NCBI GenBank assembly: GCA_018266075.1
Contig: JAFEBB010000011.1
Location: 62,001-126,000, forward strand
Direction: 5' to 3'
Length of the DNA stretch: 64,000 nt
DNA from: Deltaproteobacteria bacterium
Lineage (GTDB): Bacteria; Myxococcota; Myxococcia; Myxococcales; SZAS-1
Positions 1 to 64,000 of the stretch are shown here, piece by piece. Both the position numbers and the translations under genes were made by a program. Within the stretch, counting starts at the first letter, position 1; every line of letters begins with the position of its first letter. The notes beneath the pieces were generated by a model, which was not told the DNA's origin, made no database searches, and saw nothing but the letters and a program-made list of their open reading frames with translations.

Positions 1-1033
1 GCCGGCGATCCTTCGAGTCGTAGGTGTGCGTGAACGCGAGCGCCTCGGCGAGCTCTTCGTGCGCCTTGGGATCGTTGGGCGACTGGCGGACCTTCTTGTC
101 GAGCGCGTCCACGAGCGCGGGCTGCTGCTCGGGCTGCAGTCCACCGCGCGGCGGCGTGACAGGACCCGTCGGCATCCGCGGCGTCACCGCGCTGAGCGCC
201 TCGCCGCGCGTGCCCGAGAGCCGCAGCCAGAAGCCCATCGGCCCATCGGCCTGAGCGAGCTTGAGCATCACCCGGTGGGTGCCCTTCTTCAGATTCACGG
301 CCACCGCGTGCTGATCGAACGACGCGGGGTGGTACTGCCTGTCCTCGAGGACCTTCTGTCCGTCGACCCAGATGCGCGTCGCGCCCGAGGCGCCCACGTG
401 CAGCACGGCGCGCACGTCGCGCGAGACGTCGAGATCGGTCACCGCGTAGATCGCCGAGTCGTGCACCGGGCGCACGGCGCTGGAGAGATCCGCGTAGCCG
501 TCCGGGGTGAGCACGTCGAGCCGACGCCAGCCGATCTCGCGCTCCTTGCCCGGGTAGCGCTTGTTGAAGTCGAGCTCGGTCTCTGGCGGGTAGGCCTTGT
601 CGAAGCCGGCCTTGCCCTCGTTGTCGAAGCCGCCGATGAGCATGAAGTGGGTGAAGAGCCCCAGCCGCTGCATCGCGTCCGCGGCGCGGTTGGGCAGGCC
701 GCGGGCGCGGAGGATGTCGGCCTGGTAGAAGCGCGCGAGCGCCGCGATCTCCGGCAGCGAGCGCCGCGAGTTCGCCACCGACGAGAACGCGTCCTCCAGC
801 GGCTCCAGCTCGTCGAGGTCGGCCTTCAAATTGTAGAGCCGGTGCAGCGGCACGAGCGCGGAGGCGCTGTTGGCCTGCTGCCACGCCTGGTGCGCGAGCG
901 GCGCCACGCGGTCGGCCGACGGATTCGACGGCGCTTCGGCCTTCTCGGCGCGCGCGACCTTCGCGTTCAGCAGCGCGGCGAAGGCGAGCGAGGCAGCGAG
1001 GGCTCGGGTGGCATTTCGGGCAGGGACGTGCAT
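1..1033 (-). CDS. Secreted protein with TPR-like N-terminus, possibly DUF3857/transglutaminase family (3' end outside window)
   Basis: Open from an ATG at 1033 to the left edge, giving 344 visible codons and no stop. The N-terminus is basic then hydrophobic (about residues 8-24, ending AARA-like), consistent with a signal peptide. A helical region follows, then a segment with the words GGFDNEG, YPPE and YPGKE-IGWRR, which I associate with the N-terminal part of myxobacterial DUF3857-type secreted proteins; after it comes a beta-rich ligand-binding-like stretch (VGASGATRIWVDGQ) and a second helical repeat region. The family name is tentative; secretion is better supported. The gene lies 83 bases downstream of the next minus-strand gene, so the two could be co-transcribed. 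Confidence 0.75.
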   Translation of the reverse strand, partial: MHVPARNATRALAASLAFAALLNAKVARAEKAEAPSNPSADRVAPLAHQAWQQANSASALVPLHRLYNLKADLDELEPLEDAFSSVANSRRSLPEIAALARFYQADILRARGLPNRAADAMQRLGLFTHFMLIGGFDNEGKAGFDKAYPPETELDFNKRYPGKEREIGWRRLDVLTPDGYADLSSAVRPVHDSAIYAVTDLDVSRDVRAVLHVGASGATRIWVDGQKVLEDRQYHPASFDQHAVAVNLKKGTHRVMLKLAQADGPMGFWLRLSGTRGEALSAVTPRMPTGPVTPPRGGLQPEQQPALVDALDKKVRQSPNDPKAHEELAEALAFTHTYDSKDRR

Positions 1034-1116
1034 GGACCCGGAAACACGCGTGGGGAGCGGAAGCATCCCCGGATTGTACGAGCCTGCGTTCGAGAGGGCA
1101 GCGATTCCTTGGACGC

Positions 1117-2373
1117 TCAGTTTTGGCAGCAGTACTGTCCAATGGGCGCCAGGCAGCCGCTGCAGAGTGGCCCTCGAGGGCGGCCGTGGAGCGGACCGTC
1201 CTGCCGCCGCTTGATCCGTCGGTGCGAGAGGCGCCCGGTGCCCGACACACAGACACTCCCTTGGCAGAAGCTGCCCGAGCAGCAAGCGTTGTTCGCATCA
1301 CACGGTTGGCCGTTGCTGACGCAGCCGCCGGTGGAGCCGCCCGTCCCCGAGGTACCGCTCCCGATCGTCGTTCCCGTCCCGGTGCTGCTGGCGGTCACGG
1401 CGCCGACGAGGCAGGAGCCCTGGTAGCAAGCTCCAGAGCAGCAGTCGGCGTCGACCTGACAGTTGGCGTTCACGGGCGCGCAGCCGCCGGTAGTGCCGCT
1501 CGAGCCTGTCGTGAAGTCGCCGCCGGTGAGGCAGACGCCGCCCTGGCAGTAGCCGCCCACGCAACACGGGTGGCTCGAGTCGCACGCTTGGCCGTACGAG
1601 CCGCACCCAGCGCCCGCGCAGCCGGTCGTACCAATGGCTGCGCCTTGCTGGCCGATGGTGCACAAGCCGGCGACGCACACGTAGCCGATGTGCTGCGAAT
1701 CGTTGCAGTCCGCGTCGGTGGTGCACACGCAACCGCCTTGGCCGCCGCTGGTGCCTATCGAGCCGGAGCCGCCGGTGCTGCCGCTGTTGCAGACCGCGTC
1801 GACGCACGAACCGCTGCAGCAGTCAGTGTCCTGGTAGCACGACGAGCCCTGGCTGACGCACGCCCCGCTGGTGGCGCCGGGTCCCGTGGCGGTCCCGCCC
1901 TGCCAGGAGCACTGGCCCAGCGAGCACGAGAGGCCGCTGCAGCACTGCGAGCTGTCGGTGCACGGCGTGTTGATGTTGCCGCAGCCGCCGGTGGTGGTGC
2001 CGGTGATGCCGCAGGTGCCGTAGGTGCAGCCGTTGGTGGTGCCGGCCGGGTAGGCGCACTCGCCGTCGAGGCAGCGGACGGCACCACCCGACTGACAGCA
2101 CTGCACGTCGGACTGACACGCGTGGGAGATCTCGAAGCAGCCCTCGGTGGAGCCGGGCAACTCGCAAGTGCCAGCGGTGCACACGAGGCTTCCGCAGCAG
2201 GCCGCGCTCGCGGCGCACGACTGCCCCTGGCTCTGGCACGACGTCCCTGTGGTCGCACCGGAGCTCGAGCCCACGGCCGTCGCGCCGGCGCTCATCGGCG
2301 CGCTTGGGCCGTCGCTGGTCGCGGAGAAGCAGCCCGCCAACGCCAGCAATGTGAGCAATCCCATCCGCCCCAT
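1117..2373 (-). CDS. Cys-rich repeat lipoprotein
   Basis: 418 residues. The N-terminus ends in the lipobox LALAGC (Cys15), so it should be a lipid-anchored envelope protein. A short Ser/Gly/Thr linker is followed by about eight disulfide-knot-like repeats of the form C-x5-C-x5-CC-x4-C-x5-C, such as GQSCAASAACCGSLVC. The last 40 residues are more basic but still end in a Cys cluster (QYCCQN), so I keep them as genuine. The start at 2373 is preceded by GGAG at 5-base spacing. The repeats resemble Dickkopf- or stigma-type Cys modules found in many myxobacterial lipoproteins; the function is unknown. It is the distal gene after the EF-hand lipoprotein, separated from it by a strong terminator-like hairpin. 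Confidence 0.85.
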   Translation of the reverse strand: MGRMGLLTLLALAGCFSATSDGPSAPMSAGATAVGSSSGATTGTSCQSQGQSCAASAACCGSLVCTAGTCELPGSTEGCFEISHACQSDVQCCQSGGAVRCLDGECAYPAGTTNGCTYGTCGITGTTTGGCGNINTPCTDSSQCCSGLSCSLGQCSWQGGTATGPGATSGACVSQGSSCYQDTDCCSGSCVDAVCNSGSTGGSGSIGTSGGQGGCVCTTDADCNDSQHIGYVCVAGLCTIGQQGAAIGTTGCAGAGCGSYGQACDSSHPCCVGGYCQGGVCLTGGDFTTGSSGTTGGCAPVNANCQVDADCCSGACYQGSCLVGAVTASSTGTGTTIGSGTSGTGGSTGGCVSNGQPCDANNACCSGSFCQGSVCVSGTGRLSHRRIKRRQDGPLHGRPRGPLCSGCLAPIGQYCCQN

Positions 2374-2380
2374 GACTACT

Positions 2381-2422
2381 CCAAAGAAGACGGCGGCGAT
2401 CCCGCGAGGGAGATCGCCGCCG
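2381..2422 (-). terminator. Rho-independent terminator of the EF-hand lipoprotein gene
   Basis: A perfect 11-bp stem (arms 2391-2401 and 2412-2422) with a 10-base loop. Read on the minus strand it is followed by the T-rich tail TCTTCTTT. It lies directly after the stop at 2441. Confidence 0.7.
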
Positions 2423-2440
2423 GAGATCGCCGTGTCGTGG

Positions 2441-4162
2441 TTAGCGCACCGAGAGCGCCACTGGCCGGTGGGCCAGGTACACGTCGATCACACTGCCGCG
2501 GTGCTCCTTGCCGTCGGAGCCGCGGAACACGAAGCCGGCGCGCTGGCCTTCGCAGTTGCTCCGCGAATCACACGCCGCGCCGTTCACGTAGGTGAGCTCG
2601 ATGGCCACCACGCCCGCCTGCGCCAGCGAAGTAAGCTCGCCGCGGCTGGAGCGGCGGTCCTGGTCGGCGTCGCTCCAGAGCACGAGCTTGGCGAACGCGG
2701 GGTCCTGCGCGTCGAGCTTGCCGTCGTGGTTCGCGTCGAGCGCGGCCAGGGCCTCGAAGCCGTTCTGGGCGCGGCGGCCGTCGGGGAGCTTGGTCAGCGA
2801 GCCGAAGAGCTCCTCGCCCGAGTCGATGCGGCCGTTGCCGTCGCGGTCGAGCGCCAGCCAGGGCGTGCGCGCCGACACCCAATCCGTGGTCTTCGCGTCG
2901 CCCTGCCCCAGCTCGAATTGGCCCGAGGTCTGGGTGAAGTCCACGCGGGCGGAATCGAAGCTGAGCACCAGCGGGGTCGACGCGCCGCCGCCATTGCCCG
3001 CGCTGGTGGTGGTGGTGCCCGAGGTGCCGCCGCCGGTGGTCGACGACGTGGACGACGTGGTGGTCCCCTGGCCGCACACCGTGCCGGTGGTGCTTGCGGC
3101 CGCCCCGCCGCTGAACTGGCAGGTGCCGTTCTGGCAGGTGAGGCCGACCCAGTGCGGGTCATTGCAGTCGGCGTCGGAGCTGCAGCCGCAGTTCAGGCCG
3201 CCCGAGCCGCCGGTGGTGGCGCCCGTGGTGCCGGTCGTCGACGTGGCCGAGCCCTGGTTCGCGCACTGACCGCCGGTGGAGCTCGCGGTGGCGCCGTTGG
3301 GGCCCATCTGGCAGACGCCGTTCACGCAGATGTTGCCCATGTGGTACGCGTCGTTGCAGTCGGCGTCGACGCTGCAGGTGCAGGTGGTGCTGCCCGTGGT
3401 GCCGCCCGTCGTCGGGCAGATGCCGCCGCCGCCCGAGCCGCCCGTCGAGGGGAACGAGTCGATGTACAAGCAGGTGCCGTCCGCCTCGCAGGTGATGCTG
3501 GTCGCGTTGGGGTCCGCCGGGCAGTCGGCCGAGGTCTGGCAGGGCGTGGAGCAGGTGGTGCCCGTGGTGCCGGTGGTCGAGCCGGTGGTGCTGGTGCTGA
3601 AGCCGCAGCCGCCGCCGACGGTGCTGCCGTTGCTCTGGCCGGTGACGTAGCAGTTGCCGTTCTGGCAGGTGGCGCCCTGCCCCCACTGCGCCACGCAGTC
3701 GCTGTCGCTCGTGCAGCAGTTGCTGCCGGTGGTGCCGGCGCTGGTGGCCGAGGTGCCGGTGGTGTTGGTGGCGCCGGTGGTGGTGCCCGCCGTCGTGCCC
3801 GCCGAGGTCGTCGACGCCGTGGCGGTGCCGGTGGTGCCGGTGTTGTTGCCGCCGATGGTGCCCGCGGTGTCGCCGGTGGAGCCCGTGCTGACGTTGGTGC
3901 CGCCGGTGGTCACGGCCGTGGTGCCGTTGGTGGAGGTGCCGGTCGTGCCCGCGTTGGTGGTCGACGCGTTACCCGCGGTCGTGCCCGCCGACGTGGTGGT
4001 CGACGTGTTCGTGCCCGTGGTCGAGGTCGAGGTCGAGGTCGAGTGACCATTGGTGTTGCCGGTCGTGCTCGTCGCGGTCGTGGTGGTGCCTTCGTTGACC
4101 GGGTTTCCGCACGCGGCGAGCGCGAAGACCGCGGCCAGTGCGGCGATTCGGAAGTGACGCAT
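2441..4162 (-). CDS. Lipoprotein with Ser/Thr/Gly linker, Cys-rich repeats and C-terminal EF-hand-like calcium loops
   Basis: 573 residues from the ATG at 4162, chosen because GGAGAA lies 6 bases upstream and the lipobox LAACG falls at residues 16-20; a longer reading adds 22 unlikely residues. After the lipid Cys there is a very long Thr/Ser/Gly tract (to about residue 160). Cys-rich modules with CxxDxDC-like words follow (about 165-410). The C-terminal 170 residues carry calcium-loop sequences DRDGNGRIDSGEE, DANHDGKLDAQD and DADQDRRSSRGE, which match the spacing of EF-hand/dockerin-like loops. I infer an exported, calcium-stabilised surface lipoprotein. No enzymatic motif is visible. Confidence 0.85.
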   Translation of the reverse strand: MRHFRIAALAAVFALAACGNPVNEGTTTTATSTTGNTNGHSTSTSTSTTGTNTSTTTSAGTTAGNASTTNAGTTGTSTNGTTAVTTGGTNVSTGSTGDTAGTIGGNNTGTTGTATASTTSAGTTAGTTTGATNTTGTSATSAGTTGSNCCTSDSDCVAQWGQGATCQNGNCYVTGQSNGSTVGGGCGFSTSTTGSTTGTTGTTCSTPCQTSADCPADPNATSITCEADGTCLYIDSFPSTGGSGGGGICPTTGGTTGSTTCTCSVDADCNDAYHMGNICVNGVCQMGPNGATASSTGGQCANQGSATSTTGTTGATTGGSGGLNCGCSSDADCNDPHWVGLTCQNGTCQFSGGAAASTTGTVCGQGTTTSSTSSTTGGGTSGTTTTSAGNGGGASTPLVLSFDSARVDFTQTSGQFELGQGDAKTTDWVSARTPWLALDRDGNGRIDSGEELFGSLTKLPDGRRAQNGFEALAALDANHDGKLDAQDPAFAKLVLWSDADQDRRSSRGELTSLAQAGVVAIELTYVNGAACDSRSNCEGQRAGFVFRGSDGKEHRGSVIDVYLAHRPVALSVR

Positions 4163-4273
4163 CGATGTTCTCCAGGGTACGTGGCCCATTTGACCGTATG
4201 GGTGACGCAGCCAGCAATCGGGCTTCAAGAAATCTTCAGGGCAGCCAAGCGCCTGAAACCAAGCTGGATTCGC

Positions 4274-4957
4274 CTAGAGCGCGCGGGCCAGCGCCAGCAC
4301 CCGGATCTCCTCGGCGCCGGCGTCGCGGAGGGCGCGGGCGGCGTCGCGAGCGGTGGCGGTCGTGGTCACCACGTCGTCGATCAGGGCAAGCCGCTTGGGA
4401 ATTCTCCCGTCGCTCGCGACCGCGAACGCGCCGCGGAGGTTCTCCGCGCGCGCCTCCCGACGCGCGCCCACCTGATGCTCGGTCGCGCGCGTGCGCACGA
4501 GGAGCTCGGGCAGGAGCGTGAGCTTGGCGCGCGTGGCCAGCTCCTGCGCGAGCAGCAGCGCTTGATCGAAGCCGCGCTCGCGGAGCCGGGCGGTGTGCAG
4601 CGGAATGGGCGCGATGGCGTCGAGCCCGACCAGCGCGCTCTGCAGCCGCGGCCACGCGAGCGCGACCAGCGGCCCGGCGAGGAACGGACGGTCCTGGTAC
4701 TTGAAGCGCGGGATGGCCTCGCTCATCGCGCCCTCGAAGCCGAAGGCGACCTGCACCCGCGAGAAGGGCGGCGGATCCCGTCGACACCGCGCGCAGGTCT
4801 CATCCGGCCCCGACACCGGCTCGGCGCAGCGGGGACAGGCGGGCTCGGGAGCGTCGAGGAGCGTGGCCTGACAGGTCTCGCAGAGCGGCGCCGAGTCGGG
4901 CAAGAGCGCACCGCAAGCCGCACAGCGCGGCGGGAAGAGGACGTCGAGGACGCTCAC
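4274..4957 (-). CDS. ComF family phosphoribosyltransferase-like protein
   Basis: 227 residues from a GTG at 4957 whose GTGA overlaps the stop of the upstream membrane protein. The N-terminal 60 residues hold four zinc-ribbon CxxC pairs (CAAC, CETC, CPRC, CARC). The rest is a type I phosphoribosyltransferase fold with PIPLHTARLRERGFDQA and the PRPP-loop motif RLALIDDVVTTTAT. This is the order and length of ComF/GntX proteins. In naturally competent bacteria ComF is needed for DNA uptake; elsewhere its substrate is unclear. Here it is the last gene of a three-gene overlapping operon with two integral membrane proteins, so translation is probably coupled. Involvement in competence is an inference from the family only. 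Confidence 0.9.
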   Translation of the reverse strand: MSVLDVLFPPRCAACGALLPDSAPLCETCQATLLDAPEPACPRCAEPVSGPDETCARCRRDPPPFSRVQVAFGFEGAMSEAIPRFKYQDRPFLAGPLVALAWPRLQSALVGLDAIAPIPLHTARLRERGFDQALLLAQELATRAKLTLLPELLVRTRATEHQVGARREARAENLRGAFAVASDGRIPKRLALIDDVVTTTATARDAARALRDAGAEEIRVLALARAL

Positions 4958-5847
4958 TTCGGCTTCTCCACCAGCCGCGTGCGAACGTAGAGCACGGTCA
5001 CGATGGCGTTGAGCACGAAGGACACGGTGACGGCGAAGCATCGGTCGACGCCCTCGGCCATCCACTCGCCCGGCGCGCCGAACAGGTGGGCCACGGGCTT
5101 CAGCCCCACCATGAGGACCATCTCCGCGGCGAAGTAGGCGGCCACCATCGCCACCAGCTTCCAAAACATGGGCAGCGCGCGCCGGAAGGAGCGTCGCAAC
5201 GCCTCGATCGGCCCCTGCCCTCCGAGCACGACCTCGGGCTCGACGAACGCCACCACCGCCCCGAACAGCACCGCGGGCGCGCAGCACAAAGTCATCATCA
5301 GGGCCATGCCCACGTTGGTGAGCAGGTTCACCGCCAGCATTCCCGGGTAGCGCTGGAGCGCAGCCGGCACCTGGGCGCCGAGCGGACGCGCCTGACCCCG
5401 CGTCGCGTCGTAGAGGTTCACGAACTGGATGCCGTCGATGGCGGCGCCCGGGAATGCCTCGAGCACGCTGATGAGCATCAGCAGCGCCGTGCGCAGCACC
5501 ATTCCCCGCGCGAAGACGGCCAACGAGCCCGCGCCCGGTCGGAGCGGTTTCACCTCGGGCAGCAGCGCGTGCTCGAGCCACGCGAACCCGAAGTGGATGA
5601 GGCAATCGAGCAGGATCACCCCGGCGAGCACGGGCGCCTGCTTCAGCGCCAGGCGCACGCCGTCTCGAACCGCGGGCATGAACGCCAGATTCTCGGGATC
5701 GAGCGCGCGCGCCGCGCAATCGGAGCAGACGTTGCCTTCACCCCGGCACAGCTCGCAGCGAAAGCCGCCGCAGCGCGTGCAGGTGAACGCGATCGCTTCG
5801 CTCGGGTGGCGCGGGCACACCGCGCCGGGGATGGCCGCGCTGCTCAT
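4954..5847 (-). CDS. Multi-pass membrane protein with N-terminal B-box-like zinc finger (paralogue 1)
   Basis: 297 residues. The first 45 contain a compact zinc-finger-like cluster, CPRHPSEAIAFTCTRCGGFRCELC then CSDC, resembling the short B-box-like finger seen at the N-terminus of many bacterial membrane proteins. The remaining chain has about five or six hydrophobic segments (for example around residues 70-90, 110-130, 165-200, 230-250 and 270-290), with the stretch GAQVPAALQRYPGMLAVN matching the same place in the upstream paralogue. ATGA overlap joins it to the gene before, and GTGA to ComF after. Its function is unknown; the family looks like DUF-type glycerophosphoryl-diesterase membrane-domain proteins. 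Confidence 0.85.
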   Translation of the reverse strand: MSSAAIPGAVCPRHPSEAIAFTCTRCGGFRCELCRGEGNVCSDCAARALDPENLAFMPAVRDGVRLALKQAPVLAGVILLDCLIHFGFAWLEHALLPEVKPLRPGAGSLAVFARGMVLRTALLMLISVLEAFPGAAIDGIQFVNLYDATRGQARPLGAQVPAALQRYPGMLAVNLLTNVGMALMMTLCCAPAVLFGAVVAFVEPEVVLGGQGPIEALRRSFRRALPMFWKLVAMVAAYFAAEMVLMVGLKPVAHLFGAPGEWMAEGVDRCFAVTVSFVLNAIVTVLYVRTRLVEKPK

Positions 5848-6764
5848 CGCGACGTCGCTCCATCGGCCGCGCGGATGCGCACGTAGAGCACGGTCTCCAG
5901 CGAATAGAGCAGCAGCGTGGGCACCAGGGTGATGAGCGCGTTCGCCAGCGCGCCAATGACCTCGCCCGGTGTGCCCAGGAACTCGAGCACCCGCGAGATC
6001 CCGCCGCCCGCGAACGCCGCGCCGAGGATCCCCGCCATGCCGATGCCTTCCACGCCGACCACCAGCCAGAAGCGTCGGGATGCGAGCCGCCACGACTCGA
6101 CCAGCGCGCCACCCGGCCCCTTTCCACCCAAGCCCGCCGCCGACGCGCTCATCCCGAGCAGCGCGTAGAACGCGATCCCCGGAACGCAGCACAGCACCAC
6201 GCCCACGCCGGTGGCCAGGCTCCGGGCGAGCATCGACACCAACGTCGCGGGGTAGGCCTTGATGCCGGCCAGCACCTGCGCGCCGAGGCTCTTCTCCTGG
6301 CCGCGCGCCGCGTCGCCGAAGATCTGCACCCACCAGCACATGGTGAGCGCGCCCGTGAAGATGGCCACCACCATCAGCCAGCCCAGCGGCTTGAACATGC
6401 CGGCGTAGAGTTCGAGCAAGCCGTCGAGGTCGGGGTGCTTGGCGGCGTTCTTGCCGAGGTCGCGGAGCATCGGCTTGTAGACGAGCGTCGTCCAAAGCGC
6501 GGTGGCCACCGAGGTCGCGAACTGAATCAGCGACACGGGCGCCAGACGACTCGCGGTCTTCGGCAGGAGCGAGAAGCTCTCGCTCAGGATCGCGCCGGCC
6601 GAGATGGGCACGGCGATGTTTCGAGCGGCGCAGGTGGCGCAGATCGTCCCGTCGCCGGCGCGGCAGCGCTCGCAGCCGAAGCTGCCGCACCGCGCGCAGG
6701 TGAACGAGAGCGCCTGGTCCGGGTGAACCCCGCAGACCGCGCCGGGAATCGCCGCTGCGTCCAT
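5844..6764 (-). CDS. Multi-pass membrane protein with N-terminal B-box-like zinc finger (paralogue 2)
   Basis: 306 residues, first gene of the operon that ends with the ComF-like gene. It begins MDAAAIPGAVCGVHPDQ, almost identical in plan to the next gene (MSSAAIPGAVCPRHPSE), so the two arose by tandem duplication. The finger CGVH / CARCGSFGCERC / CATC is followed by five or six hydrophobic segments and a conserved GAQVLAGIKAYPATLVSM loop. Likely inner-membrane. The Cys/His finger would sit in the cytoplasm if the first membrane segment follows the usual positive-inside rule. No catalytic motif is visible. Confidence 0.85.
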   Translation of the reverse strand: MDAAAIPGAVCGVHPDQALSFTCARCGSFGCERCRAGDGTICATCAARNIAVPISAGAILSESFSLLPKTASRLAPVSLIQFATSVATALWTTLVYKPMLRDLGKNAAKHPDLDGLLELYAGMFKPLGWLMVVAIFTGALTMCWWVQIFGDAARGQEKSLGAQVLAGIKAYPATLVSMLARSLATGVGVVLCCVPGIAFYALLGMSASAAGLGGKGPGGALVESWRLASRRFWLVVGVEGIGMAGILGAAFAGGGISRVLEFLGTPGEVIGALANALITLVPTLLLYSLETVLYVRIRAADGATSR

Positions 6765-6829
6765 GGGCGCACTCTCCCACGCGACCCCGACTCGAGGCGA
6801 GCCGGGCTTTTCGCTGATAAAGAAGAGGA

Positions 6830-7171
6830 ATGGCTCCCTACAAGAAGCACGTCTTCATCTGCACCAACGTGCGCCCACCAGGCAGCCCGCGCGGCTGCTG
6901 CGCGGAGAAGGGCTCCGAGGAACTCCGCTCGCTCTTCAAGAAGGGCCTCAAGGCGCGCGGCCTCGCCGGCGACGTCCGCGCCAACGCGGCCGGTTGCCTC
7001 GACACCTGCGAGGCCGGGCCGTCGATCGTCGTGTACCCCGAGGGCGTGTGGTACGGCGGCGTGAAGCCCGAGGACGTCGCGGAGATCCTCGACGAGCACC
7101 TCGTCAACGGCCGGCCCGTCGAGCGCTTGAAGATGAAGTTCCCCATCGTGAAGAAGGGCGGCGGCGACTGA
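6830..7171 (+). CDS. Thioredoxin-like [2Fe-2S] ferredoxin
   Basis: 113 residues. The pattern of cysteines, Cys11, Cys23/24, then Cys56-x3-Cys60 in GCLDTCEAGPSIVVYPEGVWY, is that of the (2Fe-2S) ferredoxin family with thioredoxin fold, also found as the NuoE-like domain. Length and the trailing EDVAEILDEHL helix fit a stand-alone ferredoxin. It is divergently transcribed from the membrane-protein operon and its TGA overlaps the ATG of the next gene by one base, so both are probably translated together. The electron donor and acceptor cannot be told from the sequence. Confidence 0.9.
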   Translation: MAPYKKHVFICTNVRPPGSPRGCCAEKGSEELRSLFKKGLKARGLAGDVRANAAGCLDTCEAGPSIVVYPEGVWYGGVKPEDVAEILDEHLVNGRPVERLKMKFPIVKKGGGD

Positions 7172-7662
7172 TGGGCCTGGGCGACCGCTTCCGCAAGGTG
7201 ATGGGCATTCCCGTCAATCCGGATCCCATCGAGCTGCGGCGCACGGCGTTCCGCGAGGCCGCGGCCGATCGCGACGAGGTGGCTTGCCTGGAGAACGCCC
7301 TCGCCTTCTCGCAGATCCAGCGCTTCGACGACGCGCTCTCCTGCTTCAAGCAGATGGAGGAGCTCTTTCCGAGCAAGCGCGGCGAGTGGCTGCGCTGGCA
7401 GGGCCAGACGCTCTACATCGGCCTCTCCTGGCGCGCCTCGAGCGACGGGGAGCGCGTGGCCTGCTACCGCCGCGCGCTCGCGTGCTACTTCGAGGCCGCG
7501 GCGCTCGGCGATCGCAGCCAGGAGCAGAACGTGGTGGAGCTGTGCGAGGCGCTCTCGGCCGAGAAGGACGTGCCGAGCGAAGAGAAGAAGGCCGCCATTC
7601 AAAAGTATCTGGCGAGCTTTCCCGAGGGCGAGCTGCGCGAGCGCGCCCAGCGGCTGGATTGA
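7171..7662 (+). CDS. Small TPR-like helical protein
   Basis: 163 residues, coupled to the ferredoxin gene by a TGATG overlap. The chain is all helical by composition with TPR-like spacing (CLENALAFSQIQRFDDALSCFKQMEELFP, then CYRRALACYFEAAALGD). No signal peptide or enzyme motif is seen, so it is likely a cytoplasmic protein-interaction partner. It ends 8 bases before the convergent stop of the next lipoprotein gene. Confidence 0.8.
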   Translation: MGLGDRFRKVMGIPVNPDPIELRRTAFREAAADRDEVACLENALAFSQIQRFDDALSCFKQMEELFPSKRGEWLRWQGQTLYIGLSWRASSDGERVACYRRALACYFEAAALGDRSQEQNVVELCEALSAEKDVPSEEKKAAIQKYLASFPEGELRERAQRLD

Positions 7663-7670
7663 ATCGCGCG

Positions 7671-8720
7671 CTACTGGTTCGGGCCACCGAGGATCGTCGT
7701 CAGCGCGCCAGCGGCCACCTGCACGTTGAACTTCGCCACCGGCGTGGCCTGACTTGAGTCGCTGAAATAGGTGACGTCGAGGTTCGGCTCCGCGGGAACG
7801 TTGATGGCGAAGAAGTTGCCCGACGCATCTGTCGTGGTGGTGGATGGGCTCGGAAAACCCCCGCTGAAGTAGCTCACGTCGGTGCTGCTGTCGGTGCTGC
7901 TCGTGGTCACGGTCGCGCCAGTGATCGCATTGGCGGAGCAATCGACCACGATGCCATCCACGATGCCGTGGGTCGCGACGTCGATGGTGCGGCCCGTCAT
8001 GAAGACGCCCAGCAAGTTAACGTCGGTCGCGCTCACGGTGGAAACGTCCTGGGTCACGTCTGCGGCGATGGGCGGCAGATACGCAAACGTATCGAGTGCC
8101 GCTGAAGACCCAGTGAGGTGGACGTACCCGAAGTACGCCTGACCCATCGTCACGACAGGAAGCGACACAGTGCCCTGCGCGTCGGTCGTGCCCGTCGTGT
8201 CACGAGTCGTCGCATCGCAGGAGCTGACTCCCACAGCGCAGAGATCGACCGTCGCGCCAACGATCCTGCTGCCCGCGATAGCGTCCTTGAAATTCAGCGT
8301 GAGGTTCGCGACCCCGGCAACCGGCGTGGGAATGAGCTCCTGACCGAGGCACGTCAGATCGGCGGTGCTGCCGGTCGTCGTCGACATGCCCGTCGATCCC
8401 GTCGTGCCAGACGAGCTCGAGGCCGCTGCCGTGCTGCCCGCCGACGCGGTGGCGCTGAACGTGGTCGCGGAGCTCGTCGAACCCGTGGAGCTGGTCGAGC
8501 TGGTGGCGCTCGTCGAGGTGGCCGTGCTCGTGCCGATCGTGCCCGTCGAGAGGTTCGTTCCGCTCGTGCCAGTGCTCGCGCTGCCCGAGGTGGAGCTCGC
8601 GGCGGAGCCGTCGGTGCCGCCGGTCGTGGTCGTGGTCGACGTCAGCGGGTCTTGCACCGGCGCCTGGAAGCAGGCCGACAGGGTGAGCGCCGCCACGATC
8701 ATCGATGGGCTGACTCGCAT
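7671..8720 (-). CDS. Lipoprotein with Ser/Thr linker and carboxypeptidase-regulatory-like repeats
   Basis: 349 residues from the ATG at 8720, chosen because GAGGA sits 6 bases upstream; the lipobox is LTLSAC. About 110 residues of Thr/Ser/Gly linker precede a folded region with the words NLTLNFKDAIAGSRIVGATVDLCAV and GIVDGIVVDCSANAITGATVTT, each followed by TTDA-G-F-like turns. These are the hallmarks of carboxypeptidase-regulatory-like beta-sandwich repeats. It is a clear paralogue of the next lipoprotein upstream, block for block, including the ends NVQVAAGALTTILGGPN and YVVQVAAGSVTTIIGPPN. Surface location is inferred from the lipobox and the long linker. Confidence 0.85.
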   Translation of the reverse strand: MRVSPSMIVAALTLSACFQAPVQDPLTSTTTTTGGTDGSAASSTSGSASTGTSGTNLSTGTIGTSTATSTSATSSTSSTGSTSSATTFSATASAGSTAAASSSSGTTGSTGMSTTTGSTADLTCLGQELIPTPVAGVANLTLNFKDAIAGSRIVGATVDLCAVGVSSCDATTRDTTGTTDAQGTVSLPVVTMGQAYFGYVHLTGSSAALDTFAYLPPIAADVTQDVSTVSATDVNLLGVFMTGRTIDVATHGIVDGIVVDCSANAITGATVTTSSTDSSTDVSYFSGGFPSPSTTTTDASGNFFAINVPAEPNLDVTYFSDSSQATPVAKFNVQVAAGALTTILGGPNQ

Positions 8721-8745
8721 GCTCATTCCTCGATTGTACACTTCC

Positions 8746-8788
8746 CAAAAACGAAACCGGCGAGACAGCCCGAAGGCCATCTCGCCGG
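8746..8788 (-). terminator. Rho-independent terminator of the upstream paralogous lipoprotein gene
   Basis: A 9-bp stem, CCGGCGAGA (8757-8765) with TCTCGCCGG (8780-8788). On the minus strand it is followed by TTTCGTTTTT. It lies 24 bases after the stop of the lipoprotein gene at 8812. Confidence 0.75.
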
Positions 8789-8811
8789 CGTCGATTCAGC
8801 TCAGCTGCGGA

Positions 8812-9828
8812 TTACTTGTTCGGCGGGCCGATGATGGTGGTCACCGAGCCGGCGGCCACCTGCACCACGTACTCCGCCACGGGCGTGCCGTCGGCGGCGA
8901 AGTAGTCGACCGTGAGCTGGGGCTCAGCCGGCGCGTTCACGATGAGGAAGTTGCCCGACGAGTCCGTCGCGGTGGCGCTGGAGCTCGGGAAGCCGCCCGA
9001 GAAGTAGTTCACGATGGTGGTCGGGTCGGCGCTGTCGGTGGTCACGGTGGCGCCCGCGAGCGAGTTGAGCGAGCAGTCGATCACGCTGCCGTCCACGATG
9101 CCGTGGGTGGTGGTGTCCACGGTCTCGCCGGTGAGGAACGTGCCCGCCAGGCCCACGTCGGTGGCGCTGATGGTGGAGACGTTCTGGCTCAGGTCATTCG
9201 CGACGGGCGGCAGGTACACGAACGTGGTGAGCGCCGCGGCGGAGCCGGTGACCTCCACGAAGCCGAAGAACGGGCCGGCCGAGGTGTCCACCGTGAGGGT
9301 CACCGAGCCGTTGGCGTCGGTGGTGCCCGTGGTCAAGCGGTTGGTCGCGTCGCACGCCGTGGTGACCGAGAGGTCGCAGACGTTCACGGTCGCGTTGGAG
9401 ACCTTCGTCCCAGAGATGCCGTCCTTGAAGACGAGCGTCAGGTTCGCGGTGGCGCCGGTCGGCGTGGGGAGCTGCTCCATGTTGGGGAGGCAGCTCAGGT
9501 CGCCGGTGGTGCCCGTCGAGCCGCCCGTGGAGCCGGAGCCGGTGCTGCCGCCGGTCGAGCCCGAGGTCGAGCCGTGCGAACCGCTCGAGCCGGTCGAGCC
9601 GCTGGTCGAGGCGGCGGTGCTGCCCGAGGTCGAGCCGTGCGAGCCGGACGAGCCCGTCGAGCTGCTCGACGCGGTCGTGGTGGCGCCCGACGAGCCGCTG
9701 GTGGTGGTGGTGGCAGCGTTCGACGTGGTGCCCGTCGAACCGGTGGAACCGCTGGACGAGCTGCTCGAACCCGAGCAACCCAGCATCATGAAGGCCGCAA
9801 CCGCGGCCACGCTCATCGACTTACGCAT
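8812..9828 (-). CDS. Lipoprotein with Ser/Thr/Gly linker and carboxypeptidase-regulatory-like repeats
   Basis: 338 residues; the ATG at 9828 has GGGAGGG just upstream. The lipobox is FMMLGC. Residues 20-110 are an almost pure Ser/Thr/Gly tract with the repeated word GSHGSTSGST. The folded part (about 115-338) has two beta-sandwich-like units, LTLVFKDGISGTKVSNATVNVCDL and GIVDGSVIDCSLNSLAGATVTT. It is the tandem paralogue of the gene downstream, from which it is separated by a good terminator, so the two are probably separate transcripts from a duplication. The ligand or substrate is unknown. Confidence 0.85.
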   Translation of the reverse strand: MRKSMSVAAVAAFMMLGCSGSSSSSSGSTGSTGTTSNAATTTTSGSSGATTTASSSSTGSSGSHGSTSGSTAASTSGSTGSSGSHGSTSGSTGGSTGSGSTGGSTGTTGDLSCLPNMEQLPTPTGATANLTLVFKDGISGTKVSNATVNVCDLSVTTACDATNRLTTGTTDANGSVTLTVDTSAGPFFGFVEVTGSAAALTTFVYLPPVANDLSQNVSTISATDVGLAGTFLTGETVDTTTHGIVDGSVIDCSLNSLAGATVTTDSADPTTIVNYFSGGFPSSSATATDSSGNFLIVNAPAEPQLTVDYFAADGTPVAEYVVQVAAGSVTTIIGPPNK

Positions 9829-9940
9829 CTACCCTCCCTGATGTCAGGCGTGATTGCCTATTGGGGACGTGCATCTAAACCTTGAAGGCCGGCCTTCACA
9901 ACAAGGTTTTGCAGCATCGTCCAGCCCTGGCCACTGGACG

Positions 9941-9978
9941 AAAACGGAGCGGGTGCCCGTTGCCGGACACCCGCTCCG
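9941..9978 (-). terminator. Rho-independent terminator of the LEA-like protein gene
   Basis: A perfect 11-bp stem (CGGAGCGGGTG at 9945-9955 with CACCCGCTCCG at 9968-9978) and a 12-base loop. TTTT follows on the minus strand. The stop it serves is at 10005. Confidence 0.7.
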
Positions 9979-10004
9979 AACATTAAAAAGTTTCGACCTA
10001 AATA

Positions 10005-10415
10005 CTACTTCGAGTCCGTCGCGGGCGCCTTGCCGTCGCCGCCCTGGGTGACGTTGTCGATGGCCTTGTTGGTGGTGTCGTTGGACTTGGCCTTGGCGTC
10101 GGCCTTCGCGTCCTTCGCGGCGGCCTTGGCGTCCTTCTGGGCCTCCTTGGCCTGGGCCCTGGCGTCGTTCTTGGCGTCGTTGGCGGAGGCCTTGGCGTCG
10201 CTCTTCTGCTTGTTGGCCGCGTCCTTGGCGTCGCCCTTCATCTGGTCGGTGGTCTTCTTGCCGTTCTTGCTCGCGTCGGCCTTGGCCTTGTCGCCCTCGG
10301 CCTTGGCCTTGTCGCTGATGCTCTTGGTGGACAGGCCGCCGAAGTCGGCGAACGCGGGGGCAACGAAGGTGGTGAGGCCGGCGGCGATCAAAGCAGCCTT
10401 GAGAAGGTTCTTCAT
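10005..10415 (-). CDS. Exported Lys/Ala/Asp-rich LEA-like coiled-coil protein
   Basis: 136 residues from the ATG at 10415, with GAGGAGCTCG 5-13 bases upstream. A Sec signal peptide (MKNLLKAALIAAGLTTFVAPAFA) is followed by about 100 residues made only of short Ala/Lys/Asp/Gln 11-mer-like units, such as KDAKAAAKDAKADAKAKSND. This is typical of group 3 late-embryogenesis-abundant (desiccation) proteins and of some apolipoprotein-like helices. No Cys, hardly any large hydrophobic residue. I infer a periplasmic or outer-surface amphipathic helix with a possible role in desiccation or membrane protection. A histone-H1-like role is excluded by the signal peptide. Low complexity makes homology searches unreliable. 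Confidence 0.8.
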   Translation of the reverse strand: MKNLLKAALIAAGLTTFVAPAFADFGGLSTKSISDKAKAEGDKAKADASKNGKKTTDQMKGDAKDAANKQKSDAKASANDAKNDARAQAKEAQKDAKAAAKDAKADAKAKSNDTTNKAIDNVTQGGDGKAPATDSK

Positions 10416-10498
10416 GGTTCGAGCTCCTCGGGTGGGATTGAACGCGGCGGAACATACCCGCATCTCCGAGGGGCGCGCCACCGATCGCCGTTGATTTT

Positions 10499-10526
10499 GA
10501 AGGGGCTGGTCACCTGACGCCCCTTC
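10499..10526. repeat. Inverted repeat between two minus-strand genes
   Basis: GAAGGGGC and GCCCCTTC form an 8-bp stem around a 12-base loop. It lacks a T-run on the minus strand, so I do not call it a terminator. It could be a weak hairpin or an operator upstream of the LEA-like gene. Confidence 0.35.
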
Positions 10527-10637
10527 GCGAAATCCCATTCCTCGCCCCGTACCGGAGCGGGACTTCGCTGCCCAATCCTCGGCTTCGTGACGGCTACCGT
10601 CGCGCACCGCTTGGCGAACCTGCTCTGACGAGAGCCA

Positions 10638-11207
10638 TCAGAACGTCGCGGTGAGCGTCTCCTTGCCGCCGTCCTCGGGAAACGCGACCGTGGCGTTGAG
10701 CGTGCCGTGCATGGTGAAGCCGGTGTCGCTCGTGTCCGTGGTGTCGGTGACCTCGAGGTCGAACGTGTCCGTGTTCAAGTCGGCGCTCGTGTTGGGGATT
10801 GCGCCGGCGTCGCTCAGCGCACCGAAGTAGCCCCAGCCGCTGTGCGTGTGGATGCGCGTGTACGACCCGCCCGGGCCGATGACCACGCCGGTGTTGAAGT
10901 CGGCGCTGAACGAGAAGTTGGAGAGGCCCGTGGGCAGGCCGGTCTGAATCAAGATCGAGTCGTGGTCGTTGCCGGGCGTACCGTGCTGGCCCACCGCGAT
11001 GGGGTGGCTGTCCGTGAACGGGTACGGCCCGGTGCCCACGAAGCTGGGCGCGCCGCCGCCGGTGGTCGTACCGGTTCCGCCGGTCGTCGTCCCGCCGGTG
11101 GTGGTCCCGCTGCCGGTGGTGCCGCTCGAGCTGCTGCTGCTCCCGCCGCCGCCGGTGCAGCCCGCCAAGACCAGTGCCACCCCGACCATGCAGATGTGCT
11201 TGCCCAT
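10638..11207 (-). CDS. Lipoprotein of unknown function with short Ser/Gly/Thr linker
   Basis: 189 residues from the ATG at 11207, with a GGGGGG tract just upstream as the only Shine-Dalgarno candidate. The lipobox is LVLAGC (residues 13-18), then a Gly/Ser/Thr linker to about residue 50. The folded part begins PSFVGTGPYPFTDSHPIAVGQ and appears beta-rich with many Asp/Thr pairs (DTTDTSDTGFTMHGTLNATV). No motif that I recognise. It probably folds as a secreted beta-sandwich. Confidence 0.75.
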   Translation of the reverse strand: MGKHICMVGVALVLAGCTGGGGSSSSSSGTTGSGTTTGGTTTGGTGTTTGGGAPSFVGTGPYPFTDSHPIAVGQHGTPGNDHDSILIQTGLPTGLSNFSFSADFNTGVVIGPGGSYTRIHTHSGWGYFGALSDAGAIPNTSADLNTDTFDLEVTDTTDTSDTGFTMHGTLNATVAFPEDGGKETLTATF

Positions 11208-11353
11208 CGCGCCCCCCGTGGAAAGCGCGAACGTAACCTGGCTTGCGCGCCAACGAGATCGCCCTGATGGGGCTCCGGTGCTCACTTCTTTCGGCGGCTC
11301 AGGCCTTCGACGGGGCGCGAGCACGCCCTGGCGAACACGAGGGAACCGAGCGT

Positions 11354-11424
11354 TCAAGTTTGGAAGTGGAAGGTCAGCGGCACGACCACGCGCGGGTTGG
11401 CCTGGGGTGGCGGCTGCAGCGTCG
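11354..11424 (-). pseudogene. Possible remnant of an AgmX/TonB-like C-terminus
   Basis: On the minus strand the reading LQPPPQANPRVVVPLTFHFQT runs into a stop at 11354. The ending NPRVVVPLTFHF resembles the last strand of AgmX/PglI or TonB-type C-terminal domains. No matching upstream part exists because the neighbouring lipoprotein gene occupies the region. It may be chance; I give it low weight. Confidence 0.2.
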
Positions 11425-11478
11425 TCGGCCTCGACTGTAGCCCGGCGAGCAAGCCGACGATCCGGCTATCCTGCGGCC

Positions 11479-12180
11479 ATGCGCAAGCTGCTGCCCATCG
11501 TTGTCGTGGCCTGCGCGGTCGGATTCGCGTGCAGCGGCTCTGCGCCCGTGAGCCACCCGCCCGCGACCGATGCGGGCGCGCACGATGCGGGGCCGATGGA
11601 TGCGGGCGAGGCCGACGCCGGTCCCGTCGACGCGGGTCCCCTCGACGCAGGCGAGGTGGATGCCGGTCCGCTCGACGCGGGTCCCATCGACGCTGGCGAA
11701 GTCGACGCCGGTCCTCTCGACGCTGGCGAAGTCGACGCCGGTGACGTCGACGCCGGTCCGGTCGACGCCGGCCCACTCGACGCCGGCTCGACCGACGCCG
11801 GCTGGGGCACCTGCGCGCTCCCCACGGGCGAGAGCGGCGACTGCCTCGACACCTCGGTCTGCGCGGGCATGAGCGGCTTCCAATCCACGCCGGGCTATTG
11901 CCCCGGGCCCGCGAACATCGAGTGCTGCGCGCTCACGCCCAACGTGGCCAACAACCCGCCGGTCCCCTCGGGCTGGCAGCTCATGCCCCAGGCCGACGTC
12001 ACGCCGGCGATGACCACCTGGGCCGTCGACATCCTCCACGATCCGGTCACCTACCCGATGTTCGCGACCACCACCCAGACCTTCGGCACGCAGCTGGTGA
12101 TGGCGCGCGTCGAGTGGCACCCGCCGGATTTCCAGAACAGCGTCGTGCACCGCGGGGTGACGCTCTACATCCCGCTCTAA
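11479..12180 (+). CDS. Lipoprotein with 16 tandem xDAG pentapeptide repeats
   Basis: 233 residues. The N-terminus MRKLLPIVVVACAVGFAC fits a lipoprotein signal with Cys18. Residues 30-109 are exactly sixteen five-residue units of the form xDAGx (for example PVDAG, PLDAG, EVDAG), a rigid acidic spacer. The C-terminal 125 residues hold a Cys-containing head with GTCALPTGESGDCLDTSVC and NIECCAL, then a segment without known motif. I infer a surface lipoprotein whose repeat acts as a stalk. The function of the head is unknown. Confidence 0.8.
   Translation: MRKLLPIVVVACAVGFACSGSAPVSHPPATDAGAHDAGPMDAGEADAGPVDAGPLDAGEVDAGPLDAGPIDAGEVDAGPLDAGEVDAGDVDAGPVDAGPLDAGSTDAGWGTCALPTGESGDCLDTSVCAGMSGFQSTPGYCPGPANIECCALTPNVANNPPVPSGWQLMPQADVTPAMTTWAVDILHDPVTYPMFATTTQTFGTQLVMARVEWHPPDFQNSVVHRGVTLYIPL
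11566..11805 (+). repeat. 15-bp in-frame tandem repeat encoding xDAGx
   Basis: Sixteen consecutive 15-base units (240 bases) inside the lipoprotein gene. The GAYGCSGG core is strongly kept and the flanking codons drift. The repeat keeps frame in every unit, so selection is at protein level. Copy number may vary between strains. Confidence 0.9.
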
Positions 12181-12384
12181 GCCCAGAAATCGGTTGAGTC
12201 GTGCGCGTGCCGATCACCGCACACCGATCACCTGTACCGTTCCCAAGCACTTCGCGTCCGAGCGTGTCCGGGAAAGCCTGTCGCCCGCTCCGTTCCAGCC
12301 CCACGGGAATTCAGCCGCGCCTTGGCATTCCCCAGGGCGTGCGCGCGCGGTATATCCGCAGGCTACGGCAGCACGGAGGCACGC

Positions 12385-13665
12385 ATGAGCGGCGGCTGGG
12401 GCGTCGAGTTCGAGTTCGTCGAGGGGAACGAGGGCGGCGGGGAGTTCATCTCCTCGGGCGGGCACCTTCCGAAGCTGCAGGGCCTCATCAACAAGGGCGA
12501 CGTGGACCAGGCCTCGCGCCTCTACGAGGAGACCGGCGGCACCTACGCCCAGGCGCTCCTCGAGGACGCGAAGGTCGGCTCCAACACCACGCGCCGCAAC
12601 ATCGCCGAGGTCTTCCGCCGGGCGCGCGACTTCGCCGCCGCCGCGCGCGTGCTGGAGCAGGTGGGCGACTACGCTGGTGCCGGCGTGCTCTACGAGCAGG
12701 CCAACGACTTCCCCGCAGCCGCGCGCTGCCACCGCTCCGCCGGCGACGAGAAGAAGGCCGCGCCTGCGCTCGAGCGCTCCGGCGACTACGAGCCCGCGCT
12801 CGAGGCCTACCGACGCGCCGGCGATCTGCCCGCGGCCGCGGAGTGCCTGGTGCGTCTGGGCCGGCTGGTCGAGGCCGCGGGCGTGTACCGCGAGCTGGGC
12901 AACGTGCACGCCGAGGTCGAGGTGCTGCGCCAGGTGCCGCTCACCGACGCCAAGGCCAACGTGGCCATCCTCCGGCTCGCGGGCCTGATGGAGACGCACG
13001 GACACGTCGAGCGGGCGGCGTCGCAGATCATCGGGCTCTTCCGCGCCAACGAGGCCGCGCGCTCCGATACGCCGCTGCAGCAGCTGCTGCTCCGACTCCT
13101 GGAGACGATGGGCCGGACCGAAGACGCGGCGCGCGTCCGGGCCACGCTCGGGTTGGCCAACGCCCCCACGGCGGCCGCGACGCCTCTCGCGATGGGCGAC
13201 GAGATCACCGCGCCGTCCGCCCGGATCGGCAGCGAGGACGACTACTCGCGCCTCAAGGCCATCCCCATCTTCGGCGAGCTCAGCTTGCCCGACATGCGCG
13301 ACCTCTTCCGCGTCGCGCAGGAGGTCAGCTATCCGCCCGGCTCGGCGATCATCGACCAAGGCGCGGCGTCGCAGGGGCTGGTGGTGATCTCCGCGGGCAA
13401 GGTGGACGTCTCGGTGCAGGCCGGCGGCCAGACGCGCCTGCTCAACTCGCTCGGGCCCGGCGCCTACGTGGGCGAGATTGGCCTGGTGCGCGATGCGCCC
13501 GCCAGCGCGCGCGTGGTCGCACAGGGCCCCGTGCGCGCCCTCTTCATCAGCAAGCCGGCCTTCGAGCACTACCTCTACGAGCACCCGGCGGCGGCGCTGG
13601 CCATCTACCGGCTCTTCACGCAGAACCTGGCCGAGCGCGTGCGCGCGCTCTCCGAGCGCTCGTGA
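12385..13665 (+). CDS. TPR protein with C-terminal cyclic-nucleotide-binding domain
   Basis: 426 residues. GGAGG lies 5 bases before the ATG. Residues 30-260 are tetratricopeptide-like helical hairpins (RAAARVLEQVGDYAGAGVLYEQANDFPAAARCH and similar, each with D-x-AAA). Residues 295-410 form a cNMP-binding/CRP-like beta-roll: IPIFGELSLPDMRDL, PPGSAIIDQGAASQGLVVI and the cassette GEIGLVRDAPASARVVA. The Arg that normally contacts the cyclic phosphate (PRxA) is Ala here, so affinity may be low. It overlaps the next gene by GTGA, so it is co-translated with a second protein of the same type and sits upstream of a cyclase. Likely a cytoplasmic sensor/adaptor. Confidence 0.9.
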   Translation: MSGGWGVEFEFVEGNEGGGEFISSGGHLPKLQGLINKGDVDQASRLYEETGGTYAQALLEDAKVGSNTTRRNIAEVFRRARDFAAAARVLEQVGDYAGAGVLYEQANDFPAAARCHRSAGDEKKAAPALERSGDYEPALEAYRRAGDLPAAAECLVRLGRLVEAAGVYRELGNVHAEVEVLRQVPLTDAKANVAILRLAGLMETHGHVERAASQIIGLFRANEAARSDTPLQQLLLRLLETMGRTEDAARVRATLGLANAPTAAATPLAMGDEITAPSARIGSEDDYSRLKAIPIFGELSLPDMRDLFRVAQEVSYPPGSAIIDQGAASQGLVVISAGKVDVSVQAGGQTRLLNSLGPGAYVGEIGLVRDAPASARVVAQGPVRALFISKPAFEHYLYEHPAAALAIYRLFTQNLAERVRALSERS

Positions 13666-14975
13666 CCGCGACCGATCTCGCTCGGCTCCGCGACGCGAAG
13701 GACCAGGCCGCGAAGCTCCTGCAGAAGAACAAGCTCGAGCCCGCGCTCGCCGCGTTTCAGGCCGCGTTGGCGCTCGCGCCGCACGACCAGGCGCTCCATC
13801 AGAAGATGGGCGAGACGCTCGCTCGGCTGGGCCGGCGCGCCGAGGCCATCCGCGCCTACCAGCGCGCCGTGGGCGGCTGGGCCCACGACGGCCAGTTCCT
13901 GCGCGCCATCGCGCTCTGCAAGGTCATCCTCCAGCTCGATCCCGCGCACCACGAGACCCAGGCCGCGCTGGCCGACCTCTACGCCAAGACCCGCGGGAAC
14001 CGTCCGGCCACCGTGCCCGGGACGCTCGGCGCCGAGCTGAAGGTGAAGCGCCCGGTGAGCACCGAGGCGCCGCCGCCGCTGCCCGAGCCCATCACCGAGC
14101 CGGAGCTCGACCTCGAGCTCACCATCGACGAGGCCGACATCGAAGAGGCCGTCGAAGTCGAGGCGATGACGGCGCCGGTGCTGCCGCGCGTGCCGCTCTT
14201 CTCCGAGCTCTCGACCACCGCGTTCATCTCGGTGCTCGAGGGCCTGGAGCTGCGCCACGTCGACCCGCGCGAGGTGATCGTCACCGAGGGCGAGAAGGAC
14301 CGCACCATGTACGCGGTCGTTCAGGGCCGGGTGCGCGTGCTCCGCGGCGACGCCAGCGAGCGCAAGGCCGTGGCCGAGATGGACGAGGGCACGTTCTTCG
14401 GCGAGATGGCGATGATGACCGGCGCGCCGCGCGTGGCCACGGTGGAGGCCGTGGGCAAGGTGGTGCTGATGGTCTTCCCTCCCGAGCGGATCGCCGCGAT
14501 CGTGAAGGAGCACCCGAGCGTGGCCCGCGCGCTCGACAAGTTCTACCGCGACCGCCTGTTGCAGAACCTCACCCGCCAGAGCCCGCTCTTCTCCCCGCTC
14601 TCGGACGCGCAGCAGGACGCGCTCGCCGCCAGCTTCCGTCCGCGGACGTTCACGCGCGGCGAGACCATCCTCGAGCAGGGCAAGCCGCCCGACGGCTTCT
14701 ACGTCATCCTCCGCGGCCGCTGCCGGGTGAGCGACCACGCCGGCGGCAGCTACCCCGACCTCAACGAGGGCGACGTCTTCGGCGAGATCTCCCTGGTCAC
14801 CGGCAAGCCCGTCACCGCCTCGGTGCGCGCCGCCACCGCCTGCACCGTGCTGCGCCTGCCCGCGGCGGCCTTCACGGCCCAGGTGCTGGGCCATCCCCAG
14901 GTCGGTGCCGCAGTGCGGCGACTGGGCGCGGAGAGGCTGGCGCGGAAGGCCGGCCAGGTTCGGGTGACGGTGTAG
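13662..14975 (+). CDS. TPR protein with two cyclic-nucleotide-binding domains
   Basis: 437 residues from a GTG at 13662 overlapping the previous stop. About 110 N-terminal residues are TPR-like (LEPALAAFQAALALAPHDQALHQKMGETLARLGRRAEAIRAYQRAV). An acidic linker (ELDLELTIDEADIEEAVEVE) leads to two cNMP-binding beta-rolls at about 180-300 and 310-430. The first has a complete phosphate-binding cassette, GEMAMMTGAPRVATVEA, with the key Glu and Arg. The second, GEISLVTGKPVTASVRA, lacks the Arg. This suggests one binding-competent and one structural domain. It lies between a related cNMP protein and a cyclase, so it is the likeliest effector of that cyclase. Confidence 0.9.
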   Translation: MTATDLARLRDAKDQAAKLLQKNKLEPALAAFQAALALAPHDQALHQKMGETLARLGRRAEAIRAYQRAVGGWAHDGQFLRAIALCKVILQLDPAHHETQAALADLYAKTRGNRPATVPGTLGAELKVKRPVSTEAPPPLPEPITEPELDLELTIDEADIEEAVEVEAMTAPVLPRVPLFSELSTTAFISVLEGLELRHVDPREVIVTEGEKDRTMYAVVQGRVRVLRGDASERKAVAEMDEGTFFGEMAMMTGAPRVATVEAVGKVVLMVFPPERIAAIVKEHPSVARALDKFYRDRLLQNLTRQSPLFSPLSDAQQDALAASFRPRTFTRGETILEQGKPPDGFYVILRGRCRVSDHAGGSYPDLNEGDVFGEISLVTGKPVTASVRAATACTVLRLPAAAFTAQVLGHPQVGAAVRRLGAERLARKAGQVRVTV

Positions 14976-15003
14976 CCCGCAACGCGTATTCTGGACGCGG
15001 ACC

Positions 15004-15996
15004 ATGGCGATCGACTTCGACGCGCTCAGCCTCACCGACATGATCCAGCTCCAGACGCAGCTCGCGTCGGAGCTGAAGCGGCGCTTCGAGAAGCGGCTGG
15101 CGCTGGTCTTCTCGGACGTCGTCGGGAGCACCCAGTACTTCGCGCGCTTCGGCGACGTGGCCGGCCGCGCGTTGCAGCAGCGCCACCTCGATCTGCTCCG
15201 CCAGTCGCTCGGCGCCGAGGGCGGGCGCATCGTGGACACCGCCGGCGACGGCGCCTTCACCGTCTTCCCCAGCGTGGAGAACGCGGTGGCCGCGATGAGC
15301 CAGGTGCAGGAGCTCATCACCGCCCAGAACGCGAGCCACGCGCGCGATCACCAGCTCGTCATCCGCGTGGGCCTCCACTGGGGCCAGGTGCTCACCGACG
15401 GCACGCTGGTCTCCGGCGACTCGGTGAACCTCTGCTCGCGCGTGGCCGGCACCTGCAACCCCGGCGACATTCGCCTCACCCGCGCCGCCTTCCTGGAGCT
15501 CGAGCCCGCCAAGCGGCTGCGCTGCCACGGCCTGCCCCAGGTGGCGCTCAAGGGCATCAGCGAGCCGGTGGAGATCCTGCGCTTCGAGTGGCGCGACACC
15601 ACCCGCTTCCCGGTGCGCGTGCGCATCCGCGAGACGGGCGACGAGATCCCGCTGCCGCTGCAGGACCTCATCGCCTTCGGGCGCCTGCGCGAGCAGAACG
15701 GCATCCTCGCCAACGACGTGGTGCTCACCCTGCCCGACCCGTACCTGGCGCAGCAGGTGAGCCGCTGGCAGTTCGAGCTGCGCCGGCGCACCGACGGCTT
15801 CGTGCTGCGCGCGGTGAGCGAACAGCCCAACTGGGTGGACGGCGAGCTGGTGCCGAAAGGCGCCGAGGTCGCGATTCGCCCAGGCAGCGTGGTGCAGGTG
15901 GCCAAGGTGATGACGCTCGACTTCCTCGGCGACAACAGCCTCGACAGCGGCAAGACGGGCATGGGCGACGCGACGCTCTTCCCGATCATGCGCTGA
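15004..15996 (+). CDS. Class III adenylate/guanylate cyclase with C-terminal FHA-like domain
   Basis: 330 residues. Residues 28-195 are a class III cyclase homology domain: first metal Asp in LVFSDVVGST, second in DTAGDGAFTVF, and the transition-state Asn and Arg in DSVNLCSRVAG. The position often held by substrate-choosing Lys is Asp in VDTAGDG, so the nucleotide preference cannot be called. Residues 205-310 resemble an FHA domain (FGRLREQNG, NDVVLTLPD, QVSRWQFELRR, NWVDGELV, GSVVQV); the usual His after Ser is Gln. No membrane segment, so it is cytoplasmic. It is 28 bases after the two cNMP-binding genes and probably forms a signalling unit with them, possibly gated by a kinase through the FHA part. 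Confidence 0.9.
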   Translation: MAIDFDALSLTDMIQLQTQLASELKRRFEKRLALVFSDVVGSTQYFARFGDVAGRALQQRHLDLLRQSLGAEGGRIVDTAGDGAFTVFPSVENAVAAMSQVQELITAQNASHARDHQLVIRVGLHWGQVLTDGTLVSGDSVNLCSRVAGTCNPGDIRLTRAAFLELEPAKRLRCHGLPQVALKGISEPVEILRFEWRDTTRFPVRVRIRETGDEIPLPLQDLIAFGRLREQNGILANDVVLTLPDPYLAQQVSRWQFELRRRTDGFVLRAVSEQPNWVDGELVPKGAEVAIRPGSVVQVAKVMTLDFLGDNSLDSGKTGMGDATLFPIMR

Positions 15997-16001
15997 ATTT
16001 G

Positions 16002-16017
16002 TAAACCTTTTGGTTAT
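16002..16017. repeat. AT-rich AAC-N6-GTT inverted repeat between convergent genes
   Basis: TAAACCTTTTGGTTAT fills the 17-base gap between the cyclase stop and the MutS-like stop. It is one copy of a motif found several times in the window. Confidence 0.45.
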
Positions 16018-17810
16018 ACGGGCAGCCCGACCGCGCGCATCAGCGCGATCGCGTTTGAGCCTTGCACCACGCCCTCGCGCTCTCGGTAATCGAACACGAG
16101 CTTCCCGTCCTGCACGGTGTCCGCGAAGTGCGCGTTGGCCGCGAGGTTGCCGAGCGTGCCCACCACGTTTGCGAGCGCGAGATCGTGCGTGGTGACGAGC
16201 CCGAGCGCGCCGCGATCGAGCAGTGCGCGAATCACGGCCTCGGCGCCGATGAGCCGGTCGTGCGAATTGGTGCCGTGCAGGATCTCGTCGAGCAGGAAGA
16301 GCAGCGGCCGATCACCCTTGGCGAGATCCAGGATCTGCCGCAGCCGGGTGATCTCCGCGTAGAACCGCGACGCCCCCTGCTGCAGCGAGTCCTGAATCCG
16401 CAGCGTGGCGCCGAGCCGCATGGGCGAGAGCGCCATCCGCTTCGCGCGCACCGGCGCACCCGCGAGCGCCAGCACCGCGTTCACGCCCACCGTGCGCAGG
16501 AAGGTGCTCTTGCCGCTCATGTTCGAACCGGACACGAGCAAGAGCCGCCGGCCGTCGACGAGCTTGAGGTCATTGCGCACGCACGTCGCCGCGGGGATGA
16601 GCGGATGGCCGAGCTGCTCGCCGTCGTAGGTGGCGCCCGAGTCGTGCAACTCGGGGAAGACATCGGCCGGGTGCTCGTACGCGTACGCCGCGAGCGCGCT
16701 CAGCGCCTCGAGCTCGCCGAGCGTGCGAATCCAGCCGCCCAGCCGCGGCCCGAAGCGCGCACGCCACCGCGCAATCGACACGCCCACCTGCACTTCCCAG
16801 AGCAGCAGCGTGTTGAAGGGAATGAAGAACTGGTTGAAGCGCGCTTCATACAGGCCAACGAGCGAGCGCAGCTCGGCGATCGCCTTCGATGGACCTTCAC
16901 TCCCCGTGAAGATCGCGTCGCGAATGCGCTGCAGCGGCCCGCTCAGTTCCTCGCGCTCCACGCGTCCCAGCACCTCGGCGAGAATTTCGAGGTCCGCGCC
17001 CGCGCGCTCCACGGCCTCCACCGCGCTCTTCAGCCGCGCGCGCAGGATCTGGAGCAGCGCGCGCTCCGCGAACACCGCGAGCAACATGATCCAGATGGGC
17101 TGACCAAAGCCGAGCCAGCCCACCGTCGCCGCCACGGCAATCGCCGCGACGATCGCTGCCACGGGCCGCGTCCAGCCTGGAATCGGCTGCACGGTCGTGC
17201 TGCCCCAGGCCTCGAGCGACCTCGGATCCAGCTCGGCGCGCACGTCGGCGCCGAGCACGGCCACGTCCTCGCGCAGGTCGAGCCGGTCGCGAAGGGCGGT
17301 CACGGCCGCTTGTCGCGCACGCACCTCCGACGCTTGCGCCGGCTCGCGAAGCCATGACGCGAGCGTCTCTTCACCCGCGGCCGTGCGCGCGGTGCACAAG
17401 AGCTGAAACAGCGACGCGGGCCCGAACAGATCGAGATCCGCCGCGTACGGATGCGAAGGATCGGCGAAGCGCTCGCCGCTCTCGCCCACGCCGTGCCAAC
17501 GGTCCTCGATGCGCGCCAGCCCGCGCTCGTAGAACGTCACCGCGCGCGCCGCCCGGCGCTGCCGCTTCAGCTCGCGATCGTGCCAGACCACCAGCGCCAC
17601 AAAGCCAATGAACGGCGCGGCGATCCACAGCGGCCGCACCGCGCGAGCGCCGAACGCGAGCCAGGCCACGAGCAGAATCGCCGCGAAGCCCGCGAGTCGA
17701 AGGTTCGCAATGCGCGCGCTGCGCTGCTCCAGCGCGACCACGCGCGCCCGGCGATCGGCCAGGCGCGCGCGGTATTCGTCGCTCGGAGTTCGAGTGGTGG
17801 CGTCGTTCAT
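16014..17810 (-). CDS. Membrane-associated MutS-like ATPase
   Basis: 598 residues. The C-terminal 200 residues are a MutS/ABC-type ATPase: P-loop SGSNMSGKSTFLRT, then LRIQDSLQQGASRFYAEITRL, Walker B LLFLLDEILHGTNSHDR and the switch LVTTHDLAL. The N-terminal mismatch-binding domains of MutS are missing. Instead there are two pairs of hydrophobic segments (about residues 40-82 and 220-258). This is the plan of the small membrane MutS-like family, distinct from true mismatch repair MutS. Its ATG overlaps the stop of a lipoprotein gene (ATGA), so the two are probably made together. The role is unknown; DNA recombination control is only a family-level guess. Confidence 0.9.
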   Translation of the reverse strand: MNDATTRTPSDEYRARLADRRARVVALEQRSARIANLRLAGFAAILLVAWLAFGARAVRPLWIAAPFIGFVALVVWHDRELKRQRRAARAVTFYERGLARIEDRWHGVGESGERFADPSHPYAADLDLFGPASLFQLLCTARTAAGEETLASWLREPAQASEVRARQAAVTALRDRLDLREDVAVLGADVRAELDPRSLEAWGSTTVQPIPGWTRPVAAIVAAIAVAATVGWLGFGQPIWIMLLAVFAERALLQILRARLKSAVEAVERAGADLEILAEVLGRVEREELSGPLQRIRDAIFTGSEGPSKAIAELRSLVGLYEARFNQFFIPFNTLLLWEVQVGVSIARWRARFGPRLGGWIRTLGELEALSALAAYAYEHPADVFPELHDSGATYDGEQLGHPLIPAATCVRNDLKLVDGRRLLLVSGSNMSGKSTFLRTVGVNAVLALAGAPVRAKRMALSPMRLGATLRIQDSLQQGASRFYAEITRLRQILDLAKGDRPLLFLLDEILHGTNSHDRLIGAEAVIRALLDRGALGLVTTHDLALANVVGTLGNLAANAHFADTVQDGKLVFDYREREGVVQGSNAIALMRAVGLPV

Positions 17811-18346
17811 CCGGAGAGGAGCATGGCCAGGAGCGCCGCGCGCTGTCCCTGCGGCTTCTCGGCGAGGTTGCTGGGGAGTGTGACGAACGTGGGCTGTGGC
17901 AAGCCGCCGCACGAGCGGTTGCCGCGGTAGCGGTTCGGGCCCTCGGCCTTCAGGTCGTAGCTGCAGCGGCCCACGCGGCCCTGGATGTACTGGTCGGCCA
18001 CCTGGAGGCTGCCGAGCTGCCCGGCGAAGGTGCCGTTGATGCTCAGGCCGTCGACCTGCGGCCTCACCTGGAGCTGCACCGGCTCGCTGCCGACGCTGCC
18101 CTTCACCTCTTTGTCGCTCGTGGTGACGTTGACCGCCTGGTTGCCGAGCAGCCCGCGCACCTGGTTGCCCTCCGCGCGCACGGAGATCTGCGGGCCGGTG
18201 CAGCTGGCGCCGCTGCACGACGCGGACATGCTCCCGCCTCGCGACGAGAGATCGAACTGGCTGCCCTCGACCGGTTGGCTGCTGGTCGTCGCGCAAGCCG
18301 CGAGTCCCAAAGCCGCAGCGAGGAGGGTGGTGAGTGGTCGCTTCAT
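17807..18346 (-). CDS. Lipoprotein of unknown function upstream of MutS-like gene
   Basis: 179 residues. A basic then hydrophobic N-terminus leads to the lipobox LGLAAC. The mature part is beta-rich with repeated short units (SVRAEGNQVRGLLGNQAVNVT, GSVGSEPVQLQVRPQVDG, GTFAGQLGSLQVADQYIQGRVG) that suggest a solenoid-like sheet. Two Cys near the end (GRCSYD, NRSCGG) may form a disulfide. The gene is translationally coupled by ATGA to the MutS-like ATPase. I do not recognise a family. Confidence 0.8.
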   Translation of the reverse strand: MKRPLTTLLAAALGLAACATTSSQPVEGSQFDLSSRGGSMSASCSGASCTGPQISVRAEGNQVRGLLGNQAVNVTTSDKEVKGSVGSEPVQLQVRPQVDGLSINGTFAGQLGSLQVADQYIQGRVGRCSYDLKAEGPNRYRGNRSCGGLPQPTFVTLPSNLAEKPQGQRAALLAMLLSG

Positions 18347-18386
18347 GGCTTCTCCCGACTCCCTCCCTGGCCTTCCAAGTTGCCCA

Positions 18387-19865
18387 TCACTTCTTCGCGA
18401 GCGCGGCCAGCAACGGCGCCGCGGCCTGCGCGCGAAGCACGGGCGCCACGCCGCCGCCGCTGGCGATGTTGACCACCGCCGACGTCGACGCGCGCACCAC
18501 CCCGCCCCACCCCGGCGTCTGCTGGCCGAGGCTCGCGTACACGGAGAAGTCGGTGAAGAACGGCAGCCAGCGCGCGCCGTCCGCGGTGACGAGCAGGTGC
18601 TCGGCGGCTTGCGTGACCACGCGCTCCTGCACCACGAAGCCGCCACCGCGCGGATCGTCCGCGGCGCGCTTCACCAGCTCGGGCCACGCGAGCGGCTCGC
18701 CGAATGCAGCCGCGGCGCGCTCGCGCGTCACCGGCAGATCCGCTTCGAAGCCGAGGAACACCGCGCGTCCGCCGTAGTCCCAGCTGCGCTTGAGCACGTA
18801 GCGCGCGGGCTCGTGGGCCACGTGCGCCACGAGCTCGTCGATGCGCTCGCCCTCGGGACCGTCGGTCGGGCCGTGCTTGAGCGGTCGCGTCCAGGGAACG
18901 AACGCGCGCACGCGCTCGAGAGCCGCGTCGTTCAGGCCGTAGCGCTTCGCGAGCGCGGGCTCGTGCGCGGTGCGCGAGAGCTCGGCGAACGTGGCCTTCA
19001 TCTCCAGCGGCGCGGCGACGGGATTCGAGAGCGGCAGCGTCTGACGCTTCTGCAGCATCTGGCCGAGCCCCGAGTCCGGCTCGATGCGCCGCGCGAAGAT
19101 GTGTCGATAGACGAAATCCACCGGCTCGCCGCGAGCCGTGACGCGCGCGCCGTCCCACGCGAGCTCACCGACTTCGATGACGAACGTGCGCACGCCGAGC
19201 TGCTCCCAGCGCCGCGACAAATATCGAAGCTCCGAGAGCTGCGCGTCCTGCGGTCGATGGACGAGCGCCACGCGCTCGAAGGGCTTGCCGGTGCGCGCGC
19301 GACAGAACAGCTGCAGCGCGTCGAAGAGCGCACGCGCGTTCTCGCCGTTGTCGGTCACCGCGCGCTCGATCGCTTTCGCATCGAGCCCGAGCTCGGGTCC
19401 AACCGCCTCGAGAAACGCGCGCACGGCGATGTCCGAGTAGCCCTGCATCGCGGGAATGGTCGCGTTGAGCTCGAGCGCCTGCGCGCCGCGCTCGCCGACG
19501 AAGAGATCCGCGCGCACCGTCGCCAGCCGCTCGGCGAGCCCCGCGCTCTCGATGCAGGTGCGCTCGAAGGGAAAGAGCGCGTCGAGGATCGACGTCTTCT
19601 CCGGGCCGGCGAGCATGCCCGAGGTCACGCGGTGCACGAGCGCCGTGAGGTGCTGCGCGGCGTCGACTTGCGCTTTCAGCCACGCGTCATCCACCACGAA
19701 CGGCGAGAGCACCGGCGGGATGGCCTTCTCGCTCCCGTCCGGCTGGGTGACGCAGAGCCCGAGCTCCTTGGCGCGGGCGGCGTAGCGGCTGGCCACGGGC
19801 TCGAGGCGCGCGGGCGGAAGTTCGCGAAGCCAGCGTTCGAACGTTTCGCTGGGCGAGGTCGGCAT
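18387..19865 (-). CDS. Circularly permuted ATP-grasp-like protein
   Basis: 492 residues, no signal peptide. The middle has RADLFVGERGAQALELNATIPAMQGYSD. The C-terminal third has RYVLKRSWDYGGRAVFLG (ATP-contacting Lys plus Gly-rich turn), GGGFVVQERVV and NIASGGGVAPVLR. These are features I associate with ATP-grasp carboxylate-amine ligases of the permuted, glutathionylspermidine-synthase-like type. The substrate is unknown. It sits 40 bases upstream of the lipoprotein/MutS-like pair on the same strand and 35 bases downstream of a metallo-hydrolase, so a common transcript is likely. Confidence 0.7.
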   Translation of the reverse strand: MPTSPSETFERWLRELPPARLEPVASRYAARAKELGLCVTQPDGSEKAIPPVLSPFVVDDAWLKAQVDAAQHLTALVHRVTSGMLAGPEKTSILDALFPFERTCIESAGLAERLATVRADLFVGERGAQALELNATIPAMQGYSDIAVRAFLEAVGPELGLDAKAIERAVTDNGENARALFDALQLFCRARTGKPFERVALVHRPQDAQLSELRYLSRRWEQLGVRTFVIEVGELAWDGARVTARGEPVDFVYRHIFARRIEPDSGLGQMLQKRQTLPLSNPVAAPLEMKATFAELSRTAHEPALAKRYGLNDAALERVRAFVPWTRPLKHGPTDGPEGERIDELVAHVAHEPARYVLKRSWDYGGRAVFLGFEADLPVTRERAAAAFGEPLAWPELVKRAADDPRGGGFVVQERVVTQAAEHLLVTADGARWLPFFTDFSVYASLGQQTPGWGGVVRASTSAVVNIASGGGVAPVLRAQAAAPLLAALAKK

Positions 19866-19900
19866 GCGCGCAATCTAACGCGCGCCGACGGCCGGTGCGC

Positions 19901-20863
19901 TCACTTCTTCGCGCCGTTGAGCGCCTCGATGTCCTGGAGCGCCTCGCCGTCGTGCGCGGGCACGATGACCACGTCCGGCCGCTCCTTGGCAAAGTGGTAC
20001 AGCCGCCAGAGCGTGTCGCTGGTCTCGTGGCGATCGGCGTCGACCAGCTTCGACATCGGCCCCGGCCGGTGGCTCGGAATGCGATAGCCGTCGCGCAGCC
20101 ACGCCGCGTCGCCGATGAAGAGCAGCCGCTTGCCATGCACGGTGCTCAAGAGCACGCCCAGCGCGCCCGGCGTGTGGCCGGGCAGCGGCACCAGCTCGAC
20201 GGAGCCATCGCCAAACAGATCGTGGCTCGCGGCGAAGTTCTCGATTGGCGGGCCATCGAACTTGAAGACGTCGGGCGTCACCTTCTCGAAGTGATCGGGC
20301 CGAACCGCGTGCACCGCGCCGTTGTACTTGTGGATGTAGTCGAGGTCGTCGGCGTCGGTGACGAACTTCATACCCGGGATGTCGGTGAGCCCGCTGCTGT
20401 GATCCCAGTGCACGTGCGTGAGGATCACGAAGTCTGGCTTGGCGTTGATGGTCTGCAACGCATGCGCGAGCGTGTCCACGTGCTCGAACCGGAACGCCTG
20501 CCGCACCGCGAACGAGAACTTCGCGAGATCGTCATCGAGGTGCGACGAGAGCCCAGCATCGATGAGGAACGTGCCCTTGGGGTGCTTCACCAGGTACGCG
20601 ACGTAGACCTGGTCGACGAAGTGCAGGCAGCTCGCGTCGCCGACCATGCCGCACTCGGGCTGGGTCTGACGCCCGAAGAGCAGCGGCGTGATCTCCATGG
20701 GCACGCCGGGCCCCGGCGCGCTCGCAAACTTCGACAGCTCCGGACGATCGTCTCCGACGGGAATTGCCGCGCACGCCGGCGCGAGCACCGCGGCCGCGAG
20801 GACCAATCCCAGCGCGCCGATGAGGGCCATCAGCGGTTTGCGGAGGCGGAGACGGGCGAGCAT
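19901..20863 (-). CDS. Exported metallo-beta-lactamase-fold hydrolase, N-acyl-homoserine-lactonase-like
   Basis: 320 residues. A hydrophobic N-terminal segment (about 10-32, ending LAPAC-A) indicates export. The metallo-beta-lactamase signature is complete: THVHWDH, PLPGHTPGALG, FIGDAAW and VPAHDG, giving ligands for two metals. The layout with LIDAGLSSH before the signature matches AHL-lactonase-type family members that open lactone rings of quorum signals. Whether this one acts on homoserine lactones or another ester cannot be read from sequence. It is divergent from the next gene with only 53 bases between starts. Confidence 0.85.
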   Translation of the reverse strand: MLARLRLRKPLMALIGALGLVLAAAVLAPACAAIPVGDDRPELSKFASAPGPGVPMEITPLLFGRQTQPECGMVGDASCLHFVDQVYVAYLVKHPKGTFLIDAGLSSHLDDDLAKFSFAVRQAFRFEHVDTLAHALQTINAKPDFVILTHVHWDHSSGLTDIPGMKFVTDADDLDYIHKYNGAVHAVRPDHFEKVTPDVFKFDGPPIENFAASHDLFGDGSVELVPLPGHTPGALGVLLSTVHGKRLLFIGDAAWLRDGYRIPSHRPGPMSKLVDADRHETSDTLWRLYHFAKERPDVVIVPAHDGEALQDIEALNGAKK

Positions 20864-20916
20864 GGTGCGCCGAACTGTGCCACGCTTCGGCCGTCGCGTC
20901 GCCGCTGGAGGCCCGC

Positions 20917-21444
20917 CTGGTTGCTGCCCTCGCCCTCGCGTTGCTGCTCGGCGCCAAGCCGCAGCCCACGCCGGCGCTCGAGGCGCTGCTCGGCAAGACG
21001 CACGAGCAGCTCTCGCAAAAGCTGTGCAGCGATCCCCAGGGGCTGACGAAGCTCCGCACCGATCCGAATAACGGCCATCCGGTCGAGCTCTGGCGCTGCC
21101 ACGGCTTCCGCAGCGCTCTCGCGCCCGACAGCGCGCTCACCCTCTACTTCGAAGATGGCAAGGTCGCGCTGGCGATGGCCACCGCCGGCGCCAAGGATGC
21201 GGCGGAGGCCACGTCGAGCTTCGACGCCGCGGCCGCCAAGCTGCGCAAGCTCGCCTGCCAGAAGCGCGAGGATCGCGAGCTCTCGGTGGCGGTGCAGGAC
21301 TGCAAGGACGGGCCGAAGTTCGAGGTCCTCACCCACGTGACCATGCCCGACCCGGATCAACCCGACGGCCACCGGCACGGGCTGGTGCTCCAGGCCACGA
21401 CGGATCCCGGGACAGCGCAGCGGCTGGGCAAGCTCTTCCACTGA
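20917..21444 (+). CDS. Small exported protein of unknown function (probable CTG start)
   Basis: 175 residues if translation begins at the CTG at 20917. That codon has GGAGG at 20907-20911, correctly spaced, and gives a proper signal-like start, LVAALALALLLGAKPQPTPA. The first TTG in frame (20941) lacks a ribosome site and removes most of the hydrophobic segment; no ATG or GTG exists upstream in frame. The mature part has four Cys (KLCSDP, WRCHGF, LACQK, VQDCKD) that could form two disulfides. No family recognised. It is followed after 69 bases by the probable selenoprotein gene on the same strand. Confidence 0.7.
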   Translation: MVAALALALLLGAKPQPTPALEALLGKTHEQLSQKLCSDPQGLTKLRTDPNNGHPVELWRCHGFRSALAPDSALTLYFEDGKVALAMATAGAKDAAEATSSFDAAAAKLRKLACQKREDRELSVAVQDCKDGPKFEVLTHVTMPDPDQPDGHRHGLVLQATTDPGTAQRLGKLFH

Positions 21445-21513
21445 CGGCGCGCGGGGCGCATGAATGTCGCGCGCGGTTCGGGCCACCACCGGCTGAACGC
21501 GAGGGGAAGCGGA

Positions 21514-22104
21514 ATGCGTGTCGCGCTGAGAGCGTCGATTGCCATCGTGGCGATGCTGGCCATGGGCTGTCTCACGCACCTGCCGCCGCCGCGGAGCCAC
21601 TGTCAGCTCAAGGTGCACTGGACGCACGACTTCGACGCCGCGCAGGCGCGCGCGCAAGCAGAGGACAAGCCCATCCTCGCGGTGCTCGCGGCCGGCCAGC
21701 TCGACGGCCCGTGTTGAGTGGGCGCCTCGCTGCTCCGGGTCGGAGCGCTCTCGGATGAGAAGGTGCAGGCGCTGGTGAACGACGAGGTCGTGCCGGTGTG
21801 GATCGACGTGCGCGAGTCGCCGCTTCCGCGCTTGCCGGTGTGGCCCAAGGTGCTGGTGAACGCCAAGCTCGGGCCAGACAACCGCATCGCGGATCTGTAC
21901 AGCCAGGGCTTCTTCCTGCGCACGGTGGTGCTCACGCCGGACGGGAAGACACTGTTGAATCCGCAAGCAGATACTGTTGAAGGCAGCGTGGCCACGTCGT
22001 CGCAGAAGGGCTACTACGCGTACGCGCAGACCAAGCCGCAAGACTTCATCAACATGATCACCGGCGCGCTGGCGAGGTTCCACGCGTTGGCGCAGACGCC
22101 CTAG
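21514..22104 (+). CDS. Probable selenocysteine-containing thioredoxin-fold lipoprotein (in-frame TGA at 21715-21717)
   Basis: 196 residues if TGA at 21715 is read as selenocysteine (Sec68). The ATG at 21514 follows GAGGGGAAGCGG. The lipobox MLAMGC ends at residue 17. The body is thioredoxin-like: KPILAVLAAGQLDGPC-U-VGASLLR sits where thioredoxins carry CxxC, followed by VQALVNDEVVPVWIDV and LRTVVLTPDGKTLLNP. Codon use and similarity continue in the same frame across the TGA. Cys67 and Sec68 are adjacent. The Arg in LRTVV replaces the cis-Pro found in thioredoxins and resembles the Arg of peroxiredoxins, which hints at peroxidase or reductase chemistry (inference). A SECIS-like hairpin lies just after the TGA. 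The alternative is a nonsense-mutated pseudogene; the intact downstream frame and hairpin argue against it. Confidence 0.8.
21715..21748 (+). promoter_or_regulatory. bSECIS-like hairpin for UGA recoding
   Basis: After the TGA, GC-T-GCTCCG pairs with CGGAGC-GC around the loop GGT (loop 21738-21740, 21 bases after the TGA). The single unpaired T at 21731 in the 5' arm and the GGT loop mirror the bulged U and GGU of the E. coli fdhF element that binds SelB. The distance falls in the usual bacterial range. Confidence 0.7.
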
Positions 22105-22110
22105 AAATAC

Positions 22111-22148
22111 GAAAGCCCGCCGCCGCGAAACCGCGGGGCGGGCCTTCC
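22111..22148. terminator. Bidirectional terminator-like hairpin between selenoprotein gene and slipin gene
   Basis: GCCCGCC (22115-22121) pairs with GGCGGGC (22137-22143), with an inner CCGCG/CGCGG stem and an AAAC loop. The minus-strand side is followed by TTTCGTATTTC, so it fits best as the end of the slipin transcript; the plus side has only CCTTCC. Both genes converge here. Confidence 0.6.
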
Positions 22149-22245
22149 GCGCATGGTCCGCCTCAACTCCCGTCGAGGATGCCGAACGCTGCGGCCTGCG
22201 TTTCACTTCGGGTGAAGCCCGGCGCAGGGTACCGGTGGAAGATAG

Positions 22246-23358
22246 TCAGTCTCCCTTGAGCTGCAGCTGAGGAACAGCGTCGCTCCCCAGCACGAGGTGC
22301 AGGCTGCCGACCTTGGTGGCCAGCTCGGCGTAGGCCTCCAGCTCCTTGAGCCGAACCATCAGCGGGTTCTCGCCCAGGACCTTCGCGGTCTGCGCCAGGC
22401 TGCGCGTGGCCGCCGTCTCCTCGCGCCGACGGATGACGTTGGCCTCGGCCTCCTTCTGCGCCTCGATCACGCGGTTCAGCAGGGCCTTCATCTCGCCCGG
22501 CAGCACCACGTCCTTGACGCCGAAGCTCACCACCTCCAGACCGACCGCCGCCGCCTTGCGGATCACCTCGGCCGCGATGGCCTCGCTGATCTGCTCGCGC
22601 GTCTGCAGCAGCCCGTCGAGCGTCTGGGCCGCCACCGCCTCGCGGGCAGCGAGCTGCATGGCCAGGTACAGCACCTCGTCGGCGCTGCGCGCGACCGTCG
22701 CAAGCCGCTTGGCGTCCGCGACCTTGAACGCCGCGCTGAGGTTGAGCCGCAGGGTCACGCGATCCTGGGTCATCACCTCCTGGCCTGCCACGTGGAGGAG
22801 CCGCTCGCGGAGGTCAATCACCGCCAGCTGCACCTTGTGCACCACGTTCCAGGCCGCGTGGCGCCCCGAAGGCAGCTCGGCCTCGAGCACGCCGTCGACG
22901 TAGCGGAGCACCACGCTGCCCTGGGGCGCCGTGGCCTCCACGTAGTCGCTGGCCGGCACCACCGCGCGCAGCTCGTCGCGCAGGGGCTGGGTGGCCACAC
23001 CGCTCACGTCGATGAGCTCCACGCTCACCGCCGCGACCGGCGCGCGGTCCTTGCCCAGCACGCGATCCACCGTCCAGACCTGGTGCGTACCCGGGCCCAG
23101 CCACTTCACCGGCTTGCCGCGGCGCAGGATCAACCCGCGCTCGCCAGCGCCCACGGTCACCGGGCTGAGATCACCCGGCGCCACCAGCTTCAGGTGGTCG
23201 GCGTCGAGCTCCGCCAGGAGCCCGCGGGTGTCGACGCGGAGCACGTCGATCTTCTTGAAGGGCGCAAACACCGTGTGCACGCCGGGCACCAGGTACTTCG
23301 CGGGCACGCCGTCGAGGTAGGCGAAGCCGCGCTCGTGCGCTGCGATCTGGATCTTCAT
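22246..23358 (-). CDS. SPFH/Band 7 (slipin-type) protein
   Basis: 370 residues. The start has AAGGAG 8 bases upstream. Residues 1-150 hold two Gly-rich N-terminal lobes (KYLVPGVHTVFAPFKKIDVLRVDTR and KWLGPGTHQVWTVDRV). Residues 155-300 are the Band 7 core with RDRVTLRLNLSAAFKVAD, EVLYLAMQLAAREAVAAQTLDGLLQTREQI and the C-terminal coiled coil AQKEAEANVIRRREETAATR. It lacks a clear N-terminal transmembrane helix, which is unusual; membrane contact may be peripheral. Such proteins form membrane-bound oligomeric scaffolds. An AT-rich upstream stretch (23385-23425) probably holds its promoter. Confidence 0.9.
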   Translation of the reverse strand: MKIQIAAHERGFAYLDGVPAKYLVPGVHTVFAPFKKIDVLRVDTRGLLAELDADHLKLVAPGDLSPVTVGAGERGLILRRGKPVKWLGPGTHQVWTVDRVLGKDRAPVAAVSVELIDVSGVATQPLRDELRAVVPASDYVEATAPQGSVVLRYVDGVLEAELPSGRHAAWNVVHKVQLAVIDLRERLLHVAGQEVMTQDRVTLRLNLSAAFKVADAKRLATVARSADEVLYLAMQLAAREAVAAQTLDGLLQTREQISEAIAAEVIRKAAAVGLEVVSFGVKDVVLPGEMKALLNRVIEAQKEAEANVIRRREETAATRSLAQTAKVLGENPLMVRLKELEAYAELATKVGSLHLVLGSDAVPQLQLKGD

Positions 23359-23382
23359 GGTGCGACTCCTTCCTGCCTGCTG

Positions 23383-23425
23383 GATTTGTGAAACGAACTG
23401 TTACGTCATCAAATGGTTATAAAAG
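23383..23425 (-). promoter_or_regulatory. AT-rich putative promoter region of slipin gene
   Basis: A strikingly AT-rich stretch in a GC-rich setting. On the minus strand TTGATG and ACAAAT lie 17 bases apart, a weak sigma-70-like pair, and between them is GTAAC-AGTTC-GTTTC, a variant of the AAC/GTT inverted repeat seen elsewhere. Placement 25-65 bases before the ATG suits a promoter. Confidence 0.4.
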
Positions 23426-23663
23426 TGAGGCCGCCGTCCGCGGAGGATGCGTCGTCCCCCACCCGCGAGCCACGCACGGCGCGCTGAGCGGGGCAGCGTC
23501 CGCGCGGTTCAGCAGAGGCACGCGTCGCAACATCGGACGCGGAGGCCAAGGCTCCTGGCGAGGACGCGGCCTTCGCCGCGGGCCGGGCAGAGCGCGCGGC
23601 CGCTGCCGTCCCCGGCTCGCGGCGGCCCCACCGCTATGTTCGGGCCCACGAGGGACCCGTCGG

Positions 23664-23736
23664 AGCTGATCAAGGGATTCGAACCCTCAACAGCCGGATC
23701 TCAAGTCCGGTGCTCTACCCGTTGAGCTAGATCGGC
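23664..23736 (-). tRNA. tRNA with anticodon UGA but no long variable arm (Ser-like anticodon, atypical)
   Basis: A 73-nt cloverleaf: acceptor GCCGATC/GATCAGC with one C-A mismatch, D arm TAGCTCAACGGGTAGAGCA, anticodon arm CCGGA-CTTGAGA-TCCGG, five-base variable loop CTGTT, T arm GAGGG-TTCGAAT-CCCTT, discriminator T, no encoded CCA. The anticodon TGA would read the Ser codon UCA, but bacterial tRNA-Ser needs a long variable arm, which is missing. Position 37 is G rather than the usual A for U-starting codons. It may be a pseudo-tRNA or a tRNA with non-Ser charging. The Ser label is only from the anticodon. Confidence 0.7.
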
Positions 23737-24102
23737 GATGGAGCTCTCGCTCCAGCGAGCGCGTTTTCAAGGCGCGTGTCTGGGTCGCTTTCTTCGGAAG
23801 CCGCTGCAGCAATGTCCGCGCGGAACGCGAGCCGTCGTGGCCGTAGCCGTCTTGCCCGCGCCGCCGGCACAGCCCCGCGTGCCCGTTGCCTGCGACATCG
23901 ACGCGCGCTCTGACGGACAGCAGCCAGAGAGCCTGACGGATGATGGTTCGCTGTGCGTGAGGATTGAAGTAGCGTCCCCCGCCACGCCCCATCCCCGGCC
24001 CTTCCCCGTCTCACGCGGGGAAGGGGCGTCTGCTTGGGCGTCCTCGAACGAGCCAAGAACCACGCGCCACGATCGGGAAGGCCGATCCGGCCGGAGAGTG
24101 AA
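23737..24102. other. Intergenic stretch without recognisable gene
   Basis: Between the tRNA and the prolyl oligopeptidase gene. Short readings exist on both strands but none has coding-like third-position bias, a ribosome site or a recognisable motif. I see no repeat or clear terminator apart from a short GGGGAAGGGG run near 24017. The stretch on the other side of the tRNA (23426-23663) is also featureless and very GC-rich. Confidence 0.5.
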
Positions 24103-26202
24103 ATGAAACACTTCCTTTACGTCGCCTTCTTGCTGGTTCCCGCCATGGCCCACGCCGACACCAAGCCCGCGCCGACTCCGACCTCCGACGATCCCTACCT
24201 CTGGCTCGAGGAAACCGACGGCGCCAAGGCCATGGACTGGGTGAAGGCCAAGAACGCCGTCACGGTGAAGGACATCGGCTCGAGCGCGCAGTTCAAGAAG
24301 ACCCGCGACTCGCTCCTGGAGATCCTCGACTCCACCGACAAGATCCCCTACCCGGAGCGCATGGGCGACTTCCTCTACAACTTCTGGAAGGACAAGGATC
24401 ACCCGCGCGGCATCTGGCGCCGCACCACGCTCGACGAGTACCGCAAGGACAAGCCCAACTGGGAGCTGCTCATCGACGTCGACGCGCTGGGCAAGGCCGA
24501 GAAGGAGAACTGGGTCTACGAGGGCGCGGGCTGCCTCAAGCCCGAGTACCGCCACTGCCTGGTCTACCTCTCGCGCGGCGGCGCCGACGCCACCGTGGTC
24601 CGCGAGTTCGACCTCTCCACCAAGCAGTTCGTGAAGGACGGCTTCACGCTGCCCGAGGCCAAGACCACCGCCGGCTGGATCGACGCGAACACGCTCTACG
24701 TGGCCACCGACTTCGGCCCCGGCTCGATGACCGCCTCGGGCTACCCGCGCATCGTGAAGGAGTGGAAGCGCGGCACGCCGCTCTCGGCCGCCAAGCTGGT
24801 GTACGAGGGCAAGCACGAGGACCTCGCCATCAGCGCCTCGCACGACGCCACGCCGGGCTTCGAGCGCGACTTCGTGAGCCGCGGCATCGAGTTCTTCTCC
24901 AGCGAGACGTTCGTCCGCGGCAAGGACGGCAGGCTCACCCTCATCGACGTCCCCAAGGACGCCGAACCGGATCCCACCCGCGAGTGGCTGCTCGTCCAAC
25001 TGCGCACCGCGTGGACCGTGAGCGGCAAGACCTACGCGGGCGGCTCGCTGCTCGCCACGAAGTTCGACGACTTCATGGCCGGCAAGCGCGACTTCACCGT
25101 GCTCTTCGAGCCCACGCCCACCACCTCGCTCTCGGGCTACTCCTGGACGCGCAACAAGCTCATCCTCATGACCCTCCAGGACGTGGTGAGCCACGTGGAG
25201 GTGCTCACGCCGCAGGCCGGCGTGTGGAAGCGCGAGCCGCTGGGCTCGGCACCACCGCTCTCCAGCATCGGCGCAGTCGCGAGCGATCCAGACCGGAACG
25301 ACGAGTACTTCCTGATGGTCACCGGCTTCCTCACGCCCAGCACCATCAGCCGCGGCGTGCTCGGCAAGGAGGACGCCAAGCCCCTCAAGCATGAGCCCAG
25401 CTTCTTCGACGGAAGCGGCATGGAGGTGAAGCAGTTCTTCGCCGCCTCGAAGGACGGCACGCGCGTGCCCTACTTCGTGGTCGCGCAGAAGAACCTCAAG
25501 TTTGACGGCCAGAACCCCACCCTGCTCTACGGCTACGGCGGCTTCGAGGTCTCCGAGATGCCGTTCTACGACGCCGAGGACGGCCGGGCGTGGATCTCGC
25601 GCGGCGGTGTGTACGTGCTTGCCAACATTCGCGGCGGCGGCGAGTACGGCCCACGTTGGCACCAGGCGGCGCTCAAGCAGAACCGGCTGCGCGCCTACGA
25701 GGACTTCGCCGCGGTGGCCCAGGACCTGATGGCGAAGAAGATCACCTCGCACGCGCACCTGGGGATGATGGGCGGCAGCAACGGCGGGCTGCTCATGGGC
25801 AACATGCTCACCCTCTACCCGGAGCTGGCGAGCGCCATCGTGTGCCAGGTGCCGCTGCTCGACATGAAGCGGTACACGCACCTCTCGGCCGGCGCCTCGT
25901 GGATCGCGGAGTACGGCGACCCGGACAAGCCGGAGGAGTGGAAGTGGATCCAGACCTTCTCGCCGTACCAGGCGGTGAAGAAGGGCGCGAAGTACCCCGC
26001 GGTGCTCTTCACCACCTCGACGCGCGACGACCGCGTGGGCCCGGCGCACGCGCGCAAGATGGCCGCCAAGCTGATCGACCTCGGCTACGACGCGCGCTTC
26101 TACGAGAACATCGAGGGCGGCCACGGCGCCGCCGCGGACAACGCACAGGCCGCGTTCATGAGCGCGCTGGGCTACGAGTTCCTCTGGAGCAAGCTGAAGT
26201 AG
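24103..26202 (+). CDS. Prolyl oligopeptidase family serine peptidase (S9A), exported
   Basis: 699 residues from the ATG at 24103, which gives a signal peptide MKHFLYVAFLLVPAMAHA; a longer reading from 24034 would bury it. The N-terminal YLWLEETDGAKAMDWV word and the central seven-bladed propeller region (about 80-450) match S9A prolyl oligopeptidases. The C-terminal alpha/beta-hydrolase part holds NPTLLYGYGGFEVSE, the nucleophile elbow GGSNGG (Ser559), RDDRVGP (Asp642/643) and GGHG (His674). It should cut peptides after proline in the periplasm or outside the cell. Length is normal for the family. It is followed by a separate kinase gene. Confidence 0.95.
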   Translation: MKHFLYVAFLLVPAMAHADTKPAPTPTSDDPYLWLEETDGAKAMDWVKAKNAVTVKDIGSSAQFKKTRDSLLEILDSTDKIPYPERMGDFLYNFWKDKDHPRGIWRRTTLDEYRKDKPNWELLIDVDALGKAEKENWVYEGAGCLKPEYRHCLVYLSRGGADATVVREFDLSTKQFVKDGFTLPEAKTTAGWIDANTLYVATDFGPGSMTASGYPRIVKEWKRGTPLSAAKLVYEGKHEDLAISASHDATPGFERDFVSRGIEFFSSETFVRGKDGRLTLIDVPKDAEPDPTREWLLVQLRTAWTVSGKTYAGGSLLATKFDDFMAGKRDFTVLFEPTPTTSLSGYSWTRNKLILMTLQDVVSHVEVLTPQAGVWKREPLGSAPPLSSIGAVASDPDRNDEYFLMVTGFLTPSTISRGVLGKEDAKPLKHEPSFFDGSGMEVKQFFAASKDGTRVPYFVVAQKNLKFDGQNPTLLYGYGGFEVSEMPFYDAEDGRAWISRGGVYVLANIRGGGEYGPRWHQAALKQNRLRAYEDFAAVAQDLMAKKITSHAHLGMMGGSNGGLLMGNMLTLYPELASAIVCQVPLLDMKRYTHLSAGASWIAEYGDPDKPEEWKWIQTFSPYQAVKKGAKYPAVLFTTSTRDDRVGPAHARKMAAKLIDLGYDARFYENIEGGHGAAADNAQAAFMSALGYEFLWSKLK

Positions 26203-26340
26203 CGCCCGCAACCGCCTCTGGGCCAGTCGACAAGTTGTGGGCGACTTCCCTACCGGGCGGGTTACAGCGTCGGCCGAATTCGGGGAGAATCGACCCGGGT
26301 CGCAGCCTGTGGGGAAGCGGCCGCAGCGGGGTCTCTGCGC

Positions 26341-27738
26341 GTGAATGCCGTGCCAAACCAGCGCTTTCGCATCCTGAAGACGCTCGGCGACGGCGGCATG
26401 GGCACCGTGTACCTCGCGGTGATGCTCGGCGAGGGCGGCTTCGAGAAGCGCGTGGCCCTCAAGAAGCTCAAGCCGGAGCTTTCACAAGATCCGGAGTCGG
26501 TGGAGCTCTTCATGCGCGAGGCCAAGCTGGCCGCGCAGCTCAACCACCCCAACATCGTGCAGGTCTTCGACGGCGGGCTCGACCAGGGCAACCTCTTCCT
26601 CGTCCTCGAGTACGTGGACGGCGGGGACCTGGAAGGCGTGATCCGCTCCAGCCGCAAGCGCGGCAAGGCGGTGAGCCCCGCGGCCATCGCCCACGTGGGC
26701 GCGCAGGTGTGCGAGGCGCTCTGCTGCCTCTTCGACCTCCGCGACGACAAGGGCGCGCCGCAAGTGCAGGCCCACCGCGACATCTCGCCAAGCAACGTGC
26801 TCCTGGCCAAGAACGGCGTGGTGAAGCTCTCCGATTTCGGCGTGGTGCGGCTGCGCGAGTCGAAGACGGCCATCGGCAAGGTGCGCGGCAAATGGGAGTA
26901 CTTCCCGCCCGAGCTGGTGCGCGGCAGCCACGACCAGCGCGGCGACCTCTTCGCCCTCGGCGTGACGCTCTACAAGCTGGCCGCGATGAAGCACCCCTTC
27001 GAGGCGCCCACGCCGCCGCAGCACTTCGAGCGCGCGTGCAAGGAACAGCCCGCGCCCATCGCCGGCCTGCCCGACGCGCTCTGGGGAATCATCAACCGCG
27101 CGCTGAGCAAGGACCCCAAGCAGCGCTACCAGACCGCCGAGGAGATGGGCGCCGACCTCGACGCGTTCGTCACCGCGTGCGACGCGCGCATCTCGCCGCG
27201 CTACCTGGCGCGCGAGCTGTTCGCGGCGGAGACGGAGGTCTCCCTCCCGGCGGCGCCGCCGAGCGACACCGCGCCCACGCAGATGGCCACGGGCCTCGAC
27301 CTCTTCGACGACTTCCAGCCCGGCGCGCGCCGCAAGACCGGCGGCGTGCCCATCCCCTCGCGCACCGAGGACGAGCTGCGCCAATTCGAAGACGTCTTCG
27401 GGCCCTTGCCGGATCGCACCGGCACCGGCCCGCGCGTGGACATCAACAAGACCGACAAGAACGAGAGCTCCTCGGGGAGCGGGCTCCTGGTGCGCGGGCC
27501 GATGTCGGAGTCGCAGCTGCGCACGCTCTACAAAGACTTCGCCGACCGCTACTACAAGCACCGCAACCAGGCGCCGCCGGTGTCGTTCGAGCAATTGGCG
27601 CTGATGATCCAGAGCCGGCGGGCGCAGCTGCAGCAGAAGTTCCCCAACTGCGCGGTGACGGTGAACGTGGTGCTGCAGAACGACAAGGTCATCGTGAAGC
27701 TGCGGCCGGTGAACGAGGCCGGCCAGCGGCTCGGCTAG
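26341..27738 (+). CDS. Ser/Thr protein kinase, cytoplasmic
   Basis: 465 residues from a GTG. Kinase domain at residues 8-280: Gly loop LGDGGMGTVYLA, VALKKL Lys, MREAKL Glu, catalytic loop HRDISPSN and DFG in LSDFGVVRL, followed by GKWEYFPPELV. The Lys normally found in HRDLKPxN is Ser, a change common in myxobacterial kinases. After the kinase domain comes a Pro/Thr-rich linker with no transmembrane segment and a 110-residue C-terminal part (LRTLYKDFADRYYKHRNQAPPVSFEQLALMIQSRRAQL), MXAN_5187-like to my memory but not certain. Its stop overlaps that of the convergent amidohydrolase by 4 bases. Confidence 0.9.
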   Translation: MNAVPNQRFRILKTLGDGGMGTVYLAVMLGEGGFEKRVALKKLKPELSQDPESVELFMREAKLAAQLNHPNIVQVFDGGLDQGNLFLVLEYVDGGDLEGVIRSSRKRGKAVSPAAIAHVGAQVCEALCCLFDLRDDKGAPQVQAHRDISPSNVLLAKNGVVKLSDFGVVRLRESKTAIGKVRGKWEYFPPELVRGSHDQRGDLFALGVTLYKLAAMKHPFEAPTPPQHFERACKEQPAPIAGLPDALWGIINRALSKDPKQRYQTAEEMGADLDAFVTACDARISPRYLARELFAAETEVSLPAAPPSDTAPTQMATGLDLFDDFQPGARRKTGGVPIPSRTEDELRQFEDVFGPLPDRTGTGPRVDINKTDKNESSSGSGLLVRGPMSESQLRTLYKDFADRYYKHRNQAPPVSFEQLALMIQSRRAQLQQKFPNCAVTVNVVLQNDKVIVKLRPVNEAGQRLG

Positions 27739-29024
27739 CGCTTCACGATCTCGCCGCCCTTCATCACGAAGCTCACGCGCTGCGTGGCCGTGATGTCCGC
27801 GAGCGCGTCGCCCGGCACGGCGATGATGTCCGCCAGCTTCCCAACCTCGAGCACGCCGCGATCGGTGACGCCCAGCAGCTGCGCGGCGCCGCTGGTGCCC
27901 GCGCGAAGCGCCGCCGCCGGGCTCATGCCGAACTTCACCATCCACTGGAGCTCGTGCGCGTTGTTGCCGTGCGGCTGCACCGCGGAGTCGGTGCCGAGCA
28001 CGATGCGCACGCCCTGCTTCAGCGCCTCGTGGAACATGGTCTCCTGCGCGGCGAGCACCGCGCGTGCCTTGTCGGCGACGTGGGGCGGCATGCCCGGGAG
28101 CCGCTCGGCGAGGCCCTCGCGCGTCATCAGCGTGGGCACCAACGTGACGCCCTTCTGCTTCATGAGCGCGAGCGTGTCGGCCTTGAGGAACGAGCCGTGC
28201 TCGATGCTGTCCACGTCGGCCTTGACGGCAGCCTTGGCAGCGCCGTCGCCGTGGCAGTGGGCCGCGACTTTGCGACGCAGGCGGTGGGCCTCGTCGACGA
28301 TGGCGTGGAGCTCGTCGTCGGTGAGCTGCGGCGTGTCCACGTCGTCGCTGAGCGAGAGCACGCCGCCGCTCGCGGCGATCTTGATGACGTCCGCGCCGAA
28401 CTTCACCTGCTCGCGGACGGCCTGGCGACACGCGTCGGCGCCGTTGCAGATGCCCTCGTAGATGCCCGGCTCGGGGATCTTCATCTCCGGCGGATAGGGA
28501 TCCGAGTCCATGTGGCCGCCCGTCGCGCCGAGCGCGTGCGCGCAGACGAGCATGCGCGGCCCCTCGGCGATGCCGTCGTTGATGGCGTTGCGCAGGCCCA
28601 CGTCGATGAGCTGACCGCTGCCGAGATCGCGCACCGTGGTGAAGCCGGCCTCGAGCGTGCGCTTGGCGTAGTGCGCGGCGTAGAGCGTCTGCTCGGACGT
28701 CGGGCGCAGGAGGCCGGTGTACGCGTCCTTCCACCAGTCGGGGCTGGACTCGAACGTGAGGTGCGTGTGCGCGTCCATCAAGCCCGGCATGAGGGTGGCG
28801 TCGCCGAGGTCGACGACGGTCGCGCCCGCGGGCGCGCTCACGTTCTTGCCCACCGCGACGATCTTCTCGCCCTCCACGAGCACCGCCACGCCGCCCGTGA
28901 CGAGCGCGTCGGACTTGCCGTCGAAGAGCCGCGCGGCCTTGAGCAGCACGGGCTTGGGCTTCGGCGCCTCCGGGCTCGCGTTCACGGCGAGTGAAATCGT
29001 CAGCAGCGCGGCCAGGTGAAGCAT
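27735..29024 (-). CDS. Exported metal-dependent amidohydrolase (imidazolonepropionase/prolidase-like)
   Basis: 429 residues from the ATG at 29024; GGAGGTCG is upstream and a signal peptide (MLHLAALLTISLAVNAS) follows. The amidohydrolase core is complete: DAHTHL (metal His pair), FTTVRDLGS, the carboxylated-Lys site around GADVIKIAASGG, AAHCHGDGA, SIEHGSFL and the final Asp in VLGTDSAVQPHG. The closing NIAVPGDAL-type stretch (ADIIAVPGD) is the usual composite-domain strand. This subgroup often includes Xaa-Pro dipeptidases and organophosphate-acting prolidases; the true substrate is not determinable. Stop codons overlap the kinase gene on the other strand. Confidence 0.9.
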   Translation of the reverse strand: MLHLAALLTISLAVNASPEAPKPKPVLLKAARLFDGKSDALVTGGVAVLVEGEKIVAVGKNVSAPAGATVVDLGDATLMPGLMDAHTHLTFESSPDWWKDAYTGLLRPTSEQTLYAAHYAKRTLEAGFTTVRDLGSGQLIDVGLRNAINDGIAEGPRMLVCAHALGATGGHMDSDPYPPEMKIPEPGIYEGICNGADACRQAVREQVKFGADVIKIAASGGVLSLSDDVDTPQLTDDELHAIVDEAHRLRRKVAAHCHGDGAAKAAVKADVDSIEHGSFLKADTLALMKQKGVTLVPTLMTREGLAERLPGMPPHVADKARAVLAAQETMFHEALKQGVRIVLGTDSAVQPHGNNAHELQWMVKFGMSPAAALRAGTSGAAQLLGVTDRGVLEVGKLADIIAVPGDALADITATQRVSFVMKGGEIVKR

Positions 29025-29186
29025 GGTGCGACCTCCAGAGCGCGACAGCTTCTCGCAGGACGTTCGCGCTGAGAAGCGGGCAATGTCGAACCAGCCACCA
29101 GCCCACCCAGGCACGATTGGGGTCGACGAGGTTGCAGCCGAGCGCCCACCTCTCCACCTTTGCTCCGGGCGGCGTGGGAGGCGGGG

Positions 29187-30746
29187 ATGTCGGTGCGATG
29201 GTGGACGCTCGCGGCCTGCGCCGCGGCGCTCGGTCTGGTGGGGTGCAACAGCGGCACCCGGGACGTGCTCGCCGGCTCGAGCGATCCGCCGGGCTCATCC
29301 GCGTCCACCGGCTCGAGCGGCACCACCGGCGCGGCGACGATCGGCGGCAGCGCGTCGACCACGGGCGCGGGCGCCAGCTCGAGCAGCTCAGGCTCGACGG
29401 GAAGCAGCGCGAGCTCTGCTTCATCCAGCAGCAGCTCGACCGGCTCGAGCGGCAGCAGCGGAAGCACCGGCAGCGGCCAACTGCACGCGACGGCGGTGCA
29501 CGGCCCGGCCAGCAACTGGCAGATCATCGAGATCGGCGGAAACGTCTACGACGTCTCGAGCGACAAGGCCGGCAACCTCTGGGTCGCCGACGGCGTGAGC
29601 GGGCTCGTCTACATCCCCGCGGGCAGCGCCACCCCGCGCTGGTTCACGCTCGCCGACGGCCTGCATCCGTACGGCTATCCGAGTCAGGGCGCGATCACCC
29701 AGGTGCAGCTCAAGGTGATCAGCGTGGCCGGCGGCGAGGCCAACAACGCCTACGTGGGCTACGACGGCATCGGCGACTGCGAAGACGAGTGGGACCAGGA
29801 CCAGCCCAACCCGGACCCGAACATCTACAAGAGCGGCGACGCGGACCACGTGTGGATCAGCGGAGGCGGCTTCAACGTCGCGCACTACGACATCTACACC
29901 GGGCCCGGCATCGTGGCCGCAGAGCCGCAAGGCCGCGAGAAGCTCTGCAGCATCTACCGGCTCGTCTACGACGGCGCGCACGGAGCGGTCTGGGCCGGCG
30001 CGAACCACGGCTTCGCGTTCTTGAACCCCAACTACGACGGCTCGAGCTTCTACCTGGGCGACGACGACCCGGGCATCTTGATGGAGCACATCCACCCGGC
30101 CATCAACGGCTACCTCACCGACGCCTCGCCCGCGACCGACGACTTCCTGCTCACCGGCGGCTACTACGGCATGGCTGTGGATCCCGCGGGCGACATCTGG
30201 GCGGGCGGCATCTTCCGCACCTACAAATGCGTCGCAGGCGAGGGCGGCATCAACTTCTGGACCTGCGAATCGGACGCGCCGCACAACCACCAGATCGACA
30301 TCTGGCCGGATCCGGTTTCGCACGACGCCTGGCCTCAGCAGCGCGTGGACGACTACGTGACCGGGCTCGCCGTCGCGCCGGACGGCACCGTCTGGGCCAG
30401 CGCGCGCGACCGCCAGGACAACCCGAACCAGTACCAGGTCATGGGCATCGGCCTCGCGCACCTCTCGGCGACGGGCGTTCCCATCGGCTACCTCACCGAC
30501 GCCATGCCCAGCCAGCACCTCACCGCGCTCGCGGCGGATCCGGACGGATCGATCTGGATCGGCAGCGAGGCGGGCGTGGCGCGCTACATCCCATCGCAGG
30601 GCGTGGTGCAGCAGTTCGGCGGCGACGCGCTCGGCGGCCACTGGGGCGACATCGTGGGCAACATCCAGATCGACACCTCGGGCCCCAAGCGCCGCGTGCT
30701 CATCGGCTTCATGTCGGGCGCCGTCGCGATCTACACCGGCGACTGA
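29187..30746 (+). CDS. Lipoprotein with Ser/Gly linker and beta-propeller
   Basis: 519 residues from the ATG at 29187, with GGGAGGCGGGG directly upstream. The lipobox is LGLVGC. A Ser/Gly/Thr tract spans about residues 35-95. The rest shows at least five propeller-blade words of the two-component-regulator type: DKAGNLWVADGVSGLVYI, GAVWAGANHGFAFL, DPAGDIWAGGIFR, APDGTVWASARD and DPDGSIWIGSEAGVARY. This is a likely surface-exposed propeller of unknown ligand. Its 3' end overlaps the convergent HisD-like gene by 16 bases. Confidence 0.85.
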   Translation: MSVRWWTLAACAAALGLVGCNSGTRDVLAGSSDPPGSSASTGSSGTTGAATIGGSASTTGAGASSSSSGSTGSSASSASSSSSSTGSSGSSGSTGSGQLHATAVHGPASNWQIIEIGGNVYDVSSDKAGNLWVADGVSGLVYIPAGSATPRWFTLADGLHPYGYPSQGAITQVQLKVISVAGGEANNAYVGYDGIGDCEDEWDQDQPNPDPNIYKSGDADHVWISGGGFNVAHYDIYTGPGIVAAEPQGREKLCSIYRLVYDGAHGAVWAGANHGFAFLNPNYDGSSFYLGDDDPGILMEHIHPAINGYLTDASPATDDFLLTGGYYGMAVDPAGDIWAGGIFRTYKCVAGEGGINFWTCESDAPHNHQIDIWPDPVSHDAWPQQRVDDYVTGLAVAPDGTVWASARDRQDNPNQYQVMGIGLAHLSATGVPIGYLTDAMPSQHLTALAADPDGSIWIGSEAGVARYIPSQGVVQQFGGDALGGHWGDIVGNIQIDTSGPKRRVLIGFMSGAVAIYTGD

Positions 30747-31764
30747 GCGATCTCCTGCGCGCGCAGGAAGAGCGCGAGCGGCGGCGCGTCGAGCGACTCG
30801 GCGGCTCCGACGACGAGCTCGCTGGCCTCGGTGAGCTCGCCCAGCCAGCGCTCGGCGTCGCGAACGAGCAGGTGCACCCGCGCGGGCATGAAGGCCTGCG
30901 CGAAGACCACGGCCTGATCGCGGTTGGCTACGAAGACGCGCCCGTCCGAGATGCGGACGTGCTCGGCGATCGCCGCGTCGAGCGCCACGATCACCATGCG
31001 CGGGAGCTTGGCGAGGGCAACGAGCGCCGCGCGATCGGCGTCGGAATCTGCGAGCACGAGCCGCGGCGCGACGTCGGGCAGCTCCACCGCGTGCGTGGCC
31101 GCGAGCTGTCGAAGCGCCGCGCGCGCGAAGCGGCCCCCCCGCCCCACCAGCGCACCGCCTGCGCCCACCCACGCCGCGAGCTGCGCCACACCCTGCGCGC
31201 CACCACCGAGGAAGAGCTGGGTCACACCAAGCTCTTCTGCGGTCGCGAGGATCGCGGGATCGACCCCGTACGCGCCGGGCAACGTGGGCGTTCGTCCGGG
31301 CGGCGTGATCACCACCAGCTCTCGGACGCCCGCCGCGCGCGCGAGCCCCACCCGGGCCGCAAAGGCCTTCGCATCGAAGCTTGGCGCGCGACGCAAATAG
31401 ATGCCCACCTTGCTCCGCGGCAGCCAGCGCAGGCGCAATCCCTCGTGCCGCGCGTCCTCGAGCGTGCGCCGCTGCGCGCGACCAAACGCCTCGGCGCGCT
31501 CGGCCGTCGCGCGGACACCGTCGAGCAACGCTGCCGGCGCGATCTTCCGGGCGTGAGCGTGCACGGCGCGCGGGAGCTGCAGCTCCGAGGGCGCGAGCTT
31601 GAGCTCGTCGAACTGCGCGGTGAACCGAACGAGCGCCGCGGTGCCGTCGCGCGCGTGCGCCTCGAGGACGCGCGCCGCGGCCGCAGCCACAGCCGCTTCC
31701 TCCGGTTGTGCCAGACGGAGCGCCTGCGCGGTGGCGCGGGCGTCGCGGAGCTCGGTGGGCTCGC

Positions 31765-31768
<4 letters not shown>
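30731..31768 (-). CDS. Histidinol dehydrogenase-like protein lacking catalytic residues
   Basis: 345 residues, about 85 short of a normal HisD. The NAD-fold part is recognisable: VGIYLRRAPSFDAKAFAARVGLARAAGVRELVVITPP, then GVDPAILATAEELGVTQLFLGGGAQGVAQLAAW. Where HisD has SQAEH with zinc ligands, this protein has ALAKLPR; where HisD has APEHLEL (catalytic Glu-His), it has MPARVHL; and the C-terminal part with the last zinc ligands is missing. I infer a pseudoenzyme or a protein with a new role. It starts inside the stop of an acyl-CoA dehydrogenase gene (ATGA), so it is co-expressed with that rather than with a his operon. Confidence 0.75.
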
Positions 31769-33450
<1,682 letters not shown>

Positions 33451-33509
33451 GGGCGCAGTGTAGTCGCGCGCGCGCGCTTGGACAGCCCCAGCCGCTCAAC
33501 CGACACGCT

Positions 33510-33530
33510 CCTTGTCGGCCAACGACAAGG
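33510..33530. promoter_or_regulatory. Inverted repeat, candidate operator upstream of the acyl-CoA dehydrogenase gene
   Basis: CCTTGTCG and CGACAAGG form an exact 8-bp dyad with a 5-base spacer, centred about 70 bases before the ATG at 33450. Size and position suit a TetR-type operator, but no regulator gene is adjacent. Confidence 0.4.
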
Positions 33531-33551
33531 ACCCTGACCGTCATGCTCCTT

Positions 33552-33573
33552 GATGGTTTGAGCTCAAACCATC
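33552..33573. repeat. Perfect 22-bp palindrome after the lipoprotein stop
   Basis: GATGGTTTGAGCTCAAACCA plus TC reads the same on both strands. It lies 2 bases past the stop of the lipoprotein gene at 33575. No T-run follows, so it is either a hairpin limiting read-through or a second operator in the same gap. Confidence 0.5.
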
Positions 33574-33574
33574 T

Positions 33575-35311
33575 TCAGCGCCAGGCCACTTCCTGCGGCC
33601 GCGGGAACGCGAAGAGCACCACGTACTGGCCCCAGGCCTGGCCCTCCGCGCGCCGGTGGCTCACGGTGATGCAGACGTCGAGCGGACCGGGCTGCAGCAG
33701 CTGCTTGGGCAACTCGAAATCCAGCGTCGAGGTCGTCATCCACAGCCCGGAGAAGGCGCGGCCCTGCTGGACAGCGGCCTGAAGCACGTACTGAAGCGCG
33801 GCATCGGGCGCCGCGGCGCCCACGCGCACGGCGGTTCGCGCCTGCGCCTGCGCGGCCTCGAGCCCCTGGATGAAGTGTGGCGCCGGCAGCCCGCGGGCGG
33901 CGCGCTGGGCGGTAAGGCGCTGGGCGAGCGTGGCTGCCCCATCGTCGACGTCGCGCTCGTCGAAGAGCGTGTACGAGGTGAGCACCGCGCCGAGCCCGTT
34001 CTTGCCCAGCGTCACCTGCCCCACCGCGAGCTGCGCCGCGTCGCGATCGAGGAGCACGGCCCGACCGCTGGGCCGCTCGAGCGTCACCTGCACCAGGCGC
34101 GCTGGATCGCGCGTCTGGCCAAGAGCCGCCGACGCAAACTCGGCGTCGCGAATTTGCCCATCGACGTCCCAGCCCGCGCGCAGGCCGAGCGCGACCTCGT
34201 CGGCGAGCGCGGCCTCCGCCTTCCCGGCCATGGCCGCGAAGTAGTACGGCGCGATCTGGTTGCTCACCGCGCTCTCCTTGTCGGCGAGCACCATGGGCCT
34301 GAGCTGTGCGTGCGCGCGGACGGTGTTCACCTGCACCAAGAGCTGCTGCAGCATCGCCTGCTCGGTGCTGGCCGGGGCCGAAGGCGCCGCGAGCTGCTCC
34401 CGCGAGAACGCCAGCGACGCCTTGCCGCCGGGCCAGCCCACCAGGTCGAGCACGATGGGCCCGAAGATCCTCCCCGGCGGAAAGGCTGCGAGCTCCACGC
34501 GTGCTTCGGAATCCGAGGGCAGCACGCTGCAGGTGAGCGCGAAGTGGGGCAGCGCCACCGACGCGTCGGCGAGGCAGGTGCCGTAGCCATACGGCCCCTG
34601 GTTCACCAGCGCCTGCAGCCGGTCGCCGGGAACGAGGAGCTCGCCACGGAGGGTGATGTGCTGCTGCGCATCGGGCACGCGCGGCCCGGGCTCGAGCCGC
34701 ACGCGCGGGACGCTCGAGGCCACGAGGATGATGATGCGCTTGCCGTCGCGGCCAAACCAGATTCCCGCGGCGCGCGGCCCGGGGCCCACCATCTTCTCCA
34801 GCGTGCCGCCGAACTGCTTCGACCACTGCTCGAAGACCTTGCCCTCGTCGAGCCGGGGCATCTCGCCCGCGCTCCATTGCATCCGCACCTCGGCGCCCAC
34901 CACGCCGCAACGACCGGTGATGAAGTCGCGCAGCTCGTCGCTGGGCACGGCGTCCTTCGCAAGCACGAAGCGGCCCAGCTCCCGCGCCGCGCAGTGCATG
35001 TCGCCCGTGACCTGGACCCGGCCGCCGCTCTGGGTGGCGAACGTGTTGAGCGCACCGGTGAACGGGCTGGCGTCGGAATACGGCTCGGCGCCGAAACGCT
35101 CCGGCAGCGGACCTTCCATCTTCCACTGGTCCACCATCACGCCCGGGAGCTCGAGCGCCTCCGGCGGCAGCGGCGTGGCCTTCACCTCTTCGAGGCGGGC
35201 CTTGGTGGGAAAGGGGCTCGGCGCCGCAGGGCTCGATGGCGCCCCGGCCACGGGTGCGGCGACACAGCCTGCTGCCAAGAGGAGCGCGAGAGCAGAAAAC
35301 CGCAAAAGCAT
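33575..35311 (-). CDS. Large lipoprotein of unknown function, possibly CAP-like
   Basis: 578 residues from the ATG at 35311, with GGAGGGAA upstream. The lipobox is LLLAAGC (residues 10-16). The mature protein appears to hold repeated, weakly similar segments: CAARELGRFVLAKDAVPSDELRDFITGRCG, then VNTVRAHAQLRPMVLADKES and LTAQRAARGLPAPHF, the last two resembling the first helix of CAP/SCP domains (NxxRxxxGLxPL). I give that idea low weight. It is the gene after hmgA on the same strand, 59 bases from it, but has no obvious tie to tyrosine breakdown. Confidence 0.8.
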   Translation of the reverse strand: MLLRFSALALLLAAGCVAAPVAGAPSSPAAPSPFPTKARLEEVKATPLPPEALELPGVMVDQWKMEGPLPERFGAEPYSDASPFTGALNTFATQSGGRVQVTGDMHCAARELGRFVLAKDAVPSDELRDFITGRCGVVGAEVRMQWSAGEMPRLDEGKVFEQWSKQFGGTLEKMVGPGPRAAGIWFGRDGKRIIILVASSVPRVRLEPGPRVPDAQQHITLRGELLVPGDRLQALVNQGPYGYGTCLADASVALPHFALTCSVLPSDSEARVELAAFPPGRIFGPIVLDLVGWPGGKASLAFSREQLAAPSAPASTEQAMLQQLLVQVNTVRAHAQLRPMVLADKESAVSNQIAPYYFAAMAGKAEAALADEVALGLRAGWDVDGQIRDAEFASAALGQTRDPARLVQVTLERPSGRAVLLDRDAAQLAVGQVTLGKNGLGAVLTSYTLFDERDVDDGAATLAQRLTAQRAARGLPAPHFIQGLEAAQAQARTAVRVGAAAPDAALQYVLQAAVQQGRAFSGLWMTTSTLDFELPKQLLQPGPLDVCITVSHRRAEGQAWGQYVVLFAFPRPQEVAWR

Positions 35312-35370
35312 CGATTCCCTCCGAAGCCGCGAGCGTAGCCTGCGCGCGCGCGTTCGACGAGGGAAAGCCG

Positions 35371-36531
35371 CTACCCGATAAAGCTCTCCATGTAGTTCGG
35401 ATCCTCGAGGTCCACGGCGGCCGCCGTGAAGTGCAGCGTGCCGAAGGTGTCGAGCATCACCGCGAGCTCGTCGGTGCGCGTGGCGCCGATGCTCTTCTCG
35501 TACGCGCCGGGGTGCGGGCCGTGCGGAATGCCTGCCGGGTGGAACGACATCGAGCCCGGGCCCACGCCGCGCCGCGAGGTGAAGTTTCCGCTCACGTAGA
35601 GGATGAACTCGTCCACGTCCACGCTGGAGTGGGGGTACGGGCAGGGAATCGCCTCGGGGTGGAAGTCCACCACGCGCGGCACGAAGCTGCAGATGAGCGC
35701 GCCGCGCGTCGCGAACGTGCCGTGCGAGTCCGGCGGTAGGTGCACCTGACCGGCGCGCGGCTGGAAGTTCAAGATGGGCAGCGCGAACGGGTACACCGAG
35801 CCGTCCCAGCCCACGACGTCCAGCGGGTTGTGGTCGAACGTGTAGCCGTGGAAGGCGCCGTTGCGCTTCACCACCAGCTTGCGGATGTTCTCGTCGAGCG
35901 GGCCCTTGAACTCCGGGCGCCGGAAGTCGCGGTGGCAGAGCGGCGCGTCCATCTTCAGCTGGCCCACGTCGTTCCGCCACTGCTTGGGCAAGTGCAGCGC
36001 GCCCAGGCACTCGATCGACAGCCAGCGCTGCTCCACGCCCTTGTCGGGAATGAAGCGATGAATCAGCGCGCGCGGCACGGCCACGTAGTCGTGCTGCTCG
36101 AAGCGCACGTCGCCCAGGATCGTCCGCAGCGTGCCCGAGCCCTTCTGGATGAAGAAGAGATCGTCGGCGTCGCCGTTGGCGAAGTAGACGGGATCCGGCT
36201 CGGTGGGCGCGAGCATCCCGAGCACCACGTCGTCGTTGAAGATGTACGGAACGCGCGCGCTCACCGCCGGACCGCTCGGCAGCTTCGCGTCCTGGCTCTT
36301 CACGTGGCGCTTGAGCAGCGGCCGCCCTTCGACGGCCTTCGGCAACTTCCAGCCGTGCTCGGCCTTGCCCGCGTGCACCGCCTGCGGCCGGTGCTGGTGG
36401 TACATGATCGTGTACGGCGCGAGGAACGCTTCACGCGTGAAGCACTCCTCGTAGAGCAGGTTGCCGCTCTCGTCCTTGAAGGCGATGTGGTGCTTGCGCG
36501 GGATCTTTCCCAAGGCGATGCGGTCGAGCAT
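35371..36531 (-). CDS. hmgA: Homogentisate 1,2-dioxygenase
   Basis: 386 residues. It opens the aromatic ring of homogentisate to maleylacetoacetate using Fe(II). The cupin-like core shows the ligands HRF near 155 and the C-terminal HPAGIPHGPHPGAYE stretch with the Fe-binding His/Glu cluster; GWDGSVYPFALPI and DFHPEAIPCPYPHSSVDVDEFILYVSGNF are typical family words. It is somewhat shorter than the roughly 440-residue eukaryotic enzyme, as in other bacteria of this type. GGGAGACGCC precedes the ATG. It is the last of the four tyrosine-degradation genes, 68 bases after hpd. Confidence 0.95.
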   Translation of the reverse strand: MLDRIALGKIPRKHHIAFKDESGNLLYEECFTREAFLAPYTIMYHQHRPQAVHAGKAEHGWKLPKAVEGRPLLKRHVKSQDAKLPSGPAVSARVPYIFNDDVVLGMLAPTEPDPVYFANGDADDLFFIQKGSGTLRTILGDVRFEQHDYVAVPRALIHRFIPDKGVEQRWLSIECLGALHLPKQWRNDVGQLKMDAPLCHRDFRRPEFKGPLDENIRKLVVKRNGAFHGYTFDHNPLDVVGWDGSVYPFALPILNFQPRAGQVHLPPDSHGTFATRGALICSFVPRVVDFHPEAIPCPYPHSSVDVDEFILYVSGNFTSRRGVGPGSMSFHPAGIPHGPHPGAYEKSIGATRTDELAVMLDTFGTLHFTAAAVDLEDPNYMESFIG

Positions 36532-36599
36532 GGCGTCTCCCTGCTGTGGGCCGTCGTTCTAGCCCGCTCGCAGCGCGTGCCAAGCGGACTTGATCACGA

Positions 36600-37751
36600 T
36601 CAAACGCGGCCTTCCTTCTGCTGCTCGCGCTCGATGCTCTCGAAGAGCGCGCGGAAGTTCCCGGCGCCGAAGCCCTGGCCGCCCTGGCGCTGGATGATCT
36701 CGTAGAAGAACGGGCCGGCGTCGGCCTGCTTGTAGAGGCCGGCGGCGTCCTTCAAGAAGATCTGGAGCATGTACTCGCCCTTCTTCTCACCGTCGACGAG
36801 GATCTCCAGGTTCTGCAGATCCTTCATGTCCTCGTGCAACGTGATGCCGAGCTTCTCGAGGCGCTTGGGGAGCAATTCGTAGTAGCTGCCGGGCGTGGGC
36901 ATGAACTCCACGCCGCGCGCGCGCATCGCCTTCACCGAAGCGAGGATGTCCTTCACCTCGATGGCCACGTGCTGCACGCCGTCGCCGCGGAGGTCCTCGT
37001 TGAAGAGGTTGATCTGGCTGGCCTTGAAGAGCGGGCGCATGGGCTCGTTGTTGGCGAACTTCACCTTGGCCGACTTCTCGATCATCACGATGGAGCGCAG
37101 GCCCGAGCCCTTGTCCACCTTGCCGTTCACGTCGCTGGTGTGGAACTCCACGTCCCAGAACTTCTCCATGCCCAGCACATGCTCCATCCACAGGAGCGCG
37201 GGCTTCATGGTCTGGAAGTTCGAGGTGACGTGGTCGAAGTGGAGGATCTCGAGCGCGTTCTTGCCGCCCTTGGGCTGGGCGTAGGTCTTGAAGCCCGGGA
37301 AGAACTCCTTGAAGCCCTTGCGCTCGAAGAAGCGGAAGGTGCAATCACCAAACGGGGTGGTGATGCTGAACATCGACAGGGTGCCGCCGCCCTCGTCCTT
37401 ATAAGTTTGAATGTCGCTGATCGGCGTCGAGCCGCGCTGCTCGAGGACGCTGAATGCCTTCTGGATATCCTCAACTTCAAAGTTCAAGGTACCGATACCG
37501 GCCGGGTGCTTCTTGAGCCAGCGCGCGGCGCGGCCGCCCTCGCCCACCGGGTGCGAGACGAGCACCTTGGCCTCGCCAGCCTGGAAGAGCACCGAGTGCT
37601 GCTTGCCGGCCTTGTCGAGCTCGGGCGTGCTCTCGCCGATCTCGGCGAAGTCCATCTTGTCCACGTAGAAGCGCCGCGAGCGCTCGATGTCGCGCACGTA
37701 GTAGTGAACCGAGTCCAACCGCTTGAGACCGAAAGATTCGAGCTTGGGCAT
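36600..37751 (-). CDS. hpd: 4-Hydroxyphenylpyruvate dioxygenase
   Basis: 383 residues. It converts 4-hydroxyphenylpyruvate to homogentisate. Two vicinal-oxygen-chelate halves are seen; the C-terminal one holds the Fe ligands in ILHFDHVT, GVQHVAIEVKD and PFFYEIIQR, and ends with GFGAGNFRALFESIEREQ, the family's C-terminal helix. The length is as expected. It lies between maiA (9 bases upstream) and hmgA. Two short patches (near 37390 and 37480) use AT-rich codons unlike the rest of the gene. Confidence 0.97.
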   Translation of the reverse strand: MPKLESFGLKRLDSVHYYVRDIERSRRFYVDKMDFAEIGESTPELDKAGKQHSVLFQAGEAKVLVSHPVGEGGRAARWLKKHPAGIGTLNFEVEDIQKAFSVLEQRGSTPISDIQTYKDEGGGTLSMFSITTPFGDCTFRFFERKGFKEFFPGFKTYAQPKGGKNALEILHFDHVTSNFQTMKPALLWMEHVLGMEKFWDVEFHTSDVNGKVDKGSGLRSIVMIEKSAKVKFANNEPMRPLFKASQINLFNEDLRGDGVQHVAIEVKDILASVKAMRARGVEFMPTPGSYYELLPKRLEKLGITLHEDMKDLQNLEILVDGEKKGEYMLQIFLKDAAGLYKQADAGPFFYEIIQRQGGQGFGAGNFRALFESIEREQQKEGRV

Positions 37752-37760
37752 GGGGATTTC

Positions 37761-38426
37761 CTATTTCTTTTCAGCAGGAGGCGTATCGGGCTGGTTGTCG
37801 GCGTGGGCCGACTTGAACGCGGGCAGCGCGCAGAGCGCCGCGTCGATGCGCGCCAGCGTGGGGAAAGGCGCCAGGTCTACTTTGAAGCGCCGGGCGCTAT
37901 ACATTTGAGGAACGAGATAGAAGTCGGGCAGCGTCACCGAGTCGCCCACGCAGTACTTGCCGGCGAGCGGCTTCACCGACGTCTCCATCCCGCGGAGCCC
38001 GCGCTCGAGCCACTCGCGGGCCCAGTTCGCGTCCGAGTGCTCGACGCCGCCCGCGAGCTCCTTCACCTTCTTGAGCACGGCCGCGTTCTGCAGCGGCTGG
38101 ATGCCGGAGTTCACGATCTCCGCGAGCATGCGCGTCTGCGCGCGCAGGAACGGGTCCTTCGGAAGGATCGACGGGTTGGGAATGGTCTCGTCGAGGTACT
38201 CGATAATCGCCATCGACTGCGCGAGCCGCTTGGTCTGGCCGCCCTCTTCCCACTCCAGCAGCGGCACCTGCGACATCGCGTTCTTCACCTGGTAGTCGGG
38301 CTTGTACTGCTCGCCGCCGTCCTTGATGAGGTTCACGGCGACGTAGTCCCACTTCACGCCCTTGTGGTTCAAGGCGATGCGCACGCGCCAGCTCGAGCTC
38401 GAGCGCCAGTAGCCGTAGAGCTTCAT
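37761..38426 (-). CDS. maiA: Maleylacetoacetate isomerase (zeta-class GST)
   Basis: 221 residues. It isomerises maleylacetoacetate to fumarylacetoacetate with glutathione. The zeta-class signature SSSSWRVRIAL is at residues 9-19, with VPLLEWEEGG and AQSMAIIEYLDETIPNP completing the thioredoxin-like half; the helical half has the usual length. ATG overlaps the stop of the FAH-family gene by ATGA. The C-terminal ten residues (DTPPAEKK) are extra and disordered-looking. Confidence 0.95.
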   Translation of the reverse strand: MKLYGYWRSSSSWRVRIALNHKGVKWDYVAVNLIKDGGEQYKPDYQVKNAMSQVPLLEWEEGGQTKRLAQSMAIIEYLDETIPNPSILPKDPFLRAQTRMLAEIVNSGIQPLQNAAVLKKVKELAGGVEHSDANWAREWLERGLRGMETSVKPLAGKYCVGDSVTLPDFYLVPQMYSARRFKVDLAPFPTLARIDAALCALPAFKSAHADNQPDTPPAEKK

Positions 38427-39400
38427 GCCTGCACCACCTTCTGGTCGATGCGGCCAAAGATGCTCTTGCCGTCCGGCCCGAGCATCTCGATCTGCACGGT
38501 GTCGCCCGGCTTCATGAACGGCGTGACGGGCTTGCCGCTCTCGATGGTCTCGATGGTCCGCGCCTCGGCCAGGCAGCTCCAGCCCTTGCTGCGCTCGGCG
38601 TTCGAGATGGTCCCCGAGCCGAGGATCGTCCCCGCGGTGTACGCGCGCGTCTTCGTCAGGTGCTCGATGAGCTGAAAGAAGGAGAAGTGCATCTCCGGGC
38701 CGGCGTTGGGCTCGCCCACCAGCTTGCCGTTGTAGGTCGTGCGCAGCGGCAGGTGCAGGCGGCCGCCGCTCCACGCTGCGCCGAGCTCGTCGGGCGTGAC
38801 GGCCACGGGCGAGAACGCGGTCGCGGGCTTGCTCTGAAAGAAACCAAATTGTTTCGCGAGCTCGGTGGGGATGAGGTTGCGGAGCGTCACGTCGTTCGCG
38901 ATGAGCACCAGCTTCACGAAGGGCGCTGCCTTGTCGGCAGTGGTGCCCATGGGCGTATCGCCGAGGATGACCGCGACCTCGCTCTCGAAATCCAAACCCC
39001 ATTCGACATTGCGAAGCGGAATGTCCTCGGTTGGCGCGAGGAGCACGCCCGAGCCGCCCTGGTACACGAGCGGATCCGTCTCCAGCGTGGGCGGCACCTC
39101 GGCGTTGCGCGCCTTGCGCACCAGCCGCACGTGGTTGAGGAACGCGGAGCCGTCGACCCACTCGTACGCGCGCGGCAGCGGCGCGTGCGCCTGCTTCGGA
39201 TCGAATGGCTCGCTCTTGGCGGCGCCCGACTCCAGCTCGGCCGCGAGCGCACGCAGCTTGGGCTCGGCCTCGCTCCAGCGATCGAGCGCGGCCTGGAGGG
39301 TGGGCGCGATGGCGCGCGCGTCGGCGTACGCGGAGAGCGCGCGGTTGACGACGATCAGCCGTCCGTCGCGCGTGCCGTCCTTGAGGGTTGCCAGCTTCAT
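38423..39400 (-). CDS. Fumarylacetoacetate hydrolase family protein
   Basis: 325 residues from the ATG at 39400. The FAH fold is shown by NVEWGLDFESEVAVILGDTPMGTTADKA (metal-binding Glu pair in DFESEVAV) and IPTELAKQFGFFQSKPATAFSPVAVTPDE. In the pathway it would cut fumarylacetoacetate to fumarate and acetoacetate; the shorter bacterial FAH-like subclass is seen rather than the 420-residue FAH. The gene comes first in the run FAH-maiA-hpd-hmgA, supporting that role. One codon patch (GCG AAA CAA TTT GGT TTC) forms an AAC/GTT inverted repeat. Confidence 0.9.
   Translation of the reverse strand: MKLATLKDGTRDGRLIVVNRALSAYADARAIAPTLQAALDRWSEAEPKLRALAAELESGAAKSEPFDPKQAHAPLPRAYEWVDGSAFLNHVRLVRKARNAEVPPTLETDPLVYQGGSGVLLAPTEDIPLRNVEWGLDFESEVAVILGDTPMGTTADKAAPFVKLVLIANDVTLRNLIPTELAKQFGFFQSKPATAFSPVAVTPDELGAAWSGGRLHLPLRTTYNGKLVGEPNAGPEMHFSFFQLIEHLTKTRAYTAGTILGSGTISNAERSKGWSCLAEARTIETIESGKPVTPFMKPGDTVQIEMLGPDGKSIFGRIDQKVVQA
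38840..38855. repeat. AAC-N6-GTT inverted repeat inside FAH-family gene
   Basis: GAAACCAAATTGTTTC, with exact 5-bp arms. The patch uses AT-rich codons in a GC-rich gene. Confidence 0.45.
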
Positions 39401-39486
39401 GGTCTTGCGCGCCCCGTGGAGACGGCGGGCAAGTAACACGCGCCCGGGCCGACCTCAACCCGGGCTGATGGCGCGGTGCGGCAGCG

Positions 39487-42036
39487 TCACTTGTGGCCTG
39501 CCTCGTAGTCCTCGACGGCCTTGCGGATGGTGGGCGCGGAGGGGTCGTTGGGGGCCACCATGAGGAACTTCCGGTAGTACACGGCGGCCTCCTCGTTGTG
39601 GTTCATGCGCGCGAGGCAGCCGGCCAGCGCGCGCAGGCCATCCGGGAAGTTCGGGTCGATCTCCACGACGCGCTTGAGGAGCACCAGCGCGCCCTGGTTG
39701 TCGCCGGCGCGGAGCTTCGCGTTGCCGCTCTTGAGGAGCGACACCGCTTCCGGCGAGTGCACGACCTTGCCCGTCGTGCCTGCTTTTCTTTCCGCCTTCA
39801 GCTGCTGGTAATGCGCGCTCTGGCTGGTGAACTGCGCCGTGCGGCGGAGGATCTCCTGGGCCTGGGAGTAGAAGGCGGAACCCTTGGGGATGGCACCGAG
39901 CTCGGTGATCATCGTCGGCGACGGGAGCCCGGCGGTCTCGGCGCGCGACACCACCGACTGCCGCGCGTTCTCGTCCGCGAGGCGCTGCTCCAGGCTGTGC
40001 AGCTCGCCGAGCTGGGCGAGCCGGCTGCGGTTGTCACTGATCGTCTGCCGAACGCGCCCGAGCTCGTGATCGCGGAACTGATTCTCCAGCGTGGCGAGCA
40101 GCTCACCGGAGCTCTTGAGTTGCCAGTCGGGCTTCTCGCGCAGCGCCTTCTGGGCAGCGGGCGCGTAGACCGAGCTGGGCACGGCGCCGGTGAGCGCGGC
40201 CTTGTCGTCGGCGTCGCCCTGGCCCATCCAGGTGCGAATCAGCGCTTGCCGGAGCGTGGCCTCGCGGCCGGCATAGCTGTGGAGCCCGTCGGCGTCCGCG
40301 TCGCCGATGGAGGACTGGTCCTCGAGCGTGGCGGTGGCCCCCGCGTAGGCCCGGCTGGTGAGCATGGTGCGTGCGGCAAAGAGGACCGGCTCGCGGCCCA
40401 GATCGGTGTTCGCGTGCGCCTGGCTGGCCACGTCGAGCGCGGCCACGATCTCCGCGCGATCGGTGCTGCCCTGGCAGCTGAGCTTCCAGCTCTCGAGCGC
40501 GGGCGCCGCCGCCGGCGCGGGCGCGTCGCGCAGGAGCACGGCGTCGGCGAGCCCGAGGTAGAGCCGGCCCGCGGTGGGCTCGGCGGCGATGGCGGCGACG
40601 AGCGCGGTCATGGCGGCGTTGCCGTCGCCCTGCTCGAGCGCCTGGCGCGCCGCCCAGATGCTCCCGTCCTCGAGGGGCGCCTTGGGCTGGCCATCGCAGA
40701 CCATGCCCGCGACCACCTTGCCGCCGTGTCCCGTCGGCGCTGCGGGGGTGGGCGCAGGCGCGGGCGCAGGCGCAGGTGGGGTCGGCGGCGCGATGAGCTT
40801 CTTCGTCGCGAGCGCATCGGGCGGAGGGCCTGGCGTGGGCGGCTCGAAGATCGCCGAGAGCCCGGCCACCACGACGCCCGCCGCGCCCAGGCCCGCGAGC
40901 GCGAGCACGATCGGCCGCCGCGAGCGGTCCTCGACCACGGTGCTCCCGGTCGCGACGACGTCCGGTGCGGTCACGGCGGGCGGCGGCGCGGTGGGCGGCG
41001 CGGTCAACGGCTCAGCCTCGACGCTCGAGTCCATCCGCGGCCAGCGCTCCATCGCGCCGCGGAAGTCGTTGGACACGTTCACCGCCTCGCCGGCCAGCGC
41101 CAGCTCGCCCTCGAAGACGAGCCGCACCATGTTGGCGACGTCCGGTGTGCCCAGGCCTGGCGCGCTGCGGGCCACGTGCGCCGCGAGCTCCTCCTGCATC
41201 TCCAGCGCGGTCTCGTAGCGGCCCTCTTGCGAGGCGAGCGCGCGCCGCACGATGGAATCCGACTGCTCGGAGATGTCGGGACAAATCGTTCGCGGGTGCG
41301 GGTACTCGCCGAGCACGATCTTTCGCAGCACGTCGGCCATGGGCCCGCTGAAGGGCAGCCGGCCGGTGAGCATCTCGTAGAGGCAGACGCCGGTGGCGTA
41401 GACGTCGGTGCGGCCGTCGAGCTCGCGCGAGCGCGCCTGCTCGGGCGAGAAGTACACGTACTTGCCCTTGATCACGCCGGTGGCGGTCTTGGTGCGGCCG
41501 GGCCGCTCGTCGCCGTAGGCGCGCGCGATGCCGAAGTCGACGAGCTTCACCTCGCCTTCGAAAGAGAGCATCACGTTCTGCGGCGAGATGTCCCGGTGCA
41601 CGATGCGCATCGGCTTGTGGCTCGCGTCGGTGCGGGTGTGCGCGTGGTGCAGGCCCTTGCACATCTCGAGGGCGATCAAGCACGCGTACGCCTCGGGCAT
41701 GCGGCGGCCCTGCTCGGCGAGGCGATCCAGAAGGTCCGCGAGGCTGCGGCCGTGGACGAACTCGAGCGCCAGGTAGGGCTCGCCGTCCACCTCGTCGACG
41801 TCGAGCACCTGGACGATGTTGCCGTGGTTGAGCCCCGCGGCGATGCGCGCCTCTTCGAGGAACATCTCCTTGAAGCGCGCGTCGGCGGCGTGGGTGCGGA
41901 GGATCTTCTTGATCACCACGGTGCGGGTGATGCCCGCGCCGCTCACCTGCTCGGCGCGCCACACCTCGGCCATGCCGCCGCTGCCCAGCTTGCCCAGCAA
42001 GCGGTAGCGGCCGAAACTCTGGGAATCGGACGGCAC
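39487..42036 (-). CDS. Membrane Ser/Thr protein kinase with C-terminal TPR
   Basis: 849 residues. The kinase domain (10-285) shows LGKLGSGGMAEVWRA, VVIKKI, HRDISPQN (Ser in place of Lys), LVDFGIARA and GKYVYFSPEQAR. A Pro/Ala-rich linker surrounds a single transmembrane segment (PIVLALAGLGAAGVVVAGL, about 375-393), followed by a second Pro/Ala tract. The sensor-side 430 residues are helical, with TPR-like units near the end (SLLKSGNAKLRAGDNQGALVLLKRVVEIDP, then ALAGCLARMNHNEEAAVYYRKFL). Kinase in the cytoplasm, TPR part on the outer face. It is upstream of the tyrosine genes on the same strand but 86 bases away. Confidence 0.9.
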   Translation of the reverse strand: MPSDSQSFGRYRLLGKLGSGGMAEVWRAEQVSGAGITRTVVIKKILRTHAADARFKEMFLEEARIAAGLNHGNIVQVLDVDEVDGEPYLALEFVHGRSLADLLDRLAEQGRRMPEAYACLIALEMCKGLHHAHTRTDASHKPMRIVHRDISPQNVMLSFEGEVKLVDFGIARAYGDERPGRTKTATGVIKGKYVYFSPEQARSRELDGRTDVYATGVCLYEMLTGRLPFSGPMADVLRKIVLGEYPHPRTICPDISEQSDSIVRRALASQEGRYETALEMQEELAAHVARSAPGLGTPDVANMVRLVFEGELALAGEAVNVSNDFRGAMERWPRMDSSVEAEPLTAPPTAPPPAVTAPDVVATGSTVVEDRSRRPIVLALAGLGAAGVVVAGLSAIFEPPTPGPPPDALATKKLIAPPTPPAPAPAPAPTPAAPTGHGGKVVAGMVCDGQPKAPLEDGSIWAARQALEQGDGNAAMTALVAAIAAEPTAGRLYLGLADAVLLRDAPAPAAAPALESWKLSCQGSTDRAEIVAALDVASQAHANTDLGREPVLFAARTMLTSRAYAGATATLEDQSSIGDADADGLHSYAGREATLRQALIRTWMGQGDADDKAALTGAVPSSVYAPAAQKALREKPDWQLKSSGELLATLENQFRDHELGRVRQTISDNRSRLAQLGELHSLEQRLADENARQSVVSRAETAGLPSPTMITELGAIPKGSAFYSQAQEILRRTAQFTSQSAHYQQLKAERKAGTTGKVVHSPEAVSLLKSGNAKLRAGDNQGALVLLKRVVEIDPNFPDGLRALAGCLARMNHNEEAAVYYRKFLMVAPNDPSAPTIRKAVEDYEAGHK

Positions 42037-42105
42037 GCTTCGAGGCTAGCACGCAAGGCACCCGCGCAGACGCCCTTGGTACAGTGCATTCCAGGGAATC
42101 CCGAC

Positions 42106-42558
42106 ATGACCCGCGCTCGTGCCAGCTCGCTCGTGATCGCGCTCGCGGCCTGGGCCGCGGGCTGCAAGCCGTGTCCGCACAACAAGTGCGCGATCCCGTC
42201 GCTGTTCGTGCACATCTCCGACGCCAGCACCGGCGCCACGTTGATTCGCCAGAGCGATCCCGACGGCGGCTCGGCCTTCGTCACCATCACCCAGGCTGGT
42301 CAGACCTGGGCGCTGACTCCCGACAACTCCTGGCCCACGGACGCCGACGAGCTCGCCTCCGGCCTCGGCGCAGGTGCGGCGTCGATCGTCGCCAGCGCGC
42401 CGGGGTACCAGTCCGTCGAGCAAGACATCACGGTGGAAACGGCCGACTGCGGCGGCGTCCAGATCCAGAGCCTCGGCTTCGCGTTGCCGCCAGAGAACAG
42501 CGCCGTCCAGCCGTTGAAGTCCGCGAAGGCCGGCGGCTCGAACGTCTGCGGCGGCTGA
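42106..42558 (+). CDS. Small lipoprotein of unknown function
   Basis: 150 residues. The lipobox is AWAAGC (residues 15-20), then CKPCPHNKCAIP, a Cys-rich start to the mature protein. The remainder is beta-rich (SLFVHISDASTGATLIRQSDPDGGSAFVTITQAG), resembling a single carboxypeptidase-regulatory-like sandwich. Divergent from the kinase gene with 69 bases between starts; 2 bases separate its stop from the convergent zinc-ribbon gene. Confidence 0.75.
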   Translation: MTRARASSLVIALAAWAAGCKPCPHNKCAIPSLFVHISDASTGATLIRQSDPDGGSAFVTITQAGQTWALTPDNSWPTDADELASGLGAGAASIVASAPGYQSVEQDITVETADCGGVQIQSLGFALPPENSAVQPLKSAKAGGSNVCGG

Positions 42559-42560
42559 GG

Positions 42561-42890
42561 CTAATCGTCCTCGTCGTCGAGGTCCGCAAAGCCCACCAAC
42601 TCGCCTCGGACCACGCGCCCGTCCTCGAGCTGCACCGCCTCGTACTCGCGGCTGCACTGCGGACAGGTGAGCCCTTCGACCTCCAGCGGCTCGCTCGCGA
42701 TGCGCCCGTCGGTGACGGCGTAGTAGGCCTGCAGCAGCAGGTCTCGACTGCCGCACATGCAGGCCGTCTCGCCGGCGTCGCCGCCGTGGGCCGGCACGTC
42801 GAAGCTCTGCTCCGCCTCGGCGGCCTCGAGCGTGCGCTCGGTCTCCCAATCGGTGGGCGGGGCCTGGTTCTCGCGGCGACGCTTGCTCAT
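42561..42890 (-). CDS. Small zinc-ribbon-like protein
   Basis: 109 residues. Two Cys pairs, CMCGSRD and CPQCSREY, 30 residues apart, form a likely zinc site; acidic termini surround it. No signal peptide. It could be a transcription-associated ribbon or a small redox protein. It sits between two plus-strand genes on the opposite strand, and no operon partner is seen. Confidence 0.75.
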   Translation of the reverse strand: MSKRRRENQAPPTDWETERTLEAAEAEQSFDVPAHGGDAGETACMCGSRDLLLQAYYAVTDGRIASEPLEVEGLTCPQCSREYEAVQLEDGRVVRGELVGFADLDDEDD

Positions 42891-42970
42891 GCCCGCATGC
42901 TGCCCAATCGGAACTTTCCGCGCTCGGAAATCGGCCTGACCCGGCCGACCAAGCGCGCTAGTAAGGGCCC

Positions 42971-44311
42971 ATGCGCGTGACGGTCCGGCGGGCGAAGAAG
43001 CTGCAGGGCGAGCTCGTCGCGCCCGGCGACAAGTCCATCTCCCACCGGGCGCTGCTCTTCGCCACGCTCGGAAGCGGCACCTGCGAGGTGCGCCACCTCT
43101 CTCCCGGCGCCGACGTGCGCTCCACCGCGAGCTGCCTGCGCGCCCTCGGCGGCGAGCTCCACGCGAGCGGCGAGACCATGCTCGTGAAGGGCGTGGGCCT
43201 GCGCGGCCTGCACCCCGCGCTGGACACGCTCGACTGCGGCAACAGCGGCACCACCATGCGTCTGCTCGCGGGCGTGATCGCGGGCTCGGAGGTCGGCGGC
43301 ACGCTCGATGGCGACGCGAGCTTGCGCAGCCGCCCCATGCGCCGGGTGACGGAGCCGCTGCGAGAGATGGGCGCCGCCGCCATGGGCGTACCGGGGCCGT
43401 CCGGTCGCGAGTTCGCGCCGCTGCGCATCGACATTGGACGCAAGCTGCACGGCATCGACATCGCGCTCGCCATCTCCAGCGCGCAGGTGAAGAGCGCCAT
43501 CTTGCTCGCGGGCTTGTGGGCCGAGGGCGAGACGCGGGTCCGCGAGCCGTCGCCCTCGCGCGATCACACCGAGCGCATGCTCCGGAGCCTCGGCGTAGCG
43601 CTGCGCGACGAGGCCGGCGCCCGGGTGCTCACCCCTCCCACGCGCGATTGGACGATGCCCGCGATCTTCGACGTGCCCGGCGATCCCTCGTCGGCGGCGT
43701 TCGTGCTCGCGGCCGCGGCCCTCGTTCCCGACGGCGAAGTGCGCGTGCGCGGCGTGAACACGAACCCCACGCGCACCGGCTTCTTGCGCGCGCTCGAGCG
43801 CATGGGCGCGTCGCTCACCCTGGAGCCGATGGGCGAGCGAGCGGGTGAGCCGGTCGCGGATCTCGTGCTGCGCGGCGGCGCGACGCTGCGCGCAATCCAC
43901 GTCGAGCCGAGCGAGATTCCCTCGATGGTCGACGAGGTTCCCATTCTCTCCGTGCTCGCGACGCAAGCGCAGGGCACGACCGAGATCCGCGGCGCGGGTG
44001 AGCTGCGCGTGAAGGAGTCGGATCGGCTGGCGCAGATCGCCCGCGGGCTCACCGCGATGGGCGCCCGCGTGGAAGAGCTCCCCGACGGCCTGCGCATCGA
44101 CGGTCCGACGCCGCTGCACGGCGCGACGATCGATGCCGCGCGCGATCACCGCATCGCCATGTCCTTCGCGGTCGCGGGGCTCTGCGCCGATGGCGATACG
44201 GCCGTCGAGGGCGCCGAGTGGGCCGACATCTCGTTCCCGGGGTTCTTCGAGGCGCTCGCGCGATGGACGAATGGCGCCGTCGACGCTCGAGGCGACTGGT
44301 CAGGCTTCTGA
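42971..44311 (+). CDS. aroA: 3-Phosphoshikimate 1-carboxyvinyltransferase (EPSP synthase)
   Basis: 446 residues. It joins phosphoenolpyruvate to shikimate 3-phosphate. Motifs include GDKSISHRALLFA (catalytic Lys), DCGNSGTTMRLLAG, SSAQVKSAILLAGL, DEVPILSVLATQAQGTTEIRGAGELRVKESDRL and RDHRIAMSFAVAGL, all in normal order. The motif GNSGTTMR with Ser/Thr/Met and a Thr rather than Ala-containing loop is typical class I or class II only by sensitivity tests; I do not assign it. It lies apart from the other aro genes, separated by two lipoproteins and an epimerase. Confidence 0.97.
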   Translation: MRVTVRRAKKLQGELVAPGDKSISHRALLFATLGSGTCEVRHLSPGADVRSTASCLRALGGELHASGETMLVKGVGLRGLHPALDTLDCGNSGTTMRLLAGVIAGSEVGGTLDGDASLRSRPMRRVTEPLREMGAAAMGVPGPSGREFAPLRIDIGRKLHGIDIALAISSAQVKSAILLAGLWAEGETRVREPSPSRDHTERMLRSLGVALRDEAGARVLTPPTRDWTMPAIFDVPGDPSSAAFVLAAAALVPDGEVRVRGVNTNPTRTGFLRALERMGASLTLEPMGERAGEPVADLVLRGGATLRAIHVEPSEIPSMVDEVPILSVLATQAQGTTEIRGAGELRVKESDRLAQIARGLTAMGARVEELPDGLRIDGPTPLHGATIDAARDHRIAMSFAVAGLCADGDTAVEGAEWADISFPGFFEALARWTNGAVDARGDWSGF

Positions 44312-44361
44312 CTATCGTGTCTACTCGCCGGGTCGGGCCGAGGCCTGAAAGGACCCTCACC

Positions 44362-46896
44362 ATGAAGCGGCTGGGCACCCTCTTCCTGGCGCTGGCGCTG
44401 GCCAGCGGCTGCGGCGGCAACAAGAAGGGCGCCTCCAGCTCGAGCGGCAGCGCGTCGGCGAGCAGCACCGCAGCGAGCAGCACCAGCGGCTCGGGAAGCA
44501 GCAGCGGCAGCACGGCGACGTCGAGCACCAGCGGCTCGTCCGGCGGCGGCAGCACCGGCCAGAGCGCGAGCATCAGCAGCAGCAGCGGCTCGACCGGCAC
44601 GCACACCACGGGCTCACACGGCTCCACCACCACCGGCACGACGACGTCGTCGAGCACCGGCACCACGGGCTCGAACCAGGCCTGTACCCCGGTGAGCTCC
44701 GTCGGCTCGCCGCCCGCGAACGACACGTGCAGCGGCGCGCAGGTGATCGACGTCTCGCAGCTGGGAACGCCCATCAGCGGCACCACGCTCAACGCCCAGA
44801 ACGACTTCGCCTACGACGACTCCGTGACCCCGAGCTGCACCGGCTTCTCCACGCCCGGTCCCGACGTGGTCTACGCGTTCACGCCCACGACCACTGCCGA
44901 GTACATGCTCAACGTCGACCCCAACGGAACCGGCCTCGGCTGGGACGTCGCCATCTACGTGCTGCCGACCTGCCCCGCGAGCTGCCAGAACATGCCCGTG
45001 TGCATGGTCGGCGCGGACGCGGCCGGCACGGGCCAGCCCGAGACGCTGACCACCACCTTCACGGCCGGGACGACGTACTTCATCATCGTCGACTCCTGGA
45101 CGTCCGGCGACTCGGGCGCGTTCACGCTCACGCTCACCGAGCTCGTGCCGCCGAGCAACGACACCTGCACCAACCCCAAGAACCTCCCCGAGGGCGCCGA
45201 CGCGGGCCTGGTCGGCGAGCTCTTCCTCGGCGCCGCGAACGACTACAACCCGTCGGCAGCCTCGACCACCTGCACCGGCAACGACGAGAGCACGCCGGAC
45301 GTGGTCTACAGCTTCACGCCCAGTGAAACCGGCGCGTACGTCTTCACGCTCGACGGCAGCTACGCGAACTCGTCCATCCCGCTCGACATGTACGTGCTCG
45401 ACAGCTGCCCCGCCTCGGGCGCGTCGATCACCAGCTGCACGGGCGCGCTCAACGGCTTCGACGGCGACTCCGCCACCGCGAGCCTCACCGCCGGGCACAC
45501 CTACGCGGTCGTCGTCGAGGCCAGCCCGGATGTGCCCGCTGCGGGCACCAGCTTCAACCTCACCGCGTACGGTATCCCCCCGCCGTCCAACGACAGCTGC
45601 GCCTCGCCGACCGTGCTCCCGGAAGGCTCCGCCGGCCTCACCCACCAGACCATCTACGGCGCTGGGAACGACTACGCGCCGAGCGCGAGCGCCTCGAACT
45701 GCACCGGCGCCGACGAGAGCTCGCCGGACGTCGTGTACAGCTTCACGCCCAGCCAGACCGGCCAGTACGCGATCCAGGTGCTCGGTACCGACCAGGGCAG
45801 CTCGGCGCAGCTCGACTTCTACGTGCTCGACGGCTGCCCGGCCGCGGGCAGCGCCGTGACCTCGTGCGAGGCGGGCGTCCGCGGCGCCTCGAACAACTAC
45901 CTGGTCGCGAACCTCACCGCGAACCAGCCGTACGCCATCGTGGTGGAGGAGCCGCAGTTCGCCAGCGCGTTCCTCAGCTTCACCCTCACCGCGCAGCCCT
46001 TCTCCCCTCCGGTGAACGACACCTGCGCCAACGCGCTCACGCTCAACCCCGGCCCCACGGGCGTGAGCGGCAGCTACCTCGACGCGCAGAACGACTACTC
46101 GCCGAACTTCAACTCGAGCCAATGCACCGGCCAGACCGAGTCGGGGCCTGACCTGGTGTACGCGTTCACGCCGCCGGAGTCCGGCAACTGGACGCTCACC
46201 CTCACGCCCAGCTCCAGCGCCGACAACGTGGCGCTCTACGTCCTCGACAGCTGCCCGACGAGCAACAGCATCACCCAGTGCCTGGGCGGCAAGGACAGCG
46301 CCGGGGTCGGCGTGTCGGAGGTCCTCAACATCAGCCTCAACGCAGGCACGACCTACGACATCGTCGTCGACAGCTACTCCAGCACGGCCTCGGGCGGCTT
46401 CACCCTCACCGCCACCGGCCACGGCGGCTCGTTCAGCGACGACTGCATCTCCGTGGATCCCGACGGCGGCTCCGACGTGCCGCTCGCCTCGCTCGCAGAC
46501 GGCGGCCTCGCTGCGTCGATGGCCGTGAGCACCGTGGGCTACTCGGACGACTCGGCGTCGGCGGCGAGCGGGCTCTGCGAGACTGCCGGCCTCAACGGCG
46601 GCGACCGCGTCTTCCACATCTCCCTGCCGCAGGCGGTGCCGTCGCTCACCGCGAGCGTCACGCCGGATCCGGACGGCGGCTTCGAGCCGGTCATCTACCT
46701 GCGCTCCGGCCCGTGCACCGACTCCGACCTGGGCATCGACGGCGGCGCCGGCACCGAGCTCGCCTGCGGCCTCACCTTCGCCGGCGCGCCCGCCATCTTC
46801 ACCACCGGCCCGCTCGACGCCGGCGACTACTTCCTCTGGGTGGACTCGCTCTACCTCGGCGAAGGCTCGGGCACGCTCAGCGTCACGGTGCCGTAG
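44362..46896 (+). CDS. Large surface lipoprotein with four tandem PPC-like domains
   Basis: 844 residues from the ATG at 44362 (lipobox ALASGC). A Ser/Gly/Thr tract fills residues 22-110. Then come four clear tandem repeats of about 140 residues, starting PPANDTCSGA (117), PPSNDTCTNP (262), PPSNDSCASP (407) and PPVNDTCANA (547), plus a weaker fifth from about 690. Each contains DYxPS, PDVVYxFTP, YVLDSCP and a closing TxYxIVVD strand, which look like bacterial pre-peptidase/PPC beta-sandwiches. No catalytic domain. I infer an adhesive or scaffold surface protein with a long stalk. Confidence 0.9.
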   Translation: MKRLGTLFLALALASGCGGNKKGASSSSGSASASSTAASSTSGSGSSSGSTATSSTSGSSGGGSTGQSASISSSSGSTGTHTTGSHGSTTTGTTTSSSTGTTGSNQACTPVSSVGSPPANDTCSGAQVIDVSQLGTPISGTTLNAQNDFAYDDSVTPSCTGFSTPGPDVVYAFTPTTTAEYMLNVDPNGTGLGWDVAIYVLPTCPASCQNMPVCMVGADAAGTGQPETLTTTFTAGTTYFIIVDSWTSGDSGAFTLTLTELVPPSNDTCTNPKNLPEGADAGLVGELFLGAANDYNPSAASTTCTGNDESTPDVVYSFTPSETGAYVFTLDGSYANSSIPLDMYVLDSCPASGASITSCTGALNGFDGDSATASLTAGHTYAVVVEASPDVPAAGTSFNLTAYGIPPPSNDSCASPTVLPEGSAGLTHQTIYGAGNDYAPSASASNCTGADESSPDVVYSFTPSQTGQYAIQVLGTDQGSSAQLDFYVLDGCPAAGSAVTSCEAGVRGASNNYLVANLTANQPYAIVVEEPQFASAFLSFTLTAQPFSPPVNDTCANALTLNPGPTGVSGSYLDAQNDYSPNFNSSQCTGQTESGPDLVYAFTPPESGNWTLTLTPSSSADNVALYVLDSCPTSNSITQCLGGKDSAGVGVSEVLNISLNAGTTYDIVVDSYSSTASGGFTLTATGHGGSFSDDCISVDPDGGSDVPLASLADGGLAASMAVSTVGYSDDSASAASGLCETAGLNGGDRVFHISLPQAVPSLTASVTPDPDGGFEPVIYLRSGPCTDSDLGIDGGAGTELACGLTFAGAPAIFTTGPLDAGDYFLWVDSLYLGEGSGTLSVTVP

Positions 46897-46982
46897 GCCG
46901 CGCGTCACTCGCACTACGGCTGACGGTTTCCTGCAGTCAGCTTCTTACAGCCGCAAATCCCTTGGAGCGTGCGGATCGTCCT

Positions 46983-47035
46983 GTGGCAAGCTCTTTGGAC
47001 TCATTTTCGAATCCATTTTCGGAATCCAAAGGGAC
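46983..47035 (+). promoter_or_regulatory. Putative promoter region with direct repeat and weak sigma-54-like box
   Basis: TGGCAAGCTCTTTGGA (46983-46998) resembles the -24/-12 sigma-54 box but has GG where GC is expected. It is followed by two copies of CATTTTCGAATCC (47002-47027, second with one extra G), an unusual AT-rich direct repeat 15-40 bases before the start. Weak evidence only. Confidence 0.3.
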
Positions 47036-47039
47036 CCGC

Positions 47040-48398
47040 ATGCTCCGCCTTTCGCTCACTGGATGTCTCGCCGCGCTGGCCCTGGGCCTGTTCGCATGCA
47101 GTGGCTCCAGCAGCAGCACCACGGCCACCAGCACCACCACCGGCACCACGTCGACGCACGGCGGCAACACCTCCGGCAACACCGCGGGCTCGTCGACGAC
47201 CGGCTCGAGCAATGGCGGCACCACCGGCCTCAGCGGCGGCAGCACCAACGCTGCGGGCTCGACTGGCACGACCGCGACGAACGGCTCCAACGGGACCGCG
47301 GGCAGCAACGGCAGCACCGCCACCAACGGCAGCGGCAGCGGCTCGGGCGGCACCACCGGCTCGCTGGCTGGCGTGTGCGAGTTCTGCCAGCAGAACAGCG
47401 ACTGCGACACCGGCCTCTGCGACACCAACGCCCAGGTCTGCCAGATCACCAACTGCGCGGGCTCGAGCAACGCGTGCATCACGTTCGGCGGCACCTGCGC
47501 GTCCGACGGCAGCTGCCAGTGCTTCCCGCCCGCGGCCATCTGCGAGTCCTGCTTCGCGGACACCGACTGCGCCTCGGGCCACTGCGACGCCACCAACGGG
47601 GTCTGCACCACCGCCACCTGCACCGGCGCCGACGCCACGGCCTGCACCGCCGCGGGCGGCAACTGCAGCGGCTCGCAGTGCACCTGTCCCACGGCGTACC
47701 TCTGCGACAACTGCTCCACCGACGCGGACTGCGTGACGGGCCTCTGCAACCCCACCAGCCACCAGTGCGACGTCGTGAACTGCTTCGCCTCCGACGGCGG
47801 CGACTCGGACTGCACGAGCGCGGGCGGCACCTGCACCGCGGGCGGCAACTGCACCTGCCCGGCGCCGGTGCTCTCGGGGATCTGCGGCGGCTGCAGCCGC
47901 GACAGCGACTGCAATGCGGGCCTGTTCTGCGACACCACCAACTTCTCCTGCAATGCGTTGGGCTGCTCGGGCAGCAGCGCGGCGTGCACAGGAGCAGGCT
48001 TCACCTGCGGCGGCACCACCAACCTGCCGGACGGCGGAAGCTCGACGGACGGCTGCAACTGCCTCGCCGGCCGCATCTGCGACTTCTGCACCACGAACAC
48101 GGACTGCGTGAGCGGCCTGTGCGACCTCGACGGCGGCGGCCGCTGCCAGACCACGAGCTGCAGCACCGACACCACCTGCGTGAACCTCGGCCACGTCTGC
48201 AACGCGACCAACAACAGCTGCAACTGCGACGCGCTGCCGGTCTGCGACTTTTGCCAGGCGGACAGCGACTGCGCGAGCGGCGCCTGCGACACCACGGACA
48301 ATGTCTGCCAGCCGGCCGCGGGTGCCGGCTGCGGCACCAACTGCACCGACGTGGGCGGCACGTGTGGCGCCGACGGCGGTTGCATCTGCTTCCCCTAG
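47040..48398 (+). CDS. Cys-rich lipoprotein with Ser/Gly/Asn linker
   Basis: 452 residues; ATG at 47040 is spaced from GGGACC. The lipobox is LGLFAC. Residues 20-115 are a Ser/Thr/Gly/Asn tract. About seven repeats follow with pattern C-x2-C-x5-DC-x4-C-x8-C (for example CEFCQQNSDCDTGLC and CDFCTTNTDCVSGLC), giving more than 60 Cys in total. A disulfide-rich rod is likely. Its stop overlaps the convergent epimerase gene by 4 bases. Same general plan as the lipoproteins at the left end of the window, but a different repeat. Confidence 0.9.
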   Translation: MLRLSLTGCLAALALGLFACSGSSSSTTATSTTTGTTSTHGGNTSGNTAGSSTTGSSNGGTTGLSGGSTNAAGSTGTTATNGSNGTAGSNGSTATNGSGSGSGGTTGSLAGVCEFCQQNSDCDTGLCDTNAQVCQITNCAGSSNACITFGGTCASDGSCQCFPPAAICESCFADTDCASGHCDATNGVCTTATCTGADATACTAAGGNCSGSQCTCPTAYLCDNCSTDADCVTGLCNPTSHQCDVVNCFASDGGDSDCTSAGGTCTAGGNCTCPAPVLSGICGGCSRDSDCNAGLFCDTTNFSCNALGCSGSSAACTGAGFTCGGTTNLPDGGSSTDGCNCLAGRICDFCTTNTDCVSGLCDLDGGGRCQTTSCSTDTTCVNLGHVCNATNNSCNCDALPVCDFCQADSDCASGACDTTDNVCQPAAGAGCGTNCTDVGGTCGADGGCICFP

Positions 48399-49255
48399 GT
48401 CGCCGAGATCTCCAGCCAGAGCTCGCGCGCCTGTCCGGGCGCGAGCTCCAGCAGGCCGTCGCCCGTGTTCAGGGCGTCGCCGGGGCTCGTCCAGGGCTCG
48501 AGGCAGATGAAGTCCTTGCCGGGCAAGCTCCAGACGACCCAGCGCGTGAACTCGGGCGAGCCCGCGAGCGCGATGGTGCCCGCGGGCAGCTCCAGCCTCG
48601 CGGCGCTCGTTCCGTGGTCGCGCAGGTGCAGGTCGACTTCACCCGCAGTGAAGTCGATGCCTGAGTAGGGCAGCTCCTTCTTCTGCACGTTGTCCCAGAC
48701 ACGCGTGGCCTTCGTGGGCACGCGCGCGCGTCCCTTTTCGGCCTGGGGCACGGCGAAGTACGGATGGAACCCGTAGCCGAACGGCAGCGGCTCCGAGCCG
48801 CTGTTCTGCACGGCGATGTCGATGCGCAGCGTCGACGCGCGCAGCGAGAAGCGCAGCGTGCTCCGGAACGGCCACGGAAACTGAGCGAGCGTGTCGGCGT
48901 CGTCGCGCAGCTCGAGCGTCAGCTCTGCGGCGCTCCCATTGCCGCGCGACGTCTCGCGCCACACCCGATTGCGCCCGAAGCCGTGCTGCTTCATCGAGCC
49001 CCGCTTGCCCGCGCGCGCCCACGCATCGTTCGCGAGCTTGCCCGGACCGGGAAAGAGCACCGGGATTCCGCCGCGCACGTTGGCCTTCGCGTCGAGGAGC
49101 GTGGCTTCGTCGAGGTAGAGCCACTCGCGCCCACGCGTGAAGAGCGAGGTGCAGATCGCCCCGCGCGACGGCGCAACCTCGGCGCGGCTCCCTGTCGTGG
49201 AATCTTCGAGCACCACGCGCGGCATGGCGCCCGTGCGGTCGCTGACGCTAAACAT
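48395..49255 (-). CDS. Aldose 1-epimerase family protein
   Basis: 286 residues from the ATG at 49255, which has GGGGAGG 5 bases upstream; a longer reading begins in the next gene's promoter. The galactose-mutarotase-like fold is shown by GGIPVLFPGPGKL, KQHGFGRNRVW and PLPFGYGFHPYFAVP (His), with the LEPWTSPGDALN strand late. The catalytic His and Glu lie in GFGR..W and FICLEPWT. This branch includes glucose-6-phosphate 1-epimerases as well as mutarotases, so the sugar is uncertain. Confidence 0.9.
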   Translation of the reverse strand: MFSVSDRTGAMPRVVLEDSTTGSRAEVAPSRGAICTSLFTRGREWLYLDEATLLDAKANVRGGIPVLFPGPGKLANDAWARAGKRGSMKQHGFGRNRVWRETSRGNGSAAELTLELRDDADTLAQFPWPFRSTLRFSLRASTLRIDIAVQNSGSEPLPFGYGFHPYFAVPQAEKGRARVPTKATRVWDNVQKKELPYSGIDFTAGEVDLHLRDHGTSAARLELPAGTIALAGSPEFTRWVVWSLPGKDFICLEPWTSPGDALNTGDGLLELAPGQARELWLEISAT

Positions 49256-49307
49256 GGCCACCTCCCCGCGCCGCATGGTACCTGAGCGCCCGGAGCGAGG
49301 AGTGCCC

Positions 49308-50147
49308 GTGAAGCCACAGGCCGCGCGCTATGCCGTCATCGGCGATCCCGTGGAGCACTCGCTCTCGCCGCGGCTCTTTGGCCTGCTCTTCGAGCAGCTC
49401 AAGCTCAACGCCAACTACCGCGCCGAGCGCGTGCCGACGGATCAGCTGGGCGCGTTCTTGAAGCGCGTGCGCGCGGGCGAGTTCCAGGGCCTCTCGGTCA
49501 CGCTGCCGCACAAGGTGACCATCACCAGCCTCTTGGACGGACTCGAGCAGCAAGCCGTGCGCATCGGCGCCGTGAACTGCGTGCGTGTCGAGGGGAAGAA
49601 GCTCTTCGGCCACAACACCGATCTCGGCGGCCTGGTGCGCACCCTGCACCACCACCTCGGCGGACATCCCACCCGCAAGAAGGTGCTCATCCTCGGTGCA
49701 GGCGGCGCCGCGCGGGCCGCAGCGGTGGCGATGGGCTCGCTGAGCGCGGCGGAGATCGTCATCGCGAATCGAACGCTCGCGCGCGCGAAGTCGGTCGCCG
49801 AGCTCGTCGACCACGGGCAGGCCCTGCCGCTCGACAACGATCTCCGCACCGCCTGCGCAAAGGCCGACGTGATCATCAACGCGACCAGCGTGGGCCTGCT
49901 GTCACGCGCGGACCCGCTGCCCGAGACGTGCGCGCTCCGGTCGCACCAGGTGGTGCTGGATCTCGTCTATCGCCCGCTGGAGACCGCGCTGATGCGGCGT
50001 GCGCGCGAGAGCGGCTGCACCGTCATCGACGGGCTCTGGGTGCTCGTGTACCAGGCGCTGTTCCAGCTCGCGCTCTGGGAAGGCCGCGACGTCGAGGCGG
50101 TGCAGGCCGAGGCGCTGCACGCCGCGCTGGCTCCGGAGGCGCGATGA
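49308..50147 (+). CDS. aroE: Shikimate dehydrogenase
   Basis: 279 residues from the GTG at 49308; GAGGAG is 7 bases upstream, whereas an ATG at 49275 lacks such a site. It reduces 3-dehydroshikimate to shikimate with NADPH. Motifs: YAVIGDPVEHSLSPRLF (substrate Ser pair), LSVTLPHKV (catalytic Lys), GAVNCVR, GHNTDLGGL (Asp) and LILGAGGAARAAAVAM, the NADP-binding turn with NRTLARA. It is the first of four aro genes joined by overlaps. Confidence 0.97.
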   Translation: MKPQAARYAVIGDPVEHSLSPRLFGLLFEQLKLNANYRAERVPTDQLGAFLKRVRAGEFQGLSVTLPHKVTITSLLDGLEQQAVRIGAVNCVRVEGKKLFGHNTDLGGLVRTLHHHLGGHPTRKKVLILGAGGAARAAAVAMGSLSAAEIVIANRTLARAKSVAELVDHGQALPLDNDLRTACAKADVIINATSVGLLSRADPLPETCALRSHQVVLDLVYRPLETALMRRARESGCTVIDGLWVLVYQALFQLALWEGRDVEAVQAEALHAALAPEAR

Positions 50148-51862
50148 GCCGCGTGCGCTGGCTCACCGCAGGAGAGAGCCATGGGCCCGCGCTCACGGCC
50201 ATCGTCGAGGGACTGCCCGCGGGCTTGTGGCTGACCGCGGAGGACATCGATCGCGAGCTCGCGCGCCGCCAGCACGGCCACGGCCGCGGCGGGCGCATGA
50301 AGATCGAGCGCGATCAGGTCGAGCTGCTGGGCGGCATCCGGTTTGGGAAGACGCTGGGCTCGCCGATTTCGATGCTCATTCGCAACCGCGACTTCGCGAG
50401 CTGGACCGAGCGCATGCAGGCCGCGCCGGGCGGGCCGGACGCGAAGCCCGTGCACGTGCCGCGACCGGGGCACGCGGATCTCGCGGGCGGCTTGAAGTAC
50501 GGCCACACGGGCGATCTGCGAAATGTCCTCGAGCGCGCGAGCGCCCGCGAGACGGCCGCGCGCGTGGCTGCAGGCGCAGTCGCCAAGGCGCTCCTGCGCG
50601 AGCTCGGAATCCGCATCGGCAGCTGGGTGCGCCAAATTGGAACAGCGAAGGCCACGAGCGCGTCCGAGGTTCAGCCCGAGCTCTTCCGCCGCGACGCCGA
50701 GGCGGTCGCACGTCTGGCCGACGCGAGCCCGGTGCGCGCGCTCGACGACCTCTCGTCCGCGAAGCTCGTGGAAGCCATCGACGCCGCGCGCGCCAAGCGC
50801 GACACCGTGGGCGGCATCATCGAAGTCGCGGCGACGGGAATGCCGGTCGGGCTCGGTGCGCACGTGCAGCACGATCGCAAGCTCGACGGCCGGATCGCGC
50901 AGGCCATGCTCAGCATCCCCGCGATGAAGGCCGTGGAGCTCGGCGACGGCTGGTCGGCCGCGGGTCGCTACGGCAGCGAGGTGCACGACGCGATTCATCT
51001 GCGCAGCGGTCGGCTCGTGCGCGAGAGCAACCGCGCGGGCGGGCTCGAGGGCGGGATGACGAATGGCGAGCCGCTCGTGGTCCGCGTGGCCATGAAGCCC
51101 ATCGCCACTGTGCCCGAGGCGCTGCCGTCGGTGAACGTTCAATCGCTCGAGGCCACGCACGCGCACGTGGAGCGCTCGGACACCTGCGCGGTTCCTGCAG
51201 CGGGCGTGGTGGCCGAGGCGATGCTCGCGTTGGTGCTCGCGGATGCGGTGCTCGAGGCGCTCGGCGGCGACTCCATGGATTCGCTGCGTGCGCCGTTCGC
51301 GAGGCTGCGATTGGCGACGTGCGCGGATATCGGCCACCGCTTCCTCATCGGGCCGATGGGCGCGGGAAAGACGTCTGTCGGTTTGCTCCTCGCGAGGCAG
51401 CTTGGCCTGCCCTTCGTCGATCTCGACGCGCGCATCGAAGCCGAAGCGGGCACGTCGATCGCCACGTTGTTCGCGCGGGATGGCGAGGCTGCGTTCCGTG
51501 AGCGCGAGGCGAGGGAGCTCGCCAAGGTCGCGCGCGAGAAGCCGGCGGTCGTCGCGCTGGGTGGCGGCGCGGCGCTCACCGAGGACGCATGGCTCACGCT
51601 GCGTGAGTCGGGCGCGACGCTGCACCTGCACGCGCCTGCGCACGAACTGCTGAAGCGCATCGGCGATCCGTCTGCGCGGCCGATGCTCGCGGGCGGCGAT
51701 CCGCTCGCGCGCCTCAACGCTCTCGCGGCTGAGCGCGAGCGCTGGTACGCGCGCGCGGATCTGCACCTCGATACGACCGGGCTCTCGCCCGAGCTCGCGG
51801 CCGGTGCAGCAGTTGGGCTCTTCCGTTCAATCGAAGGGCCGCTGGTGAAGCGCCATGGCTGA
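50144..51862 (+). CDS. aroC-aroK: Chorismate synthase-shikimate kinase fusion protein
   Basis: 572 residues in one open frame. Residues 1-390 are chorismate synthase: GESHGPALTAIVEGLPAG, RRQHGHGRGGRMKIE, GHADLAGGLKYGHTGDLRNVLERASARET, AGGLEGGMTNGEPLVVRVAMKPI (FMN and substrate binding). From about 397 shikimate kinase follows: FLIGPMGAGKTSVG (P-loop), LPFVDLDARIEAEAGTSI, REREARELAKV, VVALGGGAALTEDAW and RPMLAGGDPLARLNALAAERERWYARAD. There is almost no linker. A TTG at 51311 with GAGG six bases upstream may allow internal initiation of a separate AroK. ATGA overlaps aroE and 8 bases overlap aroB, so the four genes are translationally coupled. An assembly error joining two genes remains possible. 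Confidence 0.95.
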   Translation: MSRVRWLTAGESHGPALTAIVEGLPAGLWLTAEDIDRELARRQHGHGRGGRMKIERDQVELLGGIRFGKTLGSPISMLIRNRDFASWTERMQAAPGGPDAKPVHVPRPGHADLAGGLKYGHTGDLRNVLERASARETAARVAAGAVAKALLRELGIRIGSWVRQIGTAKATSASEVQPELFRRDAEAVARLADASPVRALDDLSSAKLVEAIDAARAKRDTVGGIIEVAATGMPVGLGAHVQHDRKLDGRIAQAMLSIPAMKAVELGDGWSAAGRYGSEVHDAIHLRSGRLVRESNRAGGLEGGMTNGEPLVVRVAMKPIATVPEALPSVNVQSLEATHAHVERSDTCAVPAAGVVAEAMLALVLADAVLEALGGDSMDSLRAPFARLRLATCADIGHRFLIGPMGAGKTSVGLLLARQLGLPFVDLDARIEAEAGTSIATLFARDGEAAFREREARELAKVAREKPAVVALGGGAALTEDAWLTLRESGATLHLHAPAHELLKRIGDPSARPMLAGGDPLARLNALAAERERWYARADLHLDTTGLSPELAAGAAVGLFRSIEGPLVKRHG

Positions 51863-52871
51863 GCTGCGTGTCCGCTCGGGCGCCGGCGACTACGACGTGC
51901 TCGTCGGGCCGGGCGTTCGCGCGCAGCTCGCGACGCGGCTCGCCCAGCGAAACTTCTTGGTTACAGACGAGAACGTCACGCGGCACTGGGGCGACGCGTT
52001 TGAAGCGCTGCTGAAGCCGGTCGCGAAGCTCGTGTTGCCCGCTGGTGAAGCGTCGAAATCGCTGGCGACGGCCGAGCGCATCTGGCGCTGGCTCGCGAAC
52101 GCGAAGGCCACGCGCGCGGACACGCTGGTCGCACTCGGCGGCGGTGTGGTGGGCGATGTGGCTGGCTTCGCAGCGTCGACGTTTCATCGCGGCGTGCCGC
52201 TCGTGCACGTGCCCACCACGCTCCTCGCGCAGGTCGACTCGAGCATCGGCGGCAAGGTGGCGATCGATCTGCCCGAGGGCAAGAACCTGGTCGGCGCGTT
52301 TCATGCGCCGACGCTCGTCATCGCCGACACGGAAACGCTCGCGACGCTGCCCGAGCGCGAGCTGTGGAATGGGCTGGCAGAGCTGGTGAAGACCGCGCTC
52401 ATCGGCGACGCGCCCCTCTTCGCCGAGCTCGAGCGCGAGCTCGCCGCGACGCCCGAGCGCATCGCGAAGGCCGCGCAGATCAAGGCCGAGATCGTCTCGC
52501 GCGACGAACACGATCGCGGCGAGCGGATGCACCTCAACTTCGGGCACACGTTCGGACACGCGCTCGAAGCGGCGACGGGTTACGGGCCGCTGTTGCACGG
52601 CGAAGCGATCGTCCTCGGCATGCGGCTCGCGACAGCGCTGTCGGCGCAGCGTGGGTTCGCCGATGCCAAGCGCGTGGATGCGTTGCTCGCGCGCTTCAAG
52701 CTGCCGCACCTGAATGCCTCGCTCGACGACGTCCTCGCCGCGATGAAGCTCGACAAGAAGGGCTCGCGGTTCATCCTGCTCGAGTCGATCGGCAAGGCGC
52801 GCATTGTGGATGACATCGATCTCGGCGCGATTCGCGAGCTCGCCGAGCCGCTCCTGGAGTCGCTGCGATGA
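51855..52871 (+). CDS. aroB: 3-Dehydroquinate synthase
   Basis: 338 residues. It makes 3-dehydroquinate from DAHP with NAD and zinc. Motifs: GEASKSLATAERIW, DTLVALGGGVVGDVAGFAASTFHRGVPLVHVPTTLLAQVDSSIGGKVAIDLPEGKNLVGAFH, ELWNGLAELVKTALI and RMHLNFGHTFGHALEA, with zinc ligands Glu and two His in normal order. The gene overlaps the aroC-aroK fusion by 8 bases and aroQ by ATGA. Confidence 0.97.
   Translation: MAELRVRSGAGDYDVLVGPGVRAQLATRLAQRNFLVTDENVTRHWGDAFEALLKPVAKLVLPAGEASKSLATAERIWRWLANAKATRADTLVALGGGVVGDVAGFAASTFHRGVPLVHVPTTLLAQVDSSIGGKVAIDLPEGKNLVGAFHAPTLVIADTETLATLPERELWNGLAELVKTALIGDAPLFAELERELAATPERIAKAAQIKAEIVSRDEHDRGERMHLNFGHTFGHALEAATGYGPLLHGEAIVLGMRLATALSAQRGFADAKRVDALLARFKLPHLNASLDDVLAAMKLDKKGSRFILLESIGKARIVDDIDLGAIRELAEPLLESLR
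51949..51964. repeat. AAC-N6-GTT inverted repeat in aroB
   Basis: GAAACTTCTTGGTTAC, arms match at 4 of 5 bases. It falls in codons CGA AAC TTC TTG GTT ACA. Confidence 0.35.
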
Positions 52872-53296
52872 ACATCCTCGTGCTGCACGGCCCGAACCTG
52901 AACCTGCTCGGCGAGCGCCAGCCCGAGATCTACGGAACGACCACGCTGTTGCAGCTCAACGAGCTCATCGAGAAGCGCGCCATCGAGCTCGGCGCGAGCG
53001 TGCGCATCTTCCAGAGCAACCACGAGGGCGCGCTCATCGATCGGCTGCACGAGGAGCGCCGCTGGATGAACGCGCTCATCATCAATCCCGGCGCGCTCAC
53101 GCACTACTCGTACGCGCTGCGCGACGCGATCGCCGCGGTGAGCACGCGCGCCATCGAAGTGCACCTCTCCGACATCACCCAGCGCGAGGCGTGGCGCCGC
53201 GTCAGCGTGATCGCCGATGTCTGCGAGGCGCAGGTGATGGGCTTGGGTCCGCGCGGCTACATCGAGGCGCTGAACCGACTGACACAGAAGCGTTAA
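52868..53296 (+). CDS. aroQ: Type II 3-dehydroquinate dehydratase
   Basis: 142 residues. It dehydrates 3-dehydroquinate to 3-dehydroshikimate. Motifs: LVLHGPNLNLLGERQPEIYGTTTL (Tyr, Arg of the lid), FQSNHEGALIDRLHE, IINPGALTHYSYALRDA and EVHLSDI (catalytic His). Length typical. Last gene of the aro operon; the stop overlaps the convergent FHA gene. Confidence 0.97.
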   Translation: MNILVLHGPNLNLLGERQPEIYGTTTLLQLNELIEKRAIELGASVRIFQSNHEGALIDRLHEERRWMNALIINPGALTHYSYALRDAIAAVSTRAIEVHLSDITQREAWRRVSVIADVCEAQVMGLGPRGYIEALNRLTQKR

Positions 53297-53922
53297 GCCT
53301 GCTTCTCGACCTTGACCAGGTGGCGGCCAATCAAGAGCTGATCGCCGTGCTCCACGACCGTCGGCTGCATGAGCCGGAAGAACGTGCCGTTGCTGGAGCC
53401 GAGGTCCTTCACCGAGAGCCGGCCGTTCTTGAAGAGAAACGTGGCGTGGCGCCCGGAGACGAAGCCGTCGCCGGGGAAGACGATGTCGCCGAGCTCGCGG
53501 CCGAGGGCCACCTCGCCGTCCTTGATGGGGAACACGTCGCCGCGGCGGCCGCCCTCGTAGATCTGCACCAGGCGCGCCTTGTAGCCCGGGTCCTTGCTGC
53601 CCCAGACGCCCGGCTGCGCGGCCGGGAGCGCCTCGATGAGCAAGCGCTGGCGGCCCACGCGGAGCTCGTTGCCCGGCACCAGGTCGCGGTCGGCCTGCAC
53701 CTTGAGGCGAATGAAGACGCCGTTGCCCGAGCCCACGTCATCGACGGTGAGCTTGCCGCTGCTGATGGTGAAGCGGGCCTGCACCGGCGCGAGGAAGGGA
53801 TCGTCGGGCGGCATGATGTCCGCCTTGGAGCCGAGCGTCATCTGGTCGCGCACGAACGGGACCATGGTCTCCGGCCCGCCGTCGAAGCGAACGACGCGCA
53901 ACATGGTCTTGTTGTCAGGCAT
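53293..53922 (-). CDS. Double FHA-domain protein
   Basis: 209 residues from the ATG at 53922 (GGGG lies 6 bases upstream). The C-terminal FHA domain (about 115-205) is complete: VALGRELGDIVFPGDGFVSGRHATF and VKDLGSSNGTFFRL give the Arg, Ser, His and Asn for phosphothreonine binding. The N-terminal one (about 15-105) keeps the fold (VDDVGSGNGVFIRLKVQ) but has LGSKAD for the GR pair and APVQARF for SxxH, so it probably no longer binds phosphopeptides. It may read out the local kinases; that is an inference. Confidence 0.9.
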   Translation of the reverse strand: MPDNKTMLRVVRFDGGPETMVPFVRDQMTLGSKADIMPPDDPFLAPVQARFTISSGKLTVDDVGSGNGVFIRLKVQADRDLVPGNELRVGRQRLLIEALPAAQPGVWGSKDPGYKARLVQIYEGGRRGDVFPIKDGEVALGRELGDIVFPGDGFVSGRHATFLFKNGRLSVKDLGSSNGTFFRLMQPTVVEHGDQLLIGRHLVKVEKQA

Positions 53923-54138
53923 CTTCGGCACCCCAGGGGCGTAGAAAACCCGCGGCTGCCGGGGCTGTCAAGCGACTGCGAACTTTCGCGCCAAAACTGG
54001 AAATTGGAATCCGCCGATGGAGGGTCGCGTTTCTGCGCGCCCAAGCAGGCGAGCGCCTTGTCCAAGACGCTGGCTTGGTGCGTCATTGGGAAGTAGTGTC
54101 CGACCGCGTTTGGCTAGAGAAGTTGGAGGCTGGAAATC

Positions 54139-55951
<1,813 letters not shown>

Positions 55952-55956
<5 letters not shown>

Positions 55957-55969
55957 CAATTTGGTTACG
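55952..55969. repeat. AAC-N6-GTT inverted repeat between aspS and the FAD-oxidase gene
   Basis: CGTAACAATTTGGTTACG, exact 6-bp arms; it includes the aspS stop (TAA) and ends 8 bases before the next start. Confidence 0.5.
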
Positions 55970-55977
55970 GAGGGGAC

Positions 55978-57552
55978 GTGACGCCGGAGTTCGTCCGCAT
56001 CGCCAGCGTCATCGAGCCGAGCGAGAGCCAGCGCGCGCTCGCCTCGGATCTCGCGCGCCTCTGCGACGGCCGCGCCTCCGCGGGCTCGCAAGACCGCATC
56101 GCCTACGCGCGCGACCTGTGGCCGAAGGCGACGTACTGGGCCGGCCTCGGAAAGGTCCCGCGCCCGCCCGACGCCATCTGCTGGCCACGCGATGAGAAGC
56201 AGCTCGCGAACGTCGTCGCCTTCGCGCGCGCGCGGAAGATCCCGCTCATTCCCTTTGGCGCGGGCAGCGGCGTCTGCGGCGGCGCCATCGCGCTCACCGG
56301 CGGCATCACCGTGGACTTGAAGCGCATGGACCGCCTGCGCTCGGTGGACCACGCGAGCCGACTCTTCACCGCGCAAGGCGGCATCATCGGCGAGAACCTG
56401 GAGCGCGAGCTGGCGGCGCACGGGCTCTCGCTGGGCCACTTCCCGAGCTCGATCTACTGCTCCACGCTCGGCGGCTGGTTGGCGGCGCGCAGCGCGGGCC
56501 AGCTCTCGACCAAGTACGGCAAGATCGAGGACATGTGCCAGTCGCTCACGGCCGTGCTCGGCACGGGCGAATTGGTGAAGGTCCGCGCGCGGCCGTCGAA
56601 CGGGCCGGACTTCACGCAATTGTTAATAGGCTCCGAAGGCACGCTGGGCTTCATCACCGAGGCCACGATGTTCGCGGTGCCGCAGCCGGCGACGCGCGCG
56701 TACCGGGCGGTCCGCTTCCGCACGCTCGAGGCCGGCGCCGAGGCGATTCGACGCATCCTGCGCGACGGCCTGCGTCCGGCGGTGGTGCGCCTCTACGATC
56801 CGTTCGACACGGTCATCGCCGGCAAGGGCAAGACCAAGTTCGCCGCGACGGATGAGCACCACCGCGACGGCATCCAGGTCATCCAGGAGCGCGCGCCGCT
56901 CGCGGCCAAGCTCGCCGTGCGCGCCGCGCTGGGCAAGCCTGCGGCGCTCAACCGACTCGCGGATCTGCTGCGCGAGTGCTTGCTCATCCTCGTCTTCGAA
57001 GGCGACGCGGATCTGTGCAGCGCCGAGGACGAGCAGGCGCTGATTCTCTGTCGCGAGCTCGGCGGCGTCGATCTCGGCGCGGCGCCCGCGCGACACTGGA
57101 TGGAGCAGCGCTACGCCGTCTCGTACAAGCAGTCGAAGATGTTCGCTGCCGGCGCGTTCGCGGACACCATGGAGGTTTGCGCGACGTGGGACAAGGTCCT
57201 GCCCGTGTACCGCGCGGTGCGCCAGGCCGTGTCGCCGCTGGGCTTCATCATGGCGCACCTCTCGCACGCGTACGTCGAGGGCTGCTCGCTCTACTTCACG
57301 TTCTCGGCGACCGCGCCCAGCCCGGAAGAGGTGGTCGAGCGCTACGACGCCGTGTGGCGCGAGGCACTCGGCGCTGCCATGGCCGCTGGCGCGACCGTCT
57401 CTCACCACCACGGCGTGGGCTTCTCGAAGGCGGGTCGCTTGCACGAGGAGCTGGGTTCACCTGGAGTGAACCTGCTTCGGGCGCTGAAGCGCACCTGTGA
57501 TCCCGACGGCATCTTGAACCCGGGCAAGCTCGGGCTCGGCGGGGAGGCGTGA
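55978..57552 (+). CDS. FAD-linked oxidase, alkylglycerone-phosphate-synthase/GlcD-like
   Basis: 524 residues from a GTG; GGAGGGGAC precedes it. The FAD-binding domain is clear: IPLIPFGAGSGVCGGAIALTGGITVDLKRMDRL, GIIGENLERELAAHGLSLGHFPSSIYCSTLGGWLAARSAGQLSTKYGKIEDM and GSEGTLGFITEATM. The C-terminal part has the triple His SHHHGVG, which in alkylglycerone-phosphate synthases (ether-lipid enzymes) replaces the GEHGIG of glycolate/lactate dehydrogenases. It is followed, with overlaps, by a GlcE-like and a GlcF-like gene and a lipid kinase, so two readings are possible: an ether-lipid step or a three-part 2-hydroxyacid dehydrogenase. I favour the former weakly. Confidence 0.9.
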   Translation: MTPEFVRIASVIEPSESQRALASDLARLCDGRASAGSQDRIAYARDLWPKATYWAGLGKVPRPPDAICWPRDEKQLANVVAFARARKIPLIPFGAGSGVCGGAIALTGGITVDLKRMDRLRSVDHASRLFTAQGGIIGENLERELAAHGLSLGHFPSSIYCSTLGGWLAARSAGQLSTKYGKIEDMCQSLTAVLGTGELVKVRARPSNGPDFTQLLIGSEGTLGFITEATMFAVPQPATRAYRAVRFRTLEAGAEAIRRILRDGLRPAVVRLYDPFDTVIAGKGKTKFAATDEHHRDGIQVIQERAPLAAKLAVRAALGKPAALNRLADLLRECLLILVFEGDADLCSAEDEQALILCRELGGVDLGAAPARHWMEQRYAVSYKQSKMFAAGAFADTMEVCATWDKVLPVYRAVRQAVSPLGFIMAHLSHAYVEGCSLYFTFSATAPSPEEVVERYDAVWREALGAAMAAGATVSHHHGVGFSKAGRLHEELGSPGVNLLRALKRTCDPDGILNPGKLGLGGEA

Positions 57553-58556
57553 TGGTCAACCGTCCTTCCACGACCGAGTTCTCCGCGCTGCTTCGCTCCG
57601 ATGAGTTCCGTGATCTCGGCCGCGAGCTGGAGCTCACGCCCGCCGGCGCGGATCGGCTCGCGCTCGGGCTTCGTTGGGCGCGCGAGCGCGGCCGCCCGGT
57701 GCGCGTGTCGCGCGCGCGCTTCGACAACGTGAGCCGCCCCGATGTCACCAGCTGCCTGATCCACGCCGAGGCCGAGGCCAAGCTCGCCGACGTGGAGGCC
57801 GCGCTCGACACCGCGCAGCTCACGCTGGGGCCGCTCTCGCCGGGCGCGCGCGAGCTCACGGTCGCGCAGTGGCTGTGTGGCCCGCACGCGGGTCTGCGCG
57901 CGGTGCCCGGGGGTCGGCTCGAGACGGCTGCGCTGACCATCGAGGCCGTGCTCTGGACCGGCGAGGTCTATCGCTCGCATGCGTCGCCGCGCGCGGCCGC
58001 GGGCCCGGATCTCGACTACGCGTTCCTCGGCGCAGGCGATGCCGTCGGATTGCTCACGTCTGCGCTGCTGCGCGCGTTCTCCAAGCCCACCACCGACGAT
58101 CGCGTCGGCGTGACCTTGCCGGATCCCGCGAGCGCCGCCGCGATCCTTCACGATGCGCTCGGGCATGAAGCGCGTCCTGCGAGCGCCGAGCTGGCGCTGG
58201 TCGACGGACACGCGGTGCTCACCGCCACGTTCTCCGATCTCGCGTTCCGCGCGCACCGCGATGCGGCGCGCTTGCGTGAGGCCGCGGCGCTCCACGGCGC
58301 GACAACGCGCGAGGCCGTGCCCGTGCAGAGCGAGCGCGAGCTGACGCACGAGTTCGAGGTGAGCTGGGAGGCGCTGCCGGGCCTGCTCGAGCTCTGCTTC
58401 CCGCATCGCGTGGGCATCCATCGAATCGCGAGAGAGAGCGTGGTGGTGGTGTCTTCGATTGCGCTGAACGGCGACGGCGTGGTGCCGCTCGATGGGCCCG
58501 CGTCGCAGCCTGCGTGGCTGCAAGCGCTCGCGCGCGAAATGGGAGGTGCGCGGTGA
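57552..58556 (+). CDS. GlcE-like FAD-binding subunit
   Basis: 334 residues; ATG overlaps the stop of the upstream oxidase (TGATG) and GGGGAGG lies just before. The core KLADVEAALDTAQLTLGPLSPGARELTVAQWL, then GPHAGLRAVPGG and YRSHASPRAAAGPDLDYAFLGAGDAVGLLTSALLRA are the FAD-binding (PCMH-like) words of GlcE. The N-terminal Gly-rich turn of normal PCMH domains is weak, so FAD binding may be reduced. It precedes a GlcF-like iron-sulfur gene by a GTGA overlap. Confidence 0.8.
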   Translation: MVNRPSTTEFSALLRSDEFRDLGRELELTPAGADRLALGLRWARERGRPVRVSRARFDNVSRPDVTSCLIHAEAEAKLADVEAALDTAQLTLGPLSPGARELTVAQWLCGPHAGLRAVPGGRLETAALTIEAVLWTGEVYRSHASPRAAAGPDLDYAFLGAGDAVGLLTSALLRAFSKPTTDDRVGVTLPDPASAAAILHDALGHEARPASAELALVDGHAVLTATFSDLAFRAHRDAARLREAAALHGATTREAVPVQSERELTHEFEVSWEALPGLLELCFPHRVGIHRIARESVVVVSSIALNGDGVVPLDGPASQPAWLQALAREMGGAR

Positions 58557-59665
58557 GCCACGATGGAATGCGCCCCTCGAGCGATCCACGCCGCCAGCGC
58601 GAGTACGCGTACTGCACCGCGTGCCCCAAGCTCTGTCGCTTCTCGTGTCCGGTGTCGGAGGCCGAGCGCCGCGAGACGGTCACGCCATGGGGAAAGATGG
58701 AGGTCGGCCACCAGCTCGAGACGCGCCAACGCCCCATGGACGCCGCGAGCGCCGAGGCCGTCTACGCCTGCAGCGACTGCGGCCGCTGCACCGAGCACTG
58801 CAAGCACGGCAACGAGGTCGCGCCCGCGCTGGTCGCGTTGAGGGCAGAGGCTGTTCGCGCGGGGGTCGCGCCCGAGTCGATCACCAAGCTCGTCGATCGC
58901 TTCGCCTCGCACGGCTCGCCCTTCCCCACTTCGCTTCGCCAGGCCGCGCAGAAGGCCGGCATGCGCGACGATGGCACCTACTTCCCGGGCTGCACCGCGC
59001 TGGCCAAGCAGCCCAACCTCGTCGACGACGCGCGCGCCGCGAGCGAAGCGGTGGGCATGCCGCTCGCCGTGAGCCCGCTCGCCTCGCGCTGCTGCGGGTA
59101 TCCGCTCTGGGCCGCGGGTCATCTGCAAGCGTTCCGCGCGCACGCCGAAGGATTCGCCGAGGCTGCGCGCGAGGTGCCGTCGCTCGTCGTCGGAGATCCG
59201 GGCTGCGCGTACACGCTCTCGGTGCTCTACCCGCAGGTCGGCGTGCGCACGCCCGAGGTTCGGCTCTGGGTCGACGAGGTCGCGCGGCGGCTGCCGGAGC
59301 ACGCCGGCGGCAAGCCCGTGGAGCTCGACGCCGCGTACCACGACCCGTGCCACCTCGGCCGCGGCTTGGGTCGCTACGAGGCGCCGCGCGCCATCTTGCA
59401 GCACGCGCTCGGCGGCAAGCCGTTCGCCGAAGCCAACGACGCGCGCAACGATGCGGGCTGCTCCGGCGGCGGCGGGGTGTTGCCGCGCACGCACCCGGAG
59501 ACCTCGGTGGAGATCGCGCGGCGCCAGGGCGAGGCGCTGGGTGAGCGCGCGACGATCGTCACCGCGTGTCCGGCCGCGCGCCGCATGTTCGAGAAGGCCG
59601 GCCGCAAATCGCTCGCCCTGGAGACGGTGCTCGCGCGATTCTTCGGCCGCGAATCGGGGGACTGA
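58553..59665 (+). CDS. (Fe-S)-binding protein, GlcF/heterodisulfide-reductase-like
   Basis: 370 residues from a GTG with GGGAGG 6 bases upstream. Two four-Cys clusters near the N-terminus, CTACPKLCRFSCP and CSDCGRCTEHCKHG, fit two [4Fe-4S] centres. Two CCG-type domains follow: YFPGCTAL...RCCGYPLWAAG and DAAYHDPCHLGRG...AGCSGGGG, which bind a further centre in related subunits. This is the order of GlcF and GlpC subunits that carry electrons from an FAD partner to membrane quinones. Its operon place behind two FAD-type genes supports that. Confidence 0.9.
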   Translation: MSHDGMRPSSDPRRQREYAYCTACPKLCRFSCPVSEAERRETVTPWGKMEVGHQLETRQRPMDAASAEAVYACSDCGRCTEHCKHGNEVAPALVALRAEAVRAGVAPESITKLVDRFASHGSPFPTSLRQAAQKAGMRDDGTYFPGCTALAKQPNLVDDARAASEAVGMPLAVSPLASRCCGYPLWAAGHLQAFRAHAEGFAEAAREVPSLVVGDPGCAYTLSVLYPQVGVRTPEVRLWVDEVARRLPEHAGGKPVELDAAYHDPCHLGRGLGRYEAPRAILQHALGGKPFAEANDARNDAGCSGGGGVLPRTHPETSVEIARRQGEALGERATIVTACPAARRMFEKAGRKSLALETVLARFFGRESGD

Positions 59666-59666
59666 C

Positions 59667-60593
59667 ATGAAGACGTTTCTCGTGGTGAACCCCATGAGCG
59701 CCAACGGGCGCACGGGCCGGCAGTTCCCGGAGATCTCCGCCGCGCTCCGCAACGGCATCGGCGAGTTCGAGCACGCGTTCACCACCCGCGCCGGCGAAGC
59801 GACGGACCTCGCGCGCAAGGCGATCAAGGATGGCTTCGAGCGCATCGTGGCCGTGGGCGGCGACGGCTCTATTAACGAAGTGGTTAACGGCTTCTTCGAA
59901 GACGGCAAGGCCATCAATCCCAACGCAGCGCTGGCCATCATCCCGCGCGGCACCGGCGGCGATTTTCGCAAGAGCTTTGGCTGGAGCACCGAGCTCGCCG
60001 ACGCCGTGAAGCGCCTCGCCCAGCCCGACCTCGCGCCGCTCGACGTGGGCGAGCTCAAGTTCACCGACGCGCACGGCAAGGAGTCGCTGCGCTACTTCGT
60101 GAACGTGGCCTCGTGCGGCATCAGCGGCAACGTCGACGACGCAGTGAACAACTCCAGCTTCAAGGGCCTCGGCGGCGGCACGCTCTCGTTCAAGCTCGCC
60201 TCGCTCAAGGCGCTGCTCAGCTACGCCAACAAGCCGGTGAAGCTGCGCTTCGACGACGGCCCCGAGGAGCGCGTGGACGCCCTCACCTGCCTCGCGGTGG
60301 GCAACGGCCAGTACTTCGGCGGCGGCATGTGGATCTGCCCCCAGGCCAAGCCCGACGACGGCATCTTCGACGTCACCATCTGGGAGCGCTTCGGCCTCAA
60401 GGACTTCGCGCTGCGCCAGGGCGCCATCTACAACGGTCAACACTTGAAGATGAGCGGCGTCCGCAGCCTGCGCGCCAAGAAGGTCACCGCCACCAGCGAC
60501 GTAGACGTACTCCTCGACGTCGACGGCGAGCAGCCAGGCAAGCTCCCGGCTACCTGGCAGGTCCTGCCCGGCGCCATTCGCATCAGCCGCTGA
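59667..60593 (+). CDS. Diacylglycerol kinase catalytic-domain (YegS/DgkB-like) lipid kinase
   Basis: 308 residues, 1 base after the Fe-S gene's stop. Family words: LVVNPMSANGRTG, FERIVAVGGDGSINEVVNGF (GGDGT-like ATP site, here GGDGS), LAIIPRGTGGDFRKSFG (usually GTGNDF; Gly for Asn), VNVASCGISG and TCLAVGNGQYFGGGMWICPQAKPDDGIFDVTIW. It should phosphorylate a lipid alcohol such as diacylglycerol or a related ether lipid. The Asn-to-Gly and Thr-to-Ser changes are mild. Linked to the redox set by distance, hinting at a lipid pathway. Confidence 0.93.
   Translation: MKTFLVVNPMSANGRTGRQFPEISAALRNGIGEFEHAFTTRAGEATDLARKAIKDGFERIVAVGGDGSINEVVNGFFEDGKAINPNAALAIIPRGTGGDFRKSFGWSTELADAVKRLAQPDLAPLDVGELKFTDAHGKESLRYFVNVASCGISGNVDDAVNNSSFKGLGGGTLSFKLASLKALLSYANKPVKLRFDDGPEERVDALTCLAVGNGQYFGGGMWICPQAKPDDGIFDVTIWERFGLKDFALRQGAIYNGQHLKMSGVRSLRAKKVTATSDVDVLLDVDGEQPGKLPATWQVLPGAIRISR
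59872..59887. repeat. AAC-N6-GTT inverted repeat in lipid kinase gene
   Basis: TTAACGAAGTGGTTAA, exact 5-bp arms, overlapping the GGDGSINEVVNG codons (ATT AAC GAA GTG GTT AAC). Confidence 0.45.
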
Positions 60594-60739
60594 CGCGCTG
60601 CATTGGCGCAGGACGCTCGCGATTTCGGGCCATTGGGAAATGTTCGCGCGGGCCTGTTGTTCGGAGGTCGAGCGGCCGGTTGATCCTGCGGACGTCGGTC
60701 CGTAGCGTTGAAGGGCGGTTTTCTGCTCGCGGAGTTGCC

Positions 60740-61660
60740 ATGCGGTCTCTGCTCGTCATTGTGGTGGGGTTGGTGCCGGCCCTCGCGTTCGCGGATGCGA
60801 CGCCCCTGACCTCGCTCGACCAGGTGCAGAAGCTCTGCGCCGAGCTCCAGACGGCGCCGAACGCGACCGCCGATGCCAAGGCCGCGCGCACCGAGGCGCT
60901 GAAGCGCGAGCTCAAGCTCACCCTCCCGCCCGGGCAGTACCGCATCGCCGAGGCCGACCCGAGCTCCAACACGCTCAGCGTGGACACCGAGCACGCGTTC
61001 CGGCTCTTCAAGGGCGCAGCCGTCTTCTACCCGGTCGACGAGGAGGACCTGGACCTCGCCGTCCCCGAGGGCAAGGCGCTGCCTGCAGACACGCACGACA
61101 TGGCCCTCGAGCTCGTGGTGCGCCCGGGGCAGGACACGGACCAGGCCTGCGCCATCGGCCTCGCGCACGACTACGTGATGGGCGTGGAGATCCTCTCCGC
61201 GCGGCTGGTGAACCCCGCGGGCGCCACCGTGGCCGCAATGGAGGAGGACGAGAGCATCGAGCGCACAGCGAAGGCCGGCGGCACGCCCACGGTGGAGATC
61301 GTCCCGGCCGTCGTCGAAGGCTCGGCGAGCATGGCGCGCCAGGTGACCGACGGGCTGCAGGGCATGCGCGCGCGGCTGATGGAGTGCTACCAGCACTCGC
61401 TTCAGGCCCATCCGACGCTCGATGGCTCCATGGTGCTCGGCTTCGACGTGAGTGGCGGCAAGCCCGGGCCGGTGACGGTGATGGCGGACAGCGTCCAGGA
61501 TGACGCGATGGCCGCGTGCGTGTCGAAGACGGTGAGCGGGCTGGACCTGAAGGGCGCGCCGCCGCCGGCGCCGGCCAAGGGCAAGAAGGCCGCGAAGGCC
61601 GCGGCGTCCGAGAGCGGCGCGGGGCGCGCGAGCGTGGCCCTGCGGTTCGAGCGCAAGTAG
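60740..61660 (+). CDS. Secreted protein with AgmX/PglI-like C-terminal domain
   Basis: 306 residues from the ATG at 60740 (GGAG 5 bases upstream) with a Sec signal, MRSLLVIVVGLVPALAFA. The C-terminal part, MRARLMECYQHSLQAHPTLDGSMVLGFDVSGG, then VQDDAMAACVSKTVSGLDL and ending SVALRFERK, has the Cys-Tyr...LxG...Cys plan of AgmX/PglI domains used in gliding and envelope proteins of myxobacteria. The middle (about 60-190) is without recognised motif. Function unknown; location periplasmic. Confidence 0.85.
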   Translation: MRSLLVIVVGLVPALAFADATPLTSLDQVQKLCAELQTAPNATADAKAARTEALKRELKLTLPPGQYRIAEADPSSNTLSVDTEHAFRLFKGAAVFYPVDEEDLDLAVPEGKALPADTHDMALELVVRPGQDTDQACAIGLAHDYVMGVEILSARLVNPAGATVAAMEEDESIERTAKAGGTPTVEIVPAVVEGSASMARQVTDGLQGMRARLMECYQHSLQAHPTLDGSMVLGFDVSGGKPGPVTVMADSVQDDAMAACVSKTVSGLDLKGAPPPAPAKGKKAAKAAASESGAGRASVALRFERK

Positions 61661-61710
61661 GCCCGAACGGATCGATGAAACAAGCTGGTTAACATCAGTC
61701 AACCGATCCG

Positions 61711-64000
<2,290 letters not shown>

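Follow-up and report, generated by a model that had tools for sequence, protein, structure and literature searches.

The locus at 21514–22104 raises a simple question: is a TGA codon that interrupts an otherwise open reading frame read as selenocysteine (Sec) and, if so, what might such a protein do? The frame lies on the forward strand of the window (the whole 64,000-nucleotide stretch of DNA that was analysed), and coordinates given below refer to that strand unless stated otherwise. With TGA translated as Sec the frame extends from an ATG start to a TAG stop and specifies 196 residues, with a single internal TGA at codon 68 (21715–21717). This agrees with the earlier note, which described a frame broken only by a TGA directly after a Cys codon: beyond the TGA there are 128 codons with no further break in frame. 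The account developed here – an envelope lipoprotein of thioredoxin fold, in which Sec68 is inserted by the genome's own SelA, SelB, SelC and SelD under the direction of a downstream hairpin, and which acts as an oxidoreductase with its selenol resolved by Cys67 – is, taken as a whole, one to which we give somewhat better than even odds.

The gene, its homologues and the TGA codon

The first 19 residues (21514–21570) form a lipoprotein signal peptide ending in a lipobox, MLAMGC, recognized by inspection as a hydrophobic stretch followed by xGC. Cys19 (codon 21568–21570) is invariant in five homologues and, on the strength of signal peptide and lipobox, the product is predicted to be an envelope lipoprotein. 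The residue after Cys19 is Leu, Ile or Phe, not Asp; according to the rule established in E. coli, a residue other than Asp at position +2 favors the outer membrane.

Homologues were sought in 60 related genomes. Three full-length homologues (44–49% identity) were found, each with one internal TGA: in all three it is the same codon that is TGA, and a Cys codon precedes it. They come from Myxococcaceae isolate SSF41 (G048, JAIBBQ010000019.1), Myxococcales isolate SJ252 (G052, JADLDB010000147.1) and a genome that is 69% complete (G019, DAIDIT010000046.1). The four genomes with a TGA belong to different genera and the protein is conserved on both sides of the codon. A search of genome contigs with the single window protein gave no match; a search of the same kind with the alignment gave four loci, including a fifth homologue (PNAM01000118.1, isolate palsa_1104, 38–40% identity). 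The open reading frame of this fifth homologue is uninterrupted and reads EGAICLGG, with TGC (Cys) at the Sec codon and ATC (Ile) immediately before it. The site is thus GPCU, GLCU or GRCU in the TGA forms and AIC in the Cys homologue, and Cys67 (TGT, 21712–21714), which adjoins the Sec, is present in four of four TGA homologues. The earlier note had proposed that codon 68 be compared among homologues: with TGA in three relatives of the window gene and TGC in the fifth homologue – that is, TGA in four of five – the outcome is a classic Sec/Cys exchange.

When the alignment was used to search the order (145 genomes) and the phylum (195 genomes), it added a C-terminal fragment only. This fragment (L036, G138:C389) is the C-terminal half of a further homologue, located near a contig end and preceded by DNA without homology: either the assembly breaks here or the gene itself is broken. 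No homologue was found in viral contigs.

The sequence downstream of the TGA is itself informative. Taken alone, it matches the TGA homologues at 44–48% identity (E 1e-33 to 1e-40), while the best result for its other sense frames among these homologues is about 4e-6. Homology so far above that of the other sense frames means that the coding reading is not due to chance. It is very improbable that the TGA is an ordinary stop, with a 67-residue peptide before it and, after it, either a separate ORF starting from the GTG at 21718 or the remains of a broken gene. A GTG does indeed stand directly after the TGA; however, in two of the four TGA homologues that codon is ATC, the TGA and both halves of the gene are kept in four independently sequenced genomes, and the ORF of the Cys homologue runs on without a break.

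The earlier note had also proposed a search for selA, selB, selC and selD, and all are present over cut-off in the window's genome. The tRNA-Sec gene, selC, scores 71.8 bits and has the anticodon TCA; SelB (300 bits, full length), SelA (558 bits) and SelD (385 bits) each exceed their curated cut-offs. In every other host genome, the one with the Cys homologue among them, there is a tRNA-Sec over cut-off and a selB match, the match in the 69% complete genome (G019) being partial and under cut-off. Given that the genome of the Cys homologue has both selB and tRNA-Sec, loss of the Sec system does not account for the Cys form. Furthermore, TGA also serves as the terminating stop in three of the other homologous genes and so is not globally reassigned. 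Although in-frame TGA codons are known to be read through in other bacteria, decoding as some other amino acid (Trp, for example), whether by a suppressor or a near-cognate tRNA, is scarcely credible for a codon that the homologous genes themselves use as an ordinary stop, that has Cys as its natural substitute, and that occurs in a genome with complete Sec machinery. Reading codon 68 as selenocysteine is by far the best interpretation of these sequences and is almost certainly correct.

In the window's genome, a search for the formate dehydrogenase alpha subunit gave nothing over cut-off, and nothing with a TGA in the matched parts. Because no Sec formate dehydrogenase was found, it is probable that other selenoproteins keep the Sec system in use. 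The genome (G000, in which the window is C11:62001–126000) combines full Sec machinery with a selenoproteome of other make-up than formate dehydrogenase.

Genomic context names no partner: the neighborhoods of the five loci have nothing in common. Neighbors in the window encode a metallo-beta-lactamase fold protein, an SPFH protein, a prolyl oligopeptidase and a protein kinase, and these are not shared between genomes. Just upstream of the selenoprotein gene is a hypothetical gene (20941–21444, forward strand) with no Pfam or NCBIfam match, and just after the stop codon a GC-rich inverted repeat with a short run of T behind it (22114–22147) reads as terminator-like. Across the window Rfam gave a single match over cut-off, a tRNA gene on the reverse strand (23664–23736).

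The hairpin downstream of the TGA

A bSECIS-like hairpin occupies positions 21729–21748, with a bulged T at 21731, a GGT loop at 21738–21740 and a predicted energy of –11.6 kcal/mol. The hairpin, its GGT loop and its bulged T are as the earlier note had described them, but the distance of 21 bases after the TGA applies to the apical loop, which lies at nucleotides 21–23: the hairpin itself starts 12 nt past the TGA.

The published bSECIS model, against which the earlier note had suggested a check, specifies a loop of 3–9 nt, a stem of 4–16 bp, a G in the first two loop bases, a spacing of 16–37 nt and an MFE of –7.5 or below (PMC13188914). Hairpins conforming to this model are present in all four TGA genes, with energies from –9.6 to –15.2 kcal/mol and a loop that starts 18–20 nt after the TGA. 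No conforming hairpin was found at the corresponding place in the Cys homologue (PNAM01000118.1).

Compared with synonymous recoding, and with placement left free, the energy of the hairpin is not significant in this GC-rich gene (p 0.23), and the weight is therefore carried by its position and conservation. Placement gave p values of 0.015–0.065 per gene, or 5e-4 combined, for genes that are related and with a loop window (18–21) chosen after the hairpins had been viewed. Conservation was assessed at four- or six-fold degenerate sites in codons of conserved residues: synonymous identity is 5/5 over codons +2 to +11 after the TGA as against 6/36 elsewhere (Fisher p = 6e-4). When the hairpin is laid across the four TGA genes 81% of cells pair, compared with 41–59% in slid versions. 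Compensatory (double) base changes were not seen in the hairpin among these four genes, and a search of Rfam at a permissive threshold gave no SECIS family match at the locus. We favor the view that the hairpin just downstream of the TGA is a functional RNA signal. Together, the Sec machinery, the four TGA homologues and one TGC homologue, and this hairpin uphold the central proposal of the earlier note: a selenocysteine-containing, thioredoxin-fold lipoprotein with an adjacent Cys–Sec pair.

Fold, active site and putative chemistry

The AlphaFold model (mean pLDDT 84.7) places a helix (residues 69–76) directly after Sec68 and Arg136 on a strand spanning residues 135–140. The best structural match of the predicted model is a DsbD-related domain from Bacteroides (3f9u, Z 13.7, 122 residues, 2.8 A), followed by ERp18 (1sen, Z 13.3), AGR3 (Z 12.6) and AGR2 (Z 11.9). 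As modeled, the protein has a thioredoxin fold of the DsbD-gamma/ERp18/AGR type and not that of a peroxiredoxin. A joint alignment with DsbD, DUF255, VPGC and UGGC relatives matches Sec68 to the first (nucleophilic) Cys of CxxC, which puts the TGA at the thioredoxin redox site, where the earlier note had placed it. Position +3 is Ala or Gly, such that the usual resolving Cys is absent, and Cys67 is the sole thiol near Sec68. Leu135 occupies the cis-Pro column and Arg136 follows it (21916–21921), an assignment made from the joint sequence alignment only; these two residues begin the segment LRTVV (residues 135–139), and Arg136 is invariant in five of five homologues. A peroxiredoxin-like Arg in place of the cis-Pro, as the earlier note had it, was rejected given the one-position shift in the joint alignment and the DsbD-gamma/ERp18/AGR fold.

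With Sec at the place of the nucleophile, no thiol at +3 and Cys67 in every Sec form, it is reasonable to suppose that Cys67 resolves or protects the Sec by way of a selenenylsulfide. The most likely function is therefore that of an envelope selenol oxidoreductase that would resolve through a Cys67–Sec68 selenenylsulfide. In such a scheme the UGA at codon 68 would be decoded as Sec by the SelA, SelB, SelC and SelD of the genome, directed by the downstream hairpin; Sec68 would then attack an oxidized periplasmic substrate (a disulfide, a sulfenic acid or a small oxidant); Cys67 would resolve the intermediate as the neighboring Cys67–Sec68 selenenylsulfide; and an envelope dithiol donor, perhaps a DsbD-like protein, would re-reduce the pair. 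For selenenylsulfide chemistry between neighboring Cys and Sec residues, the best-known example so far is mammalian thioredoxin reductase, in its C-terminal tail. The replacement of Cys67 by Ile in the Cys homologue, a single counter-example, means that a catalytic role for this residue is not universal. More tentative – a possibility to which we would give rather less than even odds – is the fuller proposal of a new myxobacterial envelope family, lipid-anchored, in which CxxC has given way to a neighboring Cys–Sec pair whose cycle passes through a strained selenenylsulfide ring.

Two other activities deserve consideration. The protein could be a one-Sec thiol peroxidase, with Arg136 lowering the pKa of the selenol and the selenenic acid being resolved by Cys67 or by an external thiol. 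The invariance of Arg136 and the absence of a resolving Cys at +3 accord with this, but we consider it unlikely: in peroxiredoxins the Arg occupies the cis-Pro position itself (PMC2757866), from which Arg136 is one residue off, the fold matches are DsbD-gamma, ERp18 and AGR proteins, not peroxiredoxins, and the site, which reads LDGPCUVGA, contains neither the peroxiredoxin PxxxTxxC/U motif nor, in particular, the PxxxTxxU form of selenoperoxiredoxins.

Still more doubtful is the idea that the Cys67–Sec68 pair of this selenoprotein binds or reduces an envelope metal or metalloid (Hg, Cu or As) instead of taking part in thiol/disulfide exchange. The cis-Pro position is occupied by Leu, and a study cited in PMC2757866 is reported there to show that cis-Pro keeps thioredoxin-type thiols from binding metal; moreover, the names of the CU-motif selenoproteins SaoL, HgcA and MbdU refer to metal or mercury functions (PMC13188914). 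Against this, the corresponding site of the Cys homologue (Ile-Cys) has one thiol only and would make a poor metal site, and no metal-resistance genes were seen beside the gene. An envelope selenol oxidoreductase is thus the reading that we prefer.

The locus points to a use of selenium for redox chemistry in the cell envelope of myxobacteria, and does so in a genome for which no Sec formate dehydrogenase was found. It also provides a natural Sec/Cys pair – Cys-Sec in four homologues and Ile-Cys in one – with which to test why a neighboring Cys accompanies Sec.

Relation to known families

The 21514–22104 protein stays below the cut-off of every NCBIfam and Pfam model. Pfam matches are sub-threshold only: Thioredox_DsbH/DUF255 (PF03190) at 21.9 bits and Thioredoxin_7 (PF13899) at 18.8 (gathering cut-off 27). 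The NCBIfam model NF041383 scores 18.5 bits over residues 33–97, against a cut-off of 275 on a model of 287 positions, and matches the best homologue with an E of 3.1e-5; the NCBIfam Trx7/PDZ model gives a weak match only. A 2026 catalogue of prokaryotic selenoproteins lists 119 families and subfamilies, among which CU motifs occur in other families only and there is no Thioredoxin_7-type lipoprotein (PMC13188914). In view of this absence the family appears to be undescribed, both in that catalogue and in the curated library, although it is of a well-known kind. Its recognition brings in a further selenoprotein family, one whose genes will be divided or cut short at the TGA by standard annotation.

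A second thioredoxin-like protein with an in-frame TGA was observed in three genomes of one genus (G041, G038 and G013). Its motif is FSAAP[AT]UGGCARLD (UxxC), the loci are L041:1519–1917 (forward strand), L040 (minus strand) and L044 (forward strand), and its similarity is to the end of TsoB and DsbD, with scores far below the cut-offs for either.

Of the known systems, NF041383 (VPGUxxT type 2, OS_HP5) is similar in having a Thioredoxin_7-type domain with Sec or Cys at the first Cys of CxxC, and the VPGC Cys of its relatives aligns with Sec68. In contrast, the window protein, a lipoprotein of one domain, has CU and not GU, lacks the VPGU motif and carries an insertion ahead of the site. The DsbD gamma domain, DsbH, DUF255 and Thioredoxin_7 share the fold and are the nearest Pfam matches, but have CxxC or CHWC where the window protein has C-U-x-G-A/G. 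The single-domain PDI-like proteins ERp18/TXNDC12 and AGR2/AGR3 are very close in fold (Z 11.7–13.3), and AGR2 and AGR3 are likewise without a second Cys; these are, however, proteins of the eukaryotic ER, with neither Sec nor a neighboring Cys. Finally, an adjacent Cys–Sec pair is also found in SaoB (CUxxT), SaoL, SaoC, HgcA, MbdU and KCU-star (PMC13188914 Table 1): these share the pair with the window protein, but by domain assignment they belong to other families.

What the first reader, a model, noticed from the sequence alone, without database searches (positions are those of the whole stretch)
23664..23736. Class I-shaped tRNA carrying a serine-type UGA anticodon
The anticodon arm is much like that of tRNA-Ser(UGA), yet the long variable arm essential for Ser charging is absent, position 37 is G, and there is one acceptor mismatch. 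If expressed it could read UCA with a non-Ser amino acid or act as a regulatory or decoy RNA. Its closeness to a TGA-recoding gene is probably chance.
Basis: seen in the sequence. Interest (0 to 1): 0.5.

Follow-up and report, generated by a model that had tools for sequence, protein, structure and literature searches.

The report
Slipin-linked tRNA-like RNA, hypervariable anticodon
This is not a serine tRNA but a tRNA look-alike encoded just ahead of a membrane-scaffold (slipin) gene in myxobacteria; its body stays much the same between species while its anticodon changes far faster than the DNA around it, which suggests a decoy or sensor for toxins that cut tRNAs.

Summary
In detail: 23664-23736 (minus strand) folds as a class I tRNA with anticodon UGA, while a normal class II tRNA-Ser(UGA) exists elsewhere in the genome. 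It is not a serine tRNA. A tRNA-like could be parsed upstream, on the same strand, of 55 of 63 orthologous slipin (SPFH/Band-7) genes in its class. Across 58 parsed copies the anticodon and T stems are kept, in part by paired changes; the acceptor tip is degenerate and no CCA is encoded. The anticodon is hypervariable: 24 of 45 anticodon bases differ between 15 sister pairs, against 5% of the tRNA body and 7-9% of flanks and slipin third codon positions. All 20 anticodons seen are real tRNA anticodons. A GTCAG-N16/17-CGTC promoter-like motif lies upstream in 53 of 55. The motif also precedes tRNA genes, tmRNA, release factors and an RNA ligase, and in a relative rtcB. Most likely this is a Band-7-associated tRNA-like RNA of an RNA-repair/translation-rescue response, presenting a changing anticodon loop as bait for anticodon ribonucleases. 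The bait step is inferred.

The parts
23912..23937 (-). Promoter-like motif GTCAGG-N16-CGTC
   Evidence: Only match of GTCAG-N16/17-CGTC on either strand of the window; the motif lies 125-230 nt upstream of the tRNA-like in 53 of 55 slipin-linked copies, one of the two misses having only 8 nt of upstream sequence, against 0 hits in 54,725 bases further upstream. The motif was first seen by eye in 31 of these loci, so the count is partly circular. Promoter function is inferred.
23737..23905 (-). Presumed 5' leader between motif and tRNA-like, with a hairpin just upstream of the tRNA-like
   Evidence: 23738-23780 folds at -15.6 kcal/mol, z -2.03. The 5' end is inferred from the motif position.
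23664..23736 (-). tRNA-like RNA, class I cloverleaf, anticodon UGA (ARAGORN gives 23662-23736)
   Evidence: Rfam RF00005 65.4 bits; ARAGORN; 58 parsed copies, 53 distinct.
23701..23703 (-). Anticodon triplet (hypervariable position in related loci)
   Evidence: 24 of 45 anticodon bases differ between 15 sister pairs, against 52 of 965 in the rest of the tRNA outside the loop.
22246..23358 (-). Slipin gene: SPFH/Band-7 protein of 370 aa, start codon 305 nt after the tRNA-like
   Evidence: Pfam Band_7 101 bits over residues 143-314; 63 genomes of 147 searched have a match at E below 1e-120.

Best explanation
It is a Band-7/slipin-associated tRNA-like RNA, encoded with the slipin gene behind a promoter-like motif that also precedes translation-rescue and RNA-repair genes. 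Shown: conserved place upstream of slipin, kept anticodon and T stems, degenerate acceptor tip, hypervariable anticodon drawn from real tRNA anticodons, shared motif. Inferred: it is transcribed from that motif, is excised or folds within the leader, is not charged, and offers an anticodon loop as decoy or bait to anticodon ribonucleases (toxins of rivals, phages or the cell itself), with slipin as scaffold. The anticodon would change quickly because the threat does.
For: Linkage: tRNA-like upstream of slipin in 55 of 63 genomes with the ortholog; first plausible start codon 185-375 nt downstream in the 47 of 60 parsed rows where a script found it. Core kept: anticodon stem pairs in 58, 58, 58, 58, 49 and T stem pairs in 58 each of 58, with paired changes. 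No kept charging end: pairs 1-72, 2-71, 3-70 in 23, 26, 34 of 58; CCA in 0 of 58. Anticodon 53% different against 8.8% at slipin third codon positions, Fisher P 5e-14. All 20 distinct anticodons are real ones, P 0.001 with matched composition; loop flanks resemble the real G000 tRNA of the same anticodon, 98 of 140 against 86.3, P 0.006. Regulon: the motif precedes tRNAs (7 of 46 hits within 450 nt, 0.06 expected), tmRNA, release factors, RNB exonuclease, RNA ligase, L10, IF-3; in G085, 3 of 5 rtcB genes within 300 nt. Distant slipins lie beside rtcR or tRNA-likes.
Against: No expression or cleavage data. In the window's own genome neither of the 2 rtcB genes has the motif in the 10 kb around it. 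In four relatives the motif is rarer overall than its reversed control (138 against 224 hits), so only its placement is informative, and some hits precede genes unrelated to translation or lie in coding-like frames. Eleven of 58 parsed loops are not 7 nt. Fast anticodon change could come from gene conversion with real tRNAs without selection. Three of 15 sister pairs share the same anticodon. In 3 of 63 genomes (G138, G140, G143) no tRNA-like was found upstream of slipin and in G082 it is broken.
Confidence: 0.55

Rival explanations
1. Cis-acting leader: the tRNA-like fold in the slipin mRNA controls slipin expression (through RNase P/Z cutting, or by binding slipin or a tRNA-binding protein), and the anticodon varies because nothing reads it.
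For: Place 185-375 nt ahead of the start codon on the same strand in 47 rows; anticodon and T stems kept; some loops not 7 nt.
Against: An unread loop should drift like neutral flanks (7-9%), not reach 53% in the triplet, and should not stay within real anticodons (20 of 20) or track their flanks (P 0.006). In G142 and G144 the tRNA-like is about 1 kb from slipin.
Confidence: 0.2
2. Anticodon shuffling by gene conversion: real tRNA genes repeatedly overwrite the anticodon loop of a tRNA-derived leader element, without selection for change.
For: Loops resemble real tRNA loops of the same anticodon; copies alike except for the triplet exist (G108 UGU, G116 GAU, G114b CUU).
Against: Conversion tracts would be expected to carry stem bases too, yet within that group the stem stays while the triplet changes. 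Only 5 of 35 loops fully match the real G000 loop of the same anticodon (each species' own tRNAs were not compared).
Confidence: 0.12
3. A working tRNA that decodes the codon of its anticodon, perhaps with another amino acid (deliberate mistranslation), or reserve supply under stress.
For: High tRNA score; window copy has 6 of 7 acceptor pairs and G1-C72; same motif as some real tRNA genes.
Against: Acceptor tip often unpaired and base 73 variable, CCA in 0 of 58; no U33 in 9 of 36 distinct 7-nt loops; anticodon changes between sister species.
Confidence: 0.07
4. Attachment site or tRNA relic left by integrative elements.
For: In G111 the slipin-side copy keeps only its 3' part, and a full copy with the same anticodon (UUG) as G110 sits on another contig, which looks like one integration event.
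Against: Upstream of slipin in 55 of 63 genomes; anticodon and T stems kept by paired changes, which relics would not show.
Confidence: 0.04

Closest known systems
SPFH/Band-7 modules with a 'novel tRNA-like molecule' in RNA-repair systems (Burroughs and Aravind 2016, NAR, doi 10.1093/nar/gkw722; abstract recalled, paper not held; only its reference-list entry seen)
   Same: Band-7/slipin gene with an upstream tRNA-like RNA and links to RNA-repair genes. Distant slipins found here have tRNA-likes upstream (Burkholderia L178, Photobacterium L179) or rtcR beside them (Citrobacter L177).
   Different: In these Myxococcales the upstream motif is ECF-like: a sigma-54-like site was found in 0 of 55, RtcR has no match in the window's genome, and the window neighbours that match Pfam are a prolyl oligopeptidase, a metallo-beta-lactamase-fold protein and a kinase. 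The anticodon is measurably hypervariable. Whether that paper already notes the variability could not be checked.
YrlA / bacterial Y RNAs with a tRNA-like domain in the rsr-yrlBA-rtcBA operon (Hughes et al. 2020, PMC7790460; passages read)
   Same: tRNA-like RNA beside a scaffold protein in an RNA-repair operon; the authors offer competitive inhibition of an anticodon nuclease as one possibility.
   Different: The window RNA matches the tRNA family and not YrlA at gathering threshold and goes with slipin, not with Ro/Rsr. In Salmonella the tRNA-like domain was not itself cut.
Anabaena TrcR regulon: 26-tRNA operon, rtcB and slipin alr0740 (PMC10272220; passages and part of Table 1 read)
   Same: Joins a tRNA array, rtcB and a slipin in one translation-stress regulon.
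   Different: Different regulator; whether alr0740 has a tRNA-like was not tested.
tRNA-Ser(UGA)
   Same: Anticodon and 6 of 7 loop bases (CTTGAGA against CTTGAAA).
   Different: No long variable arm, G37, acceptor mismatch; the anticodon is not kept in related loci.

Membership tests
Band-7-associated tRNA-like RNA (Burroughs and Aravind 2016, recalled) | tRNA-like fold in a non-coding RNA | tested here: met
   Rfam RF00005 65.4 bits; anticodon and T stems kept in 58 copies. The D stem was fixed by my search pattern, so its 58 of 58 is no test.
Band-7-associated tRNA-like RNA (Burroughs and Aravind 2016, recalled) | Adjacent to an SPFH/Band-7 gene | tested here: met
   Band_7 101 bits in the window's slipin; 55 of 63 genomes.
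Band-7-associated tRNA-like RNA (Burroughs and Aravind 2016, recalled) | Linked to RNA-repair genes | tested here: inconclusive
   For: motif shared with an RNA ligase in G000 and with rtcB in G085 (3 of 5 within 300 nt); rtcR beside slipin in Citrobacter. Against: no repair family among 6 neighbouring window proteins tested, own rtcB genes lack the motif, no RtcR in the genome.
tRNA-Ser | Long variable arm (class II) | tested here: not met
   5-nt variable loop; the true tRNA-Ser(UGA) has the arm.
tRNA-Ser | Anticodon conserved among orthologs | tested here: not met
   20 anticodons in 47 seven-nt loops.
Translating tRNA | Paired acceptor stem and CCA end (encoded or added) | tested here: inconclusive
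   Window 6 of 7 pairs; 7 of 7 pairs in 11 of 58 copies, tip degenerate in many, CCA in 0 of 58; CCA could still be added by enzyme.
Translating tRNA | Aminoacylated and on ribosomes | not testable with these tools
   Needs RNA biochemistry.
YrlA Y RNA | Match to Rfam RF02553 | tested here: not met
   At gathering threshold only RF00005 matched in the window.
tRNA pseudogene | No conservation or structural constraint | tested here: not met
   Compensatory pairs and synteny; one copy (G082) does look broken.

The most novel reading that the evidence does not exclude
A tRNA-shaped RNA whose anticodon is under diversifying selection: an RNA 'bait' in an arms race with anticodon-cutting toxins, run with slipin, RNA ligases, tmRNA, release factors and tRNA arrays by one dedicated sigma factor. 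This would be a translation-damage regulon of myxobacteria in which a tRNA's anticodon evolves like an antigen.
Probability: 0.4. Interest if true: 0.9.

Novelty: new variant of a known kind. Interest (0 to 1): 0.7.

Why it matters
Anticodons are among the most conserved triplets in biology; a gene in which the anticodon differs about six times more often than third codon positions while the rest of the tRNA stays nearly still is unexpected. If it is bait, the anticodon record would show which tRNAs are under attack in nature. The shared motif also makes a testable prediction: one sigma factor links tRNA arrays, tmRNA, release factors, RNA ligases and the slipin/tRNA-like pair in bacteria known for predation and fighting.

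Tried and rejected
Serine tRNA, translating tRNA, pseudogene and attachment site: see rivals. Defence-family search of the slipin (PADLOC) gave no match. No slipin relative at E 1e-15 or better in the phage collection. The rtcB genes of the window's genome were checked for the motif and lack it. RtcR has no match in that genome and a strict sigma-54 pattern none in 55 upstream stretches. ARAGORN found no tRNA upstream of the more distant Myxococcota slipins fetched (L164-L173; L169 and L170 are short), though Rfam finds one in G157 (L164:2033-2104, 53.2 bits). Eight distant slipin paralogs had no tRNA-like. MFE folding alone does not recover the cloverleaf (z -0.94).

Control for the motif: the reversed pattern (21 hits in G000) has no tRNA or tmRNA in any of its 21 loci and lies in coding-like frames in 14 of 21; Pfam was run on 7 of its 11 downstream frames, 4 matched, none a translation or RNA-repair family. 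For the true motif 7 of 43 loci in G000 lie in such frames, one of them the IF-3 locus, and 8 of 20 in G085, among them the loci of one rtcB, the RNA ligase and MutS2.

Papers: Burroughs and Aravind 2016 could not be read. Searches for a hypervariable anticodon or a band-7-associated tRNA gave no relevant paper in the held open library; that paper is not in it, so this is no proof of novelty.

Limits of the counts: the parser fixes the D-arm ends and T loop and picks loop and variable-loop lengths that favour pairing. Nine parsed rows have a T.T closing pair in the anticodon stem: two with 7-nt, one with a 6-nt and six with 5-nt loops; the six could also be read as 7-nt loops on 4-bp stems. 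One search used 38 genomes (7-nt loop and a slipin frame found) out of 60 parsed rows, and pairs below 35% third-position difference. G098 (array tRNA) and G023 (tRNA-Arg-like, ambiguous) were left out and later counts; three of the 58 copies (G111b, G114b, G138b) are not shown to be next to slipin. Many genomes are close relatives and not independent.

Full report
What is there. The window (G000:C11:62001-126000, a 7.84 Mb genome in 166 contigs) holds one tRNA-shaped gene at 23664-23736 on the minus strand. It reads GCCGATC-TA-GCTCAACGGGTAGAGC-A-CCGGA-CTTGAGA-TCCGG-CTGTT-GAGGG-TTCGAAT-CCCTT-GATCAGC-T: class I, anticodon UGA, G37, one acceptor mismatch, U73, no CCA. Rfam gives 65.4 bits, rank 24 of the 68 tRNA matches of the genome. 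A normal class II tRNA-Ser(UGA) is present at C8:17136-17222.

It is a family defined by place, not by anticodon. A DNA search of 60 relatives (46 with a match) returned ordinary tRNA-His, tRNA-Trp and others, and also isolated tRNA-shaped genes with other anticodons. A search with one of these matched 40 of 145 genomes of the order at E 1e-8. Two of the contigs are named Corallococcus. In 30 of the 31 loci compared (L078 ends too soon) the same gene follows as in the window: at 22246-23358 a 370-aa slipin with a Band_7 domain. Of 147 genomes of the class, 63 have a close match to this slipin (E below 1e-120). In 55 of these 63 a tRNA-like could be parsed upstream on the same strand. The other eight: G111 (3' part only, a full copy on another contig), G114 (contig end), G082 (D arm broken), G138, G140 and G143 (none found), G098 (slipin inside a tRNA array) and G023 (a tRNA-Arg-shaped candidate left out). 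Where a script found it (47 of 60 parsed rows), the first plausible slipin start codon is 185-375 nt after the tRNA-like; in the window 305 nt; in G142 and G144 the distance is about 1 kb.

Structure. In 58 parsed copies (53 distinct) the five T-stem pairs form in all and the anticodon-stem pairs in 58, 58, 58, 58 and 49, with paired changes such as CGAGA/TCTCG, CAAGA/TCTTG and CCGGA/TCCGG. The D stem was fixed by the search pattern and is no test. The acceptor tip does not hold: pairs 1-72, 2-71 and 3-70 form in 23, 26 and 34 of 58, the four inner pairs in 51-56. CCA is encoded in none. So the elbow side and the anticodon arm are kept while the charging end is not.

The anticodon. I compared 15 non-overlapping sister pairs from 38 genomes. 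Anticodon bases 34-36 differ in 24 of 45, the other loop bases in 20 of 60, the rest of the tRNA in 52 of 965, the leader in 262 of 2785, the spacer in 320 of 4408 and slipin third codon positions in 464 of 5250. Against third positions Fisher's P is 5e-14. Three pairs share the anticodon. Three copies (G108, G116, G114b) are identical except for the triplet: UGU, GAU, CUU. The 47 seven-nt loops hold 20 anticodons; all are among 44 anticodons of real tRNAs, none starts with A and none reads a stop codon (P 0.0002 uniform, 0.001 with matched composition). The bases around the triplet also resemble the real G000 tRNA of the same anticodon (98 of 140 against 86.3 expected, P 0.006). The variation is therefore fast and also stays tRNA-like. 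Eleven of 58 parsed loops are 5, 6 or 8 nt long, and 9 of 36 distinct seven-nt loops lack U33, which speaks against decoding. These are counts on pairs, not a formal model of selection, and gene conversion remains possible.

The promoter-like motif. GTCAG-N16/17-CGTC lies 125-230 nt upstream of the tRNA-like in 53 of 55 copies (one miss has only 8 nt of upstream sequence), with no hit in 54,725 bases further upstream. The motif was noticed in 31 of these loci, many of them close relatives, so the independent support is its presence across distant groups and at other genes. In the window it is at 23912-23937 and is the only hit. I take it for an ECF-type promoter from its shape; that is recalled knowledge, not a test. 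No strict sigma-54 site was found upstream of the 55, and RtcR has no match in the window's genome.

What else carries the motif. In the window's genome GTCAGG-N15/16-CGTC occurs 46 times (reversed control 21). Seven hits are within 450 nt upstream of tRNA genes, against 0.06 expected; leaving out the tRNA-like and the tRNA array, four remain, P 3e-7. One lies 95 nt ahead of tmRNA. Pfam was run on 13 of the 17 downstream proteins of at least 90 aa, plus the IF-3 locus. Found: two class I release factors (which I read as RF1 and RF2), an EF-Tu paralog, an RNB-domain exonuclease, an RNA ligase, a metallophosphoesterase, a MutS-like protein (I read MutS2), L10, a GNAT acetyltransferase and a weak sigma-like gene L214, below the Pfam cut-off; a sigma factor, an Hsp70 and a multiubiquitin; IF-3. 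Several other hits have no obvious link to translation. The reversed control has no tRNA or tmRNA near any of its 21 hits. In a Corallococcus-group genome (G085) I fetched 20 of 32 hits; Pfam on 16 of 19 downstream proteins gave an RNB exonuclease, two rtcB, an RF-1-domain protein, an RNA ligase, YqeY, a MutS-like protein, an ABC ATPase, an IF-2 N-terminal region, a sigma-like gene, ThiF and VWA proteins, an HNH endonuclease, and no family for three; two loci start with tRNA pairs. G085 has seven rtcB matches that I merge into five genes; three have the motif within 300 nt upstream. Among 138 hits in four relatives, 12 are within 500 nt upstream of listed tRNAs, about 0.1 expected. Against this reading: in those four genomes the motif is not in excess overall (138 against 224 for the control), some hits lie in coding-like frames, and the two rtcB genes of the window's genome lack it.

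Links to RNA repair elsewhere. In Citrobacter freundii a slipin lies beside rtcR and a nucleotidyltransferase gene. In Burkholderia cenocepacia a tRNA-like with a 6-nt loop, and in a Photobacterium two in tandem, lie upstream of slipin. E. coli and Burkholderia have a sigma-54-like site upstream. In G098 the slipin sits inside an array of at least 17 tRNAs with an HNH endonuclease. In Anabaena a tRNA operon, rtcB and a slipin belong to one stress regulon (PMC10272220, passages). In G000 two weak YrlA-like RNAs (37.4 and 34.5 bits, cut-off 69) lie between the motif and a gene 68% identical to the VWA protein of G085, divergent from the sigma-like gene.

How it most likely works. The RNA is a tRNA mimic without a kept charging end, made with a scaffold protein when translation or RNA is damaged. 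I think its variable anticodon loop is bait: it soaks up anticodon nucleases or is cut as a signal. [quoted passage not shown] The steps from transcription to bait are inference. I put about 0.9 on 'slipin-linked tRNA-like RNA, not tRNA-Ser', about 0.75 on membership in a translation/RNA-repair regulon, and about 0.5 on the bait mechanism.

Novelty. The kind is known from memory: the abstract of Burroughs and Aravind 2016 speaks of SPFH/Band-7 modules with a novel tRNA-like molecule. I could not read that paper. New here, as far as the held library shows (listings, and passages of some papers), are the measured hypervariability of the anticodon, its restriction to real anticodons, and the shared motif joining it to translation and RNA-repair genes in Myxococcales.

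Noticed in passing
G000:C81:24936-29310 (L038, L095): Array of about 25 divergent tRNAs with the motif 301 nt upstream of its first tRNA and again inside it.
   Followed up: partly
L156:8483-11962 (G098:C72): A slipin gene whose match lacks the N-terminal 88 residues lies inside an array of at least 17 tRNAs, with an HNH endonuclease gene.
   Followed up: partly
L213:1142-1414 minus and L214 (G000:C63): Two weak YrlA-like RNAs upstream of a gene 68% identical to the VWA protein of G085, divergent from a sigma-like gene that carries the motif itself: a candidate regulator of the regulon.
   Followed up: partly
L160 (G111:C11) and L100 (G111:C24): The slipin-side tRNA-like keeps only its 3' part, while a full copy lies on another contig: it looks like an integration event at the tRNA-like.
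   Followed up: no
L148-L152, L154, L155: Slipin paralogs (33-39% identical to the window's) with no tRNA-like but with the same motif in the fetched upstream stretch, 7 of 8 examined.
   Followed up: no
L176:5524 and L177: E. coli and Citrobacter slipin loci hold only a T-arm-like piece upstream of slipin (seen by eye), with a nucleotidyltransferase gene downstream.
   Followed up: no
L188 (G000:C15:41230): A divergent EF-Tu paralog (Pfam GTP_EFTU 192 bits) directly follows the motif.
   Followed up: no
L165:946-1010 (G185): A YrlA-like match (39.2 bits, cut-off 69) in the stretch upstream of a distant slipin, where ARAGORN finds no tRNA.
   Followed up: no
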